Shown: one piece after another, positions 1 to 64,000 of the stretch
Numbering within the stretch: position 1 is the first letter of the stretch
How the letters are laid out: every line of letters begins with the position of its first letter
Origin: Campylobacter curvus
GTDB taxonomy: Bacteria; Campylobacterota; Campylobacteria; Campylobacterales; Campylobacteraceae
NCBI RefSeq assembly: GCF_013372125.1
Contig: NZ_CP053826.1
Location: 868,001 to 932,000, forward strand
DNA: 64,000 bases
Reading direction: 5' to 3'
Program-made: the position numbers and the translations under genes
The notes under the pieces: generated by a model
The model's database searches: none
What the model was told of the DNA's origin: nothing
The model's input: only the letters and a program-made list of their open reading frames with translations

Positions 1-292
1 TGACCTTTTTGCCGCTTAGCGTAGCGCTTTTTAGTGCGCCCGCCGTTCCCGGGAAATTTTCTAGATCTTGAGTGTAAATTTTAGTCTGAGGGAAAATTTC
101 TTTTATCTTTTGGCTGATCAGCTCTTTTTCATAGTGGAGCACGACGCCTACGTCGTTTGTGATAGCATAAGCTTGTTTTAGGATATGTATGATCATAGGC
201 TCGCCACAAAGCTCAAAGAGCACTTTCGGGCGTTTTGACTTCATTCTGGTACCTAGACCTGCGGCTAGGATTATTATGCTTGTATCGTTCAT
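1..292 (-). CDS. glmU: GlmU, bifunctional UDP-GlcNAc pyrophosphorylase (N-terminal part only)
   Basis: Reading leftwards from an ATG at 292, the protein begins [19 protein letters not shown], the nucleotidyltransferase signature (LxxGxGTRM) of GlmU, which makes UDP-N-acetylglucosamine for peptidoglycan and LOS. About 97 codons are visible and the gene runs off the left edge, so the C-terminal acetyltransferase half cannot be checked. It is divergent from motA, with a 132-bp gap between them. Confidence 0.9.
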
Positions 293-398
293 TTTCAAGC
301 CTTTTTCTGGTAAAAATTTCTAAGATTGTATCAAAAAAACGCAAATAATTTTTTAAATTTAACGATGGTTTCAACAAAAACTTAATAGAATAGGCACT

Positions 399-404
399 TA
401 TAAT
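399..404 (+). promoter_or_regulatory. Likely sigma-70 -10 box for motA-motB-fliP
   Basis: A perfect TATAAT lies about 21 bases before the motA start, followed by the Shine-Dalgarno-like AAAGTGAGG. Campylobacter sigma-70 promoters depend mainly on an extended -10 and often lack a clear -35, and none is seen here. No sigma-54 GG-N10-GC motif was noticed in the gap. Confidence 0.5.
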
Positions 405-424
405 AAAGGAAAAAGTGAGGTGCG

Positions 425-1189
425 ATGGATCTAGGAACCGTTGTCGGCTGGGTTTTGACGTTGGTTTTGTTATTTGGATCGATGGCGATCGGCGTTGGCA
501 TCGGGCCTTATATCGATGTTCCTTCGGTAATGATCGTTTTTGGTGGTACGATCGGTGTCATGATGGTCGGCTTTAAGATGGAGACGCTAAAGAGCGTGTT
601 CAAATTTTACGGCATCGCGGTCAAGCCTACTCAGATAAATTTAGCCGCAACTATAAAAAAGATCGTGGATTATTCTACCAAAGCCCGTAAAGACGGAATA
701 TTGGCACTTGAAAACGATGTGAATAACGAAGTCAATCAATTTTTAAAAAAAGGTCTGTCTATGGCAGTAGACGGCAACGAGCCAGACGCCATACGTGCGC
801 TTTTAGAGATAGACATGGATCAATCAAGCGCCAGACATACGAACAATATCAAAATTTTCGAGCAAGTCGGCGGCTTCGCCGGTGCGATGGGTATGATAGG
901 CACACTGATAGGCCTTGTCGCGATGCTTTTAAACATGTCTGATCCAAGCGCAATAGGTCCGTCGATGGCGGTCGCCTTGCTAACGACGCTTTATGGTGCG
1001 ATGATAGGCAACATCATAGGTGCTCCGGTCGGAAATATCCTATCCATACGCGATGCGGACGAGGCGCTTGAAAAACAAGTCGTTTTAGAGGGCATAATGT
1101 CTATACAAGCAGGCGATAATCCGCGAACTCTCGAGGCTAAACTGCTTGCTTTCTTGCCGCCAAAAGATAGAAAAAGTCAGTTCGAGTAA
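425..1189 (+). CDS. motA: MotA, flagellar motor stator subunit
   Basis: The 254-aa protein has four membrane segments (about residues 5-26, 31-50, 147-170 and 178-203) with a large cytoplasmic loop between the second and third, the MotA topology. The conserved GMIGTLIGL and the proline-containing AIGPSMAVALLTTLYG in segments three and four identify the family. With MotB it forms the proton-driven stator that turns the flagellar rotor. It is first in a tight motA-motB-fliP cluster (8-bp gap to motB), and its length is normal. Confidence 0.97.
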   Translation: MDLGTVVGWVLTLVLLFGSMAIGVGIGPYIDVPSVMIVFGGTIGVMMVGFKMETLKSVFKFYGIAVKPTQINLAATIKKIVDYSTKARKDGILALENDVNNEVNQFLKKGLSMAVDGNEPDAIRALLEIDMDQSSARHTNNIKIFEQVGGFAGAMGMIGTLIGLVAMLLNMSDPSAIGPSMAVALLTTLYGAMIGNIIGAPVGNILSIRDADEALEKQVVLEGIMSIQAGDNPRTLEAKLLAFLPPKDRKSQFE

Positions 1190-1197
1190 AATTTAAG

Positions 1198-1986
1198 ATG
1201 CCAAAGCTTATAAACCCAAATGATTGTCCAAAGTGCATGCCCGAGTGGCTCGCGACATTTGGGGACTTGATGTCGCTTTTGCTTTGCTTTTTCGTTTTGC
1301 TGCTCTCTATGGCTACGATGGATGCCAAAAAGGTCGAAGCTGCGGTAGGCTCACTAGCAGGCGCTCTTAGCGTGCTTGAGGGTGGCGCTAGACCGGACAA
1401 TCAAGACGATCAAGAGAGTGAGCTCGAAAAACAGATAAAAAAAACAAAAGGGCAGTCCACCAGCTCTCAAGGCGAATTTAGCGAGCTCTCCGCCACGATA
1501 AAGAAAATAAACGAGCTTTTAAGTGCTGGCGGAGCTCCTGAAGTCAGCATGGAGGAGAGCGAAGACGGCTTTATCATACGATTGCCATCGGACTTGTTCT
1601 TTGAGCCCGGAAAAGCGCAGATAGAAAATGACGATGCAAGGCTATTTTTAAAAAGGATCGCGATGGTCATCGCTAAGTTAAGCCCTGATGTAAATATCAA
1701 TATCATCGGCCATACAGACGATCAAAAGCCTGATATGAATTCCATCTTTAAAGATAACTGGCAGCTTTCGACCGCGCGAGCGATAAGCGTAGTCGAGGAG
1801 ATGATGATAGACGGCGTGGACGCTAGAAAGCTCATAGCCTCGGGCAGGGCGTCTTACGATCCTTTTGCTAGCAATCAAACCCCTGAGGGCAGGGCGAAAA
1901 ACAACCGCGTGGAGATACACTTCGTATCGCTTGATAGAAAAAACAAAGAGGCTACTAAAAAAAGTATCCTTGACGTAGGAAAATGA
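1198..1986 (+). CDS. motB: MotB, peptidoglycan-anchored stator subunit
   Basis: The 262-aa protein has a short cytoplasmic tail, one membrane segment (about 18-42) containing the proton-carrying aspartate near residue 23 (WLATFGDLMSLLL), a linker and a C-terminal OmpA-like peptidoglycan-binding domain (about 120-245, with IIGHTDDQKP and GRAKNNRVEIHF). It pairs with MotA and anchors the stator to the wall. The stop overlaps the fliP start (ATGA), suggesting translational coupling. Confidence 0.97.
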   Translation: MPKLINPNDCPKCMPEWLATFGDLMSLLLCFFVLLLSMATMDAKKVEAAVGSLAGALSVLEGGARPDNQDDQESELEKQIKKTKGQSTSSQGEFSELSATIKKINELLSAGGAPEVSMEESEDGFIIRLPSDLFFEPGKAQIENDDARLFLKRIAMVIAKLSPDVNINIIGHTDDQKPDMNSIFKDNWQLSTARAISVVEEMMIDGVDARKLIASGRASYDPFASNQTPEGRAKNNRVEIHFVSLDRKNKEATKKSILDVGK

Positions 1987-2726
1987 CGATGAGAGCGCTG
2001 TTTATCCTAGCCGCTTTGTTTTGTATAAGCTTTGGAGCGCCGGCAGATCCTGTCGTGCCTACCATAAATTTAAGCCTGAGTGCCCCAAGCAGCCCGCAAC
2101 AGCTCGTAAATTCTCTCAATGTCCTTATCTTTTTAACGATCCTTACCCTCGCTCCGTCGCTCGTTTTTATGATGACGAGCTTTTTGCGCCTCATCATCGT
2201 ATTTTCGTTTTTGCGTCAGGCCATGGGAACACAGCAAGTGCCGCCATCTACCGTGCTCATCTCACTTGCGATGGTGCTAACGTTTTTCATAATGGAGCCT
2301 ATCGGCAGACAAAGCTACGACGAGGGCGTGAAGCCCTATTTGGCCGAGCAGATAGGATACGAGGAGATGTTCGAGCGTAGCGTGAAGCCGTTTAAAAATT
2401 TTATGGTCAAAAATACGCGAGAAAAGGATCTGGCGCTATTTTTTAGGATAAGAGATCTGCAAAACCCCTCAAACATGGACGATATCCCGCTTAGCATAGC
2501 GATGTCCGCATTTATGATAAGCGAGCTCAAGACGGCCTTTGAGATAGCATTTTTGTTATATTTACCTTTTTTGGTTATAGATATGGTAGTAAGTTCGGTC
2601 CTTATGGCGATGGGTATGATGATGCTGCCGCCCGTGATGATCTCGCTGCCGTTTAAGCTGCTTATATTCGTCCTCGTAGACGGATGGAATTTACTCGTAG
2701 GAAATCTAGTAAAAAGCTTTCACTAA
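1983..2726 (+). CDS. fliP: FliP, flagellar type III export gate protein
   Basis: The 247-aa protein starts with a cleavable-looking signal peptide (about 1-19), as FliP does, followed by hydrophobic segments and the conserved FLRLIIVFSFLRQAMG then QVPPSTVL. FliP is a core subunit of the flagellar export gate. It overlaps motB by 4 bp, and its TAA shares one base with the ATG of the TolC-like gene. A second ATG two codons in (MRALF) is an alternative start. Confidence 0.96.
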   Translation: MTMRALFILAALFCISFGAPADPVVPTINLSLSAPSSPQQLVNSLNVLIFLTILTLAPSLVFMMTSFLRLIIVFSFLRQAMGTQQVPPSTVLISLAMVLTFFIMEPIGRQSYDEGVKPYLAEQIGYEEMFERSVKPFKNFMVKNTREKDLALFFRIRDLQNPSNMDDIPLSIAMSAFMISELKTAFEIAFLLYLPFLVIDMVVSSVLMAMGMMMLPPVMISLPFKLLIFVLVDGWNLLVGNLVKSFH

Positions 2727-3991
2727 TGTTTAAAATTTTACTTTTTTTGCTTCCGATCGTTTTATCGGCAGCAAATTTAAAATTTATTATCGAGAATTCC
2801 CAAAATTCCGAGCCTGCGAGGATAAAAGCCTATGAGGCGAGTAGGGCGAAACTTGAGCGCGAAAGCGTAGCGAACTCCTATCTGCCAAGCCTTAGCTTGG
2901 AGGGCGGCATGCACCGCACTTACGGCGATCGCTCGATGCTGACGCCAAAAAGCTCCTCTAGCATCCTGGCAAAGGTCGAATTTTTACTATACGACGGCGG
3001 AGCGCGCGAGGCTAGAGATGAGATCCTAAGCCATTTGCAAAACAAAGCCGTCTTGGAGGACGAGGAATTTAGAAATTATCTGGCGTATCAAAGCGCGAAT
3101 CTTTACTTCAACGCCGTCGCGCTAGAAAAGATCATCGCCGCTAAGCACGCTCAAAGCCAGTATCTAAATTCAGCTCTAAAGCGCCTTGGTAAGATGCAAA
3201 GTGCGGGGCTGGCGGCCACTGACGAGCTGGAGAGCATAAGAGCTAAATATCATCTATCTTTGAGCGAGGCGCTGGAATTTAAGCAAAAGCAAAATGAAAT
3301 TCTAAGCTCCATCGAACTAATCAGCGCCCAAGCCATCATCCCGCAAAGCGGAGACTCTCTGCAAATGCCAAATTTTAGCAAGACCTCTGAAAATCTAAAT
3401 CTAAAAGCGCTGAACGAGCAGCTTCTAGCCAGTGAGCGCAGAGTCCAGGAGGTCGGCTCAAAGCAGCTGCCTCAGATATTCATCTACGACACCTACGGCT
3501 TTTACAGGAACGATTATGATTTTGCGCTGGGCGAGTTTGAGAGATATAGGCCTTACGTGAATGAATTTTTTGAGAAAAATTCGCAGAGCAATCAGCTTGG
3601 CGTGGGCTTTAAATGGAAAATTTTCGATTTCAAAGCGACCAGCAAAGAAAAACAAAGTGCGCGTATAGCCTCCTTGCAAGCGAGGCTAAATTTAGACTAC
3701 AAACGCCGAGAAAACGAGCTCAAGCTTAAAAATTTAAAAAACGATATCGAGGTTTTGACGAGTAAAATTTCAGCCCTCGAGCAATACGTGAAAGCAGCCG
3801 ATGCGAGCCTTGAGGCAAGCGTCAAAAAATATGAATCGGGTCTACTTGGCTATACGGAATTTTTGGCGGCTTTGGCTGCGAAATTTGACGCGGCGAGTGC
3901 GCTTGAGATGAGCGTGGACGAGCTTGAGATAAAAAAGGCCGAGTATTTTTACGAGAGCGGCGTAGACATCGCGCAAAAGGTGGTGCAATGA
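2726..3991 (+). CDS. TolC-family outer membrane efflux protein (first copy)
   Basis: About 421 aa. The chosen ATG at 2726 overlaps the fliP stop and gives a clean signal peptide (MFKILLFLLPIVLSA); an upstream in-frame ATG at 2684 would lie inside fliP and spoil it. The mature part is rich in long helices with two related halves, the TolC fold. The motif FLLYDGG recurs as YLLFDGG in the second TolC-like gene at 7735. It overlaps the adaptor gene by 4 bp, so it is probably the exit duct of the RND pump encoded next. Substrate unknown. Confidence 0.85.
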   Translation: MFKILLFLLPIVLSAANLKFIIENSQNSEPARIKAYEASRAKLERESVANSYLPSLSLEGGMHRTYGDRSMLTPKSSSSILAKVEFLLYDGGAREARDEILSHLQNKAVLEDEEFRNYLAYQSANLYFNAVALEKIIAAKHAQSQYLNSALKRLGKMQSAGLAATDELESIRAKYHLSLSEALEFKQKQNEILSSIELISAQAIIPQSGDSLQMPNFSKTSENLNLKALNEQLLASERRVQEVGSKQLPQIFIYDTYGFYRNDYDFALGEFERYRPYVNEFFEKNSQSNQLGVGFKWKIFDFKATSKEKQSARIASLQARLNLDYKRRENELKLKNLKNDIEVLTSKISALEQYVKAADASLEASVKKYESGLLGYTEFLAALAAKFDAASALEMSVDELEIKKAEYFYESGVDIAQKVVQ

Positions 3992-4725
3992 GAAAAATTT
4001 TGATGCTTTTAGCCTCGCTTTGCTTTTGCTTTGGCGAGGAGAAAATTTATGCGACGTTTGAGGTTTTGGCTAAAAATAGCTCCAAGCTTGCGTTTGAGAG
4101 CTCAGGCATAGTCTCAAGCGTAAATGTCGATGTGAGCGATACTCTAGAAAAGGGCGATGTCCTTGCGAGGCTTGAAAACAGCAGCGAGCTAATAGCGCTT
4201 CAAAAGGCTAAAAATGACCTAGCTTTGGCCGTCACGGCTAAAAATTTCGCCCTAAATACCCTGAAAAAATTCGAGAAAGTAAAAGATGTGACCTCAAAAC
4301 AAAATTTTGACGAGGCGAAATTTAGCTACGACAAGGCGGCACTAGACGAGCAAAGCGCAAAGATCGCCATAAAAAACATAGAAAATATCCTCGATAAAAA
4401 GCAGCTTAAAGCGCCGTTTGATGCGGTAGTGGTGCAAAAAAACATTGAGGTAGGCGAGGGCGTGGGCGCTGTGATGCAAAGCGCTTTTACCATAAATTCC
4501 AGCGATTCAAAGCTACTTATCGCGATCGATGAGAAATTTGCAAACGCCGTAAAAGTAGGCGATAGATTTATCTTTAAGCTTGACGGCGAGGCAAACGAGC
4601 AAAGCGCTGAAATTTCGCTAGTTTATCCGATCATCGAGCCTAAAAATCGTAAATTTTATGCCGAGGCTTACGTAAAAGGTATCAAGCCGGGCCTCTTTGG
4701 CGAAGGATACGTGGTAGCAAAATAA
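3988..4725 (+). CDS. RND efflux periplasmic adaptor (HlyD/MFP family)
   Basis: The 245-aa protein has a signal peptide (about 1-16), a biotinyl-lipoyl-like segment (SGIVSSVNVDVSDTLEKGDVL), a short helical hairpin (about 65-130) and the returning lipoyl half (LKAPFDAVVVQKNIEVGEGV). It bridges the inner membrane pump to the TolC duct. It is shorter than AcrA-type adaptors, with a minimal C-terminal region. It overlaps both neighbours (4 bp and 1 bp), so the three form one translational unit. Confidence 0.88.
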   Translation: MRKILMLLASLCFCFGEEKIYATFEVLAKNSSKLAFESSGIVSSVNVDVSDTLEKGDVLARLENSSELIALQKAKNDLALAVTAKNFALNTLKKFEKVKDVTSKQNFDEAKFSYDKAALDEQSAKIAIKNIENILDKKQLKAPFDAVVVQKNIEVGEGVGAVMQSAFTINSSDSKLLIAIDEKFANAVKVGDRFIFKLDGEANEQSAEISLVYPIIEPKNRKFYAEAYVKGIKPGLFGEGYVVAK

Positions 4726-7700
4726 TGTATAAATTCGCGATCAACCGCCCGATAACGACACTGATGTTTTTTGTCTCGCTCCTGTTTTTCGGGGTATTTT
4801 CACTGCGAACGATGAGCGTGAATCTCTATCCGGAGGTCGATATCCCGATAATCATGGTCACGACCTATGCAGACGGCGATATGAGCTTTATAAAAAGCAA
4901 AGTCACTCAAAAGATCGAGGACGAGATCGCCAGCGTCGAAGGCATAAAGAAAATTTACTCAAACAGCTTTGACGGCCTAAGTCTGGTGACGATAGAATTC
5001 GATCTAAAAAAGAACATCGAAGCCGCTGCGAACGATGTGCGCGACCGCATGGCAAAGGCGCGTATAAACGGCAGCTACAAGATAGAAAAGCTAAGTGGCG
5101 GCGGTAGCGCGATATTTAGCCTTTTTATCAGTGCAAAAGACGGCAATGCCACAAAGCTGATGAAAAAGATAGACGATGAGGCAAAGCCCTTTTTGCAGCG
5201 CATACCAGGCGTTGGCAGGGTAAAAGAGGTCGGCTTTTTGCAGCCTCAAATAAGAATTTTCCTAGACCCGTTTTTGCTCGATAAATTTTCACTCACGGCG
5301 CGTGACATTGCAAATATCATAAACGTGCAAAATTTGCGTATGCCTCTTGGCAAGATAGAAAATAACGCGACGCAGATCTCCATAAAATCGAATTTCGATG
5401 CCAGAAAGATAAGCGAGCTTGAAAATTTGCGCCTTGCAAACGGAATTTTCCTAAAGGACGTGGCAAGGGTGGAATTTTCTCACGAGGACGAGGACTCTAT
5501 CGCGCTGATGAAAGATATAAAAGGCGTGATGCTGCAGCTTGAGAAAGTAAGCGGCGCAAACGCTCTAAAAACGATACAAAACGCAAAAGCCAGGCTTGAT
5601 GAATTCAGGCGGCTTTTAGGCGACGGGTATAGCGTCACGGTAGCTTTTGACAAGAGCCTTACGATGATGAAAAACATACGCCAGGTGGGCTTTGACATGG
5701 TGCTTGGCGTGATGCTTACGATGGTCATCGTTTTTGTATTTTTGAGGAATTTCTCGTCCACTCTCATCTCCGTCATCGCGATACCAACCAGCATCATCGG
5801 CACGTTTTTTATAATGGATGTGCTAGGATACGACATAAATCGCCTGACTTTGATAGCTCTCACGCTTGGCATCGGTATCTTCGTCGATGACGCGATAGTA
5901 GTCATCGAAAATATAACCAAAAAGATGCAAGATATAGCCGATCCTTTGAAGGCCAGCTTTGAAGGCATAAAAGAGATCGCATTCAGCGTGCTTGGCATCT
6001 CTAGCGTGCTACTTTGCGTGTTTATCCCGATCGCATTTATGAGCGGTATCATCGGAAAATACTTCAACTCCTTTGCGATGAGCGTCTCGGCCGGCATCGT
6101 GGTATCGTTTTTAGTCAGCGTAATGCTGATCCCCTCTATCGCCGCACGTTTCATAAGCGCGAATGAGAGCGCCTTTTGGCACAAAACGGAGCCGTTTTTT
6201 GAATTTATAGAAAATTCTTATGAGCGCCTTTTGGGTGTCATATTAAAATTTAAGATCACCTTTATCGTGCTCTCTTTGCTGGCCTTGTTCGCCTCTATGT
6301 CGCTTGCCAGATTTATCGGAGGCGACTTCATGCCGACTGAGGATAACAGCGAATTCGACATATTTTTCAAAGCCGATCCATCTATCACACCAGAGGCCAT
6401 GAGAGCAAAGCTTGAGGACATAATGTCAAAAATAAACGCCGACGAGCGCGTGGAGTATGCTTATTTACTCATAGGCTACACCGACGCCAGGCAGGCATAT
6501 TTGGCGCGAGGATACGTGAGGCTAAAGGAGCTTGGCGAAAGGAAAGATCGTCAAAGCGCGATAATGGAGCAGTATAGAAACGAATTTAAGCGCGAGGGGC
6601 TTAGCCTCACGGTGGCGGACCTTCCTGTCGTGGAGGGCGGAGATACGCAGCCCGTGCAGCTCATCATCACCGGCAGTGATAATAAAATTTTAGACGAGCT
6701 CACGCCAAAGGTGCGCGCGATGCTGGAAAACATCGGCGGCGTGGTGGATGTCAGCTCTCCAAACGAGGACAAGCGCGAGCAGATCGAGATCTCGATCGAT
6801 AAGGACAAAGCAAAACGCCTACAAATCACCGAACAAGACATCGCCTCTACGATCTACCGCTCTTTTAGCTCGAATTTAGTCTCGACATTTGACGACTCGC
6901 GCCAGCAGTATGACATCTATATGCGCTTTGACGATAAATTTAGAGGTGACATAAACTCTCTTAAGCGCCTCAAGATAAAAAACGCCCTGGGCGAGCAGAT
7001 AGCGCTAAGCGATATCGCTAAATTTAACGAAGTGAAGTCGCAGCCTAGCCTAGATAGGTTCAACCGTGAAAATCAGCTGAAATTTCTAGCAAATATCTAC
7101 AACATAGCGCTAAATAAGGTCTCAAACGACGTTTCGGCGCATATAGGCGAATTTTTGCCGCAAGGATACAAGTATAGGTTTCTTGGATTTATCGAGCTGA
7201 TGAACGACACAAACGCCGCATTTATCTTTACGATAAGCCTTAGCGCGGTGCTTATTTATATGATCCTGGCCGCGCTTTACGAGAGCTTTATGCTGCCTTT
7301 CATCATCATGATTTCCATGCCTCTTGCCTTTGGCGGCGTCGTTTTGGGGCTGTTTTTGAGCGGGAATTCGTTCAGTCTTTTTGTGATGGTAGGAGCCATA
7401 CTGCTTTTTGGAATGGTCGGCAAGAACGCGATTTTGGTGGTCGATTTTGCCAATAAATTTGCAAATGAGGGCATGAGTATCGACGAGGCCGTGATAAAGG
7501 CGGGCAAAAGGCGCCTAAGAGCGATCTTGATGACGACCTTTGCGATGATATTTGCGATGCTGCCGCTGGCACTTTCAAGGGGTGCTGGATACGAGGGCAA
7601 CTCGCCGATGGCGATCTCTATCATCTCCGGGCTTGTAAGCTCGACTGTATTGACGCTGCTTATCGTGCCGGCACTCTTTGAAGTCGTTTATAAACTTGAT

Positions 7701-7745
7701 AAAAAACTTAGAAAATTTTACGAAAGGGCGAAATTTGAAGATTAA
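4725..7745 (+). CDS. RND-family efflux pump, inner membrane transporter
   Basis: The 1006-aa protein has the AcrB/HAE layout: one N-terminal membrane helix (FAINRPITTLMFFVSLLFFG), a large periplasmic loop, a helix cluster with GIGIFVDDAIVVIENI (adjacent aspartates of the proton relay), a second periplasmic loop and a final cluster with GMVGKNAILVVDFAN. It should export small amphiphilic compounds by proton antiport; the actual substrates cannot be read from the sequence. It sits between adaptor and second TolC-like gene, with which it overlaps by about 11 bp. Confidence 0.93.
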   Translation: MYKFAINRPITTLMFFVSLLFFGVFSLRTMSVNLYPEVDIPIIMVTTYADGDMSFIKSKVTQKIEDEIASVEGIKKIYSNSFDGLSLVTIEFDLKKNIEAAANDVRDRMAKARINGSYKIEKLSGGGSAIFSLFISAKDGNATKLMKKIDDEAKPFLQRIPGVGRVKEVGFLQPQIRIFLDPFLLDKFSLTARDIANIINVQNLRMPLGKIENNATQISIKSNFDARKISELENLRLANGIFLKDVARVEFSHEDEDSIALMKDIKGVMLQLEKVSGANALKTIQNAKARLDEFRRLLGDGYSVTVAFDKSLTMMKNIRQVGFDMVLGVMLTMVIVFVFLRNFSSTLISVIAIPTSIIGTFFIMDVLGYDINRLTLIALTLGIGIFVDDAIVVIENITKKMQDIADPLKASFEGIKEIAFSVLGISSVLLCVFIPIAFMSGIIGKYFNSFAMSVSAGIVVSFLVSVMLIPSIAARFISANESAFWHKTEPFFEFIENSYERLLGVILKFKITFIVLSLLALFASMSLARFIGGDFMPTEDNSEFDIFFKADPSITPEAMRAKLEDIMSKINADERVEYAYLLIGYTDARQAYLARGYVRLKELGERKDRQSAIMEQYRNEFKREGLSLTVADLPVVEGGDTQPVQLIITGSDNKILDELTPKVRAMLENIGGVVDVSSPNEDKREQIEISIDKDKAKRLQITEQDIASTIYRSFSSNLVSTFDDSRQQYDIYMRFDDKFRGDINSLKRLKIKNALGEQIALSDIAKFNEVKSQPSLDRFNRENQLKFLANIYNIALNKVSNDVSAHIGEFLPQGYKYRFLGFIELMNDTNAAFIFTISLSAVLIYMILAALYESFMLPFIIMISMPLAFGGVVLGLFLSGNSFSLFVMVGAILLFGMVGKNAILVVDFANKFANEGMSIDEAVIKAGKRRLRAILMTTFAMIFAMLPLALSRGAGYEGNSPMAISIISGLVSSTVLTLLIVPALFEVVYKLDKKLRKFYERAKFED

Positions 7746-8970
7746 AATTTTGATACTATTATGTCTTGCTTGCGCCGTTTATGGCGGGAATTTAGCCGAG
7801 ATCATAGCCTTGGCTCAAAGTGCAAAGCAAGAGAGCTTGAGCAAATTTAACAAAAACACGTCGTTTGACGAGCAGCAAAACAAACGGCTAAATATCTCTT
7901 TTGACGGGCGATATACCTTTGTGCCCGGCATCGAGGGCGGCTACATGACAAAGGCGGGCAGCATTACGGCAAAGATCGAGTATCTGCTCTTTGACGGCGG
8001 TGCGAGCGAGGCTGCAAATAAAATTTTAGCCCACTCGAACACTATCGACATCTACAAAAACGAGGAGCTCGCAAATTTGACTGCTTTTCAGATAGGTAAA
8101 ATTTACTTTAACGCCGTAGCGCTGGACTCGCTCATAGCGCTTGAGGACGGATATATCGGCACGCTAGCTTCCTTGCTTGAGGAGGCGCAGTTTTTTTACG
8201 AGTATAACGAGATCGGCAAGGATGAATTCGATGCGCTGAATTTCGTCCTGGCAAAGCATAAAAGCGAGCTTGAAGAGCTAAATTTAAAGCGCACCGAGCT
8301 AAAATCGCGTATAAATCTGCTCTCAAACGGCGATCTTGACTTCATTGCCGGCTCAAAGGTGCAAATGCCTGATTTTAGCAAAGAAATTTTAAGCGCAAAG
8401 CTCGCCGCCGCACGCCAAGATCAGATCATAAAAGAGCAACAAAGCCAGCAAGAAAAGAGCAAGCTCACACCAAAGGTCTATCTGAAAGACTCGCAAGGCT
8501 TTAGCAACGATAGCTTTAAAAAGGGCGATAAAAGCGGCTCGCAGATGCTAGGTAGCTACGCCGATGCGAACAGACCGATGCTTGAGTTTCAATGGAGCCT
8601 GCCGGACAGTCTGGCGGCCAGTCGTCAGAGCCAGATAAAGCGCATAGAAGAGCAAAAGGCCGCACTTGAGCTAAGCGACGAAGAGAGTATGCTGGCTGCG
8701 AGACTTGGCGGGCTTGAGAGCAAGATAAAGCGCCTGACATCGCAGGTGCAGATAGCCCAGCTAAAGCAAGACGCCTTGAAGCAAAATTTGCAAAATTTTA
8801 CCCGCCGTTACCAAAGTGGAGCGATCAAATACGGAGAATTTTTATTTTTGCTTGATAAAAATTTCAGCGACAGGCTAAATTTCATACTAGACAGCGACGA
8901 GCTCGAGATCACGAAGCTTGAATATTTTTACGAGCGCGCAGAGGATGTCACTACGAGGATAAAAGGATGA
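7735..8970 (+). CDS. TolC-family outer membrane efflux protein (second copy)
   Basis: The start chosen is a TTG at 7735, a few bases after an AAAGGG ribosome site within the end of the pump gene. It gives a signal peptide (KIKILILLCLACAVYGG), whereas the ATG at 7678 would add a charged tail in front of it. The 411-aa product is helix-rich and shares YLLFDGG and general layout with the protein at 2726. It overlaps the EamA gene by 4 bp. It may be an alternative duct for the same pump or be recruited by another exporter. Confidence 0.8.
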   Translation: MKIKILILLCLACAVYGGNLAEIIALAQSAKQESLSKFNKNTSFDEQQNKRLNISFDGRYTFVPGIEGGYMTKAGSITAKIEYLLFDGGASEAANKILAHSNTIDIYKNEELANLTAFQIGKIYFNAVALDSLIALEDGYIGTLASLLEEAQFFYEYNEIGKDEFDALNFVLAKHKSELEELNLKRTELKSRINLLSNGDLDFIAGSKVQMPDFSKEILSAKLAAARQDQIIKEQQSQQEKSKLTPKVYLKDSQGFSNDSFKKGDKSGSQMLGSYADANRPMLEFQWSLPDSLAASRQSQIKRIEEQKAALELSDEESMLAARLGGLESKIKRLTSQVQIAQLKQDALKQNLQNFTRRYQSGAIKYGEFLFLLDKNFSDRLNFILDSDELEITKLEYFYERAEDVTTRIKG

Positions 8971-9833
8971 AAAAGCTCGTTTTTGTGACGATACTTTGGG
9001 CGTTTAGCTTTAGTTTGATAGGCGAATTTTTAGCCGGGCGGCTGGATAGCTATTTTGCCGTTTTTGCGCGTGTGGCGCTTGCTTGCGCGGTATTTTTGCC
9101 ATTTACGAAATTTAGGCGCGTGCCGCTACGCCTAGCACTTGGCGTGATGGCGATCGGTGCGGTGCAAATCGGCGTGATGTATCTTTTTTATTACAACTCG
9201 TTTTTGTATCTTAGCGTCGCTGAGGTCGCGCTATTTACGATATTTACGCCATTTTACGTGACGATAGTCTATGACGCGTTCGCACTTAGGTTTAGAGCGC
9301 TTTATCTGCTCAGCGTTGGCATCGCGGTCTTTGGCGCGCTCGTGATAAAATACGGCTCGATAAACGAGGGCGTTTTAAAGGGCTTTTTGCTCGTTCAAGG
9401 TGCGAATCTATGCTTTGGAGCGGGGCAAAGTGCATATAAAATTTTGCTTGAAAAATATAACGTGAGCCAAAAAAGCGTGTTTGGATATTTTCATTTCGGT
9501 GCGTTTTTCGTGACCCTAGCAGCGCTTTTGGCGTTTGGGAATTTTGAGCGGATGAACCCGAGTGCCACGCAGATTTTGGTCTTGCTTTGGCTTGGTATCG
9601 TGGCTAGCGGACTTGGGTATTATCTATGGAACAAAGGCGCTTGCGAAGTCGATAGCGGTGTGCTTGCCATCATGAACAACGCGCTCATCCCGGCCGCTAT
9701 TATCGTAAATTTAGTGATCTGGCACAAAGACGCGGATCTTTTGAGGTTGCTTATTGGCGGAGCGATAATGTATGTTTCGCTGATGGTGCATAAAAAAATC
9801 GTGAAAATTTATGAGAATAGGGCGGTAGCGTAG
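8967..9833 (+). CDS. EamA/DMT-family small-molecule exporter
   Basis: The 288-aa protein is almost wholly hydrophobic, with about ten membrane helices in two EamA repeats (about 1-130 and 135-285); GIVASGLGYYLWNKG in the second repeat is a family hallmark. DMT exporters move amino acids or other small metabolites, and the substrate is unknown. It overlaps the preceding TolC-like gene by 4 bp, so it is likely cotranscribed with the efflux locus. Confidence 0.88.
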   Translation: MKKLVFVTILWAFSFSLIGEFLAGRLDSYFAVFARVALACAVFLPFTKFRRVPLRLALGVMAIGAVQIGVMYLFYYNSFLYLSVAEVALFTIFTPFYVTIVYDAFALRFRALYLLSVGIAVFGALVIKYGSINEGVLKGFLLVQGANLCFGAGQSAYKILLEKYNVSQKSVFGYFHFGAFFVTLAALLAFGNFERMNPSATQILVLLWLGIVASGLGYYLWNKGACEVDSGVLAIMNNALIPAAIIVNLVIWHKDADLLRLLIGGAIMYVSLMVHKKIVKIYENRAVA

Positions 9834-9931
9834 GCCGGAATTTATGATTTTTGTTGAAATTTGCCGAGGCAGAGTAGTGAGTATAGTCTTTGGTGTTAAG
9901 GAGCGTATATTGTGGGTTTTGTTGGTATCTG

Positions 9932-10749
9932 GTTTCAAATTCCAAAGAAATGACCTTTAACATAAACGAAAATATATCGCGCATCATGAAAACATCGTTT
10001 CAAATTCCAAAGAAATGACCTTTAACCTCATGGAACGTAGCTGAAATATTATCCCCACCCTCGTTTCAAATTCCAAAGAAATGACCTTTAACCAAAGGAT
10101 TTTTATCGATTATTTCATCTTGCAGCGCGTTTCAAATTCCAAAGAAATGACCTTTAACTCCACTCTCATTTTAAATGCAAGAGACTCTCATTTGTTTCAA
10201 ATTCCAAAGAAATGACCTTTAACAAGCTTGCAAGCTTTCTTAAAAGCTTCATCGACTGCGTTTCAAATTCCAAAGAAATGACCTTTAACTACAACTATAT
10301 TTTTACCATTTCTGACCGCTTCTTGTTTCAAATTCCAAAGAAATGACCTTTAACGCCAACCCGGTGAAAATTTCAATACTTTTACAGGGTTTCAAATTCC
10401 AAAGAAATGACCTTTAACCTAGCAATACGCCACTTTTGGGGCTTAGCCTAGTAGTTTCAAATTCCAAAGAAATGACCTTTAACCCGCCATAGCTCTTGGA
10501 GCTTTTTTGCAATGCGGTTTCAAATTCCAAAGAAATGACCTTTAACATACATTTGACATAGGAGAATACAATGTTTCACATACGGTTTCAAATTCCAAAG
10601 AAATGACCTTTAACTATGAGCATCCTTGTCATCCTCTGCCTTATTGCCTAGTTTCAAATTCCAAAGAAATGACCTTTAACGAAAGATTGAAGCCAAAAAT
10701 TTTTATTCAAAATTATACCGTTTCAAATTCCAAAGAAATGACCTTTAAT
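9932..10749 (-). CRISPR. CRISPR array 1: 13 repeats of 30 bp, 12 spacers
   Basis: A 30-bp unit starts at 9932, 9997, 10063, 10129, 10194, 10260, 10325, 10389, 10454, 10517, 10585, 10651 and 10720. Spacers are 33-39 bp. Read leftwards, the repeat begins GTTAAAGGTC and ends TTGGAATTTGAAAC, matching array 2 at 25 of 30 positions, so the crRNA sense is the minus strand. All copies appear identical except the rightmost, whose outer base is changed. No cas genes are adjacent; the cas locus starts 27 kb away. No spacer was recognised by eye as matching elsewhere in the window. Confidence 0.97.
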
Positions 10750-10895
10750 AGCGTATAAAGATAAAAATATAGGCCTATTAAAAGTCAAGGCCTATGTTTT
10801 TACTCCTTAAATCAGCTAATGTTTAAAATATTTGACGATTAGAAAAGAGCCAATACGTATTATCAAAAGCTTAAAAAACACTTCGATCGTCTGAA
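10750..10895 (-). promoter_or_regulatory. Probable leader of CRISPR array 1
   Basis: This AT-rich stretch lies at the GTTAAA side of the array, the expected leader side. On the minus strand it carries GACTTTTAAT, ending 27 bases before the first repeat; the same ten bases occur 33 bases before the first repeat of array 2. It also holds a short inverted repeat around AGGCCTA/TAGGCCT. Confidence 0.6.
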
Positions 10896-10920
10896 ATTTA
10901 GGGGGCGTATCCCCCTAAAT
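10896..10920 (-). terminator. Hairpin after the aldehyde dehydrogenase gene
   Basis: ATTTAGGGGG and its exact complement flank a five-base loop, forming a 10-bp stem that touches the stop codon of the gene at 10920. The strand lacks a long T run after it, so termination may be weak. It also isolates the array 1 leader. Confidence 0.65.
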
Positions 10921-12398
10921 CATTGTTTATAAAAGCCGCTTGGTTTGCCGGTCAGATCTATCATGATATTTTTCATCTGAGTGTAGTGCTCTAGGATGAT
11001 CTTATGCGTCTCGCGGCCGATACCTGAGTTTTTATACCCGCCAAACGGGCTGCCTGCAGGGATTTGGTTGTATGTATTTATCCAAACGCGCCCGGTCTCC
11101 ATCGAGCGAGCTACGCGTAGGGCTTTCGTGATATCTTGAGTGAAGATCCCGCCACCTAGGCCGTATTCGCTGTCGTTTACCATCTTTAAAAGCTCTTCTT
11201 CGTTTTTAAATTTGATGACGACGCCGACAGGGCCAAATATCTCCTCTTGCGCCACGCGCATGTCATTAGTCACGTCAGTTAGCAAGGTAGGCTTTACGAA
11301 AGCACCTTTGTCGCACCCGTTTGCGGTATATGCCTCGCCGCCGACCGCGACTTTAGCGCCTTCTTTTTTACCGATCTCGACATAATTTAAAATTTGCTCG
11401 GCTTGCTTTTTATTGATCTGAGAGCCCATTTGAGTGTTAGGATCGAGCGGATCGCCGACTTTTATATTCTCAAATTTCTTGATCGCAGCCGCCATAAATT
11501 TATCGTAAAATGCCTCTTCTACGAAGATCCTGGAGCCCGCGCAGCAAACTTGCCCTTGGTTGAATAAAATTCCAAGCTGTATGCCATCAAGCGCCTTTTC
11601 TATGTCCGCATCGCCAAAGAAGATATTCGCGCTCTTTCCGCCAAGCTCGAGCGTGGCAGGGATGATGCGCTGTGCGGCGGCTATGGCTATGTCGCGGCCG
11701 ATCTCCGTTGAGCCTGTGAATGCGAGCTTATCTATGCCGGGGTGATTTTTCAGCCATTCGCCGGCCTTGCTACCCTTGCCGGTCACGATATTTACGAGTC
11801 CTTTTGGCAAGATGTCTGCTATCAGGCGAAACAGCTCCAGCACGCTAAGGCTAGTCTCGCTTGAAGGCTTGAATACGCTCGCATCGCTGGCCGCGATGAC
11901 CGGAGCTAGCTTCCAAGCCGCCATCAAAAACGGAAAATTCCAAGGCACGATCTGACCGACGACGCCGATAGGCTCGCGAAGCACGATAGAAAGCTGCTTC
12001 TCATCAAGCACGTTCGCGCTACCTTCCTCGCCTGCGATCACACCGGCAAAATACCTAAAATGCTCGGCTGCAAACGGGATATCGACGTTTAGCGTCTCGC
12101 GGATGGGTTTGCCGTTATCCATCGTCTCGACACGCGCCAGATGCTCTTTATTAGCCTCGATGACATCGGCTATCTTGTTTAAAAGACGGCTACGCTCGGC
12201 AACGGTCGAGTGCCTAAATTTATTAAATGCCGCACGTGCCGCTTTGACGGCGTCATTTACGTCCTCTTCGGTCGCATCGGCTATCTCTGCTAGGAATTTC
12301 CCGTTTGCGGGATCGTATGTTTTTAGAGTCGCACCGTTTTTAGCGTCGCGCCACTCGCCATTTATGAAAAGACCGTATTTGCTTAAAAGTTCTGCCAT
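10920..12398 (-). CDS. NAD(P)-dependent aldehyde dehydrogenase
   Basis: The 492-aa protein has the full aldehyde dehydrogenase layout: cofactor-binding WNFP with PVIAASDASVFKPSS, FTGSTEIG, the general-base motif LELGGKSANIFF (about residue 257), the catalytic cysteine in GQVCCAGSR (about 291) and EEIFGPVGVV near the C-terminus. It oxidises an aldehyde to the acid. The C-terminal KPSGFYKQ resembles acetaldehyde dehydrogenases of the AldB/ExaC type. It starts at an ATG after a good AAGGAGA site and stands alone between two other transcription units. Confidence 0.93.
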   Translation of the reverse strand: MAELLSKYGLFINGEWRDAKNGATLKTYDPANGKFLAEIADATEEDVNDAVKAARAAFNKFRHSTVAERSRLLNKIADVIEANKEHLARVETMDNGKPIRETLNVDIPFAAEHFRYFAGVIAGEEGSANVLDEKQLSIVLREPIGVVGQIVPWNFPFLMAAWKLAPVIAASDASVFKPSSETSLSVLELFRLIADILPKGLVNIVTGKGSKAGEWLKNHPGIDKLAFTGSTEIGRDIAIAAAQRIIPATLELGGKSANIFFGDADIEKALDGIQLGILFNQGQVCCAGSRIFVEEAFYDKFMAAAIKKFENIKVGDPLDPNTQMGSQINKKQAEQILNYVEIGKKEGAKVAVGGEAYTANGCDKGAFVKPTLLTDVTNDMRVAQEEIFGPVGVVIKFKNEEELLKMVNDSEYGLGGGIFTQDITKALRVARSMETGRVWINTYNQIPAGSPFGGYKNSGIGRETHKIILEHYTQMKNIMIDLTGKPSGFYKQ

Positions 12399-12489
12399 TT
12401 TTGTCTCCTTGTTTTGAAATGATATTCAAATTATAATACCATTAAAATTTAAGTAAAATTAAAGAGGACGGGCTTCGTTTTTTTGGATT

Positions 12490-13671
12490 TTAAATTTGCC
12501 ACTCAAGCAAAAACGTCGTATCTTTGCCGGGCTCGCTTTGACATTTTATGGATATATCGTTGTTTTGACAGGATTGTTTGACTAGGCTTAAGCCTATGCC
12601 AAAGCCGCCCTGGTCGCTATTAAAGCGAGTGTAGCGCTCGTAAATTTTACTTTGCTGCTCTTTGCTGATGCCCTCGCCGCTGTTTGTGATGCTAAAGGCG
12701 TTCGGGGCTAAATTTATGGCTACGTTGCCGCCGAGGTTTGTGTATTTTGCGGCGTTGCTAAGAAGGTTGTCTAAAATTTTAGTCATCTCGTAGCGATTTG
12801 CGTTTATGCTAGAAGCACTTAGATACGTGGTTATTTTTAAATTTCGCTTTGCAAAAAACGGCGCGAAATAATCAAGCCTCTCTAAAAGCAGCTCGTGTAG
12901 GTCGATGAGCTCTTTTTTTGTGCTTTTGCCCGAGCTAAACGTGAGATGAACGAGGTCGTCATAGATGTTGCTAAGACTCTTTGCGGCCAGCTCAATGTTG
13001 TTCATGCGCTTTAGATTTCTAGGGCTTAGCGAGCTCTTATCAGCCGTTTCGATGCTCATCATGATGATGCTAAGCGGAGTGTTTATCTCGTGCGTGGAGT
13101 CTTTGATGAAGCGATTTAGTGTGTTTATCTTGATGTAAAGAGGCTTTAGAGCGAGCTTTGCCAGATAAAACGCCACAAAAAGTAGCGCTGCTAATGCAAG
13201 GATCAAATTTAACGACGTTTTTACCTGAAGGGCTAAAATTTCACCTTGTATATCTTTGCCAAAGAGTAAAATTTTAGCCTTTGAAAGCTCGTCCGTGGCG
13301 TTGCTTTCCATGTTTTGGATAGCCTCGAATATCGCTACTTTGCCGCCTTCGATAGATACATTTTTTGGCCTAGTTTCGCTGCAGTTTTCATCGGCGTAAA
13401 TTTTCTCTCCGTTTTGGGTAAATATGCAAGCTCTCACGCCCTTTTCACGTGTGAGAGCGCCGATAGAGCTCACGCCGTTCATGCGCGCTTTCATATAGAT
13501 ACCCATCTTTATCTCTTTTAAATTTTTGACCTCATTTGATATGAGCGCTTCTTTTTTCATCTCGTAGTCGTTTATAAAAAAATATCCCAAAAATAGGGCG
13601 CTCGTGACTAGGTATAAGGATAGGATCTTAAATAAAATTTTGGCTTTTTCAGACATAGATGTAGCCGTCAC
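12490..13671 (-). CDS. Membrane sensor histidine kinase
   Basis: The 393-aa protein has two membrane helices (about 13-33 and 153-173) around a periplasmic sensor region with two cysteines (about residues 82 and 97), then HisKA with the phospho-acceptor H194 (DSTHEINTPLSI) and HATPase_c with DNLLSNAAKYTN and FGIGLSLVKQ. It should phosphorylate the OmpR-type regulator encoded just upstream, which it overlaps. A second ATG five codons in (MSEKAK) would shorten the overlap. The ligand is unknown. Confidence 0.93.
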   Translation of the reverse strand: MTATSMSEKAKILFKILSLYLVTSALFLGYFFINDYEMKKEALISNEVKNLKEIKMGIYMKARMNGVSSIGALTREKGVRACIFTQNGEKIYADENCSETRPKNVSIEGGKVAIFEAIQNMESNATDELSKAKILLFGKDIQGEILALQVKTSLNLILALAALLFVAFYLAKLALKPLYIKINTLNRFIKDSTHEINTPLSIIMMSIETADKSSLSPRNLKRMNNIELAAKSLSNIYDDLVHLTFSSGKSTKKELIDLHELLLERLDYFAPFFAKRNLKITTYLSASSINANRYEMTKILDNLLSNAAKYTNLGGNVAINLAPNAFSITNSGEGISKEQQSKIYERYTRFNSDQGGFGIGLSLVKQSCQNNDISIKCQSEPGKDTTFLLEWQI

Positions 13672-14311
13672 CTCTTTTGTTTATGATGCTGTCTTTGCCT
13701 AAAATTTGGCGTAAATTTTTGATATAAACGCGAAGGCTTTGCTCGCTAGGCTCTTCATCAAAGCCCCAAACCCTTTCAAAGATGGTTTGCTTGCTTAAAA
13801 GCTTATTTTTGTTTTGCAAAAATAGCGTTAGCAGCTCGCTCTCTTTGCCCGAGATGCTCACATTTGCGTCGTCTTTAGTCAAATTTTTACTTTGCGGGTA
13901 AAATTTATAGCCGTTACCAAGCTCGATAAATTCGCTATTTGTATGAGAGAAATTTCGCTTGAGCAGGCTTTGGATACGTATCAAAAGCTCTTTTAGCTCG
14001 TATGGCTTTTTGAGATAGTCATCGCAGCCGCTAGCATAGCCCGTCTCGAGGTCGTTTAGCGTATTTAGCGAGGTGGTAAAGATGCTCGGCGTAGTGACAC
14101 CGAGCTTTCTTAATGAGGAAAGGAGGGAGAAACCGTCCCCTTTGGGGATCTTGACATCAAGTATGAGCAGATCGAATGTTTGCTCGTAGGCTAGATCCGC
14201 CGCATCTTGGGCGTTCGTGCATGAGATGACCTCGTATCCGTTTTCGTTTAGATACTCGCTTATCATCTCAAGCAGCGTTTCATCGTCCTCTACGAGCAAA
14301 ATTCTTACCAT
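13649..14311 (-). CDS. OmpR-family response regulator
   Basis: The 220-aa protein has a receiver domain with acidic pocket VEDDE, phospho-acceptor D52 (LLILDVKIPKGDG) and switch residues, followed by a winged-helix DNA-binding domain (about 125-220, ending NKRGDGYIYV). It is the partner of the kinase at 12490. Its ATG overlaps by one base the stop of the Met/Lys/Asp repeat gene (TAATG), so the three genes form an operon read leftwards. Confidence 0.95.
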   Translation of the reverse strand: MVRILLVEDDETLLEMISEYLNENGYEVISCTNAQDAADLAYEQTFDLLILDVKIPKGDGFSLLSSLRKLGVTTPSIFTTSLNTLNDLETGYASGCDDYLKKPYELKELLIRIQSLLKRNFSHTNSEFIELGNGYKFYPQSKNLTKDDANVSISGKESELLTLFLQNKNKLLSKQTIFERVWGFDEEPSEQSLRVYIKNLRQILGKDSIINKRGDGYIYV

Positions 14312-14526
14312 TACATACCTTTTTTCATATCGCCTTTCATGTCATCTTTCATATCTTTTTTCATCTCGTCCTTCATCATGCCGTCTTTTTTGCTCATGTC
14401 ATCTTTCATCATTTGCTCTTTTTTCATGTCGTCTTTTTTGTCCATATTAGAGCTCATATTGTCTGCTGCTAGAGCACCGCCGACCATAAATAAAGCACCA
14501 AGTGCGACTAAAACTAACTTTTTCAT
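14311..14526 (-). CDS. Secreted pentapeptide MxKDx-repeat protein, 71 aa
   Basis: The start at 14526 follows AAAGGAGC and gives a signal peptide (MKKLVLVALGALFMVGGALA); a longer frame to 14643 has no such site. The mature chain of about 50 residues is nearly all Met, Lys, Asp and Glu in repeats such as MKKDMKDDMKGDM. This fits the MxKDx pentapeptide family, small exported proteins of unknown function often near stress or metal genes. It is the first gene of the two-component operon. The Met richness could mean metal binding, but this is inference. Confidence 0.8.
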   Translation of the reverse strand: MKKLVLVALGALFMVGGALAADNMSSNMDKKDDMKKEQMMKDDMSKKDGMMKDEMKKDMKDDMKGDMKKGM

Positions 14527-14590
14527 CTTTGCTCCTTTGAAAGAAATTATGAAAGAAGTATAGCCGCCAAGTGTAAAATCAGTGTGAAAT

Positions 14591-15499
14591 TTAGATACCA
14601 AATATATAAAATAGTGCCGGAAGCGTGACGAAACTAAATGCAACGCCGAGTGCGACCGAGGAGATGGCTAGTGAGCTATCAAGTCCAGATTTTATGACCA
14701 TCGCACTTGCAAGGGCTGATGTTGGCATCGCACATTGGAAGAGACCAACGACCCAAGTTTTGCTCATCTGGATGCCTGAGACTTTTAATATGATGAAAAA
14801 TACGATAGCTGGCAATATCATCTTACACAAAAGTACGACACTAACGCCTTTATATGAGCTTGTGATACTGCTAAAGTTAAGACCAACGCCGATCGCAAAA
14901 AGTGCGACTGGGGTGACGCTACCTTCAAACATCCTAAGTGGCGCAAAGATAAAATCTGGAAGCGGGACTTCTTTTAAGATAAGACCCATAATGAGCGCTA
15001 TAAATGGTGGAAATTTTAAAATTTTCATTGTATTTTGAAACAATGAGACCTTCTCTGATGCGGCAAAAGATAGGATGAGTGGTCCAAGGATCGAAAGCGG
15101 GATACCAGTGGCTATTTGATCGTAAAAGATGACCTCATTTATCATCGCATCGCCAAAGAAGCCCTGAATGACAGGCATACCGACAAATAGGGTGTTGCCA
15201 AAAAGGCTTAGCATGGCCATACTAATGGTTGTTATTTTGGTAAATTTAAAAACCTTGCCTATAACAAATGCCAAAGCAGCACTAATGGCGGTTGATACAA
15301 AGCCGATTAGGATCGTGTTTATAAGTGAGGCATCGACATTTACGTGGTAAATTTTATCAAAGATTAGCGCAGGCATTGCAAAACAAAGGACAAAATCCAC
15401 AAATGAGATCGAGTGCTTTTGCTCAACAATGCCGACTTTTTTAGCAAAAAAACCAGTTGCGATTATGAAAAATATTGCAAAAAGTGGTGTGAAATTCAT
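14591..15499 (-). CDS. AEC-family (auxin efflux carrier-like) transporter
   Basis: The 302-aa protein has about ten membrane helices in two five-helix bundles, with the family's broken-helix motifs (VGMPVIQGFFGD in the first half, FQCAMPTSALASAMV in the second). Bacterial AEC proteins carry dicarboxylates such as malate or related anions; the substrate here is unknown. It is a single gene, and after its start the left copy of the tRNA-Leu attachment repeat follows. Confidence 0.88.
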   Translation of the reverse strand: MNFTPLFAIFFIIATGFFAKKVGIVEQKHSISFVDFVLCFAMPALIFDKIYHVNVDASLINTILIGFVSTAISAALAFVIGKVFKFTKITTISMAMLSLFGNTLFVGMPVIQGFFGDAMINEVIFYDQIATGIPLSILGPLILSFAASEKVSLFQNTMKILKFPPFIALIMGLILKEVPLPDFIFAPLRMFEGSVTPVALFAIGVGLNFSSITSSYKGVSVVLLCKMILPAIVFFIILKVSGIQMSKTWVVGLFQCAMPTSALASAMVIKSGLDSSLAISSVALGVAFSFVTLPALFYIFGI

Positions 15500-15744
15500 A
15501 GCAGTCTCTTTTAAGTTTGAAATTTACAAAAAATTGATTATATGCCCCAAAAGATTAAATTACAATAAACTTTTTCAAAAATTTATTGTCAGCTTTGTGT
15601 TAAAAAGAGCTTTTTACACAAATTTATCTTTTTCATCTTTTAATTTGAAGTAAGTTATCACTAAAAATTTATATTTGCATCTATTTTTAAATTTGTTTGT
15701 GTTTTTTGATCTTAAAAATTTGATGTAGTTGAAAGAGAAATTTA

Positions 15745-15803
15745 ATGGTGCCCGAGGTCGGACTCGAACCGACACAAGGTTGCTCTTACCAGATTTTGAG
15801 TCT
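15745..15803 (-). repeat. Distal attachment repeat: 3' fragment of tRNA-Leu
   Basis: These 59 bp copy the T arm, variable arm and part of the anticodon arm of the tRNA-Leu gene at 31209-31295, with one mismatch (15784 against 31247). The match stops after GAGTCT, and no acceptor 5' half follows, so this is a remnant and not a working tRNA. It marks the left end of the integrated element. Confidence 0.92.
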
Positions 15804-15914
15804 GGGTCTTTACTAAACTATAGATTATTATAACTTTCTATAAATACCATATTTTACGCTATTTTAGTATATTTATAATTTCATTATAAGCGACAATTTT
15901 ATACAATTTGCTAT

Positions 15915-15941
15915 AAAAATGTGTACCCTAATGTGTACCCT
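15915..15941 (+). repeat. Left 27-bp arm site (tandem AATGTGTACCCT pair)
   Basis: Two tandem copies of AATGTGTACCCT occur here, and the same 27 bp recur in the same orientation at 31122-31148 near the other end of the element. The copies lie 111 bp and 59 bp inside the attachment cores. Paired short repeats inside both ends are what arm-binding sites of lambda-type integrases look like. No other copy was seen in the window. Confidence 0.75.
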
Positions 15942-15977
15942 AACAAAAATTTGATCATATAGATATAGGATTTTGCT

Positions 15978-17153
15978 GTGGCGGATAAGCTGATTAAAGT
16001 CAATCTTGATAATGCGGATTGTAAAAACATATATTTTGTAAATAATGACGATTTGTTCGCTGGAAAAGAGATCGTAAAAGCTCCAACTTACATTAGTAGA
16101 GACTATAAACTGATATTAAGAATTACTATTGTAAATATTAGCGGCATGAGAACTCAAACCAAGAAAACATATTCCTTTAATAAAAAAATCACTTTCTTGC
16201 AAGCAATTAAGGAGGTGGCGTCAAAAAGAGAAGGGCTTTTGAGCAAGCTCAAAGAGGGTAAGCATAAAGAGATAAAAATAAAAATACCGACATTAAGTCA
16301 GGCGTGGGGCAGATATATGGATATGAAGAAAAATCAACTATCCTCAAATACGCTTGCTTCCTATAATCTATTTACAAATAAATGGATACTGTCTGATTCT
16401 AAGCTAGCCAAAACGCCTATAACCCACATTACCACCGAAATGCTGCAAAGCATAGTGAATAAAATGCTAGATTTAGGTATGAGCCCTAGAACCTCAAAAT
16501 CTGTTAAAGAAGCTCTTAGGCCTATGTTTAACCTGTATGTTTTGGAGGGTATGGTTAAAACCAACCCAGCTAGCTTGATTCAAATACCTAAATTTGACAA
16601 CCAGGTAAATATTGAGCTAGATGACGAAAAAATAAGGGAACTATACGATGCGCTATATGGTTATCCGGTAGAACCGTTTAGAAGTATATTTGTGTGGCTT
16701 TCGCATGGCAGAAGACTAAATGAGGTTTTGAGTTTAGAATGGAGAGACATAAATATACCAAATGGCATATATAATATTAGATACGAAAATAATAAAGTTA
16801 GAAAGCCTATGACTTATAAATTAAGCAATGAGCTTTTAGAAACCCTTAAAAATATAGATAGGCAAGAAAGTGGCTATATATTTCACGCCATAACAGATAA
16901 GAGTAAAAAAATAGATAAAAATACGATCAGACCTCATTGGGAAAAGATATTAGCAAAGCTTGGGATAAAAATTAGAATTCACGATTTAAGGCACTTGATA
17001 GGCGGAGTTTTGGTTTCGGAGGGTAAAACGTTAGAGCAGATAGCTTCTATACTAGGCCATACTTCTACAAATGTTACAAAAAGATATTCAAAGGTCAGAA
17101 GAGAAGTGGCTGCCGAAAGCCTAGATGATTTTTTTAAAAGAGTAAAAAAATAA
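15978..17153 (+). CDS. int: Tyrosine-family site-specific integrase
   Basis: The 391-aa protein starts at a GTG eight bases after ATAGGA. It has an N-terminal arm/core-binding part (SAM-like domain about 100-180) and a C-terminal catalytic domain with Arg in SHGRRLNEVLSLEW (about 244), HDLRH (about 334) and LGHTSTNVTKRY with the nucleophilic tyrosine (about 369). It should integrate and excise the element at the tRNA-Leu site. The gene lies next to the distal repeat, 36 bp after the left arm site. Confidence 0.95.
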   Translation: MADKLIKVNLDNADCKNIYFVNNDDLFAGKEIVKAPTYISRDYKLILRITIVNISGMRTQTKKTYSFNKKITFLQAIKEVASKREGLLSKLKEGKHKEIKIKIPTLSQAWGRYMDMKKNQLSSNTLASYNLFTNKWILSDSKLAKTPITHITTEMLQSIVNKMLDLGMSPRTSKSVKEALRPMFNLYVLEGMVKTNPASLIQIPKFDNQVNIELDDEKIRELYDALYGYPVEPFRSIFVWLSHGRRLNEVLSLEWRDINIPNGIYNIRYENNKVRKPMTYKLSNELLETLKNIDRQESGYIFHAITDKSKKIDKNTIRPHWEKILAKLGIKIRIHDLRHLIGGVLVSEGKTLEQIASILGHTSTNVTKRYSKVRREVAAESLDDFFKRVKK

Positions 17154-17177
17154 AATCTATTGCCACTGATAAAATAT

Positions 17178-17477
17178 TTACGCGCTAATAACGCTTATCG
17201 GCTTTATGGCTTCCAGCTCGGCTTTTTGCCTATTTTTGCTTTCTCTTAGCTCTATATCGCTTTGTAAATTAATAAAAAATCCGTCGGACATCGAGAAGTA
17301 TCTTGAGAGCCTCAAGGCCGTATCTATAGATACTCTGCGTCTTCCATGTAAAATATCTTGTATGCGAGAAACCGGCAAATCTATATCTTTGGCTAGTCTA
17401 TATGCCGATAGGCCGTAAGGTTCCATAAATTCGCTAGCTAAAATTTCTCCTATCGTAGGAAGAGGTATTCTATTCAT
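17178..17477 (-). CDS. higA: HigA-type antitoxin (XRE helix-turn-helix)
   Basis: The 99-aa protein has an XRE helix-turn-helix (about 20-75: SAYRLAKDIDLPVSRIQDIL, then SIDTALRLSRYF), the VapI/HigA family pattern. It should neutralise the toxin encoded just upstream and repress the pair. It is second in the operon (9-bp gap), the toxin-first order typical of higBA. It probably stabilises the element. Confidence 0.9.
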   Translation of the reverse strand: MNRIPLPTIGEILASEFMEPYGLSAYRLAKDIDLPVSRIQDILHGRRRVSIDTALRLSRYFSMSDGFFINLQSDIELRESKNRQKAELEAIKPISVISA

Positions 17478-17486
17478 AACTACTCC

Positions 17487-17771
17487 TTAATGATAATCCA
17501 CTATTTGCACGTCGCAAAAATCGTTTTTGTTTTCTAGCTTAAAACAAATGCGCCATTTGTCGTTTATTCTTATACTATACTCGTCTTTTCTATCGCCTAT
17601 TAGTTTTTCTAGGCGATTGGACGGCGGAGAGCGCAAATCGTTTAAATTATCCGCATTGTTTATCATCAAGAGTTTGCGCAAAGCCTTTTGCTGCACATCG
17701 GGCGGAAACTTTTTTGAAAAAGTCTCATTGTATATAAGCTCGGTCTCTTTGTCTGCAAAACTCTTTATCAT
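17487..17771 (-). CDS. higB: HigB-type RelE/ParE-superfamily toxin
   Basis: The 94-aa protein has the plasmid-maintenance killer pattern: MIKSFADKETELIYNETFSKKFP, RKLLMINNADNLNDLRSPPSNRLEKL, then IRINDKWRICFKLENKND near the C-terminus. HigB/RelE toxins are ribosome-dependent mRNA endonucleases. It is translated first and the HigA-type gene follows. A strong hairpin lies upstream at 17830. Confidence 0.9.
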   Translation of the reverse strand: MIKSFADKETELIYNETFSKKFPPDVQQKALRKLLMINNADNLNDLRSPPSNRLEKLIGDRKDEYSIRINDKWRICFKLENKNDFCDVQIVDYH

Positions 17772-17829
17772 AGTTAAGGATTATACACGAAATTCAGGTA
17801 TAAGTCAATATGTTTTATTTTTTAAAAAT

Positions 17830-17862
17830 ATTCACTCGTTCGGTCAAGCCGAACGAGTGAAT
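17830..17862 (-). terminator. Terminator of the hsd operon
   Basis: A perfect 14-bp stem (ATTCACTCGTTCGG and its complement) with a 5-base loop is followed, on the minus strand, by a T-rich run. It lies between the metallopeptidase gene that ends the hsd operon and the promoter region of higB, so it separates the two units. Confidence 0.8.
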
Positions 17863-17967
17863 ATAAGATTATTTGTATAATTTTCATTTTTAGTATTTTG
17901 GCTATCAAATCTACGCTGCGAATGCTTGCTTTAATAATTTTTAGCATCAAATTTCAAAGGCGTTGTA

Positions 17968-18657
17968 TTATTTTAAATTTTCTAGTGGCAATGCGTTTAG
18001 CATATTTTTTATCGTTCGCCAGTTTGGCAAAAACCTATCCATGTATGCTATGAAATTTTTATTATGGTGTCTTTCTAGCATATGTACAAGCTCATGAACG
18101 ACTATGTATTCTAGGCATTCTAGCGGTTTTTTTGCGAGTTCGTAGTTGATAACAATATTGCCATCTTTTATATTACAACTTCCCCATTTGGTTTTCATTT
18201 TTAGGATTCTTATGGAGCTTGATTTTACTCCGATTTTTGTTTCCCAAATTTCTAGTATTTTTGCGATTTTTGTCCTTAGTTCATTTCGGTAGAATTTTTC
18301 TAAAATTCGTTTTCTACTTTCAAAATTTCCGCCATCTTGCACGCTTAATACCATCTTATTATGCTTTACCGTCACGCCGCCGACCCCGTTTATTACCTGC
18401 ATTAGATATCGCTCACCCCACAGATAGTGACTTTCGCCGCTTACTATCTCTCTTGCACCTATGCGCTCTTGCGAGTTATAAATATTTTGATGTTTACGTA
18501 TCCATGCGAGCCTGCCAGCCACAGCCATGCGAATTCTATCATCACTCGCATCAAACGGCGCACTTACTCTTACTTCGCCATTTGGCGGCATTACGGAGAT
18601 GTGTAGGTTTTTTATGTCTTTTCGCGCTACCGCAACATCAATCGAGCCTATTTTCAT
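17968..18657 (-). CDS. YgjP-like zinc metallopeptidase (M48/SprT-like fold)
   Basis: The 229-aa protein matches the YgjP family (DUF45): KMKTKWGSCN, then the zinc site HELVHMLERHHNKNF (HExxH with a downstream His) near residue 180. It overlaps hsdR by 4 bp and is therefore part of the restriction operon. YgjP-like genes next to type I hsdR are common; a role in turnover of the restriction complex is possible but is inference. Confidence 0.88.
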   Translation of the reverse strand: MKIGSIDVAVARKDIKNLHISVMPPNGEVRVSAPFDASDDRIRMAVAGRLAWIRKHQNIYNSQERIGAREIVSGESHYLWGERYLMQVINGVGGVTVKHNKMVLSVQDGGNFESRKRILEKFYRNELRTKIAKILEIWETKIGVKSSSIRILKMKTKWGSCNIKDGNIVINYELAKKPLECLEYIVVHELVHMLERHHNKNFIAYMDRFLPNWRTIKNMLNALPLENLK

Positions 18658-21600
18658 TGGTATTCTTCTTGTAGCTTTATAAGCTCAAAAAGCTTATCTA
18701 TATCCACGCCTTTTTCATCCGATAGTGGTTTTATGGTACGCATTAGTTCGCGTTCTTTCATTTTGTTACCGATATATCCGTCTGATTTATATGTTTTGAT
18801 TGTCTCATCTAGTCTGGCGATCCAGTTTATATCTTGACTAAAGTTATCATATATAGCTCGTTTGCCGTCGCTATTTATCTCTGGTGGATATATGTTGTTT
18901 GTATTTTTTATTTGTAGCTGTTTTGCTAGGCTTATAACCTCTTTTAGATACTTTTCATAGTCCAACGCACCCTTTTTACGTTGTTCTATCAGTTCGTCTA
19001 GTATTTGGGATAAATTTTCGTAAAATTTTGGATTTAGGGGATTATTATCGACTATTATACGCCTTATGTTATTTTCTATCGCCTCGGCAACCGCCTCATT
19101 GCCACCTAGTGCACCATTTTCTTCTTCGCTGATGCCCTCATTTTGTATTAAAATTTCAAGCAGGCCCTTGTCTTCAAATTCTGCTAAGACCTTACTGTCG
19201 CCGGCATTTACATATCTATTGATGAGTATACGCATATCATTATCCCATTTTCGCATATCTACATAATCTCCGCTTGCTAGTTTGACGGTATCTCTTAGCA
19301 TAGAGAAGTTCTTTACGCGATTAGCCCATTGCTGCTCTTGCTCTGTACTATAACCTAGCTTTAAAAGTTCATTTGCTACTCCGTCATACGCTCTGATAAA
19401 ACTCGCAATCGCACGGTAGAAGCTAAGCCTTCTGGTTTGCATCTCATCTTTTAAATTTTCCCTACTATCGCCGCAAAAATACTCTATAAATTCTTTATCG
19501 CTTTTTGGCGACTTTACACCCTCGCATATTGCGCCCAAGATTTCCCATGTATTTTCTAGGTCTTCTTTGCCTTTTTCGAGTCTGTCTTTTAAAAGCCCAA
19601 CTATATCGCTCTCGTCGTACCCATCAAATGCCTCTTTTGTATAGTCGCTATACGCTTTTTCTAAGCTCTTAAAAAGATCGCGATAATCCACGATATATCC
19701 ATACTCTTTGCTCTCTCCGTCTAGTCGGTTTACTCGGCATATAGCTTGAAAAAGCCCGTGATCGCGCATAGGTTTATCGATATATAGATATGTCGCGCTT
19801 GGTGCGTCAAAACCAGTTAAGAGTTTATCGACGACGATTAAAAGCTTCATTTGTTCAGGTTTTTCTTTAAACTCTTTTTTTACGTCTAGCTCAAACTTAT
19901 CAGCTTTAGCATCATCTACATCTTTAGTGTTTATGTCGTAGTAGTTAGCTATCATCTGCTTGTAAATTTTATACTTATATTCGCCGTCGCTCATACCATC
20001 TGGAGTTATTTCGTTTCTTATCGCTGATGCGGTCGGTCTATAGCTAGATACCACCGCACATCTTTTTTCAAATCCGTTATCGCTAAAAATCTTATACGCC
20101 TCGCATGCTTCATATACGCTAGAACAGACGAATATCGCATTTCCGCGCTCTCTTAGTCTAGTTTTATTCTCCATATCAAAAAGTATGTCGCCTGCGATTT
20201 TCTCAAGCCTTTGTTTTGAACTCATCAGCTTTTGTAAAGTCGCCCATCTAGCCTTTACTTCACCCTTAGCCAGGTCACTTAGTCCTCTTGTTTTGTTTTC
20301 AAATTCTTTGTCTAGTTTATCTTTTGAGCCTAGCCACTGCTCGATGTCTCTAGCTTCATATACAAGGTCTAGCACCACGCCGTCACGAACCGCTTCGTCA
20401 AATTTATATGTATGTATAAACTCGCCAAATACTTGCACCGAGCTTTTTTTGTCGTTTTTTAAAAGCGGTGTTCCTGTAAAGCCGATAAAAATCGCATCAG
20501 GCATTAACATTTTCATAGCTTCGTGTAGCTTTCCGGATTGCGTTCTGTGACACTCATCCACAAATACAACTACATCGCCATTTACCTTAAAATTTCCCGC
20601 TCTACGCTTTATATCGTCCAGATACGCGCTCATGGCTCCGTCATCGCTTTCGTCTTCCGCGCCGTTTCTGCCAAATTTATGCACCAACGAGCATATGAGT
20701 GAATGCTCGGCGTTGCTTAATTTTTCTAGCAAATCAGCTCCGCTTTTTGTTCTGTAAATGCTTTCTTTTACGCCGTTAAAGACATTTTCTATCTGCTCGT
20801 CAAGCTCGGTTCTGTCCGTGATTATAAGTACCCTAGAGTTTAAATTTTCTTTTATCCATTTTGCAAGCCAGACCATACTTAGGCTTTTGCCGCTACCTTG
20901 CGTATGCCAGATGATACCGCCTTTTTTATAGCGTAAAAACTCCTGCGCACGTTTTACGCCGAAATATTGATTATGCCTACAAGTCTTTTTTATCCCACAG
21001 TCGTATATGATAAAGTCGTGTAAAATTTCAACCAGTCTCTCTCGCCCGCAAATCGCTTTAAGCCCGCCATACAAACTTAGTTTTTCGCCGTTTTCTTTAA
21101 ATTCTAAGAAGTATTTTTCAGGCGTCTCTATCACGCCGTATCTTAGTCCTTCGCTTTCGTTTCCAGCCATTACAAGCTGCACGGTGGTAAAAAAGCTCTC
21201 TATAAATCTCTTATCTTGGCTTGATAAATTTTGCCTTATGCCTTCGCTCACCGACACGCTTGAACGCTTTAGCTCTAGCACGCAAACGGCTATACCGTTT
21301 ATATAAAGCACTATATCGGGACGTTTGTCAAACTCGCCGTTTGTAGTTTTTACGCTTACTTCCTCGGCTATGCTAAATTTATTTGCCAGCGGATTATCCC
21401 AGTCGATGAGCCAGACACTCTGATTATTTTCGCCTACTTCTTCTATTGCTTTTACGCCGTATCTTAAAAGCGAATATATGGCTTCATTTGCATCATATAG
21501 TTTTCGATCACCTCTTGTGTAATTTTCATATTGTAGTTTTTTTAAGGCTTTATCTATAAGCTTATCGCTGTAGCCACGATCTTGCAGCCACCCCCTAAGC

Positions 21601-21731
21601 TCGTCCTCTCTTATGTTTTTATTATCAAGACCTTGCAAATCGCCTATATATTCGTAGCCAAGCTCGTTTTTAAAAAGATCTATGACTCGCTCTTGCGTTT
21701 TTATCTCTTTTTCTACCATATTTTCCTGCAT
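18654..21731 (-). CDS. hsdR: Type I restriction enzyme, R (motor/nuclease) subunit
   Basis: The 1025-aa protein has an N-terminal nuclease domain (about 125-170: RPDIVLYINGIAVCVLELKRSS, the D...ExK core), a SF2 motor with HTQGSGKS (Walker A), VVFVDECHRTQSGK (DECH box) and FTGTPLLK, a second RecA domain ending ICRVNRLDGESKEYG, and a helical C-terminus that binds the methylase core. It cuts unmodified DNA after translocation. Gap to hsdS is 3 bp. Length is normal and no frame damage is seen. Confidence 0.96.
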   Translation of the reverse strand: MQENMVEKEIKTQERVIDLFKNELGYEYIGDLQGLDNKNIREDELRGWLQDRGYSDKLIDKALKKLQYENYTRGDRKLYDANEAIYSLLRYGVKAIEEVGENNQSVWLIDWDNPLANKFSIAEEVSVKTTNGEFDKRPDIVLYINGIAVCVLELKRSSVSVSEGIRQNLSSQDKRFIESFFTTVQLVMAGNESEGLRYGVIETPEKYFLEFKENGEKLSLYGGLKAICGRERLVEILHDFIIYDCGIKKTCRHNQYFGVKRAQEFLRYKKGGIIWHTQGSGKSLSMVWLAKWIKENLNSRVLIITDRTELDEQIENVFNGVKESIYRTKSGADLLEKLSNAEHSLICSLVHKFGRNGAEDESDDGAMSAYLDDIKRRAGNFKVNGDVVVFVDECHRTQSGKLHEAMKMLMPDAIFIGFTGTPLLKNDKKSSVQVFGEFIHTYKFDEAVRDGVVLDLVYEARDIEQWLGSKDKLDKEFENKTRGLSDLAKGEVKARWATLQKLMSSKQRLEKIAGDILFDMENKTRLRERGNAIFVCSSVYEACEAYKIFSDNGFEKRCAVVSSYRPTASAIRNEITPDGMSDGEYKYKIYKQMIANYYDINTKDVDDAKADKFELDVKKEFKEKPEQMKLLIVVDKLLTGFDAPSATYLYIDKPMRDHGLFQAICRVNRLDGESKEYGYIVDYRDLFKSLEKAYSDYTKEAFDGYDESDIVGLLKDRLEKGKEDLENTWEILGAICEGVKSPKSDKEFIEYFCGDSRENLKDEMQTRRLSFYRAIASFIRAYDGVANELLKLGYSTEQEQQWANRVKNFSMLRDTVKLASGDYVDMRKWDNDMRILINRYVNAGDSKVLAEFEDKGLLEILIQNEGISEEENGALGGNEAVAEAIENNIRRIIVDNNPLNPKFYENLSQILDELIEQRKKGALDYEKYLKEVISLAKQLQIKNTNNIYPPEINSDGKRAIYDNFSQDINWIARLDETIKTYKSDGYIGNKMKERELMRTIKPLSDEKGVDIDKLFELIKLQEEYQ

Positions 21732-21734
21732 AAC

Positions 21735-22832
21735 TTACCCTTTTAGCCTTATTTTACCGCTTAATAGCTCTCCCATGACGCCTTGTTTTATCATTTTTAA
21801 CTTCTCTATTTCGTCTTGCAAAGCCGAAATTTCATCGTCCATATCGCTTAAAATTTGGGCGATTTTGGTTTGTTCGGTGATATCCGGAAAGGAAATTTCA
21901 AATTTAGAAAACTCGCTTATCCAATGCCTTTTATGATCTCCAACAAAAAAATTGATATTCTGTAAAAGCATAAAGGCCAATTTGATTGAAATTTTTTCAT
22001 TTTTTGGTTTTAACATTTTCATTGCAGATGATTTGACTTTAAATCGAAAATTTACAAATTTACTATCGGTGGTAAAATCGTCAAAGATAATTACAGGAAA
22101 ATTTTCATAACAATCAAATTCCTCCTCTGTATAGCCAAGAATAAAACTTTTACCAGCCGTTAAAACGGGTACACTGCCTTTTTCTAAAATTTCAATATCT
22201 TGAATAATATAATTCGTCGGCTGTTCGTATTGTAGTATTTCACCAAGCATTGCAGTGTGCCAGTGGGGTTTGGGGGTGAGAAGTTGCTGGGCGACGCCTT
22301 GTTTTATATCACGCTTTTTGTCTAAAAGTTTGCACTTGGCGCTTATAAGATCGTCCATATCGCCTAACACTTGTGCGATCCTTTCTTGCTCTGCCTTATC
22401 TTTTGGCATTAAAATTTTATATTTTGAAATTTGCGGTACTGTTAGTTGTGGGACGCCCGTGCTCTCAATGACAAAATATATAAATTGATTTATATATTCA
22501 GCAACATAATAACAAGAAATATCAAATTTTGGTTTTAAATTTAAAAGCCGACCTATGCTACAAAATTTACCACTTCTAGCAACTGCGTAGCCAATGTAGC
22601 CTCTTGCGGTAACTGTTACAAAATTTCCTTCGAAATCAAAATCCGACGAATATCCATAAAGTCCATTATTGCTTACGGCATTTGAGTAAATAGGATTTAA
22701 AAATTTGTCTGTTTTGATATGCGAAAAAGTTAATCTGCCCAAATCCCCACCAGCTGAAATTTCACAAATTTCTCCAAGAGTTGCAACATACCACCCATCC
22801 GGGATTTGACCTTCGTAAATTTGACTACTCAT
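21735..22832 (-). CDS. hsdS: Type I restriction enzyme, S (specificity) subunit
   Basis: The 365-aa protein has two target-recognition domains (about 10-130 and 190-310), each followed by a conserved coiled segment: EQERIAQVLGDMDDLISAK and TKIAQILSDMDDEISALQDE. The two domains define a bipartite recognition sequence that cannot be deduced here. It overlaps hsdM by 4 bp. It is at the short end for HsdS. No inverted second S gene is present, so recombination switching inside this locus is not suggested. Confidence 0.94.
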   Translation of the reverse strand: MSSQIYEGQIPDGWYVATLGEICEISAGGDLGRLTFSHIKTDKFLNPIYSNAVSNNGLYGYSSDFDFEGNFVTVTARGYIGYAVARSGKFCSIGRLLNLKPKFDISCYYVAEYINQFIYFVIESTGVPQLTVPQISKYKILMPKDKAEQERIAQVLGDMDDLISAKCKLLDKKRDIKQGVAQQLLTPKPHWHTAMLGEILQYEQPTNYIIQDIEILEKGSVPVLTAGKSFILGYTEEEFDCYENFPVIIFDDFTTDSKFVNFRFKVKSSAMKMLKPKNEKISIKLAFMLLQNINFFVGDHKRHWISEFSKFEISFPDITEQTKIAQILSDMDDEISALQDEIEKLKMIKQGVMGELLSGKIRLKG

Positions 22833-25258
22833 CTTGCTTTATCCATTGCGTCAAGGTGGGCTTTGACACGAAGAGATAGAGTGCTGGCACGCTCAGTGAG
22901 CTCATCTAGCGTCTTATCGTATCGAGATGCAAGCGTGCTTATACGATTTATACACTCTTGCACAGCTCGTTCTACGGTGGATAAAATTTGCTCTTTTAGT
23001 TCATTTAGCCATTTATCATCTACGACTAAGGTTTTTATCTCATTCTCGTCAAGGGTTTTAAATTTGTCAAATACTTTTTGATTTAACTTCCCAGTGGCGG
23101 CCTTTAGAGTGCTTTCGAGTTCTTTTTGGTTGGTTAAAATTTGAAGTGCTTTGTTATAAATTTCTTGCTCATTTTTATCGCTAGTTTGCTTTATAGCTTC
23201 TTTTAGGCTTTTTAGGGTTATCTTGTCTTTATCGTCATAGGCGTTTGATAGCTCGTCCTCTCCGAACTCATCTACAAAATTTATAAATTCATCTTGCTTT
23301 TTACTAACCTTGGTTTCAAGGAGCGAAATTTGATCTATATCTTGCGCAAAATAACGCTTTGATATAAGCTCCGGCGGGATGATCTCGCTTACAAATTTCT
23401 TTGCTTTATTTCCAGAGCCTAGGATTAAATTCGGCGTTTGTTTATCGCCTTTTTCTACTGGCATTAGATCGCGCGCCGTTAGCCATCCGTTTTGTGCGAT
23501 AGCATAAACGTCGTCGCTTAATGTATCTGCGACATAGTCCATAAAGACCTGGTAAACGTCATAATCGCTCACTAGCTTAGTTTCTTTAAAGTGTTTTAAA
23601 AGACTTTCGCCGTATGTTTTAATAAGCTCTTTTGGATGATCTTTTTGTTTTATGGATTTTAGATCATTTTCATCGTGCCAATTCTCAAAATGCGATAAAA
23701 TTTCGTTCTCAAATTTTGCATATTCGCTTGATGCTTGTATCGTTGCCTTTAGTTCGCTTGGGGCAAAATTTGGCGAATAAAGTGAGCCATTAGGCGTAAA
23801 AATTTTAGTTTTTGTTTGTGTAAAAATACTCCAAAATTCGCCCAAGTCATCAATGTCACCTTTTGGGATACCACCACCATATAAATGCGCATGTAAGTCT
23901 TGCGTATCTGCTTTGTCGGCACTATCGATATAGCGCGGTATGTTTAGATTGTAGTCGTTGCGAGAAATTTCATCCAATGAGACTAAACGGCTGTAGCGTA
24001 TTAGCTCTTTTTGTGTCGTAAAGGTATCTACTATCTTATGTATGTCTTGCTCTCGAAGGCGATTTTTGTTGCCATCTTTTATAAAGCCTTTTGATGCATC
24101 TATCATAAAGACGCCCCGACCGCTTAAAACTTCGCCTTTTTCGTTAAATGTAGCGTCAAATGAATTTTGCTTATCTATAACTATAATGCATGCCGGTATA
24201 CCTGTGCCGTAAAATAGGTTTGTCGGTAGCCCGATGACGCCCTTGATAACGCCTCGGCGAAGTAGCTCCTTACGAATACGAGCCTCAGCATCGCCCCGAA
24301 ATAGCACGCCGTGAGGCAAGATGATAGCGCCCTTGCCAGTAGTTTTAAGACTCGCTATAAGATGTAGTAAAAATGCGTAATCGCCGTTTTTTTCTGGTGG
24401 GATGCCTATTTCAAAACGGTTGTAGATGTCTGCTGTTGGAACTATGCCGTTTGTCCAGTTTTTGTTAGAAAACGGCGGATTTGCCACGGCAAAATCAAAA
24501 CGTTTTAGTGTATTTTTATCGGCAAATGCAGGCTGAGCCATAGTGTTTCCTTGGCGGATGTCGGCGGTGTCGTTGCCATGGAGTATCATATTCATACGAG
24601 CAAGTGCATATGTGGCTACATCCATCTCTTGACCGTAAATGCTAAGTCCTAATTCTGACTGATTGGCAGCTTTAAGCAAGAGTGAGCCGGATCCGCAAGT
24701 TGGGTCGTAAACAGTTGTAGAGCGGTTGGCGGTAGGCGGAATGCCTATGATTTGCGCCATAATGCGCGATACTTCGGCTGGGGTATAGAACTGTCCTTTT
24801 GATTTACCGGATTCCGTCGCAAAATGGCGCATGAGGTACTCGTATGCATCGCCCAGCAAGTCATCGCCCTCAGAGCTGTTTGACGAAAAGTCAAGGTTCT
24901 CAAAAATCGATACTAGCGTACTAAGCCTATCAACCAGCTCTTTGCCTTTGCCTAATTTATCCTCGTCGTTAAAATCAGCTTGATTTATAACGCCTTGAAG
25001 GTCGTTTGCTTCTGCGATAGAGGCTATCTTTTTGTTTAGTTCATCGCCTATGCTCGGTTTGTGTTTAAGCGCGACAATGCTTGCGTAATCTGTACCCGTA
25101 GGTAGCTCCAAAACCGTGCTGTCTTTGCGGTCTGAGATGTATTTTAAAAATAAGAGCGTTAGAACATAGTTTTTGTAAAGGCTTGCGTCCATGCCGCCGC
25201 GCAGTTCATCGCAACTAGCCCAAAGCGATGAATAAAGTTCTGTCTTTTTGAGTGCCAT
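22829..25258 (-). CDS. hsdM: Type I restriction enzyme, M (adenine methylase) subunit
   Basis: The 809-aa protein has the HsdM N-terminal helical domain, the SAM-binding motif VYDPTCGSGSLLL (about residue 200) and the catalytic NPPF (about 275, N6-adenine methylase). It is clearly longer than the usual 500-550 aa: about 300 extra C-terminal residues follow the methylase core and look helical and charged. It opens the hsdM-hsdS-hsdR-metallopeptidase operon. Confidence 0.95.
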   Translation of the reverse strand: MALKKTELYSSLWASCDELRGGMDASLYKNYVLTLLFLKYISDRKDSTVLELPTGTDYASIVALKHKPSIGDELNKKIASIAEANDLQGVINQADFNDEDKLGKGKELVDRLSTLVSIFENLDFSSNSSEGDDLLGDAYEYLMRHFATESGKSKGQFYTPAEVSRIMAQIIGIPPTANRSTTVYDPTCGSGSLLLKAANQSELGLSIYGQEMDVATYALARMNMILHGNDTADIRQGNTMAQPAFADKNTLKRFDFAVANPPFSNKNWTNGIVPTADIYNRFEIGIPPEKNGDYAFLLHLIASLKTTGKGAIILPHGVLFRGDAEARIRKELLRRGVIKGVIGLPTNLFYGTGIPACIIVIDKQNSFDATFNEKGEVLSGRGVFMIDASKGFIKDGNKNRLREQDIHKIVDTFTTQKELIRYSRLVSLDEISRNDYNLNIPRYIDSADKADTQDLHAHLYGGGIPKGDIDDLGEFWSIFTQTKTKIFTPNGSLYSPNFAPSELKATIQASSEYAKFENEILSHFENWHDENDLKSIKQKDHPKELIKTYGESLLKHFKETKLVSDYDVYQVFMDYVADTLSDDVYAIAQNGWLTARDLMPVEKGDKQTPNLILGSGNKAKKFVSEIIPPELISKRYFAQDIDQISLLETKVSKKQDEFINFVDEFGEDELSNAYDDKDKITLKSLKEAIKQTSDKNEQEIYNKALQILTNQKELESTLKAATGKLNQKVFDKFKTLDENEIKTLVVDDKWLNELKEQILSTVERAVQECINRISTLASRYDKTLDELTERASTLSLRVKAHLDAMDKAR

Positions 25259-25338
25259 ATTTATACCTAGGTTATTGAAATTTTGGCTAGATTATAGCAT
25301 TTAGAGCGTGAAAATTGACATAAAATACATCAATACGG

Positions 25339-25941
25339 CTAATTCTTTCTAGGCCTGCCTTTATTGTTTTTCTTCGGCATCACGCCTCGCCTTAAAGCTC
25401 TAAAGCTTTTTCCGTCTGCATTGACTATATTTTGCTCTCCCTTACATAGATAGGGTAGCACTTTCTCTTTCAGAATTTGTATTTTTTCTTTGTTGTCGTA
25501 GCAAATTCTACCCAGCCCATTATTCTTATACTTTCCTAAATTGCAATTATAAGAACACCCTTTGCCTTTTGTAATATTATTATTCCAATAGTCGCAAAGA
25601 CGTTTGGCTGTCTTTGGTGTTGTTTGCTCTCTAGTATTTTGCCCATCCATAAAGATAACAACGTGAGCGTGTAAGTGGTTATATCCACTATCTCCTTGCT
25701 CCATTTTGATAATATACCCTTTTGAATTTTTAAATAGTGTATTGCCTCGTTTATTGTTGTACAAGCGGTTGATATCATTGTCAAAGCTTTCCAATGTAAC
25801 GTCGTCTCTATTTTCTTGTCTATAATACAAATCAACTCTTATCACGTCTATCCTGGAATTAGTTTGCATAATTCCATCTACATATTCATTTAGGCTTTCT
25901 TGCCTTCTCTGTTCTGTTCTGCCACAGTGTTTCTTTGTCAT
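25339..25941 (-). CDS. Inovirus Gp2/YagK-YfjJ-like protein with HUH motif
   Basis: The 200-aa protein carries YNHLHAHVVIF (about residues 88-98), a His-x-His pair in a hydrophobic strand as in HUH nickases. The overall pattern (YIIKMEQGDSG, then the HUH strand, then C-terminal basic RALRRGVMPKKN) fits the YagK/YfjJ family of phage- and island-borne proteins. It may nick DNA at an element origin, which is inference. It starts after AAAGGAG. No catalytic tyrosine was pinned down with confidence. Confidence 0.65.
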   Translation of the reverse strand: MTKKHCGRTEQRRQESLNEYVDGIMQTNSRIDVIRVDLYYRQENRDDVTLESFDNDINRLYNNKRGNTLFKNSKGYIIKMEQGDSGYNHLHAHVVIFMDGQNTREQTTPKTAKRLCDYWNNNITKGKGCSYNCNLGKYKNNGLGRICYDNKEKIQILKEKVLPYLCKGEQNIVNADGKSFRALRRGVMPKKNNKGRPRKN

Positions 25942-26156
25942 ATTTAACTCCTTTGATATTTTAGATAACTACAGATCGTATATTTAGCTATTTTTGTATC
26001 TATTAATAATTTTAATTTAATTAATAATACTTATTATGCTAAAATCAAAGCCTATAGAAATCAATATAGCCGATTAGCTAAGGGCTTGATATTCTATACG
26101 TCTTAAATTATCAGTTAATATACGTACTTATGGCAAAACAAAAAAAGTAAAATATT

Positions 26157-26197
26157 AATATACGCTCAAAGCCCATATTGGACTTTGAGCGTATATT
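26157..26197 (-). terminator. Terminator after the Rad52-like gene
   Basis: A perfect 15-bp stem (AATATACGCTCAAAG and its complement) encloses an 11-base loop, directly after the stop of the gene at 26200. Transcripts of the replication cluster probably end here. The AT-rich 215 bp between it and the HUH gene hold no ORF and could contain the gene's promoter or a nick site. Confidence 0.75.
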
Positions 26198-26199
26198 TA

Positions 26200-26913
26200 T
26201 TATGCAACGTTAGGGTTAATGGCTTTATACCATTGCTTGCTGCCGTTGTCCCATCTAAAGCCAAGAGATTTAATCGTATCCTTCTTTGAAAATACGTCTT
26301 TCCCAGTAACTAGCAAAAATCCATTTCGTTGGACAATGTCTAAACCTAAATTTTGTAAGGTCATTTGCTTGTCGGTTTGGCTGAGGTTGTTCTGTCCGGT
26401 ATAGAAGTTAGGTTTGTGTTCTTGCTTGTGCAGGATGACGGTAGCTTTTGACAAATTGTTTTGCTGTGCTTTTTGCGGAACGTAGTTACGGCTTTTGTCG
26501 TATAGAGAATTGCCGAATTGATTTCCAAATGTCCGCAAACTCCTTTTTAGTGCATCGGTTACGGCCTCTTTTGCGCCGTTTTCGTGAGCGTCTGCTAGAC
26601 TTTTGGCTACCCCTGTGCCAAATCCTACGTCTTGACGAGTAATGCATTTGGAGTGATCCAAGCTAAAGACATAGACCTTGACTACGGCTTTATAACAAAT
26701 AACGGCATTTTGATTATTGTTCGTCTCTTGCGACACTTGCCCTAATGAAACGATGCTATAGCTCCAGCTCCCGAATCCAAAAATATTATTGGCGGTTTCT
26801 ATAACGTCAAAACCTTCCAAGTAGGATAATTTAATATTGGCCTTTTCTCTTGTTTTTATCCTACTGCTATCTAGTTCTTCTTGCAGGATTTTAATTTGCT
26901 TTTCGTTAAACAT
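26200..26913 (-). CDS. Rad52/Rad22-family single-strand annealing protein
   Basis: The 237-aa protein has the Rad52 core (about 20-140): GFDVIETANNIFGFGSWSY, a strand with AVICYKAVVKVYVF, then DVGFGTG and DAHENGAKEAVTDALKRSLR, the most conserved part of the family. These proteins anneal complementary strands and are used by phages and islands for replication-linked recombination. A C-terminal part (from about 190) is separate and variable. It lies 11 bp after the Gp157-like gene in one leftward operon. Confidence 0.88.
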   Translation of the reverse strand: MFNEKQIKILQEELDSSRIKTREKANIKLSYLEGFDVIETANNIFGFGSWSYSIVSLGQVSQETNNNQNAVICYKAVVKVYVFSLDHSKCITRQDVGFGTGVAKSLADAHENGAKEAVTDALKRSLRTFGNQFGNSLYDKSRNYVPQKAQQNNLSKATVILHKQEHKPNFYTGQNNLSQTDKQMTLQNLGLDIVQRNGFLLVTGKDVFSKKDTIKSLGFRWDNGSKQWYKAINPNVA

Positions 26914-26924
26914 CTAATATCCTT

Positions 26925-27515
26925 TTAAACGGCTTTTGGAAGCTCGTCGTTTGCTGGGAGCATATTGATATTGTTAGGTTTGACGTCTCTCTTTTTATTA
27001 ACCTTGATTTTGGCTGGGCAAACGGTGCTAACGATCGAAATTTCCGCAAAACCCTTTATTTCATCTCGTCTACCGTCTTTTAGTCCTTCTTCTATAGCTT
27101 CCATATCAAGGCTAAATTTTACGTAGCCTAAGCTCATTAACGCAGCCTCGTCTTTAATCTTGATTTCGTCTTTTGTCTTTATGTTTTCTTTAATTAGAGT
27201 TAAAGATGAGATTACGTTACCGTCTATTCTGTCGATACCGTTTTCCAAGAAAACTTCCGCCACTATCTCTTTTGCGATCTCTAGCGCTTGTGTTAAGTTT
27301 CGTTTCAGAGTTTGAAGCTCTTGTATGTCTTGAGATAAAATGTCTATCTTATTTTTAATCTCGTCTAGAGATAACCCTAAGTAGTCGCATTTTTGAAAGT
27401 AGCTCGTACTATTGTTTTCTAGGATGCCTTTAAGATACTCTTTAAAATTTTGTGTAGGCTTATTTTCGTTTAAGCGTTCTATCTCAGATTGTAGCTTGTA
27501 GTTTATAAGTTTCAT
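26925..27515 (-). CDS. Siphovirus Gp157-like coiled-coil protein
   Basis: The 196-aa protein has a helical N-terminal half with a coiled coil (about 50-110: LSQDIQELQTLKRNLTQALE), a region rich in Lys and Glu, and a basic tail. This is the layout of Gp157-like phage proteins, often next to single-strand annealing proteins. The function is unsettled. It lies between the DUF932 and Rad52-like genes with 9-11 bp gaps. Confidence 0.6.
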   Translation of the reverse strand: MKLINYKLQSEIERLNENKPTQNFKEYLKGILENNSTSYFQKCDYLGLSLDEIKNKIDILSQDIQELQTLKRNLTQALEIAKEIVAEVFLENGIDRIDGNVISSLTLIKENIKTKDEIKIKDEAALMSLGYVKFSLDMEAIEEGLKDGRRDEIKGFAEISIVSTVCPAKIKVNKKRDVKPNNINMLPANDELPKAV

Positions 27516-27524
27516 TTTTCTGCC

Positions 27525-28340
27525 TTATGCTATCAACTTGTTTTGAGTAGCTTTGATTTTGGCGATGTTTTCTGCCATATTCCAAAGCTTCTTGTTTATA
27601 TCGGTATCGGTAGAAATCGATTTTATAATCCTACTAGTAAATCGCCTATTCGTTTCGGCGTTAACTCCGCTAATGTTACCCCTAATCAAATGTTCCTGGA
27701 TGGTGTTAAAGGTAGTATATAGGTCGTCCTTCTCGTCTTCTATTCTGTGCGGAACCAATAAATCTCTATAATCCACCTCCAAATGCTTTTCAAATCTTAA
27801 CGGGATCGCAGCCTTGGCAAAGCTTGCTTTATCGTCTTGGGTTAGCGGTATTTTGCTAAATAGCTTTATTTTGTTCAAAATATCGTATTTGGCTTTGGCT
27901 ATTTTGTTTATAGCGATCGATACGTCGTTTTCTTTGTCGCCCAAGTGTTTTATTTGGTAAGACTCGAATACTTCGTCTGATACCACTAGGCCGTTAGTGC
28001 AAACAAATCTAAATACGCCTGCGCTTATACTAAAGCATTTGCTTCTATCGTGCGAATTAAACAGCAAAATCTCTACTATATTCTCTCCCGGGTTTAAAAA
28101 ATCGTCTAGATGACGAAACCTTACGTAATGCTTTTGAAATCCCTCTTTCTTTTCGTCTCTCACGTTTGCTTCGCTTACGCCTACTGGATACCAAGCATAA
28201 TCCCTGATCTCGTTTATTACGTCGATCGTAGATATAAAGTGATACTTGTCGCTTGCTTCAAAATACGGTTCGTCCGCAAACAAAGACAGAGCTAGTTGCT
28301 CTAATTGCTCATTAGTGAGCGGTTCGTTTGATATAGTCAT
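27525..28340 (-). CDS. DUF932 phage/plasmid-like protein
   Basis: The 271-aa protein has the pattern of the DUF932 (phage/plasmid-like TIGR03299) family: YHFISTIDVINEIRDYAWYPVG near the N-terminus, HYVRFRHLDD, and SAGVFRFVCTNGLVVSD in the middle. Such proteins occur on plasmids and phages, with no proven function. It follows a strong AAAGGAG and comes after the three tiny ORFs. Confidence 0.8.
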   Translation of the reverse strand: MTISNEPLTNEQLEQLALSLFADEPYFEASDKYHFISTIDVINEIRDYAWYPVGVSEANVRDEKKEGFQKHYVRFRHLDDFLNPGENIVEILLFNSHDRSKCFSISAGVFRFVCTNGLVVSDEVFESYQIKHLGDKENDVSIAINKIAKAKYDILNKIKLFSKIPLTQDDKASFAKAAIPLRFEKHLEVDYRDLLVPHRIEDEKDDLYTTFNTIQEHLIRGNISGVNAETNRRFTSRIIKSISTDTDINKKLWNMAENIAKIKATQNKLIA

Positions 28341-28386
28341 TTTTTGTTTCTCCTTTCGACTATTATTTCGGTTATGAATAGCAAGG

Positions 28387-28452
28387 TTATTCGTCTATAC
28401 TATCCTTAATTATTTTAGCGACAGCCATCACTATCTCTAAAAAAACTCCCAT
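28387..28452 (-). CDS. 21-aa hydrophobic/amphipathic peptide
   Basis: An ATG at 28452 follows AGGAGG at good spacing and encodes MGVFLEIVMAVAKIIKDSID then Glu and a stop. The chain is hydrophobic with charged residues spaced like an amphipathic helix. Such tiny products can be membrane toxins, bacteriocin-like peptides or leader peptides; no family was recognised. It is third in a chain of tiny ORFs before the DUF932 gene. Confidence 0.45.
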   Translation of the reverse strand: MGVFLEIVMAVAKIIKDSIDE

Positions 28453-28462
28453 TTTACGCCTC

Positions 28463-28564
28463 CTAAAAGTATAATTTAAAAATTACGCAGTTGATTGGAA
28501 AATATCCAAAACCTGTTTCTGCCGTCGGTGAACTATCGCCTATACTGACTACGCTAGAACTCAT
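28463..28564 (-). CDS. 33-aa peptide, middle ORF of the tiny-gene chain
   Basis: The ATG at 28564 sits within the end of the 34-aa ORF (11-bp overlap) after AAAAGGAATAG, so coupling is likely. It encodes MSSSVVSIGDSSPTAETGFG and ends CVIFKLYF. No family was recognised. The overlap and ribosome site are the only reasons to call it. Confidence 0.4.
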   Translation of the reverse strand: MSSSVVSIGDSSPTAETGFGYFPINCVIFKLYF

Positions 28565-28658
28565 ATCTATTCCTTTTGCGTTTTAGATGTAATAGCTTAT
28601 GGATTAGTCTTTTGATCCAAGACGGCCTCTTGTTCGGTAAAAAGCAATGATTTACCAT
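28554..28658 (-). CDS. 34-aa strongly basic peptide, first ORF of the tiny-gene chain
   Basis: The ATG at 28658 follows AAGGAGC and encodes MVNHCFLPNKRPSWIKRLIH with a tail KLLHLKRKRNRYEF. The central part would form a cationic amphipathic helix. It could act on membranes or nucleic acid; no family was recognised. Upstream to 28740 is AT-rich promoter-like sequence. Confidence 0.45.
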   Translation of the reverse strand: MVNHCFLPNKRPSWIKRLIHKLLHLKRKRNRYEF

Positions 28659-28744
28659 ATTAGCTCCTTAAAAAGTAAAGTAGCGATATATTTCTATATG
28701 CTTATATAAATAATATATAATTGAAATTTTTTCATTTTGATCCT

Positions 28745-28780
28745 ATCTCCACCCATGGCAGATTAGCCATAGGTGGAGAT
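28745..28780. other. Strong hairpin, 15-bp stem with one mismatch
   Basis: ATCTCCACCCATGGC pairs with GCCATAGGTGGAGAT around a 6-base loop. No T run follows on either strand, so it is not a clean terminator. It lies between the HTH gene and the tiny-ORF chain, 20 bp from a G8 tract, and could be an origin, nick-site or RNA-stability structure. Confidence 0.6.
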
Positions 28781-28800
28781 CTTTGTGCCTTGTTGAAGTA

Positions 28801-28808
28801 GGGGGGGG
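28801..28808 (+). repeat. Homopolymer G8 tract
   Basis: Eight consecutive G lie in an otherwise very AT-rich gap, about 57 bp beyond the stop of the HTH gene. Poly-G tracts of about this length are the usual phase-variation switches of Campylobacter. No start codon with a ribosome site was found to place it in a gene, so any effect would be on transcription or RNA. Confidence 0.8.
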
Positions 28809-28865
28809 CGTTTTGTAAGTTCGTAAAATAAAAAGGGTGATATTGTTTAATTTGTAGCGGTTTTG

Positions 28866-29081
28866 TTAGTTTAGGGCGGGCAGAGTGTTGCTTTCTAAGA
28901 ATAAAATCAAGACTTGCCTACTAATAAAATTCTTGGTGCCGATCTTCACCACCTCTATTTCTCTATTGTAAATCAACTTCTTTAGCATATCAGATTTTAT
29001 CAAGTTCATCTCCTCTATATCCTTTATGCTAAACAGCAATCCTTTTGGAAGGAGCGAATCATAATTTGCATAAATTTCCAT
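28866..29081 (-). CDS. Small helix-turn-helix protein, possible excisionase
   Basis: The ATG at 29081 follows AAGGAT; the longer frame to 29111 begins with TTG and has no good site. The product is about 71 aa: FSIKDIEEMNLIKSDMLKKL resembles a MerR/excisionase winged helix, then IEVVKIGTKNFISRQVLILF, as in HTH_17 proteins that read KIGRxxxI. In integrative elements such proteins often direct excision or regulate the operon. Confidence 0.55.
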   Translation of the reverse strand: MEIYANYDSLLPKGLLFSIKDIEEMNLIKSDMLKKLIYNREIEVVKIGTKNFISRQVLILFLESNTLPALN

Positions 29082-29111
29082 TTTCAAAATCCTTGGGTTG
29101 TATTTTGTCAA

Positions 29112-29508
29112 TGGATTGAGCTGCTGAAAAAAGAAAGTACTAAAAGCGCATACGAAATCTAAAATTTATGCAACTATTTTTTTAGATAGTATATATTTAC
29201 TTTTATCATTGTATAATGTATAAATAGTTTCTATATAATTATATATGTATATAAGTAAAAAGTATTGTATTTTTAGGAATTTATGTATTAATTTTAAAAT
29301 ATAATATTTTAATAGTATAGAAACAAAAGTGCTATAAAATACGCTTTTTTAGGTATTTTATAAGTATTTCTATATTATCTTTTTAATGTTTCTAACTTTA
29401 GAATAGAAACATTAAATTTATTTTTATCTATATCTAGAAATATAATAGAAACACTAAAAGAAACATAATATTAATTAAGTATAATATTAATACTTTAAAA
29501 ATATTTAT
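29112..29508. other. Gene-free AT-rich region with repeated ATAGAAAC motifs
   Basis: No ORF was recognised. ATAGAAAC or its complement recurs: near 29226 and 29385-29394 as GTTTCTA, and near 29317, 29404-29411 and 29443-29450 as TAGAAAC. The units at 29385-29394 and 29404-29413 form a perfect 10-bp inverted repeat with a 9-base spacer. The region lies just after the primase/helicase gene, where iterons of a replication origin would be expected. Confidence 0.5.
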
Positions 29509-31049
29509 CTAATTTTTGTCTGGGAAATAGAAGCATTTTGCTCCGCCTGGAGCTAGTACTGTTTTGAATAAATTTCCATCAAGCTCTTTTAGTTTTTTAT
29601 ATAAAGTAGTAGCGCTAATATCATAGTCGTATTTTTGTTTAAAGACTTCGTATATGTATTTTCGTTCTACTTTTTTATGTTTATCATATAGTTTTTTTAT
29701 ATTCTCAAAAGTTTCATCCGTGTTATTCCATTTTACTTTATCTATTTGGTTTAGCATATTTTGACTACTGGCAAGCTCGCTAGCAAATTCTATAATGCAG
29801 TCTTCCAATGTAGCTTTTTTTGTTATATCCATATCTTTTATATATAATATTTCTTTACTATAATTATAGCATTTTAAAATACTAGAAAAAGTATCCAAAT
29901 CGACAGACAAATCGTATTTTAAGCTAAGCTGGCTATGAAATTCATCTGGTATATACATTGTTTTTATGTCATCAGGTAAATCTAAAACTACGTACTCGAC
30001 ACCGGACAAGTCATAAGGTATATATTTTTTATCCGTAGTTATAACGATACCAACTATGTTTTTATCTCGTTTTATAAGAATATCTCGAATAAGCTCTTTA
30101 TTTTCTATGTCTTTCAGCGAGCTGCTTGATATATTATCAAAATTATAGAATATTTTATTAGATTTTTCTTTTTCTATGTTTTTTTTGGATAACGTTTTGT
30201 CGTCTATTTTTAAACAATATTCGTTTCCAAAAATAGGTTGAATAATCTGATTAAAAAATATTTCTTTGCCAGACTTTTCTCCACCCCTTAGAATTAATAC
30301 GCTACGAAATAGATCACTATTCATTGTATTATTTGTAATATATCTAATCATATTAGATAGCCAGCACATTATATAATTAAACCCGTCTGTTCTATATCCA
30401 GATATATGGTATAAATATTGCATTACATGGTAATATTTATCTTGATCCATCTTGTTTCCGGTATTATATTTACCGCTACATAGAGGATATATTTTGCCTA
30501 TATTGAATATAAGATTTGCAGTGTCTGCAAGGCAACTATTGGGATAAAATTTATTTATATATATTCCATTACTTTCTTTTATAAATTGCTCTTTGTTAAC
30601 AGAAAATTTTTCACCCAAAATTATAGGCAGAGCATTTAGGGGGATTAGTGTGGTATTTGCCTGAAGTGGTGTAACGGACTGCTTTTTCTTATCCGGTTTT
30701 TGCTGCTTTATTTCCCAGTGCATTAACTCCAATTGATTTTTAAATGTTTTTACGCTTTGTTTAGATAGACTGCCCAAGAGAAGGTCTATATTTTGCAATG
30801 GAATATATTTTTTTGTATTTTGATAGCAATGAACAATATTTCCTCTCTGATCAATCCAAAACAAATGGCCCTTATTGGCTAAATTAAGAAAAAAAATCTA
30901 GTATTAAGATAATAAACATCGAGAAAATTGTCTGGATAAAGTATGTCGTAATTGAAATATCTAAAAGGTATTTGTGTTGAAGAACAAATTATTGTTTCAC
31001 CTACAAAAATACGCCTATAGTCCTTTATACAATATAGCTCAGCAAACAT
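29509..31049 (-). pseudogene. Primase/D5-like helicase of the element, frameshifted at an A8 run
   Basis: The main frame (29509-30864, 451 aa) has a helicase core with LILRGGEKSGKEIFFNQII (Walker A, about residues 190-208), KIFYNFDNI (Walker B) and a C-terminal winged-helix-like part, the pattern of SF3/DUF5906 replication proteins. It lacks an ATG. In another frame, an ATG at 31049 gives MFAELYCIKDYRRIFVGETI and continues to a T8 run (complement of 30889-30896); a one-base slip there joins NTRFFF to LNLANKGHLFWIDQRGN. It may be a real frameshift, phase variation or a sequence error. Confidence 0.7.
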
Positions 31050-31121
31050 CTTTATTCCATATTTTTTAAAACAATTGTAGCATTATTTCTTTATTTTTAT
31101 ACTACTAAAATAATCTTTTTT

Positions 31122-31148
31122 AAAAATGTGTACCCTAATGTGTACCCT
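31122..31148 (+). repeat. Right 27-bp arm site (tandem AATGTGTACCCT pair)
   Basis: Identical over 27 bp, and in the same orientation, to 15915-15941. It lies 59 bp inside the tRNA-side attachment core. The pair fits integrase arm sites at both ends of the element. Confidence 0.75.
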
Positions 31149-31207
31149 TGATTAGAATTTTGTGTCTTTTGGATTTTTATAAAAGCTCTAGAATAATGAT
31201 ATAATCG

Positions 31208-31266
31208 ATGGTGCCCGAGGTCGGACTCGAACCGACACAAGGTTGCCCTTACCAGATTTTGAGTCT
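31208..31266 (-). repeat. tRNA-side attachment repeat
   Basis: 59 bp shared with 15745-15803, one mismatch. It is the 3' part of the intact tRNA-Leu gene and ends within the anticodon arm after GAGTCT. Excision between the two copies would leave one intact tRNA. Confidence 0.92.
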
Positions 31267-31295
31267 AGCGCGTCTACCAGTTTCACCACTCGGGC
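31209..31295 (-). tRNA. tRNA-Leu (anticodon CAA)
   Basis: The 87-nt gene read leftwards starts GCCCGAGTGGTG, has stem CTAGA with loop CTCAAAA (anticodon CAA), a long variable arm, the T arm GTCGGTTCGAGTCCGAC and an encoded CCA. The class II form and CAA anticodon give leucine. It is intact and serves as integration site of the element to its left. Confidence 0.95.
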
Positions 31296-31371
31296 TAAAA
31301 AATAATAAAAATTTATATGGGTAAAAATTTGAGTAAAAATAGAGACCTGCTAGAGGTCTCTATAAAAGAAA

Positions 31372-31674
31372 TTATTTCTTTTTGCCTTTTTTGTGAGCGC
31401 CGGCAGCTACTGCTTCTTTAAGTTTTTTGCCAACTTTGAACTTAACTGCTTTGCTTGCAGGAACGTCAATAACTTTTTTAGTTCCTGGAACTCTTGCTTT
31501 TCTGGCAGCTCTGTCAGCAGTACTGAAAGTACCGAAGCCGATGAAGCTTATAGAATCGCTTTTCTCAAGAACAGCTTGGATTGTCTCTAAAGTAGCGTCA
31601 ACAACTTTAAGAGAATCTTTTTTTGAAAGACCAGCCTTGTCGGCAACAGCTTGAATAAATTCAGCTTTTTTCAT
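31372..31674 (-). CDS. hup: HU-family DNA-binding protein
   Basis: The 100-aa protein has the HU fold: MKKAEFIQAVADKAGLSKKD, IGFGTFSTADRAARKARVPG on the DNA-binding arm, and a lysine-rich end (AHKKGKKK). It compacts and bends DNA. It is a single gene after AAAGGATG, directly beyond the integration site. Confidence 0.96.
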   Translation of the reverse strand: MKKAEFIQAVADKAGLSKKDSLKVVDATLETIQAVLEKSDSISFIGFGTFSTADRAARKARVPGTKKVIDVPASKAVKFKVGKKLKEAVAAGAHKKGKKK

Positions 31675-31800
31675 GAATCATCCTTTTAAGAAGTGTGATG
31701 CGGCAATTCTACAATCTTTTTCAAAAAAAAACAATAGTTTTTAACGAAATTTAGCCATATTTTTTAAAATTTTTAACAAAGAAAGGCAAAAACGGCCATT

Positions 31801-32547
31801 TTACTCTTCTATCTCGAGCGCAAACTCTGTTTTAAGACCGATTTTTTTCATATCTATCAGGCGTAAACCTTTAAAATTTAAAGTCATGAGCTGTGTTTTA
31901 TCATTCACACTGTTTTTTGATATCTCTTTTAAAATTTTACCTCGGTAGGCTTTGGCATGATGACTGATGACCTTGCCATTTTTTAGAAATTTAAAGCTTA
32001 TATATTCTTTTTTGATACTATAAAATTTCTCGTAAAATCCTGCCCTTAGATCCAAAACATGATCGTCTTGTAAAAACTCATCGATAGCTGCGCTAAAATT
32101 TTCATTATAAAATTTCTCGATATCAAGGCCATTTATCTTTTCGCCTTGCTTTAGTTTGTACTCGGGAATAAGATCACCGGCCATTATAGGCCCGAATAAA
32201 TTTGAAAATATAAGAACGTTTTCATCTATATAGCCTTGAGCCTTGGTGTCTAGCGACCGGTAATTTAAATGTTTATACGCGACGCCATCATAGCGCAAGA
32301 TGGCCTTTATACAGCCTTTTGCGAAGATATCGTCTCTTAAAGTATCGTCGGTATCTAAATTTTTAAAACCAAAAAGCCTGCAAAGCTCCTTATCGCTTGC
32401 CGTTTTTACGAATGAAGCGTATCTTTTTAAAATTTCAAGCCTTAGATGAAAGAGCTTAGCAAAGGTGAAATTTTCTTTTCGTATATAGCTACCGCCTGCA
32501 AATGCGCTCTTGCTTTCACTCGGAGAAAAGAGTATTTTTGGTGCCAT
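31801..32547 (-). CDS. yaaA: YaaA-family peroxide stress protein
   Basis: The 248-aa protein begins MAPKILFSPSESKS, the YaaA (DUF328) hallmark, and contains VLIFSNLFGPIMAGDLIPEY, DLRAGFYEKFY and KAYRGKILKEIS, also conserved. YaaA lowers free iron and DNA damage under peroxide in E. coli. A stand-alone gene. Confidence 0.9.
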   Translation of the reverse strand: MAPKILFSPSESKSAFAGGSYIRKENFTFAKLFHLRLEILKRYASFVKTASDKELCRLFGFKNLDTDDTLRDDIFAKGCIKAILRYDGVAYKHLNYRSLDTKAQGYIDENVLIFSNLFGPIMAGDLIPEYKLKQGEKINGLDIEKFYNENFSAAIDEFLQDDHVLDLRAGFYEKFYSIKKEYISFKFLKNGKVISHHAKAYRGKILKEISKNSVNDKTQLMTLNFKGLRLIDMKKIGLKTEFALEIEE

Positions 32548-32718
32548 TTTATAAAACTCGCGTGTTTTGGTGTATTAGGCATAGGTTAATTTACTATATT
32601 ATAATTGATACTATAAATTTCTAATTATATTTAAATCACTACAAGCAGTTTTGCTAGGCCTTTAATATCTTTAATATATAGTAATTTGCCTGATCGCCTT
32701 AAAAACTTCTAAATTTAC

Positions 32719-32874
32719 TTAATTTTGAATTATACTACATTTTAAATTTGTAGTATCATAACTACCTTTAGCCTTAGCCTCCATTACTTCTTTCCTAAAC
32801 TTCTCAATGCCTCTCTGGATGCCTTCTTGCTCCAACTCTAACTGTCTTTTAAAAAGTTTTGGGTCTATATACAT
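32719..32874 (-). pseudogene. N-terminal fragment resembling T7-type phage RNA polymerase
   Basis: The ATG at 32874 follows AGGAGG with 6-base spacing and encodes 51 aa. KLFKRQLELEQEGIQRGIEK then FRKEV lines up without gaps with the N-terminal helix of T7 RNA polymerase (RLAREQLALEHESYEMGEAR then FRKMF), keeping Q-L-x-L-E-x-E, the Gly and FRK. The frame stops soon after, while the full enzyme is near 880 aa, so this is a relic or a small repurposed ORF. The match is from memory of the T7 protein and was not computed. Confidence 0.5.
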
Positions 32875-32942
32875 TTACTGCCTCCTTCTAAAAAGTTTTT
32901 GGGGTATTACCCATCTACAGATAATTATGGTGGTTCGACTAC

Positions 32943-32965
32943 TTTTCCTAGAGTGAGTAGTTAAA
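32943..32965 (-). promoter_or_regulatory. T7-like phage promoter candidate
   Basis: On the minus strand the site reads TTTAACTACTCACT then CTAGGAAAA. It matches the T7 class III promoter at 16 of 23 positions, with ACTCACT and TAGG intact. It faces the polymerase-like fragment whose start lies 69 bp downstream. An 8-bp inverted repeat (CTACTTTT/AAAAGTAG) encloses it. Confidence 0.4.
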
Positions 32966-32980
32966 AGTAGTTTTATGTCC

Positions 32981-33012
32981 TATTATTAAGGTTCAGGATA
33001 ACCTTAATAATA
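32981..33012. other. Perfect 13-bp-stem hairpin
   Basis: TATTATTAAGGTT and its complement flank the 6-base loop CAGGAT. It lies upstream of the T7-like promoter. It could be a terminator or an RNase III-type processing hairpin as found in T7 early RNA; no T run follows. Confidence 0.6.
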
Positions 33013-33251
33013 TAGTTAAAGAAATATTAGTTTTTAGAATTAATTAAGACACTTAAACAATCAAAAGTTTTCTACGTGATTTTATGCAAACCCGAAGTAG
33101 TGTTTATGATGTTTTAAAAGGAACTGCTTAAGGACTACTAGCAGGAACCTTAGCTAGGTGTTCCTTTCTAAAGTTCCTTTTAGAGCCTTTTAAAGAGTTT
33201 CTCTTGTATTTCTACTGTATGTCTTAAAGTATGTATTTCAGGGGGGTAAAC

Positions 33252-33326
<75 letters not shown>

Positions 33327-33347
33327 ATAAGAGTTTAGGGATTTTCG

Positions 33348-33422
33348 TGGATGGGGTAAGAGGATTCGAACCTCTGAATGACTGGACCAAAACCAGTTGC
33401 CTTACCGCTTGGCGATACCCCA
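33348..33422 (-). tRNA. tRNA-Gln (TTG)
   Basis: A 75-nt gene starting TGGGGTATCGCCAAGC, with anticodon TTG in the loop TTTTGGT, T arm GAGGTTCGAATCCTC and encoded CCA. It lies 21 bp upstream of tRNA-fMet on the same strand, so both are probably one transcript. Confidence 0.95.
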
Positions 33423-33496
33423 ATGCAAAAGAGTTGTAATTATATAGATTTTCATGTGCTTTGTCAAGGTTTTTTGAGAAATTTTACATTTTATTT

Positions 33497-35656
33497 TTAC
33501 AAAATTTCCCTTTGTCCTTTTGCATTTACCGGGCTTAAAACACCCATTTTTTCCATTTGTTCGATGATGTTTGCAGCCTTATTGTAGCCGATTTTTAGTC
33601 GCCTTTGCAGATAGCTGATAGATGTCTTTTGCTCACTTAATACTATCTCTTTAGCCTCTTCATATAGCTCGTCAAGCTCACCGGCATTTATAGTAGCGCC
33701 TGTAGTGCCGGCATTACTACCATCCTCGGCTAAAAATCTCTCGTCATAGACGACCTCTTGTTGCTCTTTTAGGAAATTTACGATGTTTTCGATCTCTTTT
33801 TCGCTCGCAAACGGCGCATGCAGGCGGATGATACCGGGGCTTCCCGGAGGCGTAAATAGCATATCGCCCCGTCCTAGCAGGCTTTCTGCACCCATTTGAT
33901 CGAGGATGACCTTACTATCGATACGCTGACCGACGCGGTAGCTGATACGGCTTGGCAGGTTTGCCTTGATAAGTCCCGTCACGACATCGACGCTTGGGCG
34001 CTGGGTAGCGACGATGAGATGTATGCCAGAGGCGCGCGCCATCTGTGCCAGTCGCCCTATGTATAGCTCCACGTCCTTGCCGCTAGTCATCATCAGATCA
34101 GCTAGCTCGTCGATGATAACGACGATGTAAGGGAGCTGCTCGCCGCCTTCGGCCTTCATCTTTTCGTTATAGCTTTCGATATTTTTTGTACGCGTGTGGC
34201 TCATTATCGTGTAGCGTCGCTCCATCTCAGCGACCATATTTGATAGCGCAGTGATCGCCTGCTTTGCCTGCGTGATGACTGGCGTGAGCAGGTGTGGGAT
34301 GTCGTTATAAATGCTAAATTCAAGCATCTTTGGATCGATCATCATGAGACGTAGAGTCTGCGGGCTGTTGCGATAAAGCAGGCTTAAAAGCATCGCGTTG
34401 ATACCCACGCTCTTGCCGCTACCAGTCGTTCCCGCGATCAGCAGGTGCGGTAGCTTTTTAAGATCCGTGATAAACGGCGCGCCCACGATGTCCTTGCCAA
34501 GTGCCATTGTAAGCGGACTTGAAGCGTTTTTATAAATTTCGCTCTCTAAAATTTCTTTTAGATAAATCGTCTCTAAATTTTGATTTGGCACTTCGATACC
34601 GACGACATCTTTGCCTGGGATCGGGGCTTGTATACGTATCGTTTGCGCGCGCAGTGCCATGGACAGGTCATCTTGCAGGGTCAAAATTTTACTCACCTTG
34701 ATGTGCGGCGCCGGACGAAACTCAAACGTCGTTACGATCGGTCCCGTGTAGGTACGAACCACGTCGCCGTCTATCTTAAATTTACGCAGTTTGTCAAGCA
34801 GGTCGGAAATTTTTTGATCGATCTCAGATTCATTGACGCTATGCGAGCGTTTTGGCGGGTCGTTTAGAAATTTAAGCGGTGGCAGCACGAAGTCCTTTGG
34901 CTTTTCGACCTTGCCCTTTTCGATCTCATCAAGCAGCTTTTTGTTTTCGGCTACTTCGTTTAAAATTTCTACACCGTTTACCATCGAAATTTTAGCCTCT
35001 TGCCCGCCATTTTGCTCTAAATTTTCATCATCAGATGTAAGGATCTGAGCGTCGATCGTCTCCTCATCGGCCGCACTATTTTTATCTTTTTGACGTTCGA
35101 TCTTAGCTATTTGCCTTTGTCTTGGCTGGATTGGCTGAATTTTTGGGGAATTTTGAGCCGATGTGGGTATCACGAACGCCCTTTTAAGCACGACTATCAA
35201 ATTTTCTCTAAAAATAAGTCCCAAAGAGATCGTAAATATCATGAGTATCACGACGCAAGTGCCTATCATACCGATGACGTCCTTTAGGGCGTCGTTTATG
35301 AATTTACCGACTATTCCGCTATTTGCGGGCGACATAGTCATGGCTTGAAACATCAAAAACGCTAGAAAAAATAGCAAAATTCCCAGCAAAACCTGAGAAA
35401 ATTCCAGGTCAAAATCCTTAAAATCCCTATAAACATAATAAGCAAAAATGATGAGCGCAAAAGGATAAACATAGGCTGCGTAACCAAAAAATTTCAGATT
35501 TGCAAGGCCGATAGTGCGTCCAAAAGTGCCTACGAAATCAGCAGTCGGAGCAGCAGTAGCGATACCAAAATAGACCAAAAAACAAATAGCGATAGTTAAT
35601 AATGATTGACGTAAAATTTTAAATCCTTTGTTCGAAAAAGGCTCATTATAGCACAC
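33497..35656 (-). CDS. ftsK: FtsK/SpoIIIE-family DNA translocase
   Basis: The 719-aa protein has four N-terminal membrane helices (about 15-155), a variable acidic linker (about 190-280), and the motor domain with LLIAGTTGSGKSVGINAM (Walker A), IVVIIDELADLMM (Walker B) and ATQRPSVDVVTG. A C-terminal winged-helix gamma domain (KIGYNKAANIIEQMEKMG) reads polar DNA motifs. It moves chromosome ends through the septum and activates dimer resolution. Length is normal for the genus. Confidence 0.96.
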   Translation of the reverse strand: MCYNEPFSNKGFKILRQSLLTIAICFLVYFGIATAAPTADFVGTFGRTIGLANLKFFGYAAYVYPFALIIFAYYVYRDFKDFDLEFSQVLLGILLFFLAFLMFQAMTMSPANSGIVGKFINDALKDVIGMIGTCVVILMIFTISLGLIFRENLIVVLKRAFVIPTSAQNSPKIQPIQPRQRQIAKIERQKDKNSAADEETIDAQILTSDDENLEQNGGQEAKISMVNGVEILNEVAENKKLLDEIEKGKVEKPKDFVLPPLKFLNDPPKRSHSVNESEIDQKISDLLDKLRKFKIDGDVVRTYTGPIVTTFEFRPAPHIKVSKILTLQDDLSMALRAQTIRIQAPIPGKDVVGIEVPNQNLETIYLKEILESEIYKNASSPLTMALGKDIVGAPFITDLKKLPHLLIAGTTGSGKSVGINAMLLSLLYRNSPQTLRLMMIDPKMLEFSIYNDIPHLLTPVITQAKQAITALSNMVAEMERRYTIMSHTRTKNIESYNEKMKAEGGEQLPYIVVIIDELADLMMTSGKDVELYIGRLAQMARASGIHLIVATQRPSVDVVTGLIKANLPSRISYRVGQRIDSKVILDQMGAESLLGRGDMLFTPPGSPGIIRLHAPFASEKEIENIVNFLKEQQEVVYDERFLAEDGSNAGTTGATINAGELDELYEEAKEIVLSEQKTSISYLQRRLKIGYNKAANIIEQMEKMGVLSPVNAKGQREIL

Positions 35657-35707
35657 AGCGGTTTAAAATTTAAAAAATTAGCGAGCAAAATCGCCCGCTA
35701 AAGATGA

Positions 35708-37930
35708 TCATAAATAGTTTAATAAGCTTAGTTGATTGATTTTCGCGCTTGCTTGAAGCATCGCCTGATAAGATAGCGTTTTTTGAGTGAAATTTAGATA
35801 GGCTTCCGCATAGTCGGCGTCTATCACTTCGTTTTTGACAGTCAAAACATTTACCTTCATCAATGAAGCTCGCTCATTAGTGGAGGTGATGAGCTTGGTT
35901 TGAGAGCCGACTTTGGTGAGCTCTTTGTTTGCATGATCTATCAAGTGATCCAGTCTCTCGAGTGCTCCTTGCATGCCGGTGTTTCTAGGATCGCCATTTT
36001 CTGAATTTGACCTGTAATATCCCTGTCTGACCGCCTCTATCATCTTGTCAAGATCGTCAAATATATTCACGCTTGGCTCGTCGATAGTTATCGCGTTGTT
36101 TTCCGAAAATGAAAACACAGAGCCCTTTCCTTGAGACGTAGCCGGGGTAGTTCCCGTGCTATCTCCGTAAAATTTATCGGAATTTGTCGTGCTGTCGTAA
36201 GCGGCTACTTGTATCGTAGAGACGGCATTTGTCTTATCTGTGAGCTCTATTTTGCCTTTTTCGTTCATATTTACCTCGACAGCGCCTTTGCTGAGACTGA
36301 TAGCCGAGTTATAGTTGTCATATGTGTTTGCCGTCGGGATGTTGTCGCTTGCGGCCATACTGATGATGTCGTTTATCTGCCTAAAAGTTACGTCTTTAGT
36401 CGGCGTTTTAAACTGACCGTATTCGGTCGCATGCCAGATATCAAATGTCTGCGCAGCTATCGGAGTCCCCGCACTGGTAGTGCCACTAATGGTAAATTTA
36501 GCCGTCTGCGCTGGAGCTTCCTCGTGACCCAGATCGATATCTACTTTATACTTCGTCCCGTTTCTTGAAACGATCTCCATAGTTAGCTTGCGATCGTCGA
36601 TATTGTATTTGCCTTGCTCTTTTGGATACAGCTTATCTGTGCCAGCCACTTCACTTAGTCTAGTCGAGTTAGTCGCGTATTCGCCGCTTTTTCTTACAAC
36701 CTGGGAGATAGTGCCTGTTATTTTATTATCTTTTTTATCAAACCTTACTCTGTCAAAATCAAAAGAATTTACGGTATTACCGTCCTTATCCTTAAATTTG
36801 CTCTTTGTAAATTCCGTTATATGTACGGTTTTTGGATTAGCAGAGGCCATCGTCTCGAGGTCTGCTAGTGTATTTACGCCGTCTAAAGCGTTATTTGGAG
36901 CGATAGCGTTTTTATTAGCAGCGGTAGAAGTGGCTGCGACCATGTGAAAGTCGATGACTTGATTACCCTTTGTGAGATCTTTTATGTTAAATTGCCCGTC
37001 GTTATTTATGCTGACATCGACGACCTTTGTGGTCGCGGTATTGCCAAATTCTTGCCCGATCTTTTCCATCAGACTTTCTACGCTAGCACCTGCCGTCATC
37101 TTAAATTTACTAGTAAAGCTAGTGCCATCTGGCTTTTTACCCTGCATATAAAAGTAAGTATCAGGAAAGTTGATATTTGAGCTATCAAGAAAATCATAGT
37201 CCGGATTTATACTACCGGCGTATTTGCCTTGATTATCGACATTTTTCGAGTCGTTGGCGTAGTTTAGCCCTATCATATTTTTGATCTTGCTTTGAGCGGT
37301 CAGATATTTTGGATTTTCACTGACGTCAGTTTTTGTATTGTCCGTGAGGCTTACATTTGTGGTCAAAATTTTGTTGTAGTCATTATCTTTGCCCAAAAAT
37401 AGATCGTGTCCCGGGATATTATAAGGTAGCTCTATTTGAGCGCCTGCGGATGTTTTCATATAGTCGCGGTTGCCTTGATATTTGCCATTACCATCTATCG
37501 GCTTTGTGTCTACCGCACTACCGGAAAATAAAAACTGCCCGTTTATAGAGGTGTTGGCGATATTTACGAGGTGATTTTTTATACCTTGTAGCTCATTTGC
37601 CAAGGCTTCGAGTGAGGTCTTGCTATGCACATCGCTAGCGGCCTGCACTACTTTGGTCTTAAAATTTTCGAGCTGCTTTTCAAATTCTTGCAAAGATTTA
37701 TCGGTATTTTTTGAGAAATTTACGGATTTGCTCGTAGCCTCGACCACTTGAGAAAGCGTCTCCGCCTCGTAATCAAGCCTCATCGCATCATTATAAACAC
37801 TTGCATTTTCGTAAGGGTTTTGTATCTTTAGTCCGCTTGACATCTGACGGTAGCTTTTATTTACGCCTGCCATGCTGTTTTGATAGTCGTGTAAAGTCTG
37901 ACTGAATCGAAGCTGATTTGTTATTCTCAT
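35708..37930 (-). CDS. flgL: FlgL, flagellar hook-filament junction protein
   Basis: The 740-aa protein has flagellin-like ends: MRITNQLRFSQTLHDYQNSM with QMSSGLKIQNPYENAS at the start and NFTQKTLSYQAMLQASAKIN with a terminal LSLLNYL. The large middle is surface-exposed, rich in Thr, Asn and Lys. FlgL of gammaproteobacteria is near 320 aa, but Campylobacter FlgL is about this long. A sigma-54 promoter lies just upstream, as expected for a late hook gene. Confidence 0.93.
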   Translation of the reverse strand: MRITNQLRFSQTLHDYQNSMAGVNKSYRQMSSGLKIQNPYENASVYNDAMRLDYEAETLSQVVEATSKSVNFSKNTDKSLQEFEKQLENFKTKVVQAASDVHSKTSLEALANELQGIKNHLVNIANTSINGQFLFSGSAVDTKPIDGNGKYQGNRDYMKTSAGAQIELPYNIPGHDLFLGKDNDYNKILTTNVSLTDNTKTDVSENPKYLTAQSKIKNMIGLNYANDSKNVDNQGKYAGSINPDYDFLDSSNINFPDTYFYMQGKKPDGTSFTSKFKMTAGASVESLMEKIGQEFGNTATTKVVDVSINNDGQFNIKDLTKGNQVIDFHMVAATSTAANKNAIAPNNALDGVNTLADLETMASANPKTVHITEFTKSKFKDKDGNTVNSFDFDRVRFDKKDNKITGTISQVVRKSGEYATNSTRLSEVAGTDKLYPKEQGKYNIDDRKLTMEIVSRNGTKYKVDIDLGHEEAPAQTAKFTISGTTSAGTPIAAQTFDIWHATEYGQFKTPTKDVTFRQINDIISMAASDNIPTANTYDNYNSAISLSKGAVEVNMNEKGKIELTDKTNAVSTIQVAAYDSTTNSDKFYGDSTGTTPATSQGKGSVFSFSENNAITIDEPSVNIFDDLDKMIEAVRQGYYRSNSENGDPRNTGMQGALERLDHLIDHANKELTKVGSQTKLITSTNERASLMKVNVLTVKNEVIDADYAEAYLNFTQKTLSYQAMLQASAKINQLSLLNYL

Positions 37931-37964
37931 TTTAAATTCCTAAATTTTGATTATTTTTGACTAA

Positions 37965-37978
37965 GCAAAAATGATTCC
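37965..37978 (-). promoter_or_regulatory. Sigma-54 (RpoN) promoter of flgL
   Basis: On the minus strand the site reads GGAATCATTTTTGC, with GG and GC ten bases apart, the -24/-12 pattern of RpoN promoters, followed by TTAG. It lies about 35 bp before the flgL start. Hook and rod-associated genes of Campylobacter are RpoN-dependent. Confidence 0.75.
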
Positions 37979-38062
37979 GCTTTTTACAATATCGGAGAAA
38001 AGTAAAATTATTTTAGTTTTGCATTGCTATAAATAGATATTAAATTCTCCTAAATTTATAGC

Positions 38063-38068
38063 TATAAT
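38063..38068 (+). promoter_or_regulatory. -10 box for cas6
   Basis: TATAAT lies 31 bp before the cas6 ATG, with AAAAAGGA as the ribosome site. The operon diverges from flgL. No operator was recognised. Confidence 0.5.
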
Positions 38069-38098
38069 AACCACAATATATTTTTAAAAAGGACAAAA

Positions 38099-38776
38099 AT
38101 GCTAACGATAAACGCAAAGCTGCCAACGCGAAATTTACGCGTCTCAAAGGCGCTACCCCAGCTCATACAAGGCTTCATATATCGCTATTTGCCAGCCGAG
38201 GAGCACGCAGGATACAGACACGAAAAAACGGGCAAAATTTTTAAGCGGATGAATTTTGATTTTTATTTGAGCGGGGCGGATCTGCGCGTTAGATTTACGT
38301 CTTACGAGCCTGAATTTGAAAAAGCGGTCGCACTTGGAGCGCTAAAAGACGGGTTAAATTTGGGCGAACTGTGCTTCTTGGATACTACGGTGGCGGTGAG
38401 CGAGCATAGGACGAATAGCGATGATGTGGTGCTGCAAGGCTGCGTGGCGTGCGCGGTGCAGGGGCTTTTAGGGCATAAAATTTATTTGCAGGCGCAGGAT
38501 AGCAGGCATCTTGAAATGATGAAGTCTAACGCCTTGCAGCGCTTCGAGACGCTGACCGGGCGCGAATACGGCGGCGAATTCGAGCTAAATTTAAAGTGGC
38601 AAAATTTACAAAAGCCTTTTTATTTTTACTACGGCAATAACCAAACGCCCGTAATTGCTTGGCAGGCAAAATGGCACATGCAGGCTCGGCCCGAGCTAAT
38701 AAATCTAATCCTGGACGCAGGCGTGGGAAGCGGATGTATGAACTACGGGGTTGGGTTTTTGGAGGTGGTGGAGTGA
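38099..38776 (+). CDS. cas6: Cas6, crRNA-processing endoribonuclease
   Basis: The 225-aa protein ends with the glycine-rich loop AGVGSGCMNYGVGFLEVV, the defining Cas6 motif, preceded by two ferredoxin-like halves. It cuts precursor crRNA within the repeat and leaves an 8-nt handle, here ATTTGAAAC-like on both arrays. It is the first gene of the cas locus but separated from cas8 by 211 bp. Its base composition is close to host and to cas4-cas2-cas1, richer in G+C than cas8-cas3. Confidence 0.93.
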   Translation: MLTINAKLPTRNLRVSKALPQLIQGFIYRYLPAEEHAGYRHEKTGKIFKRMNFDFYLSGADLRVRFTSYEPEFEKAVALGALKDGLNLGELCFLDTTVAVSEHRTNSDDVVLQGCVACAVQGLLGHKIYLQAQDSRHLEMMKSNALQRFETLTGREYGGEFELNLKWQNLQKPFYFYYGNNQTPVIAWQAKWHMQARPELINLILDAGVGSGCMNYGVGFLEVVE

Positions 38777-38778
38777 TG

Positions 38779-38915
38779 GTTTGATAGCATTTAATGATAT
38801 AGTACTAATTTCAAATCCTAAAAAGGAAAAAATATTGTGCTATCAAACATATTCTCTTTTGAATAGTAGTATGTTTTATATTAAGAGAATATTATCTGGA
38901 AAGTTTCATATTTAA
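38779..38915. other. Structured cas6-cas8 intergenic region with a degenerate repeat; CreTA-like candidate
   Basis: Two inverted repeats lie side by side: GTTTGATAGCA (38779-38789) with 38838-38848, then ATATTCTCTT (38849-38858) with 38883-38892. On the minus strand, about 38808-38837 reads ATATTTTTTCC, a few bases, then AGGATTTGAAAT, a degenerate form of the CRISPR repeats; a second handle-like ATATGAAAC ends at 38903. CreTA RNA toxin-antitoxin pairs, whose antitoxin mimics a crRNA, lie between cas6 and cas8 in haloarchaeal type I-B loci. Confidence 0.4.
38835..38915 (+). CDS. Possible 26-aa mini-ORF in the cas6-cas8 gap
   Basis: A TTG at 38835, 8 bases after AAAAAGGA, opens MCYQTYSLLNSSMFYIKRIL then SGKFHI and a stop. 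It spans both inverted repeats. In CreT the toxic RNA carries a mini-ORF with a strong ribosome site. AGA and ATA codons occur here but are not rare in Campylobacter, so a tRNA-trapping role is not directly supported. It may be a chance frame. Confidence 0.25.
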   Translation: MCYQTYSLLNSSMFYIKRILSGKFHI

Positions 38916-38987
38916 TAATATAATACTATAAGTTAAGGTTAAGTCTTTAGGTGCTAAAATTACTTTTAAATTTTTAAGGAATATGTA

Positions 38988-40400
38988 ATGAATTTAGATT
39001 TTTCCTTGCCATGCGGTGATCCTTTTGTGGAAAACGGTAGGCTTGGACTTACAGAATTCGCCAAGAAAAATAAATTTAAATATGAGGATGAACTAAAAGC
39101 TAATTTGGAAAGAATTTTGAGATTATATACTCAAATTTGGACGCAAAGTAAGCTTTCTAGCTTTTGGCTTCATGGGGCAAATAAAAGACCTGCCAAAGAA
39201 ACTTTAAAAAAGATTGATGAGGTCTTAAAAAATAAGCCCATAATAGGTTCACCCTGTGTATGTTGTGGTAAAAAAGAGGTGATTTCTACAGAAATTTCCT
39301 CAGGAGACAGAACTATTTTACCGCTTGGATTTTCTGCGCCGAATTCAAATTTTTCTTCATCTTTTCAAGAGGCTATGATATGCAAAAACTGCTTTATTTC
39401 GCTTTTAGCTTTACCTTTAAATACGGTTCAAGTGGATGGTAAATTACTTTTTATAAGATCATCTAACGAGATAAATGAATATTGGACACAGAAAAATATA
39501 CGTGAGATAAATAAGATGTTTCTTCTGTCACCAAACGAATCATTGATAATATCAGAGATAAGATATATCGAGAATTTTATTTATATATTTTTGGAGGAGT
39601 TGGTGGAAAATATACCAAATGCCGTTCAAAACGATATATCTTTTTATCATTTTACTAATTTTGGAGCATCTCCTGATATTCAAATTTACCATATTTATAC
39701 TGATCTTACATCTTTTATACAAGAAATTTCACCAAAATATTTAAAAGATCAAATAAGCGGTAATAAGAAGGTTTTAAATTTATGGAACGATATCGTAAGA
39801 AGTAGTTTTAAATTTTTAAAACTAGAAAACGATCAGCTATATTTGAATGATAAAAAAGAATTTAAAAATATAAGCTTTAATGAAGCGAAAAAACTTTGCA
39901 AAAACGTCTTAATATCTAAATTTATAAATGGCAAGGATATAAGACGGATATTAATAAGAAAATTTATAAGTGATATAAAGGATGAAGTAAATAAGGAAAA
40001 TTTAAAAGATTTGGCACAAGCTTATAGAATTTTGATATTTAAATACTTAATAAAGGTAAAACATATGAACAAAGAAAGACTAGACTTTTTAAAAAAGGTC
40101 GCTGCTAAAATAGCAACTTTGCAAAATGCAAAGAAGCGCCTGAATGAGCTCGGAAGACAAAGGACTTTGAGCGAATTCAGAACGCTTTTGATACGTATTT
40201 TTAAGGATTACGCCAAAGAAAGTAACGATAAGTTGCTGTTTAGCGTAGATGATTTCGTATCAAAAATTCTACCTGCGGATAGCTACTTTGCCGAGACAAG
40301 AGATATATTATTTGTCGCTATTTTTGAACAGATGGCAAATAGCCTAACAGAAGATGAGATAGATGAAATGAAAATCATACAAGGAGAGGATAATGAGTGA
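38988..40400 (+). CDS. cas8b: Cas8b (Cst1-like CXXC-CXXC protein), large Cascade subunit
   Basis: The 470-aa protein has paired zinc-type motifs CVCC (about residue 86) and CKNC (about 128), the CXXC-CXXC signature of Cst1 of the Tneap-type I-B system. The rest is helical and poorly conserved, as usual for large subunits. It should recognise the PAM and help bind target DNA. It starts after AAGGAATATGTA and overlaps cas7 by 8 bp. Codons are markedly more AT-rich than those of cas6. Confidence 0.85.
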   Translation: MNLDFSLPCGDPFVENGRLGLTEFAKKNKFKYEDELKANLERILRLYTQIWTQSKLSSFWLHGANKRPAKETLKKIDEVLKNKPIIGSPCVCCGKKEVISTEISSGDRTILPLGFSAPNSNFSSSFQEAMICKNCFISLLALPLNTVQVDGKLLFIRSSNEINEYWTQKNIREINKMFLLSPNESLIISEIRYIENFIYIFLEELVENIPNAVQNDISFYHFTNFGASPDIQIYHIYTDLTSFIQEISPKYLKDQISGNKKVLNLWNDIVRSSFKFLKLENDQLYLNDKKEFKNISFNEAKKLCKNVLISKFINGKDIRRILIRKFISDIKDEVNKENLKDLAQAYRILIFKYLIKVKHMNKERLDFLKKVAAKIATLQNAKKRLNELGRQRTLSEFRTLLIRIFKDYAKESNDKLLFSVDDFVSKILPADSYFAETRDILFVAIFEQMANSLTEDEIDEMKIIQGEDNE

Positions 40401-41487
40401 TATTCAAAACTATTTTATACATGGGCTGGTTTTGATAGATGTCGATGGCGTTAGACTAAATAATCTTGGCATAGATAATAGCGCCACCAACGAGAATAAA
40501 ACTTTGACAAAGACTATAAGAAAAGGTAGGGAAATTTATCCTTTTGTTTCCGGTCAGGCTTGGAGATATTGGTGGAGAGAGGCTTGCTTTATACAAGGCT
40601 GGCAGTTAAGTCCTATCACAAATGTAAAAGGACAGCAGTATATAACAAAAGCCGATCCTTTCATGTATGCAGATGATGATTTATTCGGCTATATGAGTGC
40701 TCAAAAAGAAGAAATCGCAGAAGAAGATGGCGAAGAGTCCTCAAAAAAGAGTAAAAAACCAAAGACGAAAGATATAACGCTTACCAGGACAAGTCCGCTT
40801 AAAAATTCTATCCTGGTTGCCGTGAATACAACCAAACCGCTTGATGAATTTTGCTCTATGACCAGGCAGGACGATACACCTGCACTTTATAGTAGAGAAA
40901 TTTATTCTACTACATTAAAAGGCATGTTTTCGTTAGACTTAGATCAGGCGGGAACTTTTGTATCTATGAATCGCTCCGGCTATCAAAATATATCAAAAGA
41001 GAGTTTTAAAGAGCAATTAAGTAACAATGCTAGAGTTATAAAGGATAAAAAATACGAAGGTGTTGAAAAAATCAGGCTTGACAATAAAACAAGAGCCAAG
41101 AGGATAAGCGAGCTCATATCTGCGCTTAAAATTTTAGATGGAGGTGCCGGTAGAACGACAAACTATGCAAGCGTAAGACCTGATTTTATAATACTTTGTG
41201 TATTAAAAGGCGGTAGCAATCCTTTTGGCGGTATTTTATTTGACGATAAGGGTAAAATAGAGTCTTTGGGAGAAATTTTACAAGACATCGCAAAAGACTA
41301 TCAAGATTATATTTTAAGTGATATATACATAGGCAAGGATGCTTCATTTATGAAAAATGTAGATTTGGACTTAAAGGAGCTTTCAAATTTATCCGGAAAA
41401 ATTAAATTTCATATCGGAAATGTAGGAGAAACAATAGATAAATTTGTATCTGAAAATATAGAAAAAATCATAAATCAAATGGAATAA
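40393..41487 (+). CDS. cas7: Cas7 (Cst2/DevR family), Cascade backbone
   Basis: The 364-aa protein starts YFIHGLVLIDVDGVRLNNLG and has IRKGREIYPFVSGQAWRYWW and ITLTRTSPLKNSILVAV, the pattern of the Cst2/DevR Cas7 family; GGAGRTTNYASVRPDF follows near residue 250. Several copies coat the crRNA spacer. A charged loop (KSKKPKTKD, about 115-128) interrupts the fold. It lies between cas8 and cas5 with a 2-bp gap. Confidence 0.92.
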   Translation: MSDIQNYFIHGLVLIDVDGVRLNNLGIDNSATNENKTLTKTIRKGREIYPFVSGQAWRYWWREACFIQGWQLSPITNVKGQQYITKADPFMYADDDLFGYMSAQKEEIAEEDGEESSKKSKKPKTKDITLTRTSPLKNSILVAVNTTKPLDEFCSMTRQDDTPALYSREIYSTTLKGMFSLDLDQAGTFVSMNRSGYQNISKESFKEQLSNNARVIKDKKYEGVEKIRLDNKTRAKRISELISALKILDGGAGRTTNYASVRPDFIILCVLKGGSNPFGGILFDDKGKIESLGEILQDIAKDYQDYILSDIYIGKDASFMKNVDLDLKELSNLSGKIKFHIGNVGETIDKFVSENIEKIINQME

Positions 41488-41489
41488 CA

Positions 41490-42257
41490 ATGAGACTTTT
41501 TAGGGTTTTGTTATCATCTATCAGTGCTAGTTTTAGATATCCTAATATGATGATAAATAACCAATTAAGCATAAAATCAATGCCTTATAGCACCCTGCAA
41601 GGTCTTATAGCGGCGGCGTATGGCTCTTATGATTTTAAGGATTTATCATTTTCTTATATTTTTAGGTATGAGGCTATATTTAAAGATATCGAAACTATCT
41701 ATAAATTTAAAAATGAAAATGGAAAAATAACCGCAAACAAGCCTACAAATTTATCAAAAACCAGAGAATTTTATTATCAAGGCGATATCTATCCTAGTAG
41801 TGATGCTTTTAAAAGAGAACAGCTTTTTAATTGCTATTTGACGCTTTATCTAGACGATGAAGAAGTGGCAAAAAGCTTTTTATCACCCGTGTATCAGCTG
41901 GTTTTTGGTAGAAGCAGCGATTTGGCTCGGGTCGTATCTGTTGATGAGATAACGGCAGTAAAAATAGACGAGATGAATTACTGCGGCACGGTAATTCCTT
42001 TGGATTTTAAAATTTCGGGCGAGCTTTATGCGATGGCTAAAAGTTTTGATTATTTATCGCTTCCACGAAAGCCTATTGATATGGATATTTTTACCATACT
42101 TGACGGACTTGGTAAATTTAAAATACATCCAAAAAATAAATTTGATATGTATTCTTTACAAAATTGGGACTTTAAAAAACCAAATGTCGTAGTAAAACAA
42201 CCTGCCCTTATCGATGAAGAGTTACAAACGCCTATTTTAATGAGGAAATTTTGCTAG
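41490..42257 (+). CDS. cas5: Cas5 (I-B/Tneap), crRNA handle-binding subunit
   Basis: The 255-aa protein begins MRLFRVLLSSISASFRYPNM and has MPYSTLQGLIAAAYG, the N-terminal Cas5 motif (RAMP fold with a loop between strand and helix). Cas5 caps the 5' handle of the crRNA. It overlaps the cas3 start by 7 bp. Confidence 0.9.
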   Translation: MRLFRVLLSSISASFRYPNMMINNQLSIKSMPYSTLQGLIAAAYGSYDFKDLSFSYIFRYEAIFKDIETIYKFKNENGKITANKPTNLSKTREFYYQGDIYPSSDAFKREQLFNCYLTLYLDDEEVAKSFLSPVYQLVFGRSSDLARVVSVDEITAVKIDEMNYCGTVIPLDFKISGELYAMAKSFDYLSLPRKPIDMDIFTILDGLGKFKIHPKNKFDMYSLQNWDFKKPNVVVKQPALIDEELQTPILMRKFC

Positions 42258-44431
42258 CTAAAACGGATGGTCAAAGCTTACAAGAACATAACGGTGCACT
42301 GCTTAGATATTTTGAAAGCTATAAAGACGCGCTTGTTATGCTTCCAACATTGTGCGGATTAAATAACTTTTGGGAGCTTTTAAAAATTGCTATTATTTTT
42401 CATGATTTAGGAAAGAGTGCAAAAGACTTTCAGAATTTGATGAAAAATTTAATAAAATCATATAATTTTAGGCACGAGTGGTTAAGCGGAAGTATTTTGC
42501 TTGATCTTGATATGCCAAAAGATGAAAAAGAGCTAGTGCTAAACGCTATTTTGTCTCATCATAAAAATTTTAAAGAGTTAAAAGATCGATACAAAAAGTG
42601 CCAAAGCACAAAAGAGATGATCGAAGACGGTGATGAGATCGATTTAAAAGAAAACAGAATTTTTGAGAAAGAGATAGATACGCTTGATTTTGCTTGGATA
42701 AAATTGTATTTGGAAAATTTCAAAATTTATATTAAAAATTTTACCAAAACCGATCCGCTAGCATTCGCAAAACCGCTGCCTAAAATTTTACAAAAATGGA
42801 CTACGACGTCAAAGGATAGTATCGGTGAAAAAGAAAAATGGCAAAATATATTTTTGTCGGCGTCTTTGTCCATATGCGATCATAACGCCTCGGCAAATTT
42901 GGATAGAATTTTGATATTAAAAGAGTCAAATTTCGAGTTTTTAAATACTATTTTAAAGCCGTTTAAACACCAGCAAGACTCTTGGTCTTCACAAGATAAT
43001 ATTTTGCTCATAGCACCGACAGGACAAGGTAAAACCGAGTCTGCTCTTGGCTGGCTAAGAAATCAGCTAAAAAATAGGCAAGGCAGAGCGTTTTATCTGC
43101 TGCCTTTTACAGCTTCAATAAATGCGATGGTAAGGCGAGTATCGAAGAATTTTAAAGATGATGGATTAGTGGGGCTTTTACACGCAAAGGCAAAGTTTTT
43201 TATAGACGAATTTTACGAGAAAAAAGACGGACAAACATTTGCGGATATAGCCGATCTAAATAAAAAAGTCTATAAGCCGCTCAAAGTAGCCACTCCATAT
43301 CAAATTTTAAAATGGGCGTTTGGTGTGAAAGGCTTTGAAAAAGGGCTGACCGAGCTTGCCGGAAGCTATTTGATAATCGATGAAATTCACGTTTATAACG
43401 ACGAGCTTTATCAAAATATGTTATTTTTCTTAGAGTGGCTAATTAAAAAATTATGTGTAAAGATTTTCATTATGAGCGCAACTTTGCCTACGTTTATACA
43501 AAAACAGCTTGAAAGCGAGCTAAAAGTTAAAATCATAAAGCCCCAAATAGAGCTTTTACAAAATTTAAAAAGACATAGAATTTCTCTTATCGAAAGCAAA
43601 ATGGAAGATAAAATTTTAGAATATATCAATGGTAAAAATTTGAAAATTCTGATCGTTTGCAACACCGTTTCAAAAGCGCAAGAAATTTATAATCTATTGG
43701 GATGTTACGATTCGAAAATCATGCTTCACAGTAGGTTTAACGCAGCCGATAGAGTAAGGATAGAAGATGAAATACTTACCAAACAGCCTAAAATTTTAAT
43801 AGGAACACAAGCTATTGAAGTTAGTCTGAATATTGATTATGACGTTATATTTAGTGAAATTGCACCGCTTGATTCGCTTCTACAAAGATTTGGGCGGGTG
43901 TATAGAGGCAGAAGGATAAAGCCTGATCAAGAGCCAAATTGTTTCATTTTTACCGATATTGACCCTATTTTTAAGAAAATTTATACAAGACCAAATGTTT
44001 TGGAAAATACGCTAAACGAGCTAAGAAAACACAACGAAGAACAAATCGACGAGGAAAAAGTGCAAACGATGTTGGATAATGTTTATGAACCGATAAAAAT
44101 CGATGAAAATGAGAAGATAATTTTTTTCAAAATGCTTGATGGGCTGTATCCATATAATGTCTATGAAGACAATGAAGAGCAGTTTGATAGCCAGTTCGAT
44201 GGTGTAGAAGTGCTTCCTTGCGAACTAGAAAGTAAATTTGACGAATATATTTCCAAAGGACGATTTTTAGAAGCCGAAAAGCTTTTAGTGCCGATTTCTA
44301 AAACAAAATTTCACCAATATAAGAAGTATGGTTATATATCATCAAAGTTAAAAAAGGGATATGTTAAAATGGTGTGCTTAAAATATGACAACGAGCTCGG
44401 CCTGCTTGAAGCTGGCACCTGTTTTGATTAA
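42251..44431 (+). CDS. cas3: Cas3, target-degrading HD nuclease-helicase
   Basis: The 726-aa protein starts at a TTG within the end of cas5. It has an HD nuclease domain (first metal His in LQEHNG, then FHDLGKSAKDF near residue 50, and LSHHKNF), then a SF2 helicase with LIAPTGQGKTES (about 254), LIIDEIHVYND (DEIH box, about 376), MSATLPTF and RFGRVYRGRR. HD and helicase are fused, in the usual order. All key residues are present, so it looks active. Confidence 0.95.
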   Translation: MLAKTDGQSLQEHNGALLRYFESYKDALVMLPTLCGLNNFWELLKIAIIFHDLGKSAKDFQNLMKNLIKSYNFRHEWLSGSILLDLDMPKDEKELVLNAILSHHKNFKELKDRYKKCQSTKEMIEDGDEIDLKENRIFEKEIDTLDFAWIKLYLENFKIYIKNFTKTDPLAFAKPLPKILQKWTTTSKDSIGEKEKWQNIFLSASLSICDHNASANLDRILILKESNFEFLNTILKPFKHQQDSWSSQDNILLIAPTGQGKTESALGWLRNQLKNRQGRAFYLLPFTASINAMVRRVSKNFKDDGLVGLLHAKAKFFIDEFYEKKDGQTFADIADLNKKVYKPLKVATPYQILKWAFGVKGFEKGLTELAGSYLIIDEIHVYNDELYQNMLFFLEWLIKKLCVKIFIMSATLPTFIQKQLESELKVKIIKPQIELLQNLKRHRISLIESKMEDKILEYINGKNLKILIVCNTVSKAQEIYNLLGCYDSKIMLHSRFNAADRVRIEDEILTKQPKILIGTQAIEVSLNIDYDVIFSEIAPLDSLLQRFGRVYRGRRIKPDQEPNCFIFTDIDPIFKKIYTRPNVLENTLNELRKHNEEQIDEEKVQTMLDNVYEPIKIDENEKIIFFKMLDGLYPYNVYEDNEEQFDSQFDGVEVLPCELESKFDEYISKGRFLEAEKLLVPISKTKFHQYKKYGYISSKLKKGYVKMVCLKYDNELGLLEAGTCFD

Positions 44432-44440
44432 GGATAAGAT

Positions 44441-44938
44441 ATGTTCAAAGAAGACCAAATCACCGGCACGCTCGTAAATTATTTCATGACCTGTAAGCGC
44501 GAAGCATGGCTATACGCTCATCATATCCACGCCGATCAGGACGATGAAAACGTGCTCATGGGCAAGGCGCTCGCCGATATAAAAGAAAAAGACTTGCAAG
44601 ACTTCGCATTCTCAAATTTAAAATTTGACAAGCTATCAAAACAGCGCGGGCATTACTGCATAACTGAATATAAAAAGAGTCTAAAAAACGAGTTTGCGGG
44701 TAGGATGCAGCTACTTTTTTACATCTATATTTTAAAAACCGGGTTAAATTTAAAAGAGGTCAAAGGTAGGCTTATTAGCGGCAAAAAGGTGATCGCCGTG
44801 GATGATAGCGAGGAGAATTTTAACGTGCTTGAAGCGATTTTGCGCGAGATCACGGCTTTGGTAAATTTAGCCAAACCGCCTAAATTTACGCCTCAAAAGA
44901 TCTGCAAAAACTGCGCTTACAACGGATACTGCGCGTAA
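44441..44938 (+). CDS. cas4: Cas4, adaptation-associated Fe-S nuclease
   Basis: The 165-aa protein has one cysteine near the N-terminus (MTCKREAWLYAHH) and three at the C-terminus (CKNCAYNGYC), the four Fe-S ligands of Cas4, plus the RecB-like EYKKS and GRMQLLFYIYIL motifs. It trims and orients prespacers by their PAM. The stop shares one base with cas2 (TAATG). Confidence 0.92.
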   Translation: MFKEDQITGTLVNYFMTCKREAWLYAHHIHADQDDENVLMGKALADIKEKDLQDFAFSNLKFDKLSKQRGHYCITEYKKSLKNEFAGRMQLLFYIYILKTGLNLKEVKGRLISGKKVIAVDDSEENFNVLEAILREITALVNLAKPPKFTPQKICKNCAYNGYCA

Positions 44939-45216
44939 TGTATGCGATTTTATTTTACGACATCGCCGGCGCAGAGCAAAAAGAGAAAAACAACGCAAAT
45001 CGTATCAGAAAAGCCGTGGAAAAATTTCTGCCGCGCGTGCAGTTTTCCGTTTTTGAGGGCGAGATCAGGGCGAGCGACTTTAAAAAGCTTACAAATTTAC
45101 TGCAAAAAGAGTGCGTCCAGGAGCTTGACTCCATCGTCATTTACACGTTTAACTCGCTAAAATATTCCGAGCGCATCGTCATCGGACAGGACAAAAACGG
45201 CGCGCTGTTTAGTTAG
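44938..45216 (+). CDS. cas2: Cas2, adaptation complex subunit
   Basis: The 92-aa protein has the ferredoxin fold with the metal-site aspartate in MYAILFYDIAG and the C-terminal strand ERIVIGQDKNGALFS. It bridges two Cas1 dimers. It lies before cas1, whereas cas4-cas1-cas2 is the more common order. Confidence 0.92.
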   Translation: MYAILFYDIAGAEQKEKNNANRIRKAVEKFLPRVQFSVFEGEIRASDFKKLTNLLQKECVQELDSIVIYTFNSLKYSERIVIGQDKNGALFS

Positions 45217-45224
45217 GAGAGAGC

Positions 45225-46223
45225 ATGCAAAAAAGCGACAGGACGCATTTTATATTAAACGGCGGGCGGCTTAGGCGGCAGGATAACAACATCTATTTTG
45301 ATAAATTTGACGAGACGGGCGGCGTGAGGGCGAGTAAAATTTTACCGATCAACGCCATAGATGAAATTTACATCCTCGCCCACGTCGAGCTTGATACCTA
45401 CACGCTCGCGTTTTTGGCGGATAACAACATACTTTTGCACGTTTTTAGCCCGTTTCAGAGCTTTCGGGGGAATTTTTACCCGAGCACTTCAAACTCGGTC
45501 AATAAAAGCGGCTTCGTGCTGCTATCTCAACTGCGGGCGTTTGACGACCCCGTAAAGCGCGTCTATATCGCTCGCGAGATTACCCGCGCGCACATGCTAA
45601 ACGACGCGGCAAACTGCAAAAAGCACGGCGTGAAATTTGACCCTGCGCCACACATCGCAGCACTTGACGCTGCCGCAGACGTAGGACAGATAATGGCGGC
45701 GGAAGGGGCTTTTCAAAAGCTTTATTATGAAAAATGGAACGAAATCATCACCGATCAGCGAAGCTTTAAATTTACCGTCCGCTCCAAGCGCCCGCCCGCC
45801 GATAAGATAAATAGCTTCATCAGCTACATAAATATGCGCATCTACAATGTCTGCCTGAGCGAAATCTACAAGACCGAACTCGATCCGCGCATCGGCTTTT
45901 TGCACGAGCCAAACTACCGCGCGCTTAGCCTGCACCTCGATCTAGCCGAGATCTTTAAGCCGATTTTGGGCGATACGCTGATATTTGCGATGCTAAATAA
46001 AAAGGAGATCACGGCAAAGGACTTTCAAACGGACGCCGGACGGATAAAATTTAGCAATGACGCCATCCAAAAGATCGAGATGAAGATGATCTCGCGCCTA
46101 AGCGAAACGATCGCGCTAAACGGGCAAAACCTCACGTGGCGGCAGGTCATCAGACGCGAGGCGAATCAGCTCAAAAAATGTATCTGTGAGGATATGCCTT
46201 ATGTGGGGTTTGTGTGGCGATGA
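45225..46223 (+). CDS. cas1: Cas1, spacer integrase
   Basis: The 332-aa protein has an N-terminal beta domain (HFILNGGRLRRQDNNIYF) and a C-terminal helical catalytic domain with GFLHEPNYRALSLHLDLAEIFKP, containing the catalytic His and Asp; a glutamate ligand lies earlier. It integrates spacers at the leader end. It is the last cas gene; array 2 follows 640 bp later. Confidence 0.95.
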   Translation: MQKSDRTHFILNGGRLRRQDNNIYFDKFDETGGVRASKILPINAIDEIYILAHVELDTYTLAFLADNNILLHVFSPFQSFRGNFYPSTSNSVNKSGFVLLSQLRAFDDPVKRVYIAREITRAHMLNDAANCKKHGVKFDPAPHIAALDAAADVGQIMAAEGAFQKLYYEKWNEIITDQRSFKFTVRSKRPPADKINSFISYINMRIYNVCLSEIYKTELDPRIGFLHEPNYRALSLHLDLAEIFKPILGDTLIFAMLNKKEITAKDFQTDAGRIKFSNDAIQKIEMKMISRLSETIALNGQNLTWRQVIRREANQLKKCICEDMPYVGFVWR

Positions 46224-46862
46224 GGTTTAGTCTTTTGGGATTAAATTTAAAGATTGACAGCTTTTTGAAGATAAGATATTGATGTTTTTCCTCATGTGAG
46301 CTTTGGCGGAGTGTGGAAGCTGGTTTTAGATATTGATATTTTTGGCTTTATTGCAACAAAGTATTGATTTTTAAATTTCAAAGCATAGGAATGCGAACAT
46401 CATTCTAGCAAAAGCATTGCACGAGCCTATCGTTGTCGATTTTTCTGTTTTTACTTTATCTTACTCAAACGCTGTTCGCATTTTTCTCTTTTTAAGATGC
46501 TTCACACTACGCTCGCAACCGTACACGCAAGTAAAGTAAAAAGATTTCTTTTAAATGCCATTTGCATACGCGCCGCACTTTGAAGCGAGTATTAAGATTT
46601 GATTATAGCAGAGCATATTTTTTACAAAAAACCTGCTTGATTATCTTATGCACAGGCTTGAATGCTAGTTTAATGCTTTAATTATTAGGGCGTTTTATAA
46701 CAAAGAGTTTGATAAAACGATAATAAAGCTTGTTCTAAGATTTTGATAATGCCCTATTTTCTAGGTTTTTGCTTGCTAAAAATTTTAAATTTTAACTATT
46801 TTTAAGATATAAAAATATAGACTTTTAATTTTAATGGCCCTGGAATTTGATATTTTGGTGCT
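46224..46862. other. 639-bp gap between cas1 and array 2, including the array 2 leader
   Basis: No gene was recognised. The last 45 bp act as probable leader: GACTTTTAAT at 46820-46829 is shared with array 1. A partial repeat-like stretch (GGAATTTGATA, 46842-46852) lies only 10 bp before the first repeat and is not a full unit. A copy of a dispersed 24-bp repeat lies at 46461-46485. Confidence 0.5.
46461..46485 (-). repeat. Dispersed 24-bp intergenic repeat, copy A
   Basis: On the minus strand it reads AAAAATGCGAACAGCG then TTTGAGTA, identical over 24 bp to 60534-60557. Both copies lie between genes. No ORF or known element was recognised. Confidence 0.7.
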
Positions 46863-47154
46863 GTTAAAATTTATTCCGTTGGAATTTGAAACCTAAAGAT
46901 GAAGTTAGATCTATACTAAAAGAAGCAAAGTTAAAATTTATTCCGTTGGAATTTGAAACAATTCTTTGGCGGGATAATATGCAGGATCATAAAGTTAAAA
47001 TTTATTCCGTTGGAATTTGAAACTACCCTGACAACTGCCGAAAACTTAAAACTGGCAGGTTAAAATTTATTCCGTTGGAATTTGAAACTCCTCAAGGTAG
47101 ATTATGAATTCATCTACGCTGTTGGTTAAAATTTATTCCGTTGGAATTTGAAAC
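46863..47154 (+). CRISPR. CRISPR array 2: 5 direct repeats of 30 bp
   Basis: Repeats start at 46863, 46930, 46994, 47059 and 47125, separated by spacers of 34-37 bp; all five look identical, beginning GTTAAAATTTATTCC and ending TTGGAATTTGAAAC. A 39-bp spacer-like stretch follows the last, then an inverted copy (47194-47223). The leader and cas1 lie on the left, so new spacers should enter there. Repeats match array 1 at 25 of 30 positions. Confidence 0.96.
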
Positions 47155-47193
47155 TATGCACGCACATAGCCTTGAACTCTGACGCTACTTTGA

Positions 47194-47223
47194 GTTTCGA
47201 ATTCCAACGGAATAAATTTTAAC
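47194..47223 (-). repeat. Inverted terminal repeat of array 2
   Basis: These 30 bp are the reverse complement of the array 2 repeat with one change (GGAATTCGAAAC for GGAATTTGAAAC). With the last direct repeat (47125-47154) it forms a 30-bp inverted pair around 39 bp. The kinase remnant begins at the next base. Confidence 0.93.
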
Positions 47224-47383
47224 AAATAAGGATACGGGCACAGGTATGGGGCTTTATATCGCTAAAATTTTAGCGGTAGAAAAGCTTGGAGGGAGATTTA
47301 TGCTTGAAAGTAGGGCGGATCCTACTAAATTTGCGATCTTTTTAAAGCCTGAAGTCGGGAGCGGACGATGTATAACAAAATAA
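47224..47383 (+). pseudogene. C-terminal remnant of a sensor histidine kinase
   Basis: From the end of the inverted repeat, a frame reads NKDTGTGMGLYIAKILAVEK and LGGRFMLESRADPTKFAIFL to a stop at 47383. GTGMGLYIAK is the G2 box of HATPase_c, so about 50 C-terminal residues remain and everything before, including the phospho-acceptor His, is gone. No N-terminal part was found upstream. The break falls exactly at the CRISPR repeat. Confidence 0.8.
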
Positions 47384-48093
47384 AAGAAATTTTAAAAGAT
47401 GTGAGGCTGCTTATAGTCGAGGATGATGACGAGCTAAGGGCGACTTTAAAGGACTCGGTAGAAAAATACGTAAAGCAAATTTTTGAGTACTCAAATGCCA
47501 AAGACGCGCTGGCGTGTTTTAAACAAAACGATATAAATTTGATCCTCTCTGACATCAATATGCCGCGTATGAGCGAGCCTCAATGCCATCACTCATCAGG
47601 CAGGACGATAAAAATGTGCCGATCATCTTTCTGACAGCTTACGATAGCGACGAGAACATGTTTGAGGCGATCGAGCTTGGCGGCTTTGGAGTGTTCAAAA
47701 AGTCGTTTGAAAAGCGCGAACTCGTGATGATGATGAGCTTTTGGGCGCATAAATTCAAAAGCGATTTTGCCAGCGTCGATCTAAAAAACGGTTTTAGCTT
47801 CAACGCCTTTTCAAGAGAGCTTTTTAAGGATGGCGTAAGTATCGCGCTAACAAAAAAAAGAGCAAAATTTACTCCATCTACTGCTAAAAAACAACGGCAA
47901 AACCGTGAGTTTTGAGATGATATAAAGCTACGTCTGGCAGGAAAGCTGTACCCCCGAGACGATACGAAGCTTTGTTTATAAACTGCGAAAAAAGATCTAT
48001 CCTGAACCCACCAAAAACGCCCAAGGTATGTGGTATCGCTTAAATTTATCGCAAGAAAATCTAAGAACGGTGAATAAAATAACTTATGTTTAA
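47368..48093 (+). pseudogene. Response regulator, broken by frameshifts and a stop
   Basis: The start overlaps the kinase remnant. The receiver reads MYNKIKEILKDVRLLIVEDD and LILSDINMPRM in one frame. After a shift near 47575 it continues VPIIFLTAYDSDENMFEAIE, to about 47850 (SIALTKKRAKF). After another shift it reads LLKNNGKTVSFEMI, an in-frame TAA, then SYVWQESCTPETIRSFVYKL and a normal end. The winged-helix output domain is thus present but unreadable. Loss of its kinase fits decay of the pair. Confidence 0.85.
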
Positions 48094-48196
48094 AATTTTA
48101 GTGATAAAATTTCAGGCAAGTCAAACGGACAGCGAGCTTTGAAGCGGTCTTTGGGCTAAATGATTTTAAAATCAATCTTAAATTTAAGGAGTAAAA

Positions 48197-49120
48197 ATGG
48201 ATTTTAGATCTCAAAACGTCACCGACGCACCGGGCGATAATACGATCTTTATGGTGTGGAATTTCACGGCGGATAAAGACACCTGTAAAAGTAGCTTTGA
48301 GCGGCTTTGTGCTCTCGTGATAAATTTAAACAAGACTGCCAAAGTGAGATTTGGCGATGCGAACGTGAGCTGCGTTTTAGGCGTAGGACACGACGCGTGG
48401 AAGCTGCTTGATATGCCGACTCCGCTACCAAAGGAGCTTATAAATTTTAAGCCTGTCATCGGTGAAAAGCACACGGCGGTCTCGACAAAAGGCGACATCC
48501 ATATCCACATCAGAGCCACTTGCACGAGTGCTTGCTTTGACATGGCGACGCACGTAAAAGACGTCCTAAGCGGCGTCGCGACGTGCGTAGAGGAGGTGCA
48601 GGGCTTTAGATACTGGGACGGCAGGGCGATCATCGGCTTTGTCGATGGCACGGAAAATCCGCAAGGCGAGGACAGAGACATCTACGCCAAAGTAGGCGAT
48701 GAGGACGCGAAATTTAAGGGCGGTAGCTATCTTTTCGTGCAAAAATACATCCACCCGATGAGTGAGTGGAACAAGCTACCAGTAAGCGAGCAAGAAAAGA
48801 TAATCGGACGCTACAAGCATAGTGACATCGAGATGAGCGAGAGTGAAAAGCCCTCAAATTCGCACTCGGCTGCGGCAAATGTGGGCGATGATAAAAAGGT
48901 CGTGCGAGACAATATGCCATTTATGGCGGGCGGCGAAGTGGGAACGTATTTCATCGCGTATGCACGCACATTTTCTACGCTTGAAATGATGCTTGAAAGT
49001 ATGTTCATCGGCGAGCCAAAGGGCAACTACGATAGGTTGCTTGATTACAGCACGCCAAAGACTGGCACACTGTTTTTTGCTCCGACGTTTGATATGTTGG
49101 AGGCTTACAGCGCCGATTAA
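48197..49120 (+). CDS. Dyp-type haem peroxidase
   Basis: The 307-aa protein has IIGFVDGTENPQGEDRD (about 150-166), the GxxDG motif with the catalytic aspartate of Dyp peroxidases, a proximal-His region around HSDIEMSESEKPSNSHSA, and FIAYARTF. These cytoplasmic or encapsulated enzymes use peroxide to oxidise dyes or porphyrins; the physiological substrate is unknown. No signal peptide. It starts after TAAGGAG. Confidence 0.93.
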   Translation: MDFRSQNVTDAPGDNTIFMVWNFTADKDTCKSSFERLCALVINLNKTAKVRFGDANVSCVLGVGHDAWKLLDMPTPLPKELINFKPVIGEKHTAVSTKGDIHIHIRATCTSACFDMATHVKDVLSGVATCVEEVQGFRYWDGRAIIGFVDGTENPQGEDRDIYAKVGDEDAKFKGGSYLFVQKYIHPMSEWNKLPVSEQEKIIGRYKHSDIEMSESEKPSNSHSAAANVGDDKKVVRDNMPFMAGGEVGTYFIAYARTFSTLEMMLESMFIGEPKGNYDRLLDYSTPKTGTLFFAPTFDMLEAYSAD

Positions 49121-49489
49121 GACGGCTTGAAGCTTAAATTTGGGGTTAAATTTAGCCCCTACACTTTTTGGTAAAGGAGCGCGGGCGGACGGGTAAATTT
49201 ACATTCAGCCAAATTTAAAAAATAGCGCTCCGCTCTTGATAAAATTCTTTAAACGAATACCTTAATGTGGATTTAAGGTAGCCATAATAGCTAAATTTAA
49301 CCCTGGTCAGCTTAAATTTCCAGCCAAAAGCATTATATAATTTTAAAATTTCACTCTCGTAAAGGGCGACCGCTCGCCTAAAATATAAATTTAAAAAAAT
49401 AATTTTACTTCCTAAGATAAAAAATTATACTTTCATCATACCTTTTTAGATAAAATTTTAAAAAACCAAATCATCTTTAAGGGAGAAAA
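49121..49489. other. 369-bp gap, no gene seen
   Basis: Only a hairpin (TACCTTAA at 49258-49265 with 49273-49280) and AT-rich promoter-like sequence before the cytochrome gene were noticed. The ribosome site AGGGAG precedes 49490. Confidence 0.5.
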
Positions 49490-50068
49490 ATGAAAAAGTT
49501 AGTTTTATCCGCGCTCTTGGCGTGTTCGCTCTTTGGGGCAGATATGATGTATAGCGAGGGCGTGAAGGACGTCTATGCTGACGCGACTAGCACGAAGTCT
49601 ATCGGCAGGCTACTGCCGACAAATGCCGTTAAAATTTTACAAACCAGTGGCGATAGAGTGAAGCTTGCTGTGCATGGCTATCAAAACCCGGCCGTGCCAA
49701 ATGTCGTGTATTTTAGCGACTTTGCGCGCGTCATCGCAGTGGCATTTTCAAAGACGGCAACCCCCGAGATAAAGGTGCTTCAAAAGGGCAAGGACGGCAA
49801 ATGGGACAAGGTCGAGACCATCGTTTATGCGAGCAAAGATGGCTTTACGAGCGATCTAAAAGGGCTTTTTAACAAAGGCGAAACGCTTTATAAAGAAAGC
49901 TGTGGTGTGTGCCACGGACTGCACGCTACGACGCATTACAACGCAAATCAATGGCCAAGCCTGCTAAAATCGATGGTAAATCGCACGGCGATCCCAAAAG
50001 AGGATCAATGGGTCGTCATAGAGTATCTGCAAAAGCATTCAAGCGATATCAATGTGGATAAAAAATAG
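49490..50068 (+). CDS. Periplasmic monohaem cytochrome c, partner of TorA-like reductase 1
   Basis: The 192-aa protein has a signal peptide (MKKLVLSALLACSLFGA) and one haem site CGVCHG (about 138-142) near the C-terminus. The N-terminal two thirds (LLPTNAVKI, VVYFSDFARVIAV) is a domain found in the C. jejuni protein Cj0265, which passes electrons to the reductase Cj0264. It should feed electrons to the gene product at 50181. Confidence 0.88.
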   Translation: MKKLVLSALLACSLFGADMMYSEGVKDVYADATSTKSIGRLLPTNAVKILQTSGDRVKLAVHGYQNPAVPNVVYFSDFARVIAVAFSKTATPEIKVLQKGKDGKWDKVETIVYASKDGFTSDLKGLFNKGETLYKESCGVCHGLHATTHYNANQWPSLLKSMVNRTAIPKEDQWVVIEYLQKHSSDINVDKK

Positions 50069-50180
50069 TAAATTCAACGCAAATCCTAACCAAATTTGCC
50101 GCTAAAAGTTGCTTCTTAAAGAGAAGTCAGGAGTGCTTTTTAACCGCGAAGCACGTAAATTTTCAAAATAGGGAGATAAA

Positions 50181-52751
50181 ATGAACGAGAAAAGACGAAA
50201 TTTATTAAAAGGTGCGGCGCTGCTTGGCGCTATGCCTGTGGCTATGAAATTTAGCCCGTTTTCAGACCTAGTCGGACTAAGCGCAAGTGAGCTTGGCACG
50301 GGGCTCGTGAAAAATGGCGAGGTCGTCACCGCAGCTCACTGGGGCATGCTAAAAGTCACGGTCAAGGACGGCGTCATCGTAAAATCAGAGCCTTTACAAA
50401 AAACGAGCGAAATTTCAAATCCGCTGCAAAATTTCACCGCCGATATGGTCTATAAAAGCCGTATCAAATACCCGATGGTGCGAAAGAGCTACCTAGCTAA
50501 CCCCGACAGCCCAAAACCAGAGCTACGAGGACGTGACGAGTGGGTCAGAGTGAGCTACGAGGATGCGATAAAGCTGGTCGCAAGAGAGCTAAAAAAGACA
50601 CGCAAACAAAAGGGCAATCAAAGCGTATTTGCCGGTAGCTACGGCTGGAAGTCCAGCGGCAACGTGCATAACTCGCGAATTTTACTTCACCGCTTTATGA
50701 ATCTAAGCGGCGGCTTCGTGGGCTCTCTTGGCGACTACTCCACGGGCGCTAGCCAGGTCATAATGCCCCACGTAGTCGGTAGTATCGAGGTCTATGAGCA
50801 GCAGACCAGCTGGCCTGTGGTGCTGGAAAACTCAAAAGTCGTCGTCATCTGGGGTGCAAACCCGATCTCCACGCTTCGTATCGCATGGACGAGCACCGAC
50901 GAGCAAGGATTTAAGTATTTTGAAGAGCTTAAAAAATCAAACATCGAAGTCATCGTCATAGACCCGGTCAGGACGCAAACGGCGCAGTATTTTGACAAGG
51001 CTAGCTGGATCGCCCCGCGCCCAAATACCGACACGGCGATGATGCTAGGCATGTGCCACTATCTTTATACATCGGGCAAATACGATAAAAATTTCATCGA
51101 GACCTACACGAGCGGCTTTGATAAATTCGTGCCATATCTGCTGGGCGAAACGGACGGCACGCCTAAAAATTTGGAGTGGGCGAGTAAAATTTGCGACCTG
51201 CCAGCAAAGCTCATAAAGGAGCTTGCGGATAAATTTATGGATAATCGCACGATGCTGATGAGTGGCTGGGGCATGCAGCGCGCGCACCACGGCGAGCAAG
51301 CGCACTGGACGATGGTGACGCTAGCAGCCATGTTAGGGCAGATCGGGCTTCCTGGCGGGGGCTTTGGGCTTAGTTATCACTACTCAAACGGCGGCGCTCC
51401 GACGTGCAAAGGCGGTGTCATCGGCGGCATAAACAGCTCCAGCGTAGGGAATTTCGACGAGCAAGGAAATTTCATCGGCACGGCATTTGGCGAATTTGAC
51501 AGCCACGGGCAGTTTATCGGTAAAGCCGCCAAAGGTGCGGCAGGCACGGGACAAAGCTGGCTACAAAAGGCAACAAAGTATGCCTTTCCTGTCGCTCGCA
51601 TCGCGGATGCACTGCTAAATCCTGGCAAAGTGATAGACCATAATGGCAAAAAGATCACCTATCCTGACATCGACTTTATCTACTGGGTCGGCGGCAACCC
51701 GCTCGTGCATCATCAAGACATCAATACTCTCGTAAAAGCGTGGCGCAAACCGCGAACCATCGTCGTAAATGACCCGTATTGGACGCCGACAGCAAAGATG
51801 GCGGACATCGTTTTCCCGACAACGACGCAGTATGAACGAAACGACATCACGATGACGGGCGATTACTCGAATATGAATATCGTGCCGATGAAGCAAGTCG
51901 TGGCTAAATTTGCCGAAGCGAGGGATGATTATCAAATTTTCTCCGACCTTTGCAAGGCGTATGCAGACAAGCTGGTGCTCGCCTACACCGAGAACGGCAA
52001 AACGGAGTTTGACTGGATAAAGGAGTATTACGACGCGGCGTATGCGCAGGTGAGCTCTACGCCTGATCTGGTGACTGACATGAAGCCGTTTGAGGAATTT
52101 TGGGCGGAAAACAAGCCGGTAAATTTTGCCAGCACGCCAGAAAGCGACGCATGGGTGAGATTTGGCGAATTTAGAGAAGATCCGATCCTAAACGCTATCG
52201 GTACGCCATCAGGGCTGATTGAAATTTACTCCGAGACGATAGCGGCGATGAAATATGACGACTGCAAGGCACATCCGATGTGGTTTGAGCCGATCGAGTG
52301 GCTGGGCATGAAAAATAAACCGGCAGAGTTTCACATGCTAAGCCCTCATCCGACTGACCGCCTGCACTCGCAGCTAAGCAACACCGCTTTAAGGGATCGC
52401 TACGCCGTGGCAGATCGCGAGCCCGTGTGGATAAACACGAAAGATGCCAAGAAAAAGGGTATCAAAAATGGCGATCTCGTGCGTGTATATAACGCGCGCG
52501 GAGAGGTGCTGGCGGGCGCTGTGGTGAGCGATGATATAAAAGAGGGTGTCGTCAAGCTCGACGAGGGCGCGTGGTATGATCCTGACGCGAGCGGGCTTTG
52601 CAAAAACGGCTGCCCAAATGTCCTAACGATCGACATCCCGACCTCAAAGCTGGCAAACGGCAATATCTCTCACACGGCATTAGTAAATATCGAGAAATTT
52701 AAGGGTAAAGCTCCTGAGCTGACAGCTTTTAAAGATCCGAAATTTGCTTAA
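50181..52751 (+). CDS. torA: TorA-like molybdopterin N-/S-oxide reductase (copy 1)
   Basis: The 856-aa protein starts with a Tat signal (EKRRNLLKGAALLGAMPVA). It has the DMSO/TMAO reductase layout, no N-terminal Fe-S cluster, the Mo-ligand serine in GDYSTGASQ (about 187) and GWGMQRAHHGEQ. It should reduce TMAO or sulfoxides in the periplasm during oxygen-limited growth. It is 17 residues longer than copy 2, mostly an insertion near residue 420-445 (GTAFGEFDSHGQFIG). Richer in G+C than copy 2. Confidence 0.9.
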   Translation: MNEKRRNLLKGAALLGAMPVAMKFSPFSDLVGLSASELGTGLVKNGEVVTAAHWGMLKVTVKDGVIVKSEPLQKTSEISNPLQNFTADMVYKSRIKYPMVRKSYLANPDSPKPELRGRDEWVRVSYEDAIKLVARELKKTRKQKGNQSVFAGSYGWKSSGNVHNSRILLHRFMNLSGGFVGSLGDYSTGASQVIMPHVVGSIEVYEQQTSWPVVLENSKVVVIWGANPISTLRIAWTSTDEQGFKYFEELKKSNIEVIVIDPVRTQTAQYFDKASWIAPRPNTDTAMMLGMCHYLYTSGKYDKNFIETYTSGFDKFVPYLLGETDGTPKNLEWASKICDLPAKLIKELADKFMDNRTMLMSGWGMQRAHHGEQAHWTMVTLAAMLGQIGLPGGGFGLSYHYSNGGAPTCKGGVIGGINSSSVGNFDEQGNFIGTAFGEFDSHGQFIGKAAKGAAGTGQSWLQKATKYAFPVARIADALLNPGKVIDHNGKKITYPDIDFIYWVGGNPLVHHQDINTLVKAWRKPRTIVVNDPYWTPTAKMADIVFPTTTQYERNDITMTGDYSNMNIVPMKQVVAKFAEARDDYQIFSDLCKAYADKLVLAYTENGKTEFDWIKEYYDAAYAQVSSTPDLVTDMKPFEEFWAENKPVNFASTPESDAWVRFGEFREDPILNAIGTPSGLIEIYSETIAAMKYDDCKAHPMWFEPIEWLGMKNKPAEFHMLSPHPTDRLHSQLSNTALRDRYAVADREPVWINTKDAKKKGIKNGDLVRVYNARGEVLAGAVVSDDIKEGVVKLDEGAWYDPDASGLCKNGCPNVLTIDIPTSKLANGNISHTALVNIEKFKGKAPELTAFKDPKFA

Positions 52752-52756
52752 ATTAT

Positions 52757-52785
52757 GGGGCGGATCGCTCGGTCCGTCCTTTTTT
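52757..52785 (+). terminator. Rho-independent terminator of tor copy 1
   Basis: GGGCGGATC pairs with GGTCCGTCC (two G-T pairs) around GCTC, then six T. The 60 bp from 52725 to 52784 are identical to 56000-56059 after copy 2. Confidence 0.9.
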
Positions 52786-52913
52786 AAATCTTAAAACCAT
52801 AGCAAATCTTTATATTTAATAAAATTTAAATTTATTTTTATACGAGCACTTTTCAAGCACTATAATATTTTAAGATTTCAATATCTGCAATTACACAATC
52901 GTAAGGAGGAAAA

Positions 52914-53510
52914 ATGAAATCAATGGCTTTTAAAGGCGCTTTGGCACTAATGATCTTTGCCTGTTTTTTATTTGGCAAAAATGAGGCTTATACCGATGTC
53001 GTAAAGTCACTTTACATAGATGAATCCTCGAGTAAGGTCATAGGTAGATTACTTCCCACTAATGCAGTAAGTATCGAATCTGTAAAAAATGACCGAGTAA
53101 AGCTCACTATCACAGGATATGTGAATCCAAGTGTAGCAAATGTGATTTACTTTAGCGATTCACAGCGCGTAATTGCCGCAGCTTTTTCAAAAACAGCAAA
53201 TATCGAATTTAAAATTTTGCAAAAAGGAAAGAGTGGCAAATGGGATAAAGCGCAAGTTGTAGCTTATGCAAGTAAAGATAATTTTACTAATGAGCTAAAG
53301 CCTATGCTTGTAAAAGCGGAGCAAATTTATAATGAAAATTGTGGAATTTGCCATGTGCTTCCCGAGCCGTCGCACTCTAAAGCTAACCAATGGCCAGGTC
53401 TTTTACAATCCATGCTAAGCAGGACGGCGATCGAGAAAAATGACGAATGGCTTGTTATTCAGTATCTGCAAAAACATTCAGAAGATGTCAAACTAAAGGA
53501 GATCAAATGA
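52914..53510 (+). CDS. Periplasmic monohaem cytochrome c, partner of TorA-like reductase 2
   Basis: The 198-aa paralogue of the gene at 49490 has a signal peptide (about 1-20) and haem site CGICHV (about 143-147). It starts after AAGGAGG and overlaps the next ATG (ATGA), tighter coupling than in copy 1, where 112 bp separate the genes. The pattern KVIGRLLPTNAV matches copy 1. Codons are distinctly more AT-rich. Confidence 0.88.
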   Translation: MKSMAFKGALALMIFACFLFGKNEAYTDVVKSLYIDESSSKVIGRLLPTNAVSIESVKNDRVKLTITGYVNPSVANVIYFSDSQRVIAAAFSKTANIEFKILQKGKSGKWDKAQVVAYASKDNFTNELKPMLVKAEQIYNENCGICHVLPEPSHSKANQWPGLLQSMLSRTAIEKNDEWLVIQYLQKHSEDVKLKEIK

Positions 53511-56026
53511 ATAGGCAAAGACGAAATATACTAAAGTATGGTGCGATCTTGGGAGCTATGCCCATCGCTAGTAAATTTAGTGCATTTTCAAATTTGATAG
53601 GTGCTCAGATGTCGGATATAGGCTCGGGCTTAGTTAGAAATGGGACCGTCTTGACCGCTACACATTGGGGAATGTTAAACGTTACAGTCAAAGATGGCAT
53701 TATAGTAAAGTCCGAGCCATACCAAAAGGTAAGCGGAATTTATAATTCGCTTCAGTATTATACTGCAGATTCTGTTTATAAAACACGTATCAAGTATCCG
53801 ATGGTACGAAAAAGCTATTTACAAAATCCAAATAGTCCAAAACCGGAGCTTCGCGGGCGCGATGAGTGGGTACGTGTTGAATACGAGGATGCGATAAAGC
53901 TAGTAGCTAGAGAGCTTAAAAAAACTAGAAAGGAACATGGAGACGAGAGTATATATGCAGGATCTCAAGGCTGGAAATCAAGTGGGAATTTTCATAGTTC
54001 TACTATTTTGTTGCATAGGTTTATGAATTTAACAGGTGGAGCTATCGTTACAATGGGAAACTATTCTACCGGAGCGGTAAGCTTTACGATGCCTCATGTA
54101 GTCGGTAGCATCGAGGTTTATGAACAACAGACCTCTTGGCCTGTCGTACTTGAAAATTCAAAAGTCGTGGTCATTTGGGGAGCAAATCCTATCTTAACAT
54201 TAAAGATAGCTTGGACTACTACGGATGAACTTGGGTTTAAGTATTTTGAGGAGCTTAAAAGCAAAGATATAGAAGTGGTCGTGATAGATCCTATAAGGAG
54301 CGAAACAGTCAAATATTATGATAAATGTAAGCATATCGCCCCTCGTCCGAATACAGATGTAGCGATGATGCTCGGTATGGCCCATCATCTATATATCTCA
54401 GGAAAATATGATAAGGATTTCATAGAAACCTATACTTATGGTTTTGAGAAATTTTTACCGTATCTGCTGGGTAAAAGTGACGGCGTAGCTAAAACTCCAG
54501 AATGGGCGAGTAAAATTTGCCAGGTCAAACCCGAAGTGATAAGAGAGCTTGCGGATAAATTTATGGATAATCGCACGATGTTTATTTCTGGTTGGAGCAT
54601 GCAAAGAGCGCATCACGGCGAGCAGCCTCACTGGATGCTAATAACTCTTGCTTCTATGATAGGTCAGATCGGACTACCTGGAGGAGGCTTTGGTCTTAGT
54701 TATCATTATGCAAACGGAGGAGTTCCTACGTGTAAAGGTGGTGTGATAACAGGTATAAGTAGAGGTAATATAGGAAATTTTGATGAAAATGGTAAATTTA
54801 CGGGTACTCATAAATCTCCAGCTGTCCAAGCATGGATAGAAAAAACTAAAAAGTATAACTTTCCGGCTCCAAGGATAGCCGATGTTATGCTGCATCCTGG
54901 CAAAGTCATAGATCATAACGGCAAGAAAATAACATACCCTGATATCCAGTTTTTCTACTGGGCTGGCGGAAATCCTATGACTCACCACCAAGACCTAAAT
55001 ACTCTTACAAAGGCTATGCAAAAGCCCAGAACCGTAGTCGTAAATGAAATTTACTGGACGCCGACGGCAAAAATGGCTGACATTGTGTTTCCTATCACGA
55101 CTTCTTTTGAGAGAAATGACATAGTCATGAGTGGCGAGTACTCAAATATGCACATAGTACCCATGAAGCAAGTCGTAGAAAAATTTGCAGAGGCAAAAGA
55201 TGACTATCAGGTCTTTAGTGATCTTTGTAAAGCTTATGCTGACGGACTTTATGAGGTATATACTCAAAATGGTAAAACCGAGATGGATTGGATAAAAGAA
55301 TTTTATGATGCCGCTTATGCTCAAGTCAAGGCCGTACCGGATCTATCCACCGACATGAAGCCTTTTGATGAATTTTGGGCGGAAAATAAGCCTGTTATTT
55401 TTGCTTCCACACCGGAGAGTGACACTTATGTAAGATACGGTAAATTTAGAGAAGATCCTATACTAAATGTACTTGGAACACCGTCTGGATTAATCGAAAT
55501 TTACTCTGATGTCGTAGCTGGATTTGGCTATGATGACTGCTGGGGACATCCTGCATGGTTTGAGCCTGTTGAATGGCTAGGTATGAAAGATAAGCCGGCA
55601 GAATTTCATATGATCTCCTCTCATCCCGAGGATAGACTACATTCACAGCTTAATTATACGAGCTTGCGTGACCGTTATGCTATAAATAATAGAGAGCCTA
55701 TCTGGATAAACAAAAACGTCGCAAAGCGCAAAGGTATAAAAGACGGTGATTTAGTAAGAGTCTTTAATAAACGAGGAGAGATAATAGCTGGAGCTATATT
55801 AACCGATGACTTTGGGGAAGATATAGTAAAGATAAACGAAGGCGCATGGTATGATCCAGATGAAAAAGGTTGCTGTAAGAACGGTTGTCCGAATGTCTTG
55901 ACTATTGATATCCCATCTTCAAAACTAGCAAATGGAAATATCGCACACACGGCATTAGTAAATATCGAGAAATTTAAAGGCATTGCCCCTGAGCTAACGG
56001 CTTTTAAAGATCCGAAATTTGCTTAA
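53507..56026 (+). CDS. torA: TorA-like molybdopterin N-/S-oxide reductase (copy 2)
   Basis: The start is the ATG at 53507, overlapping the cytochrome stop, which gives a Tat signal (NRQRRNILKYGAILGAMPIA); an upstream in-frame ATG at 53447 would bury it. The 839-aa product keeps the Mo-ligand serine in GNYSTGAVS and SMQRAHHGEQP. Its size equals the C. jejuni enzyme, which is 838 aa. Much of the sequence matches copy 1, but third codon positions are AT-rich. Confidence 0.9.
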   Translation: MNRQRRNILKYGAILGAMPIASKFSAFSNLIGAQMSDIGSGLVRNGTVLTATHWGMLNVTVKDGIIVKSEPYQKVSGIYNSLQYYTADSVYKTRIKYPMVRKSYLQNPNSPKPELRGRDEWVRVEYEDAIKLVARELKKTRKEHGDESIYAGSQGWKSSGNFHSSTILLHRFMNLTGGAIVTMGNYSTGAVSFTMPHVVGSIEVYEQQTSWPVVLENSKVVVIWGANPILTLKIAWTTTDELGFKYFEELKSKDIEVVVIDPIRSETVKYYDKCKHIAPRPNTDVAMMLGMAHHLYISGKYDKDFIETYTYGFEKFLPYLLGKSDGVAKTPEWASKICQVKPEVIRELADKFMDNRTMFISGWSMQRAHHGEQPHWMLITLASMIGQIGLPGGGFGLSYHYANGGVPTCKGGVITGISRGNIGNFDENGKFTGTHKSPAVQAWIEKTKKYNFPAPRIADVMLHPGKVIDHNGKKITYPDIQFFYWAGGNPMTHHQDLNTLTKAMQKPRTVVVNEIYWTPTAKMADIVFPITTSFERNDIVMSGEYSNMHIVPMKQVVEKFAEAKDDYQVFSDLCKAYADGLYEVYTQNGKTEMDWIKEFYDAAYAQVKAVPDLSTDMKPFDEFWAENKPVIFASTPESDTYVRYGKFREDPILNVLGTPSGLIEIYSDVVAGFGYDDCWGHPAWFEPVEWLGMKDKPAEFHMISSHPEDRLHSQLNYTSLRDRYAINNREPIWINKNVAKRKGIKDGDLVRVFNKRGEIIAGAILTDDFGEDIVKINEGAWYDPDEKGCCKNGCPNVLTIDIPSSKLANGNIAHTALVNIEKFKGIAPELTAFKDPKFA

Positions 56027-56031
56027 ATTAT

Positions 56032-56059
56032 GGGGCGGATCGCTCGGTCCGTCCTTTTT
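56032..56059 (+). terminator. Rho-independent terminator of tor copy 2
   Basis: Same hairpin as at 52757, with five T. Identical to the copy 1 site across the last 27 coding bases and the terminator. Confidence 0.9.
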
Positions 56060-56204
56060 GAAATTTCATAACAAGTGTAAAACCATCGTAAATTTGGCTT
56101 TCTGAAACTGAAACATAGATGTAAGACAAACTATAAATAAAATTTAAATTATTTTTAATATGAATTTAACTAAAATGCCGAAAATTTTACTCTTAAGGAA
56201 CACG

Positions 56205-58196
56205 ATGCTTAAAAAAGTTGCTAACAAAATAGCCCTTATAATCCTTGTTTTGCTGACGATTTCGTTTGCTATATTCGCTACGATAAGCTATGAAAATACG
56301 CAAAGCACCATACTGGAATTTTCAAAAACAGCCAAAGAGTCATCGACTCGCTCGGCGACGATTTTCATCAAAGAGTTTTTGGATACCAAGGTTTCGGCTG
56401 TTGAAAATTTCGCTAGATATATCGAGAGCAAGCCAGAGCTTATGCACGATAAAGAAAAGCTAAAAGGCGATCTTTTAGCCGCTGCAACAGCTGTAGATAT
56501 GGCTGAATTTTACGTTGGCTTTGCGGATACAGGCGAAATTTATGATGCCATCATCAAAAAAGGACAGTTGCCAAATGTGGTAAATTTAACACCACAAAAA
56601 GATAACTTCGACGCTAGGACCAAGGGCTGGTATAAACAAGCCGTAGAAAAGGGCGGGCTCATCTTCACTCCGCCATACGTAGCTCAGTCAAGCGGCAAAT
56701 GGAGTCTCACGATAACTACGCCGATAAAAATAAACGGACAGATAGTGGGCGTAGTCTCTGGCGATATGTATCTTGACGACATCAGTTCAAATATCGCGCA
56801 GATAAAAGAGTCTGCGACCAGTGCGATAAACATAACCGACATAGACTCAAAACTCTTGGTGTATCATCCAAATCAAGACTACATAATGGCAAAAGAGCCA
56901 AAACTGCAAGCTGCGATCGATACGTTTATAAAAGAGTATAAGCAAAACGGCGGTAAGGCGTATTTTTATGAGCTAGGAGATGACCAAAAGCTTGGTGCAT
57001 GCGAAATTTACCCTACTGCAAACTGGCTCGTATGCTCCGGAAATTCACTAAATGACTACACGCCCGTGCTAAATAAAGTCCTTTTGAGCCAGTCGGTCCT
57101 ATCAGTCATTTTCATCGTTTTGATCGTTGCAATCTTGATATTTGTAGTCAGCCGATTCCTTAAGCCGCTTGGCTTTATCTCAAATGCGCTTAACTTTTTC
57201 TTTAAATATCTAAATTTTGAGATAAAAGAGCCTGTAAAAGCCGATGTCACGACAAAAGATGAATTTGGCGTTATGGCCGAGCTCATCAACGAAAATATCG
57301 CTAAGATCGAATCTGCAAAGACCGCTGAAAATAACTTCATAAAAGAGGCAAATCGCTTTGTAGATAAGATAAAATCAGGTGACTTTATGGCAAGTCTTGA
57401 TGCAAACACGCCAAACCCGGCGCTAAATCAATTAAAAGATACGTTTAAAGAGCTTCAAGTTGCCCTTAAAGAAAATATCGCCAAAAATAATGTCGAACTG
57501 CTAAAACTGCTTGAAAGCTTTAAAAATCAAGACTTTACAAAAAGGATCGACGACAATGGCACTCTAGCTGTGGGTATAAATTCTCTCGGCGAGCAAATTT
57601 CAAATATGCTCAAATCCAGCCTGGATCAAGCTCATAGTCTCGAAGAAAAAGCCCAAATCCTAGCCGACTCTATGAAAGAGCTCACAAACGGAGCAAATTC
57701 TCAAGCAAGCTCACTTCAAGAAAGTGCAGCAGCAGTAGAGCAGATGTCAAGCTCGATGAGTGCAATAAGCCAAAAAACACAAGATGTCATAAGACAATCT
57801 GAAGAGATAAAAAACATCATAGTGATCATTAGAGACATAGCAGATCAAACAAACCTTCTAGCACTAAATGCTGCAATAGAAGCAGCACGCGCAGGAGAGC
57901 ACGGTAGAGGCTTTGCCGTTGTAGCAGACGAGGTGAGAAAACTAGCTGAAAGAACACAAAAATCACTTGGTGAGATAGAGGCTAATACAAATGTCTTAGC
58001 TCAAAGTATAAACGAGATGAGTGAATCTATAAGAGAGCAAGCAGAAGGCATAAATATGATAAATCAATCAGTTGCTCAAATAGATAACCTAACTCGTCAA
58101 AACGTGACTGTTGCAAACAGGACTAACGAAGTGACATCTGAAGTAGATGATATGGCTAAATCCATAGCTCAGGATGTAAGGAAGAAGAAATTTTAA
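56205..58196 (+). CDS. Methyl-accepting chemotaxis protein, dCache sensor (copy 1)
   Basis: The ATG at 56205 follows AAGGAA and begins [17 protein letters not shown]; the ATG at 56160 lacks a good site. The 663-aa protein has a first helix (about 8-28), a periplasmic dCache domain (about 35-285, [16 protein letters not shown]), a second helix (about 298-320), HAMP-like linker, and signalling domain with [20 protein letters not shown] and [19 protein letters not shown]. No CheR pentapeptide at the end (RKKKF). Ligand unknown. Confidence 0.92.
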
Positions 58197-58505
58197 ATTT
58201 ATAGGGGTGAGCGACTCGCTCTTATTTTGTAAATCTGGCTTGAGGGCTTTGTCTTCAAGCCAGATCTCCACGCTCTTTAACTTCTAAAATATATGATCTT
58301 TCACTCATAAAATTTAGCCAAGTTATATATATCAATTGATAAAATCAACTTTATTTTTATTACAGCTTTTATCGATATGCCCTAAAAATCGCAAGCTAAA
58401 GAGTAATATTTCATTATAATTTTTAAATAAATTAAAGATTACTTTAATATTATCGAGTTACAATAACGCCCAAATAATACGTAAATTTATAGTAAAGGAG
58501 CTTTT
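58197..58505. other. 309-bp gap with terminators and promoter region
   Basis: GAGCG-ACT-CGCTC at 58209-58221 then TTATTTT is a short terminator. A second hairpin, ATCTGGCTTGA at 58233-58243 with 58255-58265, has no T run. The rest is AT-rich and leads to AAAGGAGC before 58506. No gene seen. Confidence 0.7.
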
Positions 58506-60473
58506 ATGAGATCCATAACCAACAAAATAGCACTCATGCTATTGATTGCGTTGTTTATCGCGTTTGCAGCCATATCGGCTGCTAGTTACTACACGGCTGA
58601 GAGTAAAGTCGTTGATCTTGTTGTCCAAAATCAAGATCAAATTTTAAAAGATGTTAAGGCGGTCACGGATACCTTTTTTGAGGAGTATACCGATGCGTCA
58701 AAGAGGTTTGCAAAAAAGATAGAGAATACTCCTAACGACGAGCAAAGCCTTTTGGCCGAGATCAAATTTCAAAAGGGACAAACCAGTTATTTGGTAGGAG
58801 ATCTTTATTTTGGTAGAGATAGTGACGGCTATTTTTTCCAATCAGACGGCACAAGTTTAAAGCCTGATGTCGATAACTTCGATCCTAGAAAGCGCTCTTG
58901 GTATATCGCTGCTAAAGAAAAGGGCGGCGCCATATACAGTGAGCCTTACATAGAGGCGGTCAATAAAAAGCTAGTCATGAGCTTTGCCGCACCGGTTTAT
59001 AAAGACGGTAAATTTGCAGGAGTATCGGCTATCGATCTAAAGATAGAAGATCTTAGCAAGAAAATTCTTGATATGGGTAAAACTAAATATAGCTATGTTT
59101 ATATCATGCATAAAAATGGTGTGGTTTTGATACATAGTAACCCTGAAATAATAGGCAAAGTTGTTGACTTTAGTAAAACGGTTTCAACAAAGTTTAAAGA
59201 TGGTGATTTTGATGAAAATGGCTTGATTTCTTACGTAAATCCTCAAGGTAAGAACGTAATGGCTAGAACTTTACCGATAAATGATGAGGGCTGGTTGGTC
59301 GTAGCGGCAATGGGAACGGATACCTTTTCTAGCAATACTCTCCCCCTCCTAAAAACCCAAATAGCCCTTGCCGTTATCTTCATCATCGCTCTTTCGGTAT
59401 TTGTCTATTTCTTACTCAAAAAATCACTAAGTCCTATAAAGACCATACAAGAAAAGCTAAACGAAGTGTTCGCCTTCATCACTCATGAAGCAAAAGCTCC
59501 CGAGAAACTAGAGATAAACACTAATGATGAATTTGCTCAAATGAGTGGCAGCATCAATCAAAATATAGATAAAGTGATAGCTGGCATCAAAAAAGACAGC
59601 ACCATGATAGATGAGCTAAACAATGTAGCAAACATGATGATAAGAGGAAATTTAGGAGCTAAAATTTCATCTGATCCAAATAACCCTGCATTGATGGAGC
59701 TAAAAAACCTACTAAATACTTTCTTTGCTTCCATATCTGAAAACCTAAAGAGCATAGTAAGCGTATTAAGCTCATATACCAAAAACGACTTCACTGCTAA
59801 AGTAGAGCTCAAAGACGGTATAGAAAGCGATATCAAAGATATGATAATGGGCGTCAAGTCTATGGGTGAAGTAGTATGCGAGATGCTAAAAGGAAATTTA
59901 GCTGAAGCTCAGTCTCTTGAAGAAAAGGCAAATGTATTAGCTCAGTCTATGAAAGAGCTGACAGATGGAGCGAACATACAAGCAAATTCACTTCAAGAAA
60001 GTGCAGCTGCAGTAGAGCAGATGTCTAGCTCAATGAACGCCATAAGCCAAAAAGCTCAAGATGTCACAAGACAATCCGAAGAGATTAAAAACATCATAGT
60101 GATAATTAGAGACATAGCAGATCAAACAAATCTTCTAGCACTAAATGCCGCAATAGAAGCAGCCAGGGCGGGAGAGCATGGTAGAGGCTTTGCAGTAGTT
60201 GCCGATGAAGTAAGAAAACTAGCAGAGAGGACTCAAAAGAGCTTAGGAGAGATAGAAGCTAATGCAAATGTCTTGGCTCAAAGCATAAACGAGATGAGTG
60301 AATCTATAAGAGAGCAAGCAGAAGGCATAAATATGATAAATCAATCTGTTTCTCAAATAGATAACCTAACTCACAAGAACATACAAATCATAGGCAAGAC
60401 AAACGAAGTGACATCTGAGGTAGATGATATGGCTAAGCTCATAGTCACTGATGTGAGGAAGAAGAAATTTTAA
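58506..60473 (+). CDS. Methyl-accepting chemotaxis protein, dCache sensor (copy 2)
   Basis: The 655-aa protein has a first helix (about 8-28), a dCache sensor (about 35-280, [20 protein letters not shown], different from copy 1), a second helix (about 285-305), and a signalling domain almost the same as copy 1 from about residue 480, sharing [17 protein letters not shown] and the RKKKF end. Start after AAAGGAGC. The pair senses different ligands through one signalling module. Confidence 0.92.
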
Positions 60474-60484
60474 GGATTGCTCCT

Positions 60485-60557
60485 TACTCAAATGCTGATC
60501 GCATCCTCCATATTCTCGCAAGCAAATTGCAGGAAAAATGCGAACAGCGTTTGAGTA
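60485..60557 (+). repeat. Intergenic imperfect inverted repeat, contains dispersed repeat copy B
   Basis: TACTCAAATGCTGATCGCAT (60485-60504) and ATGCGAACAGCGTTTGAGTA (60538-60557) form an imperfect inverted pair. The right arm with preceding AAAA (60534-60557) matches 46461-46485 exactly. The two copies lie 14 kb apart. Confidence 0.65.
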
Positions 60558-60679
60558 GTGTAACGAAGCAAAATTCCCTTAAAATTTTGCTTGTATCTGT
60601 GCCGAGTCGCTTCCAGAGTAAATTTGGCGTTTAAAATAGGCGCAAAATAAATGATAAGGCTATGAGATGCGTAAGAAGC

Positions 60680-61315
60680 TCAAATATAAAGCAAGCTGCC
60701 TAGCCTTATCATATTTGAGCCGCATTTTATGGCCAGTCTAAAGTCCGAGCTCATGCCCATAGAGCAGATCTGCGCTCCGTGCGCTCTTAAATTTTCAAAG
60801 ATTTTATAGCTTAGCTCGAAGCTTTTTTGCACTTCGCGCTCGTCGTCGCTATGTGCGCCGATACTCATCACGCCTTTTAAATTTATATTTTTGCATTGCT
60901 CTTTGATACGCATATAAATTTCGCTTGCATTTTCGTAGCTTACGCCTTGTTTGCTATCTTCGTTTGCAGAGTTTATCTGTAAAAGCGTATCGAGCGTGAA
61001 ATTTAGGCGTTTATTTACTTCGCTCGCTCGCTCGAAGCTATCGCAGCTTTGCCACAGGGCAGGGCGTAGCGAGAGAAGCTGGTTGATTTTGTTGTTTTGA
61101 AGCCTGCCTATCATATGCCATTTTATATCCGTAAATTCGCCAAGTTCGCTGCATTTTTTAGCCAGCTCTTGGACTCTGTTTTCGCCAAATACCCTCTGAC
61201 CCTGCGCATAAAGCGCTTTGACCTCGGTGCTTGAGACATTTTTGCTTACGGCTACTAGCGTCACGTTTTCGTTTAAGGAGTTTATCTCGTCCATTAAATT
61301 TTGTAAATTTATCAC
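60680..61315 (-). CDS. yggS: YggS/PLPBP-family pyridoxal phosphate homeostasis protein
   Basis: The start is the GTG at 61315 overlapping the rseP stop (GTGA), giving 211 aa. Longer frames run into rseP. The PLP-binding lysine lies in TLVAVSKNVS (about residue 20), followed by GENRVQEL, WHMIGRLQNNKI and MGMSSDFRLAIKCGSNMIR. It binds PLP and buffers it and is not a catalyst. Last gene of the leftward rseP cluster. Confidence 0.93.
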   Translation of the reverse strand: MINLQNLMDEINSLNENVTLVAVSKNVSSTEVKALYAQGQRVFGENRVQELAKKCSELGEFTDIKWHMIGRLQNNKINQLLSLRPALWQSCDSFERASEVNKRLNFTLDTLLQINSANEDSKQGVSYENASEIYMRIKEQCKNINLKGVMSIGAHSDDEREVQKSFELSYKIFENLRAHGAQICSMGMSSDFRLAIKCGSNMIRLGSLLYI

Positions 61316-62424
61316 TGTGCGCCTCCGCTTAGTCTTATTATGTCGTTGTATGTGGCTAGTAGCATCAGAGTAAATAGCAAAGCCCAGCCGCAATACGTCA
61401 AAGCGATGTAAATTTTCTCATTTACCTCACGGCGAAAGATGAGTTCGTAGAGGTTAAAAAGTATATGTCCGCCGTCAAGTGCCGGTATCGGAAAGAGATT
61501 TAAAACGCCTAAATTTACCGATATGAGCGCTACGATGACAAGAAGCACCGAGAGACTGATCTGTGCGGCTTTTGACGTCACATCGGCGATCTGAACGATA
61601 CCGCCGACCTCTTTTAACGGCACCGAGCCGTTTATGAGCTTTTCAAAGCTGATGAAGATAAGCTTTGAGGCGTCGATCGTTTCGTTTAGCGCGTAGCTAA
61701 GCGAGCTAAGACCGGTGTGATAAACGCGCACCGTTTCGCCGTTTGGAGAGATACCAATCAGCGGTTTGGAGACGCTTTCTTTGAAAAGATTTCTGGTTTC
61801 GCCGATCTTTGGAGTGAGGTTTATGTCGATGATCTTACCGTTTCGCTCGACTTTGATGTTCGTTTTTTGCAGTTTTACTTGCTTGCTGATGTCGTCCCAT
61901 TCGTGTATCACGACGTCATTTATTTTTAAAATTTTATCGTTTATGACAAGCCCCGCCTCTTTTGCGGCGGAATTTTCAGCTATATGCCCGATTATGGGAG
62001 CTAGCTTCTCTACTCCGATAAAGCCAAGCACCATGTAAAGCAAAAATGCCAAAATAAAGTTAAAAAATGGACCTGCCAGCAGTATGTATATCCTGCCGAG
62101 CGGCTTTAGCGTGTTGTAGCTATCTGCGTCGTAGTTTTTGGCTTTTGGATCGGTATCGTCCTGACCTTTTAGCTGCACGTATCCGCCAAGTGGTATGGCG
62201 CTGATGGCATACTCGGTCGCTCCGACTTTTTTTGTGTAAATTTTATCTCCAAAGCCGATACTAAAGGTATTTACAGCCACGCCTAGCGAACGAGCGGCCA
62301 GAAAATGCCCCAGCTCATGGAAAAATACCAAAAAGCTGATCGCAAAGACGGTTATCAAAAAATAAAACGAATAAGCCCAAAGCCCAAGCCCAAGTAAAGC
62401 CAGCGTAAAAATGAGAGCTTTCAA
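61312..62424 (-). CDS. rseP: RseP-like site-2 membrane metalloprotease
   Basis: The 370-aa protein has the zinc site FFHELGHFLAAR (about 37-48) in the first helix, a PDZ domain (about 130-200, ENSAAKEAGLVINDKIL) and LNLFPIPALDGGHILF with the third ligand in the C-terminal helices. It cuts membrane-spanning substrates such as anti-sigma factors; the target here is unknown. It lies 3 bp after pgsA. Confidence 0.95.
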   Translation of the reverse strand: MKALIFTLALLGLGLWAYSFYFLITVFAISFLVFFHELGHFLAARSLGVAVNTFSIGFGDKIYTKKVGATEYAISAIPLGGYVQLKGQDDTDPKAKNYDADSYNTLKPLGRIYILLAGPFFNFILAFLLYMVLGFIGVEKLAPIIGHIAENSAAKEAGLVINDKILKINDVVIHEWDDISKQVKLQKTNIKVERNGKIIDINLTPKIGETRNLFKESVSKPLIGISPNGETVRVYHTGLSSLSYALNETIDASKLIFISFEKLINGSVPLKEVGGIVQIADVTSKAAQISLSVLLVIVALISVNLGVLNLFPIPALDGGHILFNLYELIFRREVNEKIYIALTYCGWALLFTLMLLATYNDIIRLSGGAQ

Positions 62425-62427
62425 AAT

Positions 62428-62973
62428 TTAGCCTTTTGCCTGCTTTTTGATGTAGGCGCGGATGTATTCAAGGCCTGAATATAGCGTCAAAAACGTCGCT
62501 ATCCAAAGCAAAATTTCAGCTCCCCACCACTGCATTACTAGCCAGCCGATAGCTATCATTTGAAAGACCGTTTTTACCTTGCCGACCATCGAAGCGGCGA
62601 CATTTAGCCCTTCGCTGGCGATCACTACGCGAAAGCCAGTGATGAAAAACTCCCTGATCAAAATGAGATAAACCGCCCAAGCGTTGGCGCGTCCCATCAT
62701 CATAAGCCCCAAAAATGCCGCCAAGATAAGCATCTTATCAGCGAGCGGATCCAGGATCGCTCCGAGCTTCGTTTTTTGATCCCAAGTCCTAGCGATATAA
62801 CCGTCAAAAAAGTCCGTAACGCTTGCGACGACAAAGACTAGTCCCGCAAAATAGTTTATCCAGCTGATATGCACACTCGGAAATTGACTCGGAGCGTTTA
62901 TCAGCAGATAAAACATCAAAGGCGCTAGTAAAATTCTAAAAAAGGCTAGGGCGTTAGGTAAATTTAGGCTCAT
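62428..62973 (-). CDS. pgsA: Phosphatidylglycerophosphate synthase
   Basis: The 181-aa membrane protein has the CDP-alcohol phosphotransferase motif D-G-x2-A-R-x8-G-x3-D-x3-D: SVTDFFDGYIARTWD then GAILDPLADK. It makes phosphatidylglycerophosphate from CDP-diacylglycerol and glycerol-3-phosphate. It overlaps the fabL-like gene by 4 bp. Confidence 0.95.
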   Translation of the reverse strand: MSLNLPNALAFFRILLAPLMFYLLINAPSQFPSVHISWINYFAGLVFVVASVTDFFDGYIARTWDQKTKLGAILDPLADKMLILAAFLGLMMMGRANAWAVYLILIREFFITGFRVVIASEGLNVAASMVGKVKTVFQMIAIGWLVMQWWGAEILLWIATFLTLYSGLEYIRAYIKKQAKG

Positions 62974-63752
62974 TTAAATGTCGTTCCACCGTCTATTATA
63001 AATGTATGTCCGGTCACCCAGCTCGCTTTTGACGAGCAAAGGAAAAGACATGCGCCTGCAAGGTCGGTAGGCTGTCCCATGCGATTTAGCGGGCTTAGCT
63101 CGGCTGTTTTGTCGCGCACCTCCTCGTAGTTTGTAAAGGCTCGTAGCGCATCAGTTTCGATCGGCCCGCCACTAACGACATTCACGCGGATATTTTTCTC
63201 GCCAAGCTCGGTCGCGGCGTATCTTGCCATCGCTTCGACCGCAGCCTTGGCAGTGCCGTGTCCGGCGTAGTTTTCTATATAGACTAAATTCCCCGTAGAG
63301 CTAAGGCTGATGATGCTTCCGCCGCCCGTTTTTTCCATACGTTTGGTGGCCTCCTGAGCGCCCACGACAAAGGCATTCACGGTCGCGGTAAAGATATTGT
63401 TGATGCCTCTAGGTTTTAGCTTCATAAATTTGGTGTATCCACCGGCGACCGCACGTCCTGAAATGATAGCGTTTGAGATGAAAAAATCGACGCGGTCAAA
63501 GTCCTCGTCGATCTTTAAAAAAAGCTCCTTGTAAGTCTCCGGCTCAAGGATATTTAGTGCGTAGGCGCGGGCTTTTATCTTAAATTTAGCCTCGAGCTCC
63601 TTAGCTTCGTTTTTTGCCAGTTCTTCGTTCGAGTTGTAGGTGAAAGCGATGTTTGCGCCGGCATTTGCAAATTCCTCCACGATGGCTCGTCCGATGCCAC
63701 GTGTGCCGCCACTTATGACTAGCGTTTTTCCCAAAAATTCGTTTTTATCCAT
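62970..63752 (-). CDS. fabL: FabL-like enoyl-ACP reductase (SDR family)
   Basis: The 260-aa protein has the Rossmann motif SGGTRGIGRAIV (about 14-25) and catalytic ENYAGHGTAKAA, where Tyr and Lys are seven apart as in Bacillus FabL (classical SDRs use YxxxK). It should reduce enoyl-ACP in fatty acid synthesis. The ATG at 63752 overlaps the dapA stop (TGATG); a TTG at 63755 is an alternative. Its role beside dapA and pgsA matches C. jejuni. Confidence 0.8.
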   Translation of the reverse strand: MDKNEFLGKTLVISGGTRGIGRAIVEEFANAGANIAFTYNSNEELAKNEAKELEAKFKIKARAYALNILEPETYKELFLKIDEDFDRVDFFISNAIISGRAVAGGYTKFMKLKPRGINNIFTATVNAFVVGAQEATKRMEKTGGGSIISLSSTGNLVYIENYAGHGTAKAAVEAMARYAATELGEKNIRVNVVSGGPIETDALRAFTNYEEVRDKTAELSPLNRMGQPTDLAGACLFLCSSKASWVTGHTFIIDGGTTFK

Positions 63753-64000
63753 CAAAATCCCTTTATTTCGTAGTTTTTCATAGTTTGCTCTATCTTTTTG
63801 AAATTTTCGCTACTAGGCTCGCAAAGCGGTAAGCGATATTCTAAATTTCCGATCAGACCGGCTATATACATCGCCGCTTTTATCGGGATCGGATTGCTCT
63901 CGCAAAATAAAATTTTATTGATATTATAAAGCTTATCGTTTATCGCTTTTGCTTTTGTGTATTCCTCATCAAGCGCTAGATGAGTGAGCTCGCAGATGTA
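63752..64000 (-). CDS. dapA: DapA, 4-hydroxy-tetrahydrodipicolinate synthase (C-terminal part)
   Basis: About 82 C-terminal residues are visible before the right edge: ALDEEYTKAKAINDKLYNIN and ESNPIPIKAAMYIAGLIGN, then YRLPLCEPS, matching the dapA C-terminus (NPIPVK, RLPL). It makes the ring precursor of lysine and diaminopimelate. The stop overlaps the next start by one base. Confidence 0.9.
   Translation of the reverse strand, partial: YICELTHLALDEEYTKAKAINDKLYNINKILFCESNPIPIKAAMYIAGLIGNLEYRLPLCEPSSENFKKIEQTMKNYEIKGF

What the first reader, a model, noticed from the sequence alone, without database searches (positions are those of the whole stretch)
38779..38987. cas6-cas8 gap looks like a CreTA-type guardian RNA module
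Seen: 211 bp with two adjoining perfect inverted repeats (11 bp and 10 bp), a degenerate CRISPR repeat and a second GAAAC-type handle on the minus strand, an ATAT-rich direct repeat (TTTAATGATATAGTACTA against TTTAATAATATAATACTA), and a plus-strand TTG mini-ORF with a ribosome site. Established: CreTA pairs in type I-B loci sit between cas6 and cas8, and their antitoxin mimics a crRNA. Inference: this is a bacterial counterpart that makes cells depend on the effector.
Basis: partly seen in the sequence, partly recalled or inferred. Interest (0 to 1): 0.72.

Follow-up and report, generated by a model that had tools for sequence, protein, structure and literature searches.

The report
Guide RNA throttling its own CRISPR
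The gap between two CRISPR genes seems to encode a small guide RNA, built on a worn CRISPR repeat, that would steer the CRISPR complex onto the switch of its own genes and act as a self-limiting thermostat rather than the toxin guard first suggested.

Summary
The minus strand of the cas6-cas8 gap carries a degenerate CRISPR repeat (hairpin plus TTTGAAAT handle) followed by a pseudo-spacer whose first 19 nt match a site just before cas8, with mismatches only at nt 6 and 12, positions a type I guide does not read. A TTA stands at the PAM place; spacers of sister species independently give TTA (47 of 63 protospacer rows). A like unit, antisense and with TTA, lies in the cas6-cas8 gap of 12 of 13 sister genomes with a related cas6 (one with an extra seed mismatch), and with TCA in a distant relative. 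The 11-bp inverted repeat closes the unit; the 12 sister units have 8-14-bp stems. Here only cas8 follows the targeted site, so I read it as CreR-type cas autorepression, not CreTA. In five sisters a small hydrophobic ORF sits there instead, so a CreTA-like form may exist nearby. The window's effector genes (Cst2 type) differ from the sisters' (Csh2 type in the one typed), yet the unit is present. All evidence is computational: no RNA, processing or repression was measured, and the guide's own promoter is not evident.

The parts
38099..38776 (+). cas6
   Evidence: TIGR01877 E 6.8e-07 but below its cut-off (29.9 vs 58.65 bits); PF01881 38.6 bits, above its cut-off of 23
38779..38848 (-). CreR-type unit as a whole: 5' arm, pseudo-repeat, handle, guide, 3' arm
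   Evidence: Folds as predicted, z -3.34, 0 of 200 shuffles as stable (38776-38850); joint signature; relatives
38838..38848 (-). 5' arm of the closing stem
   Evidence: 11 bp, 0 of 500 shuffles of the flanks
38816..38827 (-). Pseudo-repeat hairpin TCCTTTTTAGGA
   Evidence: Sequence; 4-bp stem in the fold
38808..38815 (-). Handle TTTGAAAT (array repeat ends TTTGAAAC)
   Evidence: 7 of 8 to the array handle; array repeat
38789..38807 (-). Guide nt 1-19 (nt 1 at 38807)
   Evidence: 17 of 19 to the target, mismatches at 6 and 12 only
38779..38789 (-). 3' arm of the closing stem
38910..38928 (-). Target of the guide; holds the -10-like TATAAT at 38919-38924
38929..38931 (-). PAM TTA
   Evidence: TTA in 47 of 63 sister protospacer rows
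38897..38924 (+). Candidate cas8 promoter TGGAAA-16-TATAAT
   Evidence: 10 of 12 matches, but 2 sites found against 1.5 expected by chance
38933..38960 (+). Alternative cas8 promoter TTAAGG-16-TAAAAT, at the place where most sisters have a TTGACA-like -35
   Evidence: Letters; sister comparison by eye; not a hit of the scan
38988..40400 (+). cas8 (Cas8b-like)
   Evidence: PADLOC Cas8b E 1.8e-18; no NCBIfam family
40393..41487 (+). cas7, Cst2 type
   Evidence: TIGR02585 E 1.9e-48
41490..42257 (+). cas5, Cas5t type
   Evidence: TIGR01895 E 2.7e-27, 95.8 bits against a cut-off of 96.7
42251..44431 (+). cas3
   Evidence: TIGR01587 E 4.5e-75
46863..47154 (+). CRISPR array 1, five repeats GTTAAAATTTATTCCGTTGGAATTTGAAAC, four spacers

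Best explanation
The gap encodes, antisense to cas6 and cas8, a CreR-type cas-regulating RNA. Shown by sequence: a degenerate repeat with handle, a guide of about 18-19 nt that matches, with the PAM used by sister systems, a site just before cas8, and a stem that closes the unit. Inferred: the RNA is made from the middle of the gap leftwards; Cas6 cuts the pseudo-repeat to leave the handle; Cascade loads it, binds the site and blocks transcription of cas8-cas7-cas5-cas3 without cleavage because the match is short. Cascade would thus cap its own amount, and the cap would lift when crRNAs or anti-CRISPRs tie Cascade up. The closing stem stands where a second repeat would be and may limit guide length.
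For: Guide-target match with mismatches only at nt 6 and 12. 4 of 2000 shuffles for the joint signature; unique in 64 kb (2 overlapping of 1275 sub-windows). Unit in 12 of 13 sister gaps, antisense and TTA each time. Independent PAM TTA, 47 of 63 rows, 28 of 36 distinct spacers. 56 nt from PAM to cas8 here, 57-58 in seven sisters. Closing stem within 0-5 of 500 shuffles in 12 of 14 units. Known precedent: CreRs repress cas promoters in I-B, I-E and V-A (PMC13131331, passage); nt 6 and 12 are dispensable in CreA (PMC8501985, passages); spacers of 24 bp or less repress without interference in H. hispanica I-B (PMC10989794, abstract and passages).
Against: No transcript data. The guide's own promoter is not evident: in the 20 nt before the 5' arm the best TATAAT match is 4 of 6 here, no better than chance (983 of 1000 shuffles), and the TATAAT of six other units is reached by 47-135 of 1000 shuffles. 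Likeness of the pseudo-repeat to the array repeat is not significant by itself. The PAM was measured for sister systems with another effector; the window's own spacers give TTA in only 5 of 17 rows, all from one spacer. Promoter scans of the cas8 start region are at chance level. Three own-type relatives (G199, G144, G433) have no gap and no unit, and sister G006 has none. In many sisters the 3' arm overlaps the end of cas6, so the pairing might serve cas6 mRNA instead.
Confidence: 0.82

Rival explanations
1. CreTA proper: the guide represses a toxic RNA or peptide made in this gap (for instance from the TTG mini-ORF), so cells depend on Cascade.
For: Same place as creTA of H. hispanica, between cas6 and cas8 (PMC8501985, passage). 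Five sisters have a small ORF 51-66 nt after the PAM.
Against: Here the site is followed by cas8 at 56 nt and no small ORF with a ribosome site was found between. The mini-ORF starts at 38835, upstream of the target at 38910-38928, so a promoter at the target cannot drive it.
Confidence: 0.07
2. A relic: a mini-CRISPR unit or a decayed CreTA/CreR that no longer works in this strain after the effector exchange.
For: The pseudo-repeat is strongly degenerate; the effector type differs from that of the sisters; the guide's own promoter is not evident.
Against: Guide and target still agree at 17 of 19 nt with the two mismatches where they do not count, and the stem is perfect over 11 bp.
Confidence: 0.06
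3. The inverted and direct repeats act as DNA or mRNA elements (operator of a dimeric repressor, or structure at the end of cas6 mRNA), not as a guide RNA.
For: The pairing can form on either strand, and in many sisters one arm lies in the end of cas6. No terminator-like site was found by the scan, so a terminator is not supported.
Against: It does not explain handle, register, PAM and the nt 6/12 pattern.
Confidence: 0.04
4. Chance in AT-rich DNA.
For: A 10-bp or longer perfect inverted repeat arises in 88 of 1000 shuffles of the gap; in longer sister gaps the joint signature arises in up to 73 of 2000.
Against: 4 of 2000 here, unique in the window, and recurring in 12 of 13 sisters with other letters but the same strand and PAM.
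Confidence: 0.01

Closest known systems
CreR, cas-regulating RNA (Liu C. et al. 2023, Cell Host Microbe 31:1481; not held; seen as a citation, described in PMC13131331, and PMC12737573)
   [quoted passage not shown] no toxin gene
   Different: One pseudo-repeat and a stem joining both ends; whether published CreRs have such a stem, or include this group of bacteria, I could not check
CreTA (CreA guide, CreT toxin RNA) of type I-B
   Same: Position between cas6 and cas8 as in H. hispanica; degenerate repeat; seed nt 1-5 and 7-11; short match next to a PAM (PMC8501985, passages)
   Different: No toxin under the targeted site in this window; the target lies before cas8
CrePA (CreA guide, protein toxin CreP), as described in PMC12737573 (passages)
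   Same: For the five sisters with an ORF only: a protein-coding ORF behind a site matched by the guide
   Different: The sister ORFs are 45-55 aa hydrophobic peptides without a Pfam family above cut-off, not KilA-N proteins; toxicity unknown

Membership tests
CreR | Degenerate CRISPR repeat with 5' handle outside the array | tested here: met
   Handle 7 of 8 and hairpin; overall repeat likeness alone only 20 of 300 shuffles
CreR | Guide seed matches a site at the promoter of its own cas operon | tested here: met
   17 of 19 nt, site ends 59 nt before the cas8 start; that this is the promoter rests on weak scan hits and on sister geometry
CreR | PAM beside the target | tested here: met
   TTA, the PAM of sister protospacers in 47 of 63 rows; own spacers inconclusive, 5 of 17 rows
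CreR | No toxin gene under the targeted promoter | tested here: met
   No ORF of 15 or more codons with a ribosome site ending between PAM and cas8
CreR | RNA is made, cut by Cas6 and bound by Cascade | not testable with these tools
   Needs RNA sequencing and pull-down
CreR | Represses cas transcription | not testable with these tools
   Needs a reporter or mRNA measurement
CreTA | Lies in or beside a type I-B cas operon (cas6-cas8 gap in H. hispanica) | tested here: met
CreTA | Guide targets the promoter of a toxin RNA or toxin ORF | tested here: not met
   cas8 alone follows the target; the mini-ORF lies upstream of it
CreTA | Two divergent repeats around the guide (common) or a terminator after it | tested here: inconclusive
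   By eye no second repeat after the guide (printout); no terminator-like site; a closing stem stands there instead

The most novel reading that the evidence does not exclude
The unit beside cas6 is a durable regulatory socket: a stem-closed, one-repeat guide that represses whatever gene starts some 50-65 nt behind its target. In some species that is cas8 (autorepression), in sisters a small membrane peptide (a new peptide form of CreTA), and the socket outlives replacement of the whole effector block by re-matching its guide to the new promoter. CreR and CreTA would then be interconvertible states of one element, and the closing stem a new way to make a short guide that binds but does not cut.
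Probability: 0.33. Interest if true: 0.8.

Novelty: new variant of a known kind. Interest (0 to 1): 0.6.

Why it matters
It extends RNA-based self-control of CRISPR to a further bacterial group, with support from an independently derived PAM and from the guide register. It also gives a set of close relatives in which the same guide position faces either the CRISPR genes or a putative peptide toxin, so whether addiction modules arise from autoregulation, or the reverse, becomes testable by comparing neighbours.

Tried and rejected
Led nowhere: Rfam scan of the window at gathering thresholds, three tRNAs only. Two genome-contig scans, with cas8 and with cas7, gave no relative. Phage searches: two weak rows (E 0.03) for array 1, none for array 2. 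G184 (cas8 in two frames at a contig end, no cas6 found), and the weak hits G139, G205, G398, were not used.

Rejected: the repeat likeness as proof by itself (20 of 300 shuffles). The closing stem in G408 (100 of 500 shuffles) and, as weak, in G022 (41 of 500). A promoter for the guide: not supported. The mini-ORF as toxin, on position. G175: a sense-strand unit before cas8 with a 15-nt match (0 of 1000 shuffles) was left out of the counts because the contig looks Bacteroidota-like (by eye) and its PAM place reads TAT. For G034 and G040 the best unrestricted 16-nt match is a tie at another site (12 of 16), so these two rest on the strict test. In the sliding test of 13 sister loci 35 of 3203 sub-windows hit, 7 of them away from the gap, in or beside the arrays of G003 and G028. 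In the PAM count, copies preceded by a repeat end were dropped; at least three remaining rows (L030, L036, L073, none TTA) look like locus or array sequence but were kept in the 63.

Not used: structure prediction, fold search, PDB sequence search, viral-contig scans, RNA model building.

Full report
Observation. What ties them together is this: on the minus strand the degenerate repeat (hairpin TCCTTTTTAGGA, handle TTTGAAAT, 38827-38808) runs straight into one copy of the direct repeat, and the other copy lies just before cas8. Read as guide (nt 1 at 38807) and target (38928-38910), 17 of 19 nt agree and the two mismatches are nt 6 and 12. For CreA of type I-B it has been shown by mutation that nt 6 and 12 do not take part in pairing and that nt 1-5 and 7-11 form the seed (PMC8501985, passages). 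TTA stands at the PAM place.

Chance. In 2000 dinucleotide shuffles of the gap plus 40 nt of cas6, a handle (6 of 8) followed by a seed match to a site after TTA arose 4 times. A stricter 14-nt form appears in 2 of 1275 sliding sub-windows of the 64 kb, both at this gap. For the 11 other regions that pass, shuffles reach the signature in 1 to 73 of 2000, most often in the long gaps of G026 and G014. The likeness of the gap to the array repeat alone is not significant (20 of 300).

Relatives. The window's cas8 was found in 1 of 48 genomes of the genus, its own. Its cas6 has relatives (65-79% identity) in 13 of the 47 others. In the 12 of these whose locus was held through cas1, cas4, cas2 and cas1 are alike too (68-82, 84-91 and 80-87%; cas1 of G022 in two pieces), while the window's cas8, cas7 and cas5 gave no tblastn match there at E 1e-3 and cas3 only 26-30%. 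The one sister block typed (G016) is Csh2/Cas5h, the window's is Cst2/Cas5t (the Cas5t score is just below cut-off). The sister cas8, cas7, cas5 and cas3 link into one BLAST cluster each. So the effector block seems to have been exchanged between the lineages.

Sister gaps. Of 15 regions examined (window, 13 sisters, G408), 12 pass the strict test with TTA: window, G037, G034, G038, G026, G016, G022, G014, G003, G028, G041, G040. G045 has the unit with one extra mismatch at nt 8 and TTA; G408, a relative by effector from another family, has it with handle 5 of 8 and TCA; G006 (63-nt gap) has none. The 14 units are all antisense to cas6. In the 12 units other than G034 and G040, 11 of 12 mismatches in nt 1-15 fall at nt 6 or 12. 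The search that found them allowed a mismatch at nt 6, but nothing in it favours nt 12 over 13-15. Several sisters look like close kin (G016/G028, G026/G014, G034/G040, G041/G045), so the units are not independent. Among relatives with the window's effector type, G199 has cas6 overlapping cas8, and G144 and G433 have what I read by eye as the end of a cas6-like frame running into cas8; these three have no gap and no unit.

PAM. 361 spacers of ten sister arrays (351 distinct) were compared with the loci held, among them those brought in by 31 G016 spacers over 48 genomes. Of 63 protospacer rows (85% identity or more, copies behind a repeat end dropped) 47 have TTA, and 28 of 36 distinct spacers have it at least once. 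The self-targets, which are a separate set, have TTA in 13 of 14 units. For the window's own 16 spacers the result is thin: 17 rows at 75% identity or more, TTA in 5, all from one spacer of array 2. The PAM of this Cst2-type effector is thus inferred.

Structure. The 11-bp inverted repeat encloses pseudo-repeat and guide. Each of the 14 units has such a stem (7-14 bp), with the 3' arm starting 14-25 nt after the guide start; shuffles of the flanks reach it in 0-5 of 500 for 12 units, 41 for G022, 100 for G408. By eye there are about six different arm sequences. The closing stem is in the predicted fold of all 14, and the window unit folds with z -3.34. In many sisters the 3' arm lies in the end of cas6, so the pairing could also form in cas6 mRNA. 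Promoters for the guide are not evident: a perfect TATAAT lies 4-8 nt before the 5' arm in six units, but simple shuffles reach that in 47-135 of 1000, and the window has at best 4 of 6 in the last 20 nt (983 of 1000 shuffles); a TACTAT lies 14 nt before its arm.

What is controlled. From PAM to cas8 start is 56 nt in the window and 57-58 in seven sisters (G034, G016, G022, G028, G045, G041, G040), with no ORF of 15 or more codons with a ribosome site ending between; in G408 it is 128 nt. In five (G037, G038, G026, G014, G003) an ORF of 45 or 55 codons starts 51-66 nt after the PAM and cas8 follows later (G037 and G003 also list a 21- and a 17-codon ORF at +1). These ORFs form two families with a hydrophobic stretch; Pfam shows none above cut-off. 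The 45-aa family was found in 3 of 48 genomes, each time at this locus, and between G037 and G026 differs mostly at third codon positions (12, 10, 23). I did not search for the 55-aa family. That these are toxins is a guess.

Mechanism and limits. A short guide fits repression without cutting: in H. hispanica I-B, with a 24-bp spacer interference and primed adaptation disappeared while the target gene fell to about a tenth (PMC10989794, abstract and passages). I therefore read the unit as CreR. Reviews describe CreR as mediating autorepression in type I-B, I-E and V-A (PMC13131331, passages), as a regulator of cas expression released by crRNAs or anti-CRISPRs (PMC12737573, passages), and as a mini-CRISPR regulatory RNA (PMC12948488, passage). 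The primary paper is not held; of PMC9458426 I saw passages. Searches for CreR and cas-regulating RNA brought up no primary paper on it, and three papers holding CreTA and Campylobacter were seen only in the listing, so I cannot say whether these loci are already in print.

Noticed in passing
9932-10760: A second CRISPR array on the minus strand, 13 repeats GTTAAAGGTCATTTCTTTGGAATTTGAAAC (12 spacers), with another repeat than array 1 but the same 3' end. I did not look for cas genes of its own.
   Followed up: partly
47194-47223: Behind array 1 stands one more repeat copy in inverted orientation, GTTAAAATTTATTCCGTTGGAATTCGAAAC on the minus strand.
   Followed up: no
38988-44431: The effector block cas8-cas7-cas5-cas3 is of another I-B type (Cst2) than in the sister genomes, while cas6, cas4, cas2 and cas1 around it are close to theirs: an exchanged module.
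   Followed up: partly
L072, L074, L075, L079, L080: cas6-cas8 gap: Small hydrophobic ORFs (45 or 55 aa, two families) behind the site matched by the guide in five sisters: candidates for a peptide form of CreTA.
   Followed up: partly
L019 (contig G175:C11), upstream of cas8: A sense-strand unit GGATTGAAAT followed by 15 nt that recur before a promoter-like stretch of cas8; 0 of 1000 shuffles. The contig looks Bacteroidota-like by eye, perhaps a foreign contig in that assembly.
   Followed up: partly
47368-47915: Two overlapping ORFs in different frames beside array 1 (88 and 110 aa) that by eye read like pieces of one response regulator.
   Followed up: no
L084 (G040), cas6: cas6 of this sister matches in two pieces, one with a stop codon, so it may be broken there, although the guide unit is intact in form.
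   Followed up: no
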